Shown one piece after another: positions 1 through 24,836 of a stretch of 24,836 nt of DNA. The position numbers and the translations under genes are program-made. The notes beneath the pieces are model-generated. The model ran no database searches. It saw only the letters and a program-made list of their open reading frames with translations, and was not told where the DNA came from. Origin of the DNA: a virus. The stretch lies in the IMG/VR virus record IMGVR_UViG_3300034012_000176, positions 1 to 24,836 of that record. One strand, written 5' to 3'. Every line of letters begins with the position of its first letter. Within the stretch, counting starts at the first letter, position 1.

Positions 1-111
1 CCATATCCCTACGGTGCCCTTGCCGTGACGCCATCGACTCGGAGAGACAACCCTGACTTGGATGGTATGCCCCAGCAGTTGGAACTGCTTGGGGATTCCG
101 TCAGAGCGCAT
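1..111 (-). CDS. Conserved phage protein, 3' part beyond the window (possible metallopeptidase-like)
   Basis: An open frame starts at ATG 111, nine bases after the endolysin stop, and runs without a stop to the window edge, giving 37 codons. An AGGGGG stretch lies about six bases upstream of the ATG and looks like a ribosome binding site. The product begins MRSDGIPKQFQLLGHTIQV and continues with SPSRWRHGKGTVGIW. From memory, this resembles the N-terminus of a small phage protein family (PKxFxLxGHT followed by a W-x-H/K-x-G region) whose later part carries an HExxH-like peptidase motif. That later part is not in the window, so the function is inference only. The tight spacing and binding site support a real gene in the same operon as the lysis genes. 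Confidence 0.6.
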   Translation of the reverse strand, partial: MRSDGIPKQFQLLGHTIQVRVVSPSRWRHGKGTVGIW

Positions 112-120
112 CTAGACCCC

Positions 121-597
121 CTATCGCATCAGGTTATCTGCGATTCGCCTCGCCCAACCCCGACCAAAATTTGCCCAGCCGGGAAGGCTTGTGAGGAAAT
201 GTAGTCTAGCGCCGCTATACTTTGCAAGAAATTTGTTTACGTTTATGTTGTTAAGTGCCTGAATTGTCACAGGACCGACCTTTCCGTCATCTGGCACACC
301 GACAATTCTTTGTGCCCAGCGTATCGCTTGGCTCGTCCCTGAATTGACAGCAGCATCAAACAAATCGAACCGCATACCTGGCGGCACGTCATCGAGGCGC
401 AGCATCGCCCAGTAGCGTTTGCGGTACACGCGCTTGGCGTCAGACAATGGGTATTCCCGCATATCGCCCTTAAAGCCTTCTGACCGTGCGACAGCCTGTG
501 TCACGCCGTATCGGGTAGCCCCACCCGGATCGGCTGGATGGTCAACAAAACCCCCCTCGTGCAGCAGCAACGCGGCGAATGCCTCATCGAACGTCAT
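121..597 (-). CDS. Endolysin, GH108-type N-acetylmuramidase with peptidoglycan-binding C-terminus
   Basis: The 158-residue product cleaves the glycan strand of peptidoglycan at the end of infection. The N-terminal half has the glycoside hydrolase 108 signature: residues 13-17 are HEGGF, with E14 as the expected catalytic acid, followed by DPGGATRYGVT at about 23-33. The C-terminal half (FDAAVNSG through DGKVGPVTIQALN) matches the usual PG_binding_3 partner domain. I chose the ATG at 597, which puts the catalytic Glu at the family's usual position near the N-terminus; a longer frame would add 15 unrelated residues. There is no signal peptide, so it should depend on the holin for release. The start overlaps the end of Rz by 14 bases, placing the endolysin after the spanins rather than before them. 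Confidence 0.9.
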   Translation of the reverse strand: MTFDEAFAALLLHEGGFVDHPADPGGATRYGVTQAVARSEGFKGDMREYPLSDAKRVYRKRYWAMLRLDDVPPGMRFDLFDAAVNSGTSQAIRWAQRIVGVPDDGKVGPVTIQALNNINVNKFLAKYSGARLHFLTSLPGWANFGRGWARRIADNLMR

Positions 598-1051
598 TGC
601 GTACCCACTTCTGCAAGGCCCGGAGTTTGGCAAACTCCGCATCGCACATCGCCGCTAAGGCGTAGAGGTCGGGGCCGATGTCCGGCCCTTCTGCAAAATC
701 GCTTCGAGAGAGTTCGTTGCCGCCTGCGGTGGTGGTGGTTCGACCATCAGCTCCTTGGGCGGCTGGGTCGGCAGGCACTGCACGGGTTTCGTTGCACAGC
801 CGGACAGGAGTACGAGGAACAGGGCGACTGCGAAGAGCATCCATCTCGGATCGGTACGCACTTGCAGCAGCCTCCGCACGCGCTCGGTCAGCACGCTCCG
901 CAGCAAGCTGCGCTTCCAAACTCTCAATCTTCGGCTCAAGTTCAGCACGGACTTGCTCCTTTGCCCGGTGTATCCCAAAGACTACGATTAGTCCCAACAA
1001 CGCCGCCACAATCATGTGTGGTGCATAGCGCCACACCCACAGCGGAATCAT
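584..1051 (-). CDS. Rz: i-spanin (Rz-like inner-membrane spanin subunit)
   Basis: The product has 155 residues. It opens with one transmembrane segment at about residues 9-27 (hydrophobic, running into VVFGIHRAKEQ) and then a charged heptad-like coiled coil at about 28-70 (AELEPKIESLEAQLAAERAD). A periplasmic C-terminal part follows. This is the architecture of inner-membrane spanins, which pair with an outer-membrane lipoprotein to fuse the two membranes after the wall is degraded. The assignment is strengthened by a lipobox-bearing reading frame nested inside it in the +1 frame, the classic Rz/Rz1 arrangement. The start ATG overlaps the previous gene's stop (ATGA) and has AAGG about seven bases upstream. 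Confidence 0.85.
   Translation of the reverse strand: MIPLWVWRYAPHMIVAALLGLIVVFGIHRAKEQVRAELEPKIESLEAQLAAERADRARAEAAASAYRSEMDALRSRPVPRTPVRLCNETRAVPADPAAQGADGRTTTTAGGNELSRSDFAEGPDIGPDLYALAAMCDAEFAKLRALQKWVRNDVR
655..840 (-). CDS. Rz1: o-spanin (Rz1-like outer-membrane lipoprotein), nested in Rz
   Basis: This frame lies entirely within the Rz gene, in the +1 frame relative to it. From ATG 840 it encodes 61 residues: a hydrophobic signal (MLFAVALFLVLLSGC) ending in a lipobox LSGC with the lipidated cysteine at residue 15, then a short mature part rich in proline (PTQPPKEL, VEPPPP). Proline-rich short lipoproteins of this kind are o-spanins. The frame is open further upstream, but only the 840 start gives a proper type II signal peptide. 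The ribosome binding site is weak (GAGATGG directly before the ATG), as is common for embedded Rz1 genes that rely on translation of Rz. Confidence 0.82.
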   Translation of the reverse strand: MLFAVALFLVLLSGCATKPVQCLPTQPPKELMVEPPPPQAATNSLEAILQKGRTSAPTSTP

Positions 1052-1269
1052 TTGTCTACCTTGTCGTCCAGCCGGTCCCAGATGCGCATCAGCATTAGTT
1101 CGATGCGCTCAAGGGCTGCTTTGTAGTCATCGCGGCGGACAAACTGGTTCATCATGTCTTTGTGATCGCGCTGCAAGTTTTCCATGCTAGTCATAACTGA
1201 GCGCAAGAGCCAACCTCCGAAAGCCCCTGCCAGTAATGCAGCAATGTTGAATGCACTCTGCCAATCCAC
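1048..1269 (-). CDS. Small membrane-anchored coiled-coil protein of the lysis cassette
   Basis: The 73-residue product starts at GTG 1269, just past the holin stop (1271-1273). GGAG lies seven bases upstream, inside the last holin codons. Residues 7-24 (FNIAALLAGAFGGWLLRS) form one hydrophobic segment. The rest is charged and helical (MENLQRDHKDMMNQF, YKAALERIELMLMRIWDRLDD). A longer reading of the frame would add an arginine-rich stretch that overlaps the holin gene and is unlikely to be translated. Small proteins with one N-terminal membrane helix and a coiled coil often sit beside phage holins. It may be an antiholin, a second holin or a spanin helper, and I cannot choose among these. It is coupled to Rz by an ATGA overlap. 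Confidence 0.72.
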   Translation of the reverse strand: MDWQSAFNIAALLAGAFGGWLLRSVMTSMENLQRDHKDMMNQFVRRDDYKAALERIELMLMRIWDRLDDKVDK

Positions 1270-1270
1270 G

Positions 1271-1465
1271 TCACTTCTCCGAAAGAGCCTGCGTCGTAAT
1301 GGTGCGTAGCGCCACGTTGCCGAGCGATCCGACGAGCAGAATCGCCGCAGCGACCTGAGAGCCAAACAGCGTCGTCAGGTGGGAGGCCACGAGTTCGAGC
1401 GAGGCGAGAACGGCAAGAAACACGTTCCACCAGATCATCTTTGATTTAAGTGCGCCTTGAATCAT
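1271..1465 (-). CDS. Putative holin
   Basis: The 64-residue product has a short basic N-terminus (MIQGALKSKM), then two hydrophobic segments at about residues 11-28 (IWWNVFLAVLASLELVAS) and 36-55 (SQVAAAILLVGSLGNVALRT), and a short polar tail ending in EK. Size, two predicted membrane helices, and position just before the spanin and endolysin genes fit a class II-type holin that permeabilises the inner membrane to release the endolysin. An excellent AGGAGATAACC ribosome binding site precedes ATG 1465. The gene starts nine bases after the last ejection-protein gene, so lysis genes probably share the late transcript. Confidence 0.78.
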   Translation of the reverse strand: MIQGALKSKMIWWNVFLAVLASLELVASHLTTLFGSQVAAAILLVGSLGNVALRTITTQALSEK

Positions 1466-1474
1466 GGTTATCTC

Positions 1475-2980
1475 CTAAAAGCCTAATTGATTGACGCGTT
1501 GTTGCTCAGCAAGAAAATCGACTTGCTCTGGAGTTAATGCGTTTCCAACTGCCGTTGGCACAAATTGCGGGAACAACTCCGGGGCCGCCCGCTGTACAGT
1601 GGGGCCGCCCGCCGCAGCCATCGCACGAAGTCGATCCGCTTGCATCATTGCTAAGCGATTGGCCATAGCGCGAGAGCCTGCACCGGCGCCGCTTGCCGTT
1701 AATGCAAGGCCAGCCGCAACCAACGGATTGCCAGTTTGTTGCCCGATTACCCCAAGACCGCCATATCCAGCTAATTGCGCAGCGGTTCGCGGAATGTCAC
1801 GAACATTTGGCCGTAAAATTCTAGGCGGCGCAAACAGCGATCCGAATGACTCTAAAGCATTGATGCTAGCGCGGCCCTCTGCAATGTCATCAATGATCGC
1901 TTGTTCGTCTGCGCTGAATTGCCGTTTCTTTTTTGCGTATTGAGGCGTTGCGCCTCTAGAAATTTTATAAAATTCGTTACGAATAATTTCCGATGGTTCT
2001 GCGTTTTTGGCAACTTTTGCTTTTTCAAGAATGCCGTCGATAATTTGTGATCGACTTCTGCGCGTTACTAAGTCACGACCAGTAACCAAATGTGCTGCCG
2101 AAGCGGGCGCTGCGTTGCCTACAAACGTGTCAAGTTGCGTTACAAGAGCTTGCGCTAAATCTCGTTCTTCTTTGTCCGGGCTGTTTGCTGCTCGAGCAAG
2201 TTCTTTACGCAATTTATCAACACGGTCAATAGAAACTGGCTGATTAACTTTTGCCTGTTCCTTAAAAATGTTAAACGCGTTTGCAATACGAGTATGTTTG
2301 CTTGGCAAATACTGCGCAGAGTTCGCAGTATTAATCAAAGATGTTTGTAAATTTTTAAATGCCGTTGGATCGAGCGACTCATTCAACGCCCGCATTGCGG
2401 TGTATTCTGCATCCGCCGCTTTTGCAACTTCTTTGGTTGACGGGCCGCTGGGACGCAAGAACGGACGAACGACCTTTCCGGCAGCAGGCGTCAAAACGCC
2501 AATTGCAGTGCCAGTTTCGATTTCTTCTGGATTGACGATTGCGGTACTAAGACCGCCAGCAGTGCCTCCGCCAAGCAGCCGTTGCGGAGATGACAATCCA
2601 GACGCCAAACCACCAGACTGCACTGATCGACCGAATTCGCGAACAAAAGGAATGCCTCCTCGCAAACCGGCAGCCGATGCGGCCAATGCATCAACTCCTC
2701 GAATAATGCCTCCCGCAGCCGGACCTGCGGCAAGGCTAGCCGCAACCGGAATCATTGCTGCAACTGCCGATTGACGCTCTTCTGGCGTCATGCCCGTGGC
2801 CTCTACTTGCGGACGGAAGCCAGTTTCACGCCCACCAATGTCGGAAAGTGATGGCCCACGGCGTTGAGGAATTTCTGACGGCGTTACAATTGTTGGCGCG
2901 TCCGCAAACTCGGCAAATGGATCACCAGCTGGCGCGTCTTGGAACTCCGCAAACGGGTCTTTCGGTTTACGGTCAGCCAT
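1475..2980 (-). CDS. Internal virion / DNA ejection protein, P22 gp16 position
   Basis: The 501-residue product follows the gp7-like and gp20-like genes, the position P22 gives to ejection protein gp16 (609 residues there, so this one is shorter). The N-terminus has a short duplicated motif: DPFAEF occurs at about residues 8-13 and again at 20-25, each followed by DAP. An alanine/glycine-rich stretch at about 72-105 and another at about 396-430 (AAQLAGYGGLGVIGQQ, NPLVAAGLALTASGAG) could insert in a membrane. The middle part (residues 180-330) is charged and helical. Such proteins are packaged in the head and ejected before the DNA to form a conduit across the envelope. The assignment rests on order and composition rather than a clear domain. 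No peptidoglycan-hydrolase motif is visible. Confidence 0.68.
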   Translation of the reverse strand: MADRKPKDPFAEFQDAPAGDPFAEFADAPTIVTPSEIPQRRGPSLSDIGGRETGFRPQVEATGMTPEERQSAVAAMIPVAASLAAGPAAGGIIRGVDALAASAAGLRGGIPFVREFGRSVQSGGLASGLSSPQRLLGGGTAGGLSTAIVNPEEIETGTAIGVLTPAAGKVVRPFLRPSGPSTKEVAKAADAEYTAMRALNESLDPTAFKNLQTSLINTANSAQYLPSKHTRIANAFNIFKEQAKVNQPVSIDRVDKLRKELARAANSPDKEERDLAQALVTQLDTFVGNAAPASAAHLVTGRDLVTRRSRSQIIDGILEKAKVAKNAEPSEIIRNEFYKISRGATPQYAKKKRQFSADEQAIIDDIAEGRASINALESFGSLFAPPRILRPNVRDIPRTAAQLAGYGGLGVIGQQTGNPLVAAGLALTASGAGAGSRAMANRLAMMQADRLRAMAAAGGPTVQRAAPELFPQFVPTAVGNALTPEQVDFLAEQQRVNQLGF

Positions 2981-4257
2981 TATCGCACCTTTATGCGGCC
3001 ATCCGGCGTTCTAAAACGAGTGCCAGGTGCTAACTTTCTAGCGTCGTCAACTGTTTTGACATCAACTATTTGCCCACCCGCTCCGGGTGTTCCAGCAGGC
3101 GGAGGAGGTGCAGCGGCGCGCTCTGGAAGTTTAATTTCCAGACTATACGGGAACGCGCTTGCAAGGTTTGGATTTGCTTTCATCTCAGCAAACTCGCGGT
3201 TGTGCTGTTCAACGCGACCACGAATAACGTCTTCGTATACCTGAACAACTTGCGCAAGTGCATCTGGATCGGTATCCAAGTTACCCAACGCTTCTTGCAT
3301 AATGAACTGCTGTTGTTGCGACGGCTGAGCGTCCAGTTTACGCAAGTTGTTTAACACATTTTGGAACAGCACCGTTCGCGCTTCTTCAGCGTTAGCAATA
3401 GCTTTTGCGTCTACGTCTACGCCAAGTCGATTCTTTAAGAATTTAGCCGCAGACAAAAACGCTTGACCACCTGTGCCCATATATTTACGAGCTTCAGTTT
3501 TTGCCAATTCGGCGGCGCGGCGAAGATTCGCCACATCCGTCGGCGATGTCTTGAGTTGTTTGTACGTTTCCCTAAATTCTTTAATAAACTCCACTTGAGC
3601 GGTTTCTGATGCAGGCAAGAAGTTTTGTATTTTCGTAGACGCAGCTCCTGCTCGTCTTGCTTCTTGTTCTTTTGCAGAATAATCAACTTCTCCGATTTTT
3701 TTCCCGGTATACGGATCGGTTGTAACAATAACGCCACCGACTTCGGTAGTCGTGCCCTTTGGCAACGCAGCATCTGCCGTCATCAACAACTGACGCTTTG
3801 ATTCCGCATTCAGAGTCGCAGGCAAAAATTGTGTTGCCCAAGGAGCGCGTTGTACAACATTTGTTGCCCATGCTTGATACGCTGCTTGATCGTTGTCAGG
3901 AATCGTTGCTAATTGATCCCGCGACTGCGCCCAAAATGCCGTATTTGCCTCTTGTTGTTGTTTTGCGGCTTGAGCTGTCTTAAATGCAACGTCAGCCTGC
4001 TGAGTCTGCATACCGGGAATCGCGCCGCCCATGCCGCGCTGCGCCATCATGGTGTAAAGCGCGTTCATATCCACCGCGCCACCGGGTTGCATTGCGGCTC
4101 GATACATTTCATTTATCGCAGCCTGTTGATCGGCGGCTTTGATGCGCTCAACTTCTTGACGCTCAAGCGCACGACGGGCCGTGCCGATTTCCAAGCCCTT
4201 TGCGTATTGCTCAAGAAAGTTTACAGGTTGCATTTCTGTTGCCCCGATTACTGCCAT
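2980..4257 (-). CDS. Internal virion / DNA ejection protein, P22 gp20 position
   Basis: The 425-residue product is mostly helical, soluble and rich in Ala and Gln (for example TQQADVAFKTAQAAKQQQ near residue 85). P22 gp20 has 471 residues and lies in the same place between gp7 and gp16. The C-terminal region contains a proline-rich linker (AAAPPPPAGTPGAGG) and then a terminal motif DARKLAPGTRFRTPDGRIKV. Motifs of the form APGTxFxxPDG are familiar at the ends of many phage internal virion proteins and may mark proteins destined for the head interior; that role is inference. ATG 4257 has GGGGTGATT before it, and the stop overlaps the next start as TAATG. Confidence 0.7.
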   Translation of the reverse strand: MAVIGATEMQPVNFLEQYAKGLEIGTARRALERQEVERIKAADQQAAINEMYRAAMQPGGAVDMNALYTMMAQRGMGGAIPGMQTQQADVAFKTAQAAKQQQEANTAFWAQSRDQLATIPDNDQAAYQAWATNVVQRAPWATQFLPATLNAESKRQLLMTADAALPKGTTTEVGGVIVTTDPYTGKKIGEVDYSAKEQEARRAGAASTKIQNFLPASETAQVEFIKEFRETYKQLKTSPTDVANLRRAAELAKTEARKYMGTGGQAFLSAAKFLKNRLGVDVDAKAIANAEEARTVLFQNVLNNLRKLDAQPSQQQQFIMQEALGNLDTDPDALAQVVQVYEDVIRGRVEQHNREFAEMKANPNLASAFPYSLEIKLPERAAAPPPPAGTPGAGGQIVDVKTVDDARKLAPGTRFRTPDGRIKVR

Positions 4258-4260
4258 AAA

Positions 4261-4983
4261 TCACCCCGTCGGGTATTTGCGACCCGTTACTGTTACGCCC
4301 GGCAATACCTCATCAAGCGATTGCCGTGACAAGCCGCTGCCTTGATACTGGCCATACGCTCCAGCCAATCCACCAAGCGCCTGAGTCAACGCATTTGCTT
4401 GGCCGAGATAGCCAGATGCACGAGCCGCGCCGCCTACGCCGATGGCTTGACCTGCTCCGCTCGCATATCCTTGCGCTGCCTGTCCCATCGCGCCAGTGGC
4501 GCTCGGGCCAAGAACGCCAAGTCCTTGCAAAGCATTTGTTGTATAGGCGCGCTGCTGCATCGCACGATTAAATGCGTTTTGATATTCCTGCGAACCCATT
4601 TCCTGCCCGTATCGGGTGCCAGCACGAATCGCGCCGCCACCGAGATATTGCCCACGGGCGGCTTGCATACGGCTCAATGCCTTTTCGCCCTCAGCCAAGC
4701 GGAAGGCGTAACCTGGGTCCATCTGCAATTCGTTAATAGTAGGAGCGCGTGCGTATTCGCCGCCTTCGCCGTAAAGGGATGCCAAACGGTTTAGATTTTG
4801 CAGGCCGATTTGCCGAAACGGCTCTTGGAGCTGGACCTGCCGCTCAAACATCTCGCGTTCAAGTTGTTGCTGCTGTTGAGCTGCTTGCTGTTGGGCAGCG
4901 GCTGCTTTTTTGGCACCACGAGATTGAATCGCTCCGCCGATAACGCTGCTGCCTGCCGTTACGGCAACCGCTGGATTAGGCAT
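4261..4983 (-). CDS. DNA ejection protein, gp7 / DNA transfer protein p32-like
   Basis: The 240-residue product matches P22 gp7 (229 residues) in size, order and composition. It opens with a small-residue hydrophobic stretch (VAVTAGSSVIGGAIQSR), followed by a glutamine-rich helix (residues about 28-45: AAAAQQQAAQQQQQLEREMF). The second half is glycine/alanine-rich (AMGQAAQGYASGAGQAIGVG, LGGLAGAYGQYQGSG). Small glycine-zipper-like proteins of this family are packed in the capsid and ejected first, where they are thought to help form the outer part of the DNA channel. ATG 4983 is preceded by GGAG at the correct distance, within the end of the upstream gene. Confidence 0.75.
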   Translation of the reverse strand: MPNPAVAVTAGSSVIGGAIQSRGAKKAAAAQQQAAQQQQQLEREMFERQVQLQEPFRQIGLQNLNRLASLYGEGGEYARAPTINELQMDPGYAFRLAEGEKALSRMQAARGQYLGGGAIRAGTRYGQEMGSQEYQNAFNRAMQQRAYTTNALQGLGVLGPSATGAMGQAAQGYASGAGQAIGVGGAARASGYLGQANALTQALGGLAGAYGQYQGSGLSRQSLDEVLPGVTVTGRKYPTG

Positions 4984-5425
4984 GGGAAAACTCCGCTCGA
5001 TATTCCAAGTAATTCTCGCCGTATAGTGCCATCACGGCTGGGGCTTTTGCCATAGCAGAATCATAGCCTTGGCACAAGATAAGGGTTAATAGCACGATGT
5101 CGTAATACCCGGCCCGCCACATGAACGACCGCTCGTCAGGGGCGCCCAGCCGCTCAGCACGATTGGCCGCTTCCCACTTCAGCACGGCTGTCGCCAACGC
5201 AGACTGCAATGAGGCGACATGGGCAAGATAAAAAGGATTAGCCGGGAACGTCACGAAAATGCTCCATATCGCTTTTTGGAGCGTTTCTGGGGCAATTTCG
5301 TCACGATCCACTGCGTCATCCAGCGTTTGAGTAATCCGCCATAAATCGAGTAGCCAAGCCGTCGCGTCAGGCGGCAGTTCCCACGCCTGATAGTGCGACA
5401 GCAGTGACTCTTCCTGCGGGGTCAC
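4976..5425 (-). CDS. Conserved helical phage protein of unknown function
   Basis: The 149-residue product starts at GTG 5425, overlapping the preceding stop as GTGA. It is predicted to be mostly alpha-helical, with tryptophan-rich N-terminal helices (SLLSHYQAWELPPDATAWLL) and a recognisable central segment RSFMWRAGYYDIVLLTLILC. I recall similar proteins with a WRAGYYD core just upstream of ejection proteins in related podoviruses, but no function is established to my knowledge. In P22 the same interval, after gp26 and before gp7, holds gp14, a head-assembly factor; equating the two would be positional inference only. The hydrophobic stretch near residues 105-120 is short, and I would not call it a membrane segment. 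Confidence 0.75.
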   Translation of the reverse strand: MTPQEESLLSHYQAWELPPDATAWLLDLWRITQTLDDAVDRDEIAPETLQKAIWSIFVTFPANPFYLAHVASLQSALATAVLKWEAANRAERLGAPDERSFMWRAGYYDIVLLTLILCQGYDSAMAKAPAVMALYGENYLEYRAEFSHA

Positions 5426-5757
5426 GAAATCTCCCGACCCGAAGCGCGGATGTTGATAGCCGTCGCCGCAGAGGCAATCGTGGAGATCGACCCGCCCGGA
5501 GCTAGTACATGGCCCACAATCTCAGGGAACGTGTACGTCTCTGAGGGCAGCAGGGTCTTGCTTTTGATAATTAGGTTCTGGTTGCCGGCGTTATCAAACT
5601 GCGTCACAAGGTTGACCGAAATGGTCCGAGCCGACGTGTCGTAGTTGGTCGCCGTAAACTTGTCAATAATCGCCGACACGTTGGTCGCCGTGTACTGCGA
5701 GGTTTGACTGTTTTCGGCAATTTTTGCCGGGATCAGGACTTTGACGCTAACTGCCAT
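5422..5757 (-). CDS. Small conserved beta-rich virion-associated protein
   Basis: The 111-residue product alternates short hydrophobic and polar stretches typical of a beta-sandwich (YTATNVSAIIDKFTATNYD, ISVNLVTQFDNAGNQNLII, YTFPEIVGHVLAPGGSIST). It is cysteine-free and has no signal or membrane segment. I recognise the general pattern from podovirus structural regions, where such proteins lie near fibre and ejection genes, but I know of no defined role. AAGGTGACA precedes ATG 5757. The stop is coupled to the next gene's GTG. A role as a small fibre, collar or neck decoration is plausible but unproven. Confidence 0.72.
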   Translation of the reverse strand: MAVSVKVLIPAKIAENSQTSQYTATNVSAIIDKFTATNYDTSARTISVNLVTQFDNAGNQNLIIKSKTLLPSETYTFPEIVGHVLAPGGSISTIASAATAINIRASGREIS

Positions 5758-5765
5758 GTGTCACC

Positions 5766-6410
5766 TTAGAATGTAAAGACCATGCGCACGCGGCCATTTA
5801 GCCCCGCATCGCCGTCAAAAAACTCGCCGCCATTACCACCCGCGCCTGCCGTTAGGCCGCCAACGCCAGCCGTTCCTGTCGCTCCAGCTTGCGTAAAGAG
5901 CGCCCCACCGGCACCCGTCGTATTGGTCGTGTTGCCGCCCGTCGCCACACCGCCAGCGCCCTGCTGGGCAAACTGCCCGGAATCGCCGCCGTTGCCAGGA
6001 AAGCCGGTCATGGTCGTAATCGTGAAAGGCGTTCCACTCGTGCCGCTCGACACGTTAGAGAACGTCCCAGGCTCACCGTTCGGCGAAAATCCGGTGCCCC
6101 CCTGCCCGCCTGATCCTACAATGTAATTAATTGTTTTGCCGCTATCCGGCCCAGTCAGCACCAAAATAGTCTTGCTATAGCCACCGGCACCACCGCCACC
6201 GCCGGGGAAAATCTCTGGCTCTCCTGGTGCGATCTCGCCGAGATACCCGTAGCCACCACCGCCACCCGCGCCCCAAACTTCGATGGTGACGCCTAGCGCA
6301 CCGGACGGAATAACCTGAACGCCTGACCCCGGTTCGGAATAGTCATAGACGCCCGCACCGGCCCCGCCGGTCGTGCCTATGATGAATCCCGCTAAGATCG
6401 CGCCGCTCAT
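5766..6410 (-). CDS. Glycine-rich adhesin-like tail-tip protein
   Basis: The 214-residue product is extremely rich in glycine, with clusters such as EVWGAGGGGGYGYLGE, PGGGGGAGGYSK, FPGNGGDSGQFAQQGAGGVA and TAGAGGNGGEFFDGDAG, ending in a beta strand GRVRMVFTF. Alternating glycine runs with short variable loops recall the polyglycine type II sandwich of the phage S16-type gp38 adhesin, where surface loops bind the receptor. Many phage glycine-rich proteins start with the same 'IEVWGAGGGGG' signature. I infer a receptor-binding tip or fibre partner, supported by its place immediately after a fibre gene with a TAATG overlap. The ribosome binding site is weak and distant, which suggests translational coupling to the fibre gene. 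Confidence 0.72.
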   Translation of the reverse strand: MSGAILAGFIIGTTGGAGAGVYDYSEPGSGVQVIPSGALGVTIEVWGAGGGGGYGYLGEIAPGEPEIFPGGGGGAGGYSKTILVLTGPDSGKTINYIVGSGGQGGTGFSPNGEPGTFSNVSSGTSGTPFTITTMTGFPGNGGDSGQFAQQGAGGVATGGNTTNTTGAGGALFTQAGATGTAGVGGLTAGAGGNGGEFFDGDAGLNGRVRMVFTF

Positions 6411-7210
6411 TAGGTCAAACCCGCTCCGCTAATTAGCCACGAGGTCGCACCGATTTTGATACAGGTCGCCACACCGTTCTGCGCCAACGTGCGGGTGCCA
6501 GTCGTCGTGCTGTTCACGAGCGTCAGGGTATCCGACGTAATGGCAATCGACAGCGGCGAACTGTTCAGGTTGATAGCAATAAACACCGTGCCGGTTGCGA
6601 ACGGGACCGACGCGTTAGCCGGAATGGTCAGCGTCAAGCTGGTGCCATTCATCGTAATCGTCTTGCCCGCATCCGACGCAATCAGCGTGTAGTTGCCGGT
6701 TTTGCTGTTTAGCGGCGCTTCTCGATAGCCGACCGGATAGTTCGTATTGCTCGGCGCGTTGTCAGGGATCAACGCCGTGCCGGTAAAGGTCGGGCTGGCA
6801 ATCGGCGCATAGGTCGAAGCAGCGGTCGCCGTGGAGAGGGCATCGGTGATGCCATAGCCTGCCAGCGTCGTCGGGGTGCCCGTGACGTTCGACCATGCAA
6901 TACCCGAAATCGTCAGGTCATTGATGCCTGAGATGTCGTCATACGCACCAATTTGGACGTTCGCCGCAGTCGTTAAAACGAGTTTGTAACTGACCGATTG
7001 CGTTAACCAAATCTCATTAGGAACACGCCCTTCGGCATCCAGAATGATCGGATTGGTGTTTGGCGTCGAACCGCTAATGCTGGTGTACGTCGCCTCTGGC
7101 GTCGTCGTTCCGGCGGTATATGTAAAGATTTTGCCACCGGCCAACGGGTTGCCCGCAGCGTTAAAAAACTGCGCTCCAGCACCGGCCAGCGGGGAAAGAA
7201 ATACGCTCAT
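6410..7210 (-). CDS. Tail fibre with P22-tailspike-like head-binding N-terminus
   Basis: The 266-residue product has at least three parts. Residues about 1-97 (FFNAAGNPLAGGKIFTYTAG, then ILDAEGRVPNEIWL, then YKLVLT, QIGAYDDISGI) match the pattern of the P22 tailspike head-binding domain, including the NPLAGGKI strand and the NPIILDxxGR strand. Residues about 105-150 hold a fibre linker (TTLAGYGITDAL, ASPTFTGT) common in phage fibres. The remainder is a beta-rich C-terminal domain (GKTITMNGTSLTLTIPANAS). It lacks the long beta-helix of a full tailspike, so it is probably a short fibre or an adaptor carrying the glycine-rich protein encoded next. AGGTGTACGT precedes ATG 7210, which overlaps the previous stop (ATGA). 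Confidence 0.78.
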   Translation of the reverse strand: MSVFLSPLAGAGAQFFNAAGNPLAGGKIFTYTAGTTTPEATYTSISGSTPNTNPIILDAEGRVPNEIWLTQSVSYKLVLTTAANVQIGAYDDISGINDLTISGIAWSNVTGTPTTLAGYGITDALSTATAASTYAPIASPTFTGTALIPDNAPSNTNYPVGYREAPLNSKTGNYTLIASDAGKTITMNGTSLTLTIPANASVPFATGTVFIAINLNSSPLSIAITSDTLTLVNSTTTGTRTLAQNGVATCIKIGATSWLISGAGLT

Positions 7211-7914
7211 ACGTACACCTGCATAACGGTCAATATGATGGATGGAATTGCTGGCACGGGAGCAGCCGCCGCAAACGTCTGAAGCTGCACGTCAAGGCTG
7301 TCCACCGAAAAATATAACTGAAAGTAGTCGCCGTTAGATAACGGCAAGAAAAAGTTTGCAGCCGAGAAGATTTCGGCGTTGTTGCCCTGAATCTGAATCA
7401 ACGACCCAGAATTGGCGACCGCCGTGCCGTTGATAGCGGGCCAAATGTAAAACTTGCCGCTACCGCCTGAAGTCTTGTCCACCTGAATGGAAAACTGCAC
7501 GTTGTAGATGGCAGGCCGCGCAACTTTGATTTTGCTGTTATCCGCCGGATCACGGTAGACGCCATACGCCGTGTCGGCGTTGTTGTAAGTAATGGCATAA
7601 CCCGTATTGATAACGGTCGCCGCTTGCGTCTGCGTTGAAAAAAACGACCCAAAATTTACCACATTCGGTTCGGGATACCGGGGCAGCAGTTTAAGCGCCT
7701 GTATCTCAGACTCTAGTACCGGCACCATATCTTCAACAGTGGCTGCCAGCGCCGGGGTCAACTCAAGATCAGCGGTCGTAATCTGCGTCGTACCGCTTCC
7801 GGTCAACACAAAGACGTTATTCAAATACCGGAACCACTCACGGGAAATCAGGCCCGTCCGCTCGTCAATGAACGGCACTCGAGGAGCAGGGATATTGGTG
7901 GTATTGCTCGTCAC
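7207..7914 (-). CDS. Candidate tail needle or short fibre with C-terminal knob
   Basis: The 235-residue product directly follows the gp10-like gene, the place of the tail needle gp26 in P22 (233 residues there). The N-terminus has a conserved-looking anchor (PRVPFIDERTGLISREWFRY) and a short helix (ALAATVEDMVPVLESEIQAL, about residues 55-74). From about residue 88 it becomes a beta-rich domain (NTGYAITYNNADTAYGVYRD, KFYIWPAINGTAVANSG, YFQLYFSVDSLDVQLQ) that looks like a C1q/TNF-type jelly roll. Some P22-like needles carry such a trimeric knob, but the long coiled coil of gp26 is missing, so needle function is inference and a short fibre is equally possible. It starts at GTG 7914 with a GTGA overlap. 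Confidence 0.7.
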   Translation of the reverse strand: MTSNTTNIPAPRVPFIDERTGLISREWFRYLNNVFVLTGSGTTQITTADLELTPALAATVEDMVPVLESEIQALKLLPRYPEPNVVNFGSFFSTQTQAATVINTGYAITYNNADTAYGVYRDPADNSKIKVARPAIYNVQFSIQVDKTSGGSGKFYIWPAINGTAVANSGSLIQIQGNNAEIFSAANFFLPLSNGDYFQLYFSVDSLDVQLQTFAAAAPVPAIPSIILTVMQVYV

Positions 7915-9446
7915 GCGGTCGTCGGGCTGATATCCAGCTCCGCTCCCATGATTGCGACAATCACCGGATCAGTTCCCGATGCTTCATACACGCGGTCACG
8001 CGATTTCATCGTCGCGCCGAGACGCCGCCAGATCACGCGGGTATAGGTCGCGCCAATCGGCCCCATGTTGCGCCAATACTCATCGCTCCAGGTATGGCCG
8101 CCATCGTCCGACCAGCGCAGCATGACTTGCGGCTCAGTGCCGACATCGTTACCGACAAACGCAAATAGCGGCCCCGGCACAGAGTTTGGCGAGATCGCCT
8201 GCTCAGTCCAAAGTTCTAGCGCGTTGTTCGTAGACAATACGTCGAACAAGCCTTCCGACAAGCCCACGCCCGTCTGGCAGTCCAACTGCAACTGGTGATG
8301 AATGGTGCGGTTTAGGTCATTCTGCCCGGTCGGCAACGCACGCCAGCGACGAAGCCATTTCTGCTCTTCGTTCGCGTCGGTGTATACGTCGAGCTTAAAC
8401 TGGTAAATGTTGCCGTTCTCAAAGTCGCCGACGGTCGGGTCGTTGTTAAACGCCGCGTGGCAGTTGGAACGGTGACGACGGAACTCGCCGTTAAAGAGCG
8501 CCGCACGCTCGTGCCACGATCCGGTCGCTGCGTCATACACCCAAGTGGTGTTGGCAGTCGGAAAGATCAGCACGTAAAAAGCATGGCCGTCTTGCTGGTA
8601 CGTATACGCAATCGCATCCGTCATGTCGGTGTATTGCTGAATCGCAAACTCCACCGCATGGGTCGATACGCGCACGCCCTGATAACCCTGCGCTCGATAC
8701 ACGATGCCCTGACCACGGGCGTCTGAGCCAAGCCAAAACACGCTGTTGTCCAACTTAGCGACTGAGTACGGCGCAAGGCAGCCGATTTCGTTGTACGCAC
8801 CTTGGATGCGCTCAAGCGGGAAGTCGGGGTTGCCGGAGTTGTACCAGACCTCCACGGAGTTCGTGCCAAACAGCCATGCCTCTCGGTGGTCGATCATAAC
8901 GGCCACTAGGCCGTCTGGTGAGCCTTCAGCGGAGGCAAAGTCAAGCGGGTCAATCGACAGGCCGTCCAGCAACTGCGTCACCCAGATGCGCTGGCTGTTG
9001 GGTTCGTTGAAGACGAAATAGCCGTCAAGATACCCAACCGTCACCGCGCCCGGGAAGTCCGGGTCAGTAATTTGCTGGAACACGTTAGTCGTAAAGTTAT
9101 AGATAAACCCATTCGGGTTACAGGCAACAAACAATTGGAAACCGTTATCGGCCATCGATACCGGACCAGTGCCGGTGATGTCGCCAAGTTTCGTAATGGT
9201 CAGGTCAGGCGTGGCTTTATAAAGTTCCGATCCCGACGCGATGTACAGATTGTTGCTGTTGTTCCAAAGGCCACGGATCGGGCCAGTGCCGATGGTGGCA
9301 ATCAACTCCATGCCTGGGCAACGCTGTAGGTACGCCGGTTCCTTACCGCCTTCGGGAATAACCTCGGGGTAAAGGTTAACCATGCGGGCATCTGCCGCAT
9401 TGGGGCTACGTACAACGTATGAAGACCCAAGAATCGGCGTCTTCAT
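7911..9446 (-). CDS. Tail hub / packaged-DNA stabilisation protein, P22 gp10-like
   Basis: The 511-residue product resembles the P22 gp10 family (472 residues in P22; Phage_stabilise), which closes the portal channel and forms the tail hub below gp4. Recognisable features are the N-terminal segment YVVRSPNAADARMVNLYPEV with a downstream PAYLQRCPGMEL, the repeated beta-blade-like stretches (GYFVFNEPNSQRIWVTQL, DHREAWLFGTNSVEVWYNSG) and the C-terminal strand-rich part containing MLRWSDDGGHTWS and RRLGATMKSRDRVYE. Repeated W/Y-containing strands are consistent with a beta-propeller. The order gp4-like, short fibre, gp10-like, knob protein parallels P22. No clear Shine-Dalgarno precedes ATG 9446. 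Confidence 0.88.
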   Translation of the reverse strand: MKTPILGSSYVVRSPNAADARMVNLYPEVIPEGGKEPAYLQRCPGMELIATIGTGPIRGLWNNSNNLYIASGSELYKATPDLTITKLGDITGTGPVSMADNGFQLFVACNPNGFIYNFTTNVFQQITDPDFPGAVTVGYLDGYFVFNEPNSQRIWVTQLLDGLSIDPLDFASAEGSPDGLVAVMIDHREAWLFGTNSVEVWYNSGNPDFPLERIQGAYNEIGCLAPYSVAKLDNSVFWLGSDARGQGIVYRAQGYQGVRVSTHAVEFAIQQYTDMTDAIAYTYQQDGHAFYVLIFPTANTTWVYDAATGSWHERAALFNGEFRRHRSNCHAAFNNDPTVGDFENGNIYQFKLDVYTDANEEQKWLRRWRALPTGQNDLNRTIHHQLQLDCQTGVGLSEGLFDVLSTNNALELWTEQAISPNSVPGPLFAFVGNDVGTEPQVMLRWSDDGGHTWSDEYWRNMGPIGATYTRVIWRRLGATMKSRDRVYEASGTDPVIVAIMGAELDISPTTA

Positions 9447-9449
9447 GGC

Positions 9450-10130
9450 TTACGCTACAGTGGCACCGTTGTTGGAGACAATCCACCAATCGGTCCCCAA
9501 AAATTGCAGCAGCACGCTCTCGCCGACGGCGTTAAACGTAATCGTCGTGCCGTTACCAAAGTTAGCCGGGGTTAAAATGCCCGTGTCGGCTCCAGCGGCT
9601 TCCGCAACGTAGACAATTGCTTTGAACTGTCCTGCAACGCCGTCTGCCAACGTCAGGGCATCGCCCGTGCCGGTTGAGGTAAACGCCGTGGTAAACGTCG
9701 TGACGTTGACTGCGCCGGGGCCACTTAGGCTCTGTACGCTACCGACCACAGCCCCTGCAAACGTCTGCGTCCCTGTAAACGTCTGCGCCGCGTCCGTGCG
9801 GGCAATGCTTGCGTCCGTGCCGGGGAATGTCATCGTCGTGGCGTCGGTGCCAGCGAACGTAATCGAATTGTTGCACGTCAGCGTTTTGCTGTTTGCAATT
9901 GTCAGCGTGGCAGAGGTTGCCGGAGCGGTAATCGCAACTTTGTTGATGCTCGTCGCTGCTGCAACGCCCAAAGTCGGCGTCGTCATCGTCGGATTGGTCA
10001 GCGTGGCGTTAGTAAAAAGATTGGTGTAGGTAATTTTTTTCGTCAGACTGCTTTGGACGAGCGGGAACACATCGCTGCCCGATGCGGATGACGCAGCAGG
10101 CAAAGCGGAAATCGTGATCTTCGTAGCCAT
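9450..10130 (-). CDS. Short fibre-like virion protein sharing the tailspike anchor motif
   Basis: The 226-residue product is beta-rich and low in charge. Residues 5-32 (ITISALPAASSASGSDVFPL, then VQSSLTKK) closely parallel the N-terminus of the tailspike encoded at 17868-20015 (KISELPAAD, SDVVPALQNGVTKK). Next come threonine-rich fibre repeats (NPTMTTPTLG, TTMTFPGTDASIARTDAAQT, FTGTQTF) common in phage fibre-like proteins. The C-terminal part (GPGAVNVTTFTTAF, TITFNAVGESVLLQF, WWIVSNNGATVA) looks like a small beta domain. It lies between the gp4-like and gp10-like genes, so I infer a short fibre or collar protein docked through the shared anchor. The ribosome binding site (GGAA) is modest. Confidence 0.75.
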   Translation of the reverse strand: MATKITISALPAASSASGSDVFPLVQSSLTKKITYTNLFTNATLTNPTMTTPTLGVAAATSINKVAITAPATSATLTIANSKTLTCNNSITFAGTDATTMTFPGTDASIARTDAAQTFTGTQTFAGAVVGSVQSLSGPGAVNVTTFTTAFTSTGTGDALTLADGVAGQFKAIVYVAEAAGADTGILTPANFGNGTTITFNAVGESVLLQFLGTDWWIVSNNGATVA

Positions 10131-10132
10131 GA

Positions 10133-10918
10133 TTAGTAGTTTCCGGCGTAAATGTTGTAGCGGTTACGACGCGCAATGATGCTGTACGGCATGGCCATTA
10201 CGTCACGCGGGTTGTTGATGCGCTTGAGATCGCGCTTGCTGTACATCGCCACGCGGCGCACATCTGGCGACGGGTTGACGTTGAACTCCGGGGCAAGCTC
10301 AAGAGCAAGGTTGTAGCGGAACGCACGGATGTAGCCCGGCGGGAACAAAAGCGTCGTTTCCAGCGTTGTCGGGTTAGCGAGCGGTTGCACTGAGATAAAG
10401 TGGAACTCGAGCATTCGGCTCGGCACCGGATACACAGACAACGTAATGTTCGGAAACGTCATGTTTACAAACATGACTTGCGGATACGTGCTGGTGACGG
10501 TCTTTACCGCGATGTTGTTGTACTGCAACTGATTGATGAACTTGATGCCATACGCGACGTTAGTAGTCGGATCGCGAAAGAACGTAGAGTCATCAAGCAA
10601 AATCGGGCGCTGCGTTGTCGCGTCATCAACGCCGATGTAATCATCGTCTTGCGTCACAATCGGCGTTTCGCTTTGCGTGGCTAACAAATATACGAAATCG
10701 CCCGTAGGGCCGAGCGTGCGGATACGCGCACCCGGCTCCCACATATACGTCTGATCCTGCGTGCAGAACACTGACAATCGTTCAGTGTTCCAGCTTTCCA
10801 GCATCTGGTTCAGCGCGGGCAGATTGTCCTGATACACCGATTCAGGCAATACGTTGCCCGAGTCGGTCAATCCCAACAGCCTGTGCGCACCGTTCAGCAA
10901 ATCACGAACGGTATACAT
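10133..10918 (-). CDS. Head-tail adaptor, P22 gp4-like, second copy
   Basis: The 261-residue product is a gp4-family (tail accessory factor) homologue. The helical N-terminus (VRDLLNGAHRLLGLTDSGN, PALNQMLESWNTERL) and the C-terminal helix pair around LFPPGYIRAFRYNLALELAP are the family's recognisable parts. Between them lies a beta-rich insertion absent from the short P22 gp4 (166 residues). In P22, gp4 binds below the portal and is the platform for gp10 and the tailspikes. This is the second of two tandem gp4-like genes; the copies differ strongly but share the RLLGL, LNxML/VIDS and PPGYxR...ELAPE landmarks. GGGAG lies seven bases before ATG 10918, and the previous stop is two codons away. 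Confidence 0.82.
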   Translation of the reverse strand: MYTVRDLLNGAHRLLGLTDSGNVLPESVYQDNLPALNQMLESWNTERLSVFCTQDQTYMWEPGARIRTLGPTGDFVYLLATQSETPIVTQDDDYIGVDDATTQRPILLDDSTFFRDPTTNVAYGIKFINQLQYNNIAVKTVTSTYPQVMFVNMTFPNITLSVYPVPSRMLEFHFISVQPLANPTTLETTLLFPPGYIRAFRYNLALELAPEFNVNPSPDVRRVAMYSKRDLKRINNPRDVMAMPYSIIARRNRYNIYAGNY

Positions 10919-10921
10919 GGC

Positions 10922-11677
10922 TTAACTCCCAACGCCGGTCGGACCACCAATCAAAGCAGATTGCGGAACCGATCCCACATCCGTGTAAATGTTCGATGCC
11001 GGGATGTTGCCAATCTTGGAGTTCGGCAACTTCTGGATGTTGGTGCGGATGAGGCTGTCGAGATCGACGCGCAGATTTGCAACCGTCTCCGGCGCGACCT
11101 TGCTGCCGTACTCCGGTGCAAGTTCCATCGCCAGCGACAGTTCAAGCAAACGCTGATACCCAGGCGGCAGATACTGCGTGCTGGTCAATGTTGCATAACG
11201 CGCAATCGTTTTCTCAGCCTTGATAAAGATAGACACCGCCGCGTTCGGGGTCGGGTACAGCAGTACCTGACCATACGGGGTGTTCGGGCGGTATAGGAGC
11301 TTCGTCGGCGTACCGGCGACTGCCTTGTTGGCAATGTTCGTCCAGTATTGCTCAGTGATTAGACCGAGCGGGGTATCGACGTTGGCGATACGGACAAACG
11401 CGCCAACAATACGAATCGGGCGGTTTGTGACCCAGTTCGCCGCAGGGGACGTATCCGGGTCGTTACCAATCGTGTAGGTGTTCTGTGCGTTAACAGTCGT
11501 AAACTGTTCGGCTAGCGTGCAGAAGTAATACTGCGGATTAGCCTGCTGAGAATCAATTACGGAGTTAAGGCTGTAAAGCGAATCCTGTGCTTCGGCAGCC
11601 GTCGGTGCTTCACCAGACGCGAGCAGTCCGAGCAAGCGCATGGATTTGTAGATGATGTCTTGCGCGTAAACAGCCAT
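10922..11677 (-). CDS. Head-tail adaptor, P22 gp4-like, first copy
   Basis: The 251-residue product has the same layout as the following gene. It has helical N-terminal landmarks (YKSMRLLGLLASGEAPTAAE, LYSLNSVIDSQQA), a central beta-rich region (ITEQYWTNIANKAVAGTPTK), and a C-terminal helical pair around YLPPGYQRLLELSLAMELAP. Family members bind the portal ring after packaging and begin tail assembly. Which of the two copies is the true gp4 functional equivalent cannot be told. One may form the first ring and the other a second ring, or one may have taken another role. GAGGAATTAACA precedes ATG 11677 and is a strong ribosome binding site. Confidence 0.82.
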   Translation of the reverse strand: MAVYAQDIIYKSMRLLGLLASGEAPTAAEAQDSLYSLNSVIDSQQANPQYYFCTLAEQFTTVNAQNTYTIGNDPDTSPAANWVTNRPIRIVGAFVRIANVDTPLGLITEQYWTNIANKAVAGTPTKLLYRPNTPYGQVLLYPTPNAAVSIFIKAEKTIARYATLTSTQYLPPGYQRLLELSLAMELAPEYGSKVAPETVANLRVDLDSLIRTNIQKLPNSKIGNIPASNIYTDVGSVPQSALIGGPTGVGS

Positions 11678-11687
11678 TGTTAATTCC

Positions 11688-11903
11688 TCAAGTCATCGAG
11701 TCGCGGGGTTTTCTGCCGCGCTTCGGCCTTAATGCGTTAGCAGAAACGCCCGACGCCTCTTCTTCAGAGGACGTCGGGGTTTCCATTTCGTCTGGGTCGT
11801 TCGGATCATACTCCTCCCAACCCCATTCCATATCATCTCTGGCTTCCTGCTGAGATATGGCGACCTTAGTTCCGTGACGGGGATGACGCAAGTAAATGTT
11901 CAT
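11688..11903 (-). CDS. Small acidic protein of unknown function
   Basis: The 71-residue product has a basic start (MNIYLRHPRHGTKVAISQQE), an acidic aromatic middle (DDMEWGWEEYDPNDPDEMET) and a basic tail (LRPKRGRKPRDSMT). It has no membrane segment or signal peptide. Such a charge pattern suggests a partly disordered protein. Its start overlaps the stop of the upstream 57-codon gene as ATGA, so the two are probably translated together. It lies just before the gp4-like adaptors. I do not recognise the family beyond similar short proteins in podovirus structural regions. Confidence 0.7.
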   Translation of the reverse strand: MNIYLRHPRHGTKVAISQQEARDDMEWGWEEYDPNDPDEMETPTSSEEEASGVSANALRPKRGRKPRDSMT

Positions 11904-12073
11904 TCCGGCTTCGACTCCAATGGTTCGCCAATCTCAGGGGCTTCAATACGATTCACCAACATCTTGTAGGCTGAGATGACCGCTTGGCACTGAGCCACGT
12001 AGGTTTGTGCTTTAGCAACTTCTTGCTCGAGCGAATCAATCTCAATCGACAAAAACTCTTTGGTGATCTGCAT
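11900..12073 (-). CDS. Very small coiled-coil-like protein of unknown function
   Basis: A 57-residue frame begins at ATG 12073 and reads MQITKEFLSIEIDSLEQEVA, then KAQTYVAQCQAVISAYKMLV, then NRIEAPEIGEPLESKPE before TGA. The first 45 residues look like one amphipathic helix with heptad-like spacing; the tail is acidic and proline-containing. It fills the gap between the 206-residue virion protein and the 71-residue gene and is coupled to the latter by ATGA, which supports translation. The ribosome binding site (GGTG) is weak. Small coiled-coil proteins in this position occur in related phages, but I know of no function. Confidence 0.72.
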   Translation of the reverse strand: MQITKEFLSIEIDSLEQEVAKAQTYVAQCQAVISAYKMLVNRIEAPEIGEPLESKPE

Positions 12074-12694
12074 TTACACCACAGCCATCAAAAAGAACGT
12101 CGTTCCTGCGTCCGTCACGCACGCAATCTTACGGTTCGGCGTGGCAGAAGTGCCACCTAGAACTGCGACCATCGCGGCGGGAAGGTTGAGCAAGTTCGTT
12201 ACAGTGCCCGTGTTGCTGTTCGATGCACGGATAAACGCAGCCGATCCCGGCAGGGTGACGCTGCTCGGGAAGTCCGAGTCCACGTTCACCGCAGCCAGCG
12301 TACCGCCTGGGGTCACGCCAGAAGCCACACCAAGGGTCGCACGAATCGCGTTCGCAGCGCCCGAGATGGAACCACCAGAGTTAACCGACAAGCTGATATG
12401 CGCACCGTTCGTCGTCTGGCCTGCACCCTGCGCAGCCGCCACAGTCGAAAACGCACGGAGGGTTTCTCCAGCGCCAGCGCCCGTGAAGTTTACGCGAGAG
12501 TAGATGCCCCGCACATCGCCCGAAGCATGGGAAGCAGTCACATAAAACTGATTCACGCTGCCCGAGGACGACTGTGCAATCGGCGACGAAGACGCGCCAG
12601 AGGACACGCCACCGGAAGTGACGCGGCCCGTAACGCTAACGCTTTCAAATTCCGGGTCAGCGAAAGCAACACCAATTGCCTTTGTATTCGGCAT
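12074..12694 (-). CDS. Beta-rich virion protein, possible head decoration
   Basis: The 206-residue product is rich in Ser, Gly, Ala, Thr and Val with low charge. Alternating strands include VSVTGRVTSGGVSSGASSSP, GDVRGIYSRVNFTGAGAGET and GAHISLSVNSGGSISGAANA. The C-terminus (NRKIACVTDAGTTFFLMAVV) resembles an ending shared by several phage beta-structured virion proteins. Being the second gene after the coat gene, it may be a head fibre or decoration protein; this is positional inference. AAGAGG lies about eight bases before ATG 12694, directly after the hairpin at 12715-12742. Confidence 0.7.
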   Translation of the reverse strand: MPNTKAIGVAFADPEFESVSVTGRVTSGGVSSGASSSPIAQSSSGSVNQFYVTASHASGDVRGIYSRVNFTGAGAGETLRAFSTVAAAQGAGQTTNGAHISLSVNSGGSISGAANAIRATLGVASGVTPGGTLAAVNVDSDFPSSVTLPGSAAFIRASNSNTGTVTNLLNLPAAMVAVLGGTSATPNRKIACVTDAGTTFFLMAVV

Positions 12695-12714
12695 AGTCAG
12701 TACCTCTTAGAGAT

Positions 12715-12742
12715 GCCCCCGACGAGTCTCCCCGCCGGGGGC
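12715..12742 (-). promoter_or_regulatory. Strong GC hairpin between decoration genes
   Basis: In the gap between the stop at 12750 and the start at 12694, GCCCCCG (12715-12721) pairs perfectly with CGGGGGC (12736-12742) around a 14-base loop that can pair further. On the minus-strand transcript the stem is not followed by a U-run, so it is not a standard intrinsic terminator. It could slow transcription, stop 3' exonucleases and so stabilise the upstream coat and decoration messages, or moderate expression downstream. All of these are inference. Confidence 0.5.
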
Positions 12743-12749
12743 GTTGCTA

Positions 12750-13157
12750 TTAGCCGAGACGGTAGGCCGTCCAAGCCGCATCGCCAGACTTACGGGCGCG
12801 GAAATGAGCCGACGTACCGTCAGCCACCACCGCAGAACCCACAACCGTCCAGCCCGTGCCCGAGAACGTAATGTCGTTGCCCGAGTCGTCGCCGAGGTTG
12901 ATGCAGTAGAAATCGAACGTGCTACCAACTTTGGCGCTCGAAATCTCGTCATCAACGTCAGCCGCCGCAGCCAACGAATACGTACCCGCGCTGGAGCCAC
13001 CCGGATCAACGGTAAACACACCCTTTTCAAGGTCTGCAACCGCAATCGTGCCGGACGCGCCCGCGTAGGCCGTCACCGTTCCAAGAACACCAAGCGTGGC
13101 TTCGGCAAGGTTGCCGTCGCCTACTTGATAACCACCAGTACCATTAGGAAGTGCCAT
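12750..13157 (-). CDS. Small beta-rich virion protein, candidate capsid decoration
   Basis: The 135-residue product immediately follows the coat gene. It begins ALPNGTGGYQVGDGNLAEA and continues with beta-strand patterns (TVTAYAGASGTIAVADLEKG, FDFYCINLGDDSGNDITFSG, TSAHFRARKSGDAAWTAYRL). There is no membrane segment. Proteins of this size and composition encoded right after the coat gene are often head decoration or head fibre proteins, and I assign it on that basis. The strong AGGAG nine bases before ATG 13157 fits high-level expression, as needed for a capsid component. The 27-base gap after the coat gene holds no terminator. Confidence 0.72.
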   Translation of the reverse strand: MALPNGTGGYQVGDGNLAEATLGVLGTVTAYAGASGTIAVADLEKGVFTVDPGGSSAGTYSLAAAADVDDEISSAKVGSTFDFYCINLGDDSGNDITFSGTGWTVVGSAVVADGTSAHFRARKSGDAAWTAYRLG

Positions 13158-13184
13158 GTTTAGTTACTCCTGTGAATTTAAAAA

Positions 13185-14390
13185 TTAGCCCCAGATGCGG
13201 CAGGCCATCTGCGGACGGATCACCGAGTAGCCATACAGCACGTCGATACGGCACGGCATACGGTCGTTGTTGATGTCGTACTGACGAACAACGCGCATGG
13301 AGATACCGTTGTGGACCTGACGCGAAGCCATGTCAACGCCCTGCGGGAGCAGGAGGTCAGCCGTGGCAAACGTGATCGCGTCCTTGTGGTACACGAGGTT
13401 CTGCGGGTACTGCGTGGACACACCGCCGAGGAACGTCACCGCTGCCGCAGCCTGCGGGAACGAGTTGACGGTCGCCAGAGCGTGAGCTGAGGTGTAAATC
13501 GCCGGGCTGATCTTGACGTTCGTGTACAAGCTGCTGGCCGCAGTGATGTCTTCCGTCACCACAAACTGCTGCAACGAGCCGGTTGACTCGCGGGTCTGCG
13601 GGTTGACCGCAAACACGTTCGCAATCGTGAACACGTCGCCCTTCTTGAGGGTCTGACCGTCAACACCCACGAGGGTGATCTGAGTCGCACCCTGCGTGGA
13701 CACCGTGGCGCTGACCGTCGTGGTCGCAGCGCGGCTGCCGGTCGTGAACTGCTTGATCGACTGGGACATATTGATTTCCTCGTATCCGAGGACGCCCATG
13801 CCCATCATGCCGTTCTTGAACTGGCGGCTAACGGTATCGGTCGGGTTGAACAAGCCCTTCATGCCCTCGACGAGCGCAGCGTTGGCAGCCGGGTTAACGG
13901 TTGCATAGCGCGGCGACATGACGGCAGCGGCTTCGTTCAGCTTCTGCTGCGCCTGCAACAGGACCAACGAGGTGCCCGGAGTCGTTCCCGGCGTACCCAC
14001 CGACTGGTAGATGCTGTTGAAGGAGTTGGCAACGTCAGCGTCAATGCTGGAAGCGAGCTGGCTGATACGCGGCTTCAGCACGCGCTCGGCAAAGTCGTCC
14101 AACTGGAGTGCCATTTCGGCGCTGGTGAAGTTGACGCCAATGTGCTTCTGCGAGGCGACGGTGAGCGTGGTGAACTGCTCGTTGTCGTCCTGAACCTGAA
14201 GCGCAGCGCCGTCGGTCACAAGAGCGCGATCCGGCAGACGGATACGGAGGGTCGAACCAATCTTGGCACCTTCGACAGCGAAGCTGTCGTCGTACTGACG
14301 GTTCACGTTACGGGTGATTACAAGGTTGTTCTCAAGGATTTCGAGAGCCTTCCTCGTAATCATATCAATGGTAAGAAGTGTATTAGCCAC
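13185..14390 (-). CDS. Major coat protein, P22 coat-like (HK97 fold)
   Basis: The 401-residue product has the order and motifs of the P22 coat protein family (430 residues in P22). The N-terminal helix begins LLTIDMITRKALEILENNLV, followed by NRQYDDSFAVEGAKIGSTLR and the FTTLTVASQKHIGVNFTSAE strand region. The C-terminus (VVRQYDINNDRMPCRIDVLY, then GYSVIRPQMACRIWG) is a very typical ending for this family. It assembles around the scaffold and portal as the icosahedral shell. The start is GTG 14390 with GGAG seven bases upstream; a GTG start is notable for the most abundant virion protein. The scaffold stop lies only 17 bases before it. Confidence 0.93.
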   Translation of the reverse strand: MANTLLTIDMITRKALEILENNLVITRNVNRQYDDSFAVEGAKIGSTLRIRLPDRALVTDGAALQVQDDNEQFTTLTVASQKHIGVNFTSAEMALQLDDFAERVLKPRISQLASSIDADVANSFNSIYQSVGTPGTTPGTSLVLLQAQQKLNEAAAVMSPRYATVNPAANAALVEGMKGLFNPTDTVSRQFKNGMMGMGVLGYEEINMSQSIKQFTTGSRAATTTVSATVSTQGATQITLVGVDGQTLKKGDVFTIANVFAVNPQTRESTGSLQQFVVTEDITAASSLYTNVKISPAIYTSAHALATVNSFPQAAAAVTFLGGVSTQYPQNLVYHKDAITFATADLLLPQGVDMASRQVHNGISMRVVRQYDINNDRMPCRIDVLYGYSVIRPQMACRIWG

Positions 14391-14407
14391 AATAAATCTC
14401 CAAAAAG

Positions 14408-15187
14408 TTAGCGGTTACGCATTGCCTCCCACTTCTTAATCTGTCTAAGCCGCTCTGCTTCAATCCACTCTGACGTACTCATCTCTTTGACAGAGCGAGG
14501 GTCAGTCGTGTCTCGAACCGGAGCGCCTACGGATTTGGCCGTGACAGGCTTAATCGGCGGGGGCGCACTAGTTGTCTTTTTAACCGGCGGATTGTCGGCC
14601 AATTTGACCTCAATCTTGCCGATCTCTTTGGCTTGTAGGTACGGCGATAAGCGGGAAATACGCTCAGCTTCTTTAGGGTTGGAACCAAGGTAATAAGCCA
14701 GGTCCGGCCCAAGATCAGATGCCTGAATCGTCTGCGCCATCACGCCCGTAATCGGTAGGTTCGGGTTGTAAGCGACTTGCTCGAAGTCGTCATACCGTTC
14801 CCGAGCCGACTCTTCGCGGTCGTGATATTGGCTCAGAATCTCGATTTGCTGGCGTTCCGCTTCCCGGCGGGCAAGGAGTTCTTCGGCCTTACGCTCAGCC
14901 AAGGCTTCGGCGTAGGCTTCAGGGTCTGCATCCCTACTCGGCAGTTCTGCGGGCGCGTCAGCTCTTGGAGCTTCTTTCGCCTTTAGCGACTGTTCTCTTT
15001 CCCACTTGCGACGTTCCCGTGCAAGCCTCTTGCCTACCATCGCGTCCAACTCTTCTTGAGTGAACGTTTTAGCAGGCTTTTCCTCCGGCGTTTCTGCCTC
15101 TTGGGCAACAACTTCGGGTTCCGGGGCTGCCGTAGCCGCCGGTTCCGGCGCGGGTACTTGTTCCGCTAACAGTTCATTTTCAGACAT
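14408..15187 (-). CDS. Scaffolding protein
   Basis: The 259-residue product is highly charged and largely helical or disordered. The N-terminus is acidic and proline/alanine-rich (VPAPEPAATAAPEPEVVAQE). Next come FTQEELDAMVGKRLARERRK, a motif frequent in podovirus and siphovirus scaffold proteins, and a long charged helix (YAEALAERKAEELLARREAE). The C-terminus is basic and helical (TSEWIEAERLRQIKKWEAMR), as in P22 scaffold, where a basic helix-turn-helix binds coat. It lies directly before the coat gene, the canonical place. P22 scaffold is 303 residues. AAGGAATCACA precedes ATG 15187, within a potential small hairpin. Confidence 0.88.
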   Translation of the reverse strand: MSENELLAEQVPAPEPAATAAPEPEVVAQEAETPEEKPAKTFTQEELDAMVGKRLARERRKWEREQSLKAKEAPRADAPAELPSRDADPEAYAEALAERKAEELLARREAERQQIEILSQYHDREESARERYDDFEQVAYNPNLPITGVMAQTIQASDLGPDLAYYLGSNPKEAERISRLSPYLQAKEIGKIEVKLADNPPVKKTTSAPPPIKPVTAKSVGAPVRDTTDPRSVKEMSTSEWIEAERLRQIKKWEAMRNR

Positions 15188-15190
15188 TGT

Positions 15191-15223
15191 GATTCCTTAC
15201 GAATCCCTGGTGAACCGCACCAG
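15191..15223 (-). promoter_or_regulatory. Twin hairpins over the scaffold ribosome binding site
   Basis: The 47-base gap before the scaffold gene holds two short inverted repeats. CTGGTG (15207-15212) pairs with CACCAG (15218-15223) around five bases. GATTC (15191-15195) pairs with GAATC (15201-15205), with the AAGG of the scaffold ribosome binding site at the edge of its five-base loop. A structured leader could tune scaffold translation, which P22 is known to control after transcription. The stems are only six and five base pairs, so chance is possible. Confidence 0.35.
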
Positions 15224-15234
15224 TACGGTAAAAC

Positions 15235-15540
15235 TTAACTGTAGTAACTGATGTTCAGTGTCGCACTTGCCGACTGCTGAATAAACCTTATTTTATTTAG
15301 GTCACCGTCATATTGCAAAGGAACGCCAATTGCAAGAGGCATACCAACCGAAGCCGTAGGATTAGTGCCATCATCGCGCCATCTAACCGGGGCACCTTCG
15401 GCCACAATAAGGGCAAAAACGGGCTTGCCGTTCATGCCTTCTGGAGTTCTGGCTGGGACAGTCAAAGCGGCTGCTCCGCTCAAACTCGTAATTTGCTGAT
15501 AGCCGAAACAGGTGGTTACGGCTTTAAGGTTAATTGCCAT
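15235..15540 (-). CDS. Small beta-rich protein of unknown function
   Basis: From ATG 15540 the product has 101 residues, starting MAINLKAVTTCFGYQQITSL. A TTG six bases upstream is a less likely start. The body reads as a beta-barrel or sandwich (GKPVFALIVAEGAPVRWRDD, GTNPTASVGMPLAIGVPLQY, LNKIRFIQQSASATLNISYY). The 'VRWRDDGT.PTA..GMPL..G...Y.GDL..IRFIQ' pattern is one I recall from small phage virion proteins of unknown role. The gene lies between the repeat protein and the scaffold. A capsid or fibre accessory function is a guess from context. Confidence 0.72.
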   Translation of the reverse strand: MAINLKAVTTCFGYQQITSLSGAAALTVPARTPEGMNGKPVFALIVAEGAPVRWRDDGTNPTASVGMPLAIGVPLQYDGDLNKIRFIQQSASATLNISYYS

Positions 15541-15542
15541 AA

Positions 15543-17852
15543 TCAAAATCTCTTGGGTTGGGTAAATGACCTAAGACTGTAAGTATACTCATACGCTCCA
15601 ACAACGGGCGAGAGACCAAAATCCCATCCGTCATTGTTTCCTGCATCAATGTTCTGTTGGTTTACATAGGCATTCCATGCCGCGCCGCCAGTTGCGTTGC
15701 TATCTTGAATGGTCAAATACGACACATTTACCGTGCCGGATGCCTGAGAAATGGTCGCCTGATTCCCGGCAGACGTTGACTGCAAAAACTTTTGATTAGT
15801 GCCGCTTGTGGCAAACGCGCCAACCGTAGATGTAACCCCGTTTTTAAGCTGCAACGTGCCATTTGTTAACGTAATGGCACGCGCCGATCCCTGAGTCAAC
15901 GCATCTTGAAATGCAAAAGTTCCGCCAATCCCGTTAAACGTCAACGGAAAATCTAATGTTATTCCATTAGTGGTAATTTGCTGAGTGCCAGAAGTTGCCG
16001 CAAAGGTCGTTGCGTTTGCTCCTGCCGTCAGCGTCGATCCAGCAGCAATGATTAAATTGCCGTAGATTGTTCGAGCAGCATTACCAACTGTTCCCGTAAA
16101 TCCTGTGAAATTGACGTTTTTGTAAACGGCATTCGTGTCGGTAAGCGTATACGTTCCGACGGTGTAATTGAAATTAAGCGAAGTGGATTCCGGCCACGCG
16201 CCCGTTGTAACAGTTGTCGCCGTTGCTGAGTTGTTAGAAACATTTACGGTTGGCGTTCCGGTGTAAGTCAATCCGGTCAACGTGCCAGTATCCCAAACTG
16301 TCCCGCTGCCGGTGACAGTGATGTTTCCGGTGCCGAACCTAATTACTCGCGTATTGCTATTGCTCGAAGCAAACAGCCCAGAACTTAGCGTCCAATTCCC
16401 GCTATTTCCCGTTAAATCAAGCGTTCCGGCAGTCAACGTAAACGTTCTGCCCGCGGCCATTGTCAGATTGTCTTGCAACTCAAAAACTGCCCCCGGATTG
16501 TTTTGCGTAATAGGCTGATTAATTGTTTTGCCAGCGCTCGTAATAGTTTGCGTTCCAGATGTTGCAGCAAACGTATACGGATTGTTGTTCGTCCCCATCG
16601 TAATGCCGGACGAAAGCGTAAGATTCCCGTAAAACGTGCAACCTATTGCGGTTAATGTGCCATTAAACCCAGTAAGATCAAGTGACTTAATTGCATGGCT
16701 GCTTGATGTTGTTGGGCTAAATGTATCCGTTCCGGCGGTAACATTGTAAATAAACGAATTCGCTTCTGTTTGAACGCCCGCTTGAACAGTTCGCGTTCCG
16801 ATCGCGCCAGAATAAGTTAAATTTACAATTGGGGTGCCGGTAATTGTTAAATTCGTCAGCGTGTTAGTTTGCCAAATTATATTGTTATTTCCGGTAATAG
16901 TGATGTTTCCGGTTCCAAACGCAATCGTTCTAACTCCGCTATTACTAGAACTAAAAAGGCCGCACGATAGTGTATTTGTTTTTAAATCTAACGTTCCCGC
17001 ATTAAGAGTAAACGTCCTAGTCGTACCCATCGTAAGTGAATCTTGAAGTTCAAGCCCGCCTCCGATGCCATTTTTGCTGACTGGAAAATCAAACGTTTTT
17101 CCGTTGCTTGTTAGTTCTTTAGTGCCAGACGTTGCTGCAAAAATTAAATTTGACGGCAAGGTTGCGCCAAAAGACATTCCAGAACTAATAAACAAATCAC
17201 CAAAAACATTAAATGCTGCGGTAGACGACACGCCAAAAGTGCCTGAAAATCCATTAAAATTAATCGAACCGTAATTTGAACCTGATCCAGAGGAAAATGA
17301 AAGTACATCTGTTCCGGCTGTAACATTTACGTTTGGAGCTTGACTTTCTGGAAACGTGTTATTTATAACTGATCTTGTTCCAACCGAACCGGAATATGTC
17401 AAATCAAAAGTTGGCGTTCCGGTAAACGACATATTGGTTATTCCCGTAATAGAAACAACGCTATTGTTGTTGCCGGTCGCAACAATTTTACCCACCCCAA
17501 ATGCGATCGTTCTGGAACCTGAGCCTGCTGATGCTATTCTGCCTACTGTCAGAGTGTTATCGTTTAAAGTAATTGTGCCTGCGGTAAACTGAAGCGTTCC
17601 AGCAGCAACCGCTAACGTTGGACTGCCTGACAGCGACAAATTAATATCCGCTTTGTTTATCGTCGTATTTGCCGCAACAGCAGATGCTGCAACGGTAACG
17701 GTGGCTGCCGTTCCTGAATTAACGTCAAAGTTAACGCTATCCGCATTATTAGGCGGCCCAGCACCAGCCGCTCCGCCAGAACTTGCGGACCAATTAGCAG
17801 TAGACGTGTCATCCCACGTCCCGCTTCCTCCGACCCAATAGTAAACTGCCAT
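15543..17852 (-). CDS. Large beta-repeat virion protein (candidate fibre, adhesin or head decoration)
   Basis: The 769-residue product is nearly free of charged clusters and is rich in Thr, Ser, Gly and Asn. It begins with a module common at the front of phage and bacterial surface proteins (AVYYWVGGSGTWDDTSTANW, then NNADSVNFDVNSG). Residues about 86-658 are three imperfect 190-residue repeats followed by a partial fourth; landmarks FAATSGT at 238, 428 and 617 and TLxAGTLDL-like strands at 280, 470 and 659 mark the period. The C-terminus has YLTIQDSNATGGAAWNAYV and NNDGWDFG, often found at the end of such proteins. Short strands with regular G/N turns suggest a beta-helix or filamentous stalk. 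No catalytic motif is visible. No Shine-Dalgarno precedes ATG 17852, and base composition is AT-richer than the coat region. Confidence 0.8.
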   Translation of the reverse strand: MAVYYWVGGSGTWDDTSTANWSASSGGAAGAGPPNNADSVNFDVNSGTAATVTVAASAVAANTTINKADINLSLSGSPTLAVAAGTLQFTAGTITLNDNTLTVGRIASAGSGSRTIAFGVGKIVATGNNNSVVSITGITNMSFTGTPTFDLTYSGSVGTRSVINNTFPESQAPNVNVTAGTDVLSFSSGSGSNYGSINFNGFSGTFGVSSTAAFNVFGDLFISSGMSFGATLPSNLIFAATSGTKELTSNGKTFDFPVSKNGIGGGLELQDSLTMGTTRTFTLNAGTLDLKTNTLSCGLFSSSNSGVRTIAFGTGNITITGNNNIIWQTNTLTNLTITGTPIVNLTYSGAIGTRTVQAGVQTEANSFIYNVTAGTDTFSPTTSSSHAIKSLDLTGFNGTLTAIGCTFYGNLTLSSGITMGTNNNPYTFAATSGTQTITSAGKTINQPITQNNPGAVFELQDNLTMAAGRTFTLTAGTLDLTGNSGNWTLSSGLFASSNSNTRVIRFGTGNITVTGSGTVWDTGTLTGLTYTGTPTVNVSNNSATATTVTTGAWPESTSLNFNYTVGTYTLTDTNAVYKNVNFTGFTGTVGNAARTIYGNLIIAAGSTLTAGANATTFAATSGTQQITTNGITLDFPLTFNGIGGTFAFQDALTQGSARAITLTNGTLQLKNGVTSTVGAFATSGTNQKFLQSTSAGNQATISQASGTVNVSYLTIQDSNATGGAAWNAYVNQQNIDAGNNDGWDFGLSPVVGAYEYTYSLRSFTQPKRF
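15879..17597 (-). repeat. Three tandem ~190-codon imperfect repeats in the beta-repeat gene
   Basis: Within the 769-codon gene, three consecutive units run roughly 17597-17016, 17015-16446 and 16445-15879, with a partial fourth after them. Each contains, in order, an AGTLxL strand, an F/IxSSNS-RxIxFGxGxIxxTG segment, a TGTPxxxL/V segment with an xGTR turn in the first two, a TAGTD-like strand, a GFxGT turn, and finally FAATSGTxxITxxG with ELQDxLT. Conservation is clear in protein but imperfect in DNA, so the duplications are old. Confidence 0.75.
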
Positions 17853-17867
17853 GTTATTTAATTAGTT

Positions 17868-20015
17868 TTAAGCAAAAGTAATAGCAGGATTGGCGGTAAA
17901 CGAAACTGAAAGCCCGCCAACAATGCAATTAGCAAATACAACCGGATGCGTTACGCTTGTCGTAATAACAACTTGCAAAGTACCTCCGACGCCACCTACT
18001 GCGCTTGATACAACCGTCGTTCCCACAGATGCATCGCTTGACATTACAACTGCGGCTTGTGTGCCATATTTGCCGACAACATAGTTAAGGTAAACGCCAG
18101 AAAATCCGGTCATTTGAATATCGGCAATACAATCTCCAGATGTATTATCACCAGAAAATGTCAGCGTAATAGTTGTAAAAGTACCGCTTTCGCCCTTGCC
18201 AAAAAACTGTTGCGCACATCGAGTAAAAGGTTGCCCGCCAACATATGACTCAACTGTCCATGTACCGGGCGTGCCAGCGGTCGTGCATACCCACCCGCTT
18301 GGATTCCCAATCAAAGTGTTGGAATTTACAACCCGATCCCCGACTGCCCACGTTCCGGTCGTTGGCGCAGCCGTTCCATACGTAATTTTTTTATTAGATG
18401 CGCTAAGAAGCGTCGAAAATGCCGTAGTTCCTAATGTGTAAAAATTTGATGGCCAAGGCGCCGTACTTGGCGATATATAAGTTGGTTGAACGAAATAATC
18501 ATTTGCTTTAACAGCATTTGTGTAATCGACCGTAAATAATTTTGATGCAGTTGAGAGATTAGTGTCCCACCTGTTATTTTCCGATTGTGCAACTTGTTGA
18601 ACAAGATGGATTAAGTCATACGTAACGCCGTTATGAAGTGCCGCATTCGTAAATGTGTAATTGTTCGTAAATTTTGTTTGGGGCGATTGGAGATAAATTC
18701 CAAATCCTGTATGCCCAGTCGTCCCCATGAAATAAAACTTATTGTTGTCAACCGTTATGTCTTGGCCTGCAACGTTGCCAACAAGAACGCCGTTGAAAAA
18801 ACCCAAATTTGATTGAGTTGAATAAAATGTATTTCCTGAAATGTTAACGGCAGGCGCTTCTGCATTGCCGTAGTTTGGCTGTATTGAAGCTGTATCAAAG
18901 TAACAATTAATTACGTTAGTATTTTTTGTTGCGGGCGTGATAAATGGATACGGATAAGTCGAAACGTTTGTTACACGGACAGTGCATCCATCAAGCAACA
19001 CCGGGTATCTGACCGAATCAACGTTTGTTGCAACGTATTGAATGCCTTTGTTGTTAAGGAACAAACAGCCATAAAACTGAATGTCTCCTGTGTAATCAGA
19101 AACTGCAAGGCTCCCAGGAGACGCTGGCGTATAGTTTGGTTCAATATCAACGCCTGCACTTGGGGCAAAATTACCAAACGTTCCGGCTTCTCCAGTGTAC
19201 GAAAATGTACACCGATTAAACGTGCAATAACGGGCTTGAATGATTGAACACCCTTGGCGGGCGTTGTTGGTAAACGTGCAATTATTTGCTTGGAAATAGG
19301 AAGTGATCGGTTTTGGTGTGCCGGAGGTTGCCGCATCAATATACATTCCGTCACAACAATAGTACGAAACATTAACGTTGTTTAACGTAAATTGATTATT
19401 TCCGTATATCGTAATACCGTGCGAAGAATTTTCTGCGGTAAGACCAGGTTCTTTAGTGATGGTTTGTGCGCCTCCGTTCAAAAACAAATCGTTTATAACG
19501 ACGTTTGAACAAGAGGAAAAAATCATTTGAATGCTTCGTTGATATGAGAACCAAAAACCAGCAGCCGTATAGTCTTTGGTCATGACCCAGCCGCCCTGCA
19601 ACTGGATCGTGCTGCCATTGCCTTCAATAACAAGGCCGTCGCAATTGGAGAACGTAAAGTCCGTTATTGTGTTTTGGCTTGGGCCGCCAAAGATAACGTG
19701 CTGATTGATGAAATACGTGCCATACGGAAAGTAAAGCGTTCCGCCGCCTTGCGCATTAATTGCAGCAATAGCTGCTTGTATTGCAACGTAGTCATCGGTG
19801 ACGCCATCACCAACCGCGCCAAAGTCTTTAACGCTAACAATGTCGCGTAGTTTGTTTTGAATGGTTCGAGTGGTCGCGCCAGTTCCACCAGCAATAAATC
19901 CAAATTGATTGATTGCTGCTTTTTTTGTTACGCCATTTTGCAAAGCCGGAACAACATCCGACGGAGAAACCGGCGTATCAGCGGCTGGGAGTTCCGAAAT
20001 CTTAATAATAGCCAC
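17868..20015 (-). CDS. Tailspike with pectate-lyase-type beta-helix
   Basis: The 715-residue product starts at GTG 20015 with AAGG nine bases upstream. Residues 1-37 form an anchor-like segment (IKISELPAADTPVSPSDVVP, then TKKAAINQF), followed by the linker TRTIQNKLRDIVSVKDFGAV. Residues about 62-110 (GDGVTDDYVAIQAAIAAINA, then GGGTLYFPYGTYFI) are the start of a Pectate_lyase_3 right-handed beta-helix. The helix continues through about residue 460 with N/C-rich turns (NVVINDLFLNG, TLNNVNVSYYCCDGMYID). The C-terminal part has GTWAVGDRVVNS and GWVCTTAGTPGTW, a module frequent in tailspikes, then a beta-rich end. Such trimers bind and often cleave surface polysaccharide; the substrate cannot be read from sequence. 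It lies unusually in the head-gene region. Confidence 0.88.
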   Translation of the reverse strand: MAIIKISELPAADTPVSPSDVVPALQNGVTKKAAINQFGFIAGGTGATTRTIQNKLRDIVSVKDFGAVGDGVTDDYVAIQAAIAAINAQGGGTLYFPYGTYFINQHVIFGGPSQNTITDFTFSNCDGLVIEGNGSTIQLQGGWVMTKDYTAAGFWFSYQRSIQMIFSSCSNVVINDLFLNGGAQTITKEPGLTAENSSHGITIYGNNQFTLNNVNVSYYCCDGMYIDAATSGTPKPITSYFQANNCTFTNNARQGCSIIQARYCTFNRCTFSYTGEAGTFGNFAPSAGVDIEPNYTPASPGSLAVSDYTGDIQFYGCLFLNNKGIQYVATNVDSVRYPVLLDGCTVRVTNVSTYPYPFITPATKNTNVINCYFDTASIQPNYGNAEAPAVNISGNTFYSTQSNLGFFNGVLVGNVAGQDITVDNNKFYFMGTTGHTGFGIYLQSPQTKFTNNYTFTNAALHNGVTYDLIHLVQQVAQSENNRWDTNLSTASKLFTVDYTNAVKANDYFVQPTYISPSTAPWPSNFYTLGTTAFSTLLSASNKKITYGTAAPTTGTWAVGDRVVNSNTLIGNPSGWVCTTAGTPGTWTVESYVGGQPFTRCAQQFFGKGESGTFTTITLTFSGDNTSGDCIADIQMTGFSGVYLNYVVGKYGTQAAVVMSSDASVGTTVVSSAVGGVGGTLQVVITTSVTHPVVFANCIVGGLSVSFTANPAITFA

Positions 20016-20030
20016 TAGTTTTTACCTTCG

Positions 20031-20393
20031 TTAAGCCAAAAACTTCAGCTTATAGAGCGTGGAAAGATACAACGCGACGATTTCGTCAATGATGTTCTGT
20101 ATCGCAGAATCATTTTCTTCGCAAATCTTGTAACGGTTGGACTCTATTTCATCGAGGGAGTCCTGCAAGAATTCAATAATATTGCCGTTCTTTTTTGCCG
20201 TTTGGAGCGAAATCGGGCCAATTAGCCCATGACGGCCCTGATAAGCCTCAGCGAACGAGTCGGCAAGGTCTACCACCTTGTCGTAAAACGACCCAAGCGC
20301 CTTGTGTTTGGCAAAGCTGCGCGTGTTGAGATGCACTGAATGGGCGACATCCCGCGCTAGAAACAAATGACCTACGAAATCAGCCGCTTTCAT
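20031..20393 (-). CDS. DUF5856-like helical protein coupled to the portal
   Basis: The 120-residue product is all helical: FVGHLFLARDVAHSVHLNTR, FAKHKALGSFYDKVVDLADS, FAEAYQGRHGLIGPIS, then IQNIIDEIVALYLSTLYKLK. The pattern of an ARDxAHxxHLxTxSFxxHxALGxFYD core with a C-terminal IIDEIVxLYxxTLYKL matches a phage family I recall as DUF5856, whose fold resembles a small ferritin or Dps-like helical bundle. Histidines and acidic residues are well placed for metal binding, but that is inference. The gene overlaps the portal stop as ATGA and has GGAG upstream, implying coexpression with the portal. The role in the phage is unknown. Confidence 0.8.
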   Translation of the reverse strand: MKAADFVGHLFLARDVAHSVHLNTRSFAKHKALGSFYDKVVDLADSFAEAYQGRHGLIGPISLQTAKKNGNIIEFLQDSLDEIESNRYKICEENDSAIQNIIDEIVALYLSTLYKLKFLA

Positions 20394-22594
20394 TGCATCT
20401 CTCCGCCTTGCATGGGCATTTCGGGGGCCGCCATCGGCATCTCCTCACCGACCATCGGTGTTCCACGTGGAACCGCCTCGGATATTAAATCACCTGTTGA
20501 CATCATGCCAGCAAGTGTGCCAGCAACAATATCTTGAATTTGCTGTTCGTTAAGACCTGACTCCACCGCTTTAATGCGATCCGTCTCAGCCTGATACGCC
20601 TTGATCTGCGCCTCAAACTCCTTGACCTCCACCTCGCGGGCTTCCATCGAACGCTGGACGTTCTGGAGCATTCCGAACATCTGCTCCATCTCAGCCGACA
20701 TCGCCTGCATCTGAGCTTGCGCCGCCTGTAGGGCTGGGCTTTCGTCAGACGCCTCAAGGAGTTTCGGATCAATCGTCTTGGCAAGACGCTCAGCAATTTC
20801 CTGCGCACCCGGCCAGTCCATGTTCTTGACGAACAAGTCGCCTGCCACGGCCCAAAGCTGCGGATTCGCTTGCAGGATTTCGCCCATCGCCGCCATCGCT
20901 TCCTGCCGCTTGGTGTAGTACGACGGGCCGGTCGTGACCGCTACGTCATACTTGCCGACCGACGGGTTGTAAATCTTGTCGATGACAATACCCGCCTGAT
21001 CGACGATCTTGCGCACCGGCTCCGGCTGCATCGGGTCGATACGAACCGTAGAAGTCTCACCGTCGATGCCGATGATGCGTGCAATTCGCTGCGTATCGTA
21101 GATTTTAGGTATCAAGTCCACGAGTTGACGCGTGACATAGCGAATGGCGCGAGCCAGGTTATCGACGTAATGGTATGTGCCTGTGTCGCCTTGCCGTTCA
21201 CGCGCCAAGATTGCTCGTCCCGAACGCTCGTTAGACGTAGCGCCGAGGCTTGAATCATATTGACCCGTTGTGGACTTGATATCGTCAGAAGCGCCCATTT
21301 TCGCCTGAATTAGCCCGGTCTGGGCCAACGGCGGCGGGGCGCGTTGCGGAAGCGGCAGGACTGCACCTTGCCCGTCGGTCACGTCAGGGTTAACTTCCAA
21401 ATACGGCCAGTTGGTCGTATTGGCAGTCTTCCACTGCGTCTCATAGCCTTCAAACTGTCCGCCGTATCCGATAAACGGCGCTTTGGGCGCAAGCGCCAAC
21501 ATTTCGGCTTCCTGCGATACCCAGTAGTTGTACATACGCTGGGCGTCCTTGGCGTTACGCACCAAGCCCGACACGTACATCCGGCCTTCAACTTCAAACT
21601 CATTGCCGATCACGCGAACGACAGGAATCCACTTACCCGGCCATTCTTGCTCTTCAAGGATTTCGTAGCCGTTGGTTTTAATCCATTTGACGCGCTGAAC
21701 GTCTACTTCGCGGGTGCGAATCGGCTGCAAACCCAACATTTCGAGCTGTTTGGCTTCCGGCGACCCTTCAAACGCGGTTTGGTTCCCCGGATACAGATTT
21801 AATGTCGCTTTGGAGTGATCTTTGTAGAAATACTCCGCGATACGCACCGTATCTCGATTGATCCAGTTGTTGAGCGCCGCGTCACCGACGCCACGCTGCA
21901 ACACGGACGAAATCGGTTCTGCATCCGGGTAAAGACGCTCATAGGTGTCTTTGGGTATTTCTTCGGTGATGAAACACCACTCAGCGTCCGACCCGCAGGG
22001 GTCTTGGATCGCCGGGTCCATGTACACACAAAACGAGTTGCGGATACGTCCGATTCGGATGTCTTGGTCGAAGCTATTTTCATCGCAGTATTCGGTGAGA
22101 ATACGCAGATAGCCTTCGCCGTAAGTAACTTGGTTTTCGCAGGCAGTGTCATAGGCTACGTCGGCGTCTGAGATGTACTCAATGTGCCGGACGATGCCGT
22201 CGAATATCTCAGCGACTTCGATGTCGGCTTGGTCATCGACCGGGATGACCTTGCCCGCCGGGCGATTCTGGCGCTGATCGTTCGTGACTTGGCGCACGTG
22301 CTGCGGGAGTTTGTTAATCGTCAAGCATGGGCGTGCGTTAACGGTCTGACCCTGCACGGAACCACGGGTGGCTAGCACATCTTGCGGCCACTGCCACTGG
22401 TTATCGGGCGATCCGGCCATAAAGCGCAGATCGTCTAGTTCGTCCTCGCGGCTATCAGAATACGCCGATAGCGCCTGCTCGAGACGCTGGCGTGCGAGGG
22501 CTAAAACACTCTCAGGGTCACGATTCGCTTTCTTGCGAGTCGTTGGGGACGTGGAGACGTACCCCGCCCCGATAATGCCGTTCGGGTCTTTCAT
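20390..22594 (-). CDS. Portal protein, P22-type
   Basis: The 734-residue product matches P22 portal (725 residues) in length and pattern. The N-terminal helical part (ALARQRLEQALSAYSDSRED, then LRFMAGSPDNQW) leads to the conserved RPCLTINKLPQHVRQVTNDQ and RQNRPAGKVIPVDDQADIEV segments. Next come VTYGEGYLRILTEYCDENSF and SFCVYMDPAIQDPCGSDAEW. The centre includes STTGQYDSSLGATSNERSGR, the stem-region signature of this family, and the C-terminus is a long coiled coil (MEAREVEVKEFEAQIKAYQA) ending in a Met/Pro-rich tail. Twelve copies form the DNA channel at one vertex and bind terminase, then gp4. An AAGAG site precedes ATG 22594, and the upstream 47-residue gene stops one base earlier. Confidence 0.93.
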   Translation of the reverse strand: MKDPNGIIGAGYVSTSPTTRKKANRDPESVLALARQRLEQALSAYSDSREDELDDLRFMAGSPDNQWQWPQDVLATRGSVQGQTVNARPCLTINKLPQHVRQVTNDQRQNRPAGKVIPVDDQADIEVAEIFDGIVRHIEYISDADVAYDTACENQVTYGEGYLRILTEYCDENSFDQDIRIGRIRNSFCVYMDPAIQDPCGSDAEWCFITEEIPKDTYERLYPDAEPISSVLQRGVGDAALNNWINRDTVRIAEYFYKDHSKATLNLYPGNQTAFEGSPEAKQLEMLGLQPIRTREVDVQRVKWIKTNGYEILEEQEWPGKWIPVVRVIGNEFEVEGRMYVSGLVRNAKDAQRMYNYWVSQEAEMLALAPKAPFIGYGGQFEGYETQWKTANTTNWPYLEVNPDVTDGQGAVLPLPQRAPPPLAQTGLIQAKMGASDDIKSTTGQYDSSLGATSNERSGRAILARERQGDTGTYHYVDNLARAIRYVTRQLVDLIPKIYDTQRIARIIGIDGETSTVRIDPMQPEPVRKIVDQAGIVIDKIYNPSVGKYDVAVTTGPSYYTKRQEAMAAMGEILQANPQLWAVAGDLFVKNMDWPGAQEIAERLAKTIDPKLLEASDESPALQAAQAQMQAMSAEMEQMFGMLQNVQRSMEAREVEVKEFEAQIKAYQAETDRIKAVESGLNEQQIQDIVAGTLAGMMSTGDLISEAVPRGTPMVGEEMPMAAPEMPMQGGEMQ

Positions 22595-22738
22595 TTACTT
22601 GCTCTTTTTGCCCTTCGCAGCGCGGCGCTTCACGGAATACGCAATGGCCACGGCCTGCTTGACGGGCTTACCGGCACGCACTTCGGCGCGGATATTCTTG
22701 CGAAATGCAGCCTTGCTGCTGGATTTAACGAGAGGCAT
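22595..22738 (-). CDS. Very small basic phage protein (47 residues)
   Basis: The frame from ATG 22738 encodes PLVKSSSKAAFRKNIRAEVR, then AGKPVKQAVAIAYSVKRRAA, ending GKKSK. The form PLVKSxSKxAFxxNIxxE, then GKPxKQAVAIAYxxKRxA is a widespread short protein in phage genomes that I recognise, of unknown role. It is strongly basic and predicted helical, so nucleic-acid binding is possible. GGGAGAGAG precedes the ATG; the start overlaps the previous stop as TAATG, and its stop abuts the portal ATG. It may be a small packaging accessory, though no evidence beyond location supports this. Confidence 0.82.
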   Translation of the reverse strand: MPLVKSSSKAAFRKNIRAEVRAGKPVKQAVAIAYSVKRRAAKGKKSK

Positions 22739-22938
22739 TACATCTCTCTCCCACCACGGCCACGCTTCGGCATGGGGGTCGGGCGGTAATCCGTTACCGG
22801 GCGAATAACCTCCGAATCCGTGCGGACCCGACGTGCAGCCATAGGACGCATACCGACTTTCGGGCGCATCTGACGCTGAGACTCAATAATCATGTCGCCG
22901 ACGCTGCCGGGGACAATGCCTACACGATCATACGGCAT
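22738..22938 (-). CDS. Small basic protein of unknown function
   Basis: The 66-residue product starts MPYDRVGIVPGSVGDMIIES and continues with QRQMRPKVGMRPMAARRVRT, ending PKRGRGGREM. It is arginine/proline/methionine-rich, basic and probably disordered in its second half. AGAGGAAATAGTTA precedes ATG 22938, a good ribosome binding site, and its stop overlaps the next start as TAATG. I do not recognise the family. Its place among other tiny basic genes before the portal suggests a related, possibly DNA-associated role. Confidence 0.7.
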   Translation of the reverse strand: MPYDRVGIVPGSVGDMIIESQRQMRPKVGMRPMAARRVRTDSEVIRPVTDYRPTPMPKRGRGGREM

Positions 22939-22940
22939 AA

Positions 22941-23096
22941 CTATTTCCTCTTTTTGGCGGTTTTCGCCGATTGACGGAACGCTTTTGCAGTGGGAGCGCC
23001 TTTAGCCCCGACTTTGCGCATTTTCTCACCAGAACCGGCGGCAATTCGTTTCCGCTTGGCGTGGATATTAGCGTAAAGACCCTTTTTAGCAGCCAT
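22941..23096 (-). CDS. Very small lysine-rich conserved phage protein (51 residues)
   Basis: The frame from ATG 23096 encodes AAKKGLYANIHAKRKRIAAG, then SGEKMRKVGAKGAPTAKAFR, ending QSAKTAKKRK. The signature GLYANIHAKRxRIxAGSGExMRKxGxKGAPTAxAF is one I recognise from many phage genomes; the function is not known. It is extremely basic. AGAGGG lies about eight bases upstream, and the ATG directly follows the stop of the HNH gene, so the HNH gene sits between it and the 86-residue gene. It is a strong candidate for a nucleic-acid-binding accessory, by composition only. Confidence 0.85.
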   Translation of the reverse strand: MAAKKGLYANIHAKRKRIAAGSGEKMRKVGAKGAPTAKAFRQSAKTAKKRK

Positions 23097-23564
23097 TTAT
23101 GCAGCCCTCTTCATAAAACGCCCTGTTTCGCGGTCGTGATCCAACGGATTTACGACTACAGGGTGCAGTTTACCGTGTTCAATGTAGTGCATAACTCGCA
23201 AGTTTTCTACGCGATTGTCTGAATGCACGCCATTAATGTGGTCAACTTGTTCGCCAGGCTCTAGTTCCTTAATAAACGCGTCGGCAACCAAGCGATGCAC
23301 CAAAAATGCTTTGCTATGTACGTCTCTCGTACTGCCGTTGCGAAGGTGAATCTCCGCATATGGCAGGGTTCGATTCGTCTTAGCCTTGATATGCAACTTC
23401 ATAATTCGTTCGGGCATCCAGGTTTGTCCACCACGTTTGGTTCGTCTAAATCGAGCTAACGATTTAACCCTTCCCAACGTGCTGACTTGATATCGCCCTT
23501 CGTACCCCCGGATGTCAGCCCAAACTTCAATTACATTTCCATCGACGCATTGATGCTCTAGCAC
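23097..23564 (-). CDS. HNH homing-type endonuclease with NUMOD4 domain
   Basis: From GTG 23564 the product has 155 residues. Near the N-terminus is a NUMOD4 DNA-binding module (IEVWADIRGYEGRYQVSTLG, then RVKSLARF). The catalytic HNH_3 region follows (FLVHRLVADAFI, then GEQVDHINGVHSDNRVENLR), with the first His in VHRL and the core in VDHINGxxxDNRVENL. Such free-standing enzymes cut intronless alleles and spread with the gene. GAGAGGAAGCC just before the GTG gives a ribosome binding site; a longer reading would use an upstream ATG deep inside the neighbouring gene. The first 38 bases overlap the end of the upstream 86-residue gene. The following gene begins at the very next base after its stop. 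Confidence 0.85.
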   Translation of the reverse strand: MLEHQCVDGNVIEVWADIRGYEGRYQVSTLGRVKSLARFRRTKRGGQTWMPERIMKLHIKAKTNRTLPYAEIHLRNGSTRDVHSKAFLVHRLVADAFIKELEPGEQVDHINGVHSDNRVENLRVMHYIEHGKLHPVVVNPLDHDRETGRFMKRAA

Positions 23565-23787
23565 GGCTTCCTCTCGGACTGCTTTTTGCGATAGGAGCCA
23601 TCCTAGCACAGAAAGACCTCTTTCTGGCAGCATCTTTTTTCGACTTAGGATTGGGTGCAGGAGCCTTGAGCTTACTACCCGTCGCACGGTTGTACTTGGC
23701 GCGGCCCTTGGCCGTCAAACCCGCCCCCTTGGAAACCGGCAGTTTCTCGCCTCGACCAACTGCCAAACTGACCGATTTTTTAGCCAT
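23527..23787 (-). CDS. Small basic DUF6321-like phage protein (86 residues)
   Basis: From ATG 23787 the product begins MAKKSVSLAVGRGEKLPVSK, then GAGLTAKGRAKYNRATGSKL, then KAPAPNPKSKKDAARKRSFC and ends in RRWKCN. The GLTxKGRAxYNRxTGSxLKxPxP block followed by KKDAARxxSFCARM is one I associate with the DUF6321-type phage family, of unknown function. The C-terminal ASMRRWKC looks like the family's natural end, so the HNH gene that overlaps its last 38 bases appears not to have truncated it. The start overlaps the terminase stop as TAATG; an upstream TTG is less likely. The protein is very basic. Confidence 0.83.
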   Translation of the reverse strand: MAKKSVSLAVGRGEKLPVSKGAGLTAKGRAKYNRATGSKLKAPAPNPKSKKDAARKRSFCARMAPIAKSSPRGSRARASMRRWKCN

Positions 23788-24836
23788 TACGCACCCATCC
23801 AAGAGTTGACAACGCCGCCACCGCCTTGTTGAGACGTAAGTGTGCGGGGTTTTTCACGATATTCGCGGGAAGCGACTGGGTAAGCAAACGTGCAAGCAAG
23901 CGCATCCGCAGCGTCGGGTGACGCGATGCCTCTTGATTTCATTTCCTTTTTGCTTTCCAACTGGATCGACCCTGCCGAATTCGGCTTTTGGTGCGGTGCG
24001 AGGAGGTCGGCTTTCAGTTGGCGGTCATTGGGTATTGACGCGGTTTGTAGCCATTCGCGCATTTGCCCCCAGAGTTCGGCGCGTTTATTCGCGTACATCT
24101 GCGGGGTTTTGGCCTTCCAACTAAAATTCACGCCCCGGACGACCTTATACCGCTGCTCTTTTAAGCGGTCAAGAATGCCATACCCGAGGCCGCCTTCGTC
24201 TAGGACCACCAGCGCCGGTTTGAACTCTTCGATTGCATCAATAACTCTGCCGACCGTTTCCATAGTGTCTTCGCCTTGGTAACGACGGACTGCCACCAGG
24301 TCGCGTCCTTGTCGGACAACGATGACGGTAGAGTCTGCGCCGCTTCGCGCAGGATCAACTCCGATAACGCGTGGCGCGCTAGTGTCCCCGTACCGTCCGC
24401 GAGTTGCCGCACTTTCCACGTAGGAAGCTGGGACAAATTGATCGGAGTTATCGGTTGGAAACTGGCCGTAGACTTCGATTTTGGCTTGCGAGGAGTCCGG
24501 GCCGTATTCGGCGATGATTTGCTCGTAGACCGCTTTGTCGGTGTCTTCGACTTCGCGGGCGTCAATGCTTTGCGTGAACCAGAAGTTTCTTTTTGCATGG
24601 AATGCCTCAAAAAAGTAGCCTTCGCCACGTCGCGGGTTGCTGAATGCGCACCAAAAACGATTCGGGGTGTTTTCCGTAAAAAAGCCTGAAGTCACCGACC
24701 AAATGCTATCCGGTATACCAGAGGCTTCGTCAAAGATCACCATGACGCCATCGTGGTTGTGTACGCCAGCGTAGGAGTCGGGGTTTTCTTCGGACCAGAG
24801 ACGGCCTTCGACGGACCAGTAACGCGTGCCTTTTTT
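23787..24836 (-). CDS. terL: Terminase large subunit, 5' end beyond the window
   Basis: The frame is open from the window edge, giving 349 residues of the C-terminal part. The ATPase Walker B appears as VMVIFDEASGI (acidic pair at residues 36-37), and a coupling-type SNPRRGEG follows at about 66. The RNase H-like nuclease domain has its three acidic motifs: VIGVDPARSGADS (D161), LVVLDEGGLGYG (D213) and SPDAADALACTFAY (D308 and D311). The enzyme drives DNA into the head through the portal and cuts the concatemer. The Walker A motif lies upstream of the window, so ATPase integrity cannot be checked here. The end NSWMGA is typical. No small terminase is visible; it should lie just outside. Confidence 0.93.
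   Translation of the reverse strand, partial: KKGTRYWSVEGRLWSEENPDSYAGVHNHDGVMVIFDEASGIPDSIWSVTSGFFTENTPNRFWCAFSNPRRGEGYFFEAFHAKRNFWFTQSIDAREVEDTDKAVYEQIIAEYGPDSSQAKIEVYGQFPTDNSDQFVPASYVESAATRGRYGDTSAPRVIGVDPARSGADSTVIVVRQGRDLVAVRRYQGEDTMETVGRVIDAIEEFKPALVVLDEGGLGYGILDRLKEQRYKVVRGVNFSWKAKTPQMYANKRAELWGQMREWLQTASIPNDRQLKADLLAPHQKPNSAGSIQLESKKEMKSRGIASPDAADALACTFAYPVASREYREKPRTLTSQQGGGGVVNSWMGA

Follow-up and report, generated by a model that had tools for sequence, protein, structure and literature searches.

The repeat protein and its gene neighbourhood

The minus-strand gene at 15543..17852 raises the question of what a protein built from large tandem repeats does among the structural genes of an uncultured phage, and how such a protein would be held in place. 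The window, which is the whole stretch of DNA analysed, is a virus record of 24,836 bases whose minus strand bears a P22-like structural module. The gene for the repeat protein (REP) starts at ATG 17852, stops at 15543 and encodes 769 aa, and its coordinates, strand and frame are as given in the preliminary description. Upstream of it, at 17868..20015 (-), lies the gene for a tailspike with a pectate-lyase-like beta-helix (PF12708 and tail-spike PHROGs). The gene for a 101-aa partner protein, p101, occupies 15235..15540 (-) and begins 2 nt past the REP stop. It is followed by a probable scaffolding gene (14408..15187, -), which has weak sub-cut-off Pfam matches and adjoins the P22-like coat protein gene (13185..14390, -; PF11651, PHROG 283). 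The portal gene (20390-22594, -) and the head-closure protein gene (7911-9446, -) are recognized by Pfam/PHROGs, and the large terminase gene is only weakly matched. Beside the latter, at 23097-23687 (-), is an HNH homing-type endonuclease with matches to NUMOD4 (E 3.1e-13) and HNH_3 (E 1.1e-9). A conserved gene at 20031-20393 (-), between the portal and tailspike genes, matches DUF5856 (E 6.7e-22).

The order portal, 20031-like, tailspike-like, REP, p101, scaffold, and coat recurs in P22-type relatives (e.g., L008, L010, L018, and L028), whereas the tailspike-like gene is placed after p101 instead in L056, L058, and L061. REP is followed by p101 in 24 of the 84 loci L002-L085, near-duplicates counted, and some loci with REP relatives have none of the portal, 20031-like, tailspike-like, p101, scaffold, or coat genes. 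The L039 contig carries 20031-like genes on both strands and appears inverted or chimeric. When codons at conserved residues are compared with L003/L013, the share that differs is 0.53-0.62 in the parts of REP and in p101, and 0.21-0.45 in terL, portal, 20031, scaffold, coat, 12750, and 12074, but 0.60 in 10922. This pattern is no more than suggestive of an exchange of REP and p101 together as a single cassette.

The leader of the gene had been taken as a hint of low expression or of coupling to the tailspike gene. A motif scan finds no Shine-Dalgarno motif before ATG 17852, and the tailspike gene is indeed 15 nt away, yet the missing motif is uninformative. By the same test, no such motif precedes 11 of the 28 listed window genes (three of uncertain start) or 43 of 79 REP relatives, the latter being 32 of 64 once identical leaders are removed. 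Special expression of REP is rejected on these counts, and nothing is concluded about its expression because the same test finds no site for so many window genes and relatives.

Architecture of the repeats

The protein opens with a front module (aa 1-84, 17601..17852, -; beginning MAVYYWVGGSGTW), which is common to relatives of many lineages and to all lineages examined. Three tandem units follow: unit 1 (aa 85-277, 17022..17600, -), unit 2 (aa 278-467, 16452..17021, -), and unit 3 (aa 468-657, 15882..16451, -), which has 82% identity with the final L003 unit. The end module (aa 658-759, 15576..15881, -) begins near aa 659 with a partial resemblance to a fourth unit. The last 10 aa, LRSFTQPKRF (15546..15575, -), form a C-terminal tag that is recognized by comparison with relatives.

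The repeats are real. Ungapped self-comparison scores reach 278 (offset 194), 213 (offset 189), 169 (offset 379), and 166 (offset 190), while the best diagonal over 40 shuffles has a mean of 53 and a maximum of 74. The early claim of three diverged repeats of ~190 aa holds, as does that of common front and end modules, both of which are found in relatives. The word "giant" fits a long repeat protein of 769 aa only in relative terms, since related ORFs reach 2,506 aa. REP is rich in T, G, S, N, and A. Its units have diverged in DNA, with the better-supported local matches at 70-90% identity over 21-69 nt. Between REP and L003, there are 229 synonymous and 159 non-synonymous codon differences in 569 aligned codons.

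No family in Pfam, PHROGs, or NCBIfam matches the window REP, and a PDB sequence search gives no match. A set of 40 members gives neither a PHROG nor an NCBIfam family at E<=0.01, and its Pfam matches are sporadic, at 1 to 3 members each.

Relatives and change in unit number

REP relatives come from protein scans of viral contigs, 5 at first and then the best 80 of 159 (IMG/VR). A 190-residue profile built from the three units of the window REP itself matches 156 full units, with a mean of 185 aa, in 84 related ORFs. The number of full units, in counts that take in near-duplicates and some ORFs cut at contig ends, is 0 in one ORF, 1 in 41, 2 in 26, 3 in 7, 4 in 5, 5 in 3, and 7 in one. Repeat number among relatives, which was named as a check on modularity, ranges accordingly from 0 to 7. 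The simplest architectures form a length ladder with one unit at 377-390 aa (L041, L044, L057, and L061), two at 565-572 aa (L003, L008, L009, L010, L012, and L014), and three at 769 aa (the window), and the relatives on it have 108-113 aa beyond the last unit. Many others are off the ladder and have longer ends, inter-unit gaps, or additional front modules. L003, the closest syntenic relative, is 72% identical to the window REP and has one unit fewer. L032, L033, and L047 are very long, at 1,232 to 2,506 aa, and each contains two or three front modules inside the chain, through duplication of larger blocks.

A few relatives lie further afield. Limnohabitans phage DC31 (L007, PQ492658.1) gives the sole REP match among named phage records, a weak one of 36.7% over query 375-513; at its locus 4840-8958, the match falls in a long ORF starting MANRYWVGGTASWD, and no annotated gene lies beneath it. 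An Arthrobacter sp. EpRS71 protein (L089:8001-10538) has the front module, and is probably part of a prophage because its flanking genes resemble tape measure and tail genes by eye. A Staskawiczbacteria MAG protein (L086:7770-11792) carries a homologous unit at 179.5 bits, and its N-terminus resembles a signal peptide by eye.

Of the 43 inner branches in a tree built from 46 units, 7 are well supported. Window unit 3 belongs to a group of 11 rows (SH-aLRT 99) that also contains all four L047 units and the last unit each of L003, L008, L009, L010, L011, and L016, while window units 1 and 2 group neither together nor with unit 3. L031 and L043 have two units in common at shifted positions. Their DNA matches are 17-392/14-389 (84.6%) and 301-1253/871-1826 (88.8%), so that the relative shift is 573 nt, or one unit, and the homology overlaps at the joint. 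L031 also matches L048 at 97.7% identity over its final 852 nt. This pattern reads as one unit gained or lost together with a chimeric end. Modular change of length is supported by such comparisons of relatives. For the proposal that length changes by recombination between repeats, the evidence of unit gain or loss and of chimeras is drawn from relatives. Ready recombination between the window's own present units looks unlikely because the longest exact direct repeat within the gene is only 15 nt.

Predicted fold

The AF2 model of REP, made with 40 sequences, is a rod of nearly all strands (pLDDT 87.6, pTM 0.76). Its weak spots are blocks at pLDDT 52-75 between aa 71 and 160, in unit 1 and the junction, and the stretch aa 751-769, which is mostly below 50. 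The rod is well predicted for units 2 and 3, and best for units 2 and 3 with the end. A globular non-repeating fold, which had been named as evidence against a modular stalk, is not what the model gives; a repeating rod is predicted, with unit 1 poorly modelled.

The best structural match in BFVD is the uncharacterised protein A0A6J5KUB8 of an uncultured Caudovirales (Foldseek E 5.8e-31, TM 0.72, 35% identity over 789 columns), which counts as a relative and explains nothing about function. Against the PDB, Foldseek finds no chain at E<=0.001. In a second look with VIA-align, for which a Z under about 13 may mean merely a common arrangement when repeats are compared, REP is matched mostly over aa 390-750 by phi29 gp12 (3suc; Z 12.9, rmsd 5.0, 313 aligned, REP aa 391-747), PL6 alginate lyase (Z 11.0, rmsd 4.3, 272 aligned), HK620 tailspike (4xkv; Z 10.3, rmsd 5.1, 298 aligned), and RsaA (Z 10.2, rmsd 6.0, 273 aligned). 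All four are beta-helix or solenoid proteins. The phi29 gp12 pre-neck appendage is a beta-helix rod, as REP is predicted to be, but identity is 8%, the two have no PHROG in common, and gp12 is not known to have long tandem units. The HK620 tailspike is likewise a beta-helix, but it is 5% identical to REP, and the window has a tailspike gene of its own. Self-associating autotransporter passengers of bacteria (4kh3 and Ag43, 7koh) include the Foldseek rank 1 match (E 0.012) and reach Z 11.1 and 8.2. Agreement with them is only local because the rmsd is 13.5 and 15.4, and the context of REP is phage.

The C-terminal tag and its tie to p101

The preliminary description treated the end of the protein as a common module, and overlooked both the tag and its association with the gene that follows. 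Among non-duplicate REP relatives, the tag is present in 20 of 20 with p101 next and in 0 of 48 whose fetched stretch lacks p101, with nine duplicates and five relatives without a visible end dropped and two having too little downstream sequence. With duplicates kept, 23 of 24 REPs whose p101 lies no more than 400 nt away are tagged, as against 0 of the 53 that lack it. The odd one out is L082, removed as a duplicate from the first count, in which p101 lies 129 nt downstream of an untagged REP and a separate tiny ORF in between carries the tag.

The tie is also seen from the side of p101. All 80 loci found by p101 similarity alone, near-duplicates counted, bear the tag, as called by pattern in 70, by eye in frame in 9 where the ORF is short or cut, and as the window's tail in L002. 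The loose C-terminal pattern LRSFT[QE]xRxF is found in 56 of 57 proteins upstream of p101, and the 57th (L168) has one additional residue. At the DNA level, the pattern RSFTQPRRF-stop gives 76 unique matches, each of them followed by p101 and comprising 68 REP, 2 front-only, and 6 cut at the contig end. The pattern SFTERRxF-stop gives at least 108 unique matches; among the 108 listed, 106 are followed by p101 and 2 are too short to tell, and the bodies are 11 REP, 5 front-only, and 92 others.

Unrelated bodies bear the tag too. Among 162 complete tag ORFs, 61 are tiny, with 39-94 aa and FFxGxFF stretches, and cluster apart from REP. Clustering with the tag removed yields four clusters, of which one contains 71 REP, 7 front-only, and 21 other ORFs and another the 61 tiny ones. 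Because this clustering merged low-complexity bodies, only two clearly separate large body types are claimed. Tiny FFxGxFF ORFs that end in the tag ahead of p101 occur in L261, L286, L291, L300, and others.

Outside this set, the six translated genes each of MW202483 (80.0%) and DSL-LC05 (72.4%), the nearest records by coat, 12 in all and the long ones read at their ends, contain no tag. A limited literature search for tag sequence motifs found none, and nothing on such a tag or on variation in unit number. The link of tag and p101 is a case of putative docking, and linked neighbours also stay together by descent.

The p101 protein

The 32 aligned relatives of window p101 are 67-84% identical to it. 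For window p101, Pfam gives nothing up to E 1 and PHROGs give nothing at E<=0.01, and the 33 members give only stray PHROG matches, the best at E 0.032. Named phage records hold no match for p101, P0003, or the tiny tag protein. The AF2 model of p101 (pLDDT 88.8) has seven strands; a PDB sequence search gives no match, and Foldseek finds none in the PDB at E<=0.001. PM2 spike P1 (2vve) is at the top in the second look (Z 8.2, rmsd 4.0, 87 aligned), and cupin-like folds come next, from Z 7.6 downwards; among small beta proteins, chance often produces scores of this order.

The position of the gene recalls Tfa and gp38 downstream of tail fibres, in that a small gene directly follows a fibre-like gene with a conserved C-terminus. 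In fibre/Tfa and gp37/gp38 pairs, the small downstream product acts on the fibre C-terminus. REP could accordingly be an ordinary tail fibre anchored by its N-terminal front module, with p101 as an assembly factor or a tip protein on the C-terminus. Both the tag on the C-terminus of the upstream protein, with p101 directly downstream, and the front module common to all lineages examined agree with such a fibre. However, the tag-bearing proteins of 39-94 aa ahead of p101 are too small for fibres and make the tag a property of non-fibre ORFs as well, p101 is conserved, unlike a variable tip, and it matches no Tfa or gp38 family in Pfam or PHROGs. An ordinary fibre is rather unlikely here.

Two constraints on the tag

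The tag could also be no docking peptide but a by-product of translational coupling, in which the p101 ribosome-binding site, together with recombination at a conserved joint, shapes the last codons of the upstream gene. The stop-start distance is -1 to 2 nt in the 57 unique cases. In 55 tails, the arginine codon at -3 is [AC]GG in 52 of 52 and that at -2 is AGA in 48 of 49, which together spell GGAG just before p101, and the glutamine at -5 is CAA in 39 of 39. The conservation of the tag is therefore partly nucleotide-level. In the window, the weak counterpart of this Shine-Dalgarno site is AAGAGA (15549..15554, -), which the motif scan does not score as a site. The first half of the tag behaves differently. 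At its L, R, S, F, and T (-10 to -6), residue entropy is 1.10, 0.44, 0.36, 0, and 0 bits, against a synonymous entropy of 2.07, 2.22, 1.92, 0.95, and 1.83 bits, and the serine includes one AGT codon against TCN elsewhere. Because residues are kept while codons vary, LRSFT is under selection as a peptide, and coupling as the whole cause of the tag is distinctly unlikely. By this codon evidence, protein-level and ribosome-binding-site constraints overlap in the tag.

A secreted or cell-surface protein of infection outside the virion, as the signal-peptide-like N-terminus of the unit-bearing Staskawiczbacteria protein might suggest, is most improbable for REP, which starts MAVYYW without a signal-peptide-like leader (by eye) and is encoded inside the structural block, as in relatives.

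Other tails and other partners

REPs without p101 have C-termini that differ from the tag. Ten ORFs, duplicates counted, have tails of the RRKNKR type, and a common ~111-aa protein follows 9 of them, perhaps as a second pair of tail and partner. The REPs concerned are those of L009, L014, L019, L021, L041, L044, L045, L084, and L085. A common 245-aa protein is found downstream in 19 loci, duplicates counted, of which 12 have WTxIN-type tails, 6 are unclassified, and 1 has another tail. Lineage-specific docking would give such a pattern, and plain shared descent of neighbours would give it too.

Proposed model and its meaning

Taken together, we see about an even chance that REP is a phage appendage in which stacked ~190-residue units form one right-handed beta-helix rod and the tag docks via p101. 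We infer the virion role from the seat of the gene in the structural block, and C-terminal docking from sequence comparison; a role as stalk or adhesin, as first suggested, is plausible. The length of the rod would change by gain or loss of whole units. The tag LRSFTxxRxF would serve as a plug by which p101, or a complex containing it, may hold different bodies, and translation of p101 would begin right where the body gene ends. REP would then be anchored by its C-terminus, the polarity opposite to that of most phage fibres.

A broader reading, tentative and somewhat short of an even chance, is that uncultured P22-like phages use a plug and socket. The ten-residue tag, which overlaps the p101 ribosome-binding site, would let whole surface bodies swap on a constant socket, and other lineages would combine the same solenoid with other tails and partners. 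The exchangeable bodies may include beta-solenoids of one or more units, glycine-rich proteins, and the tiny FFxGxFF proteins. A beta-helix appendage on a phage is known; unit-wise growth and the p101-linked tag set REP apart as a variant.

The REP family has 159 occurrences in one IMG/VR scan, yet it has no entry among the searched Pfam, PHROGs, and NCBIfam models. It is a case of whole-unit length variation in nature. If the tag docks, REP is also a case of a C-terminal anchor, and a ten-residue handle would account for unrelated bodies in one genomic slot.
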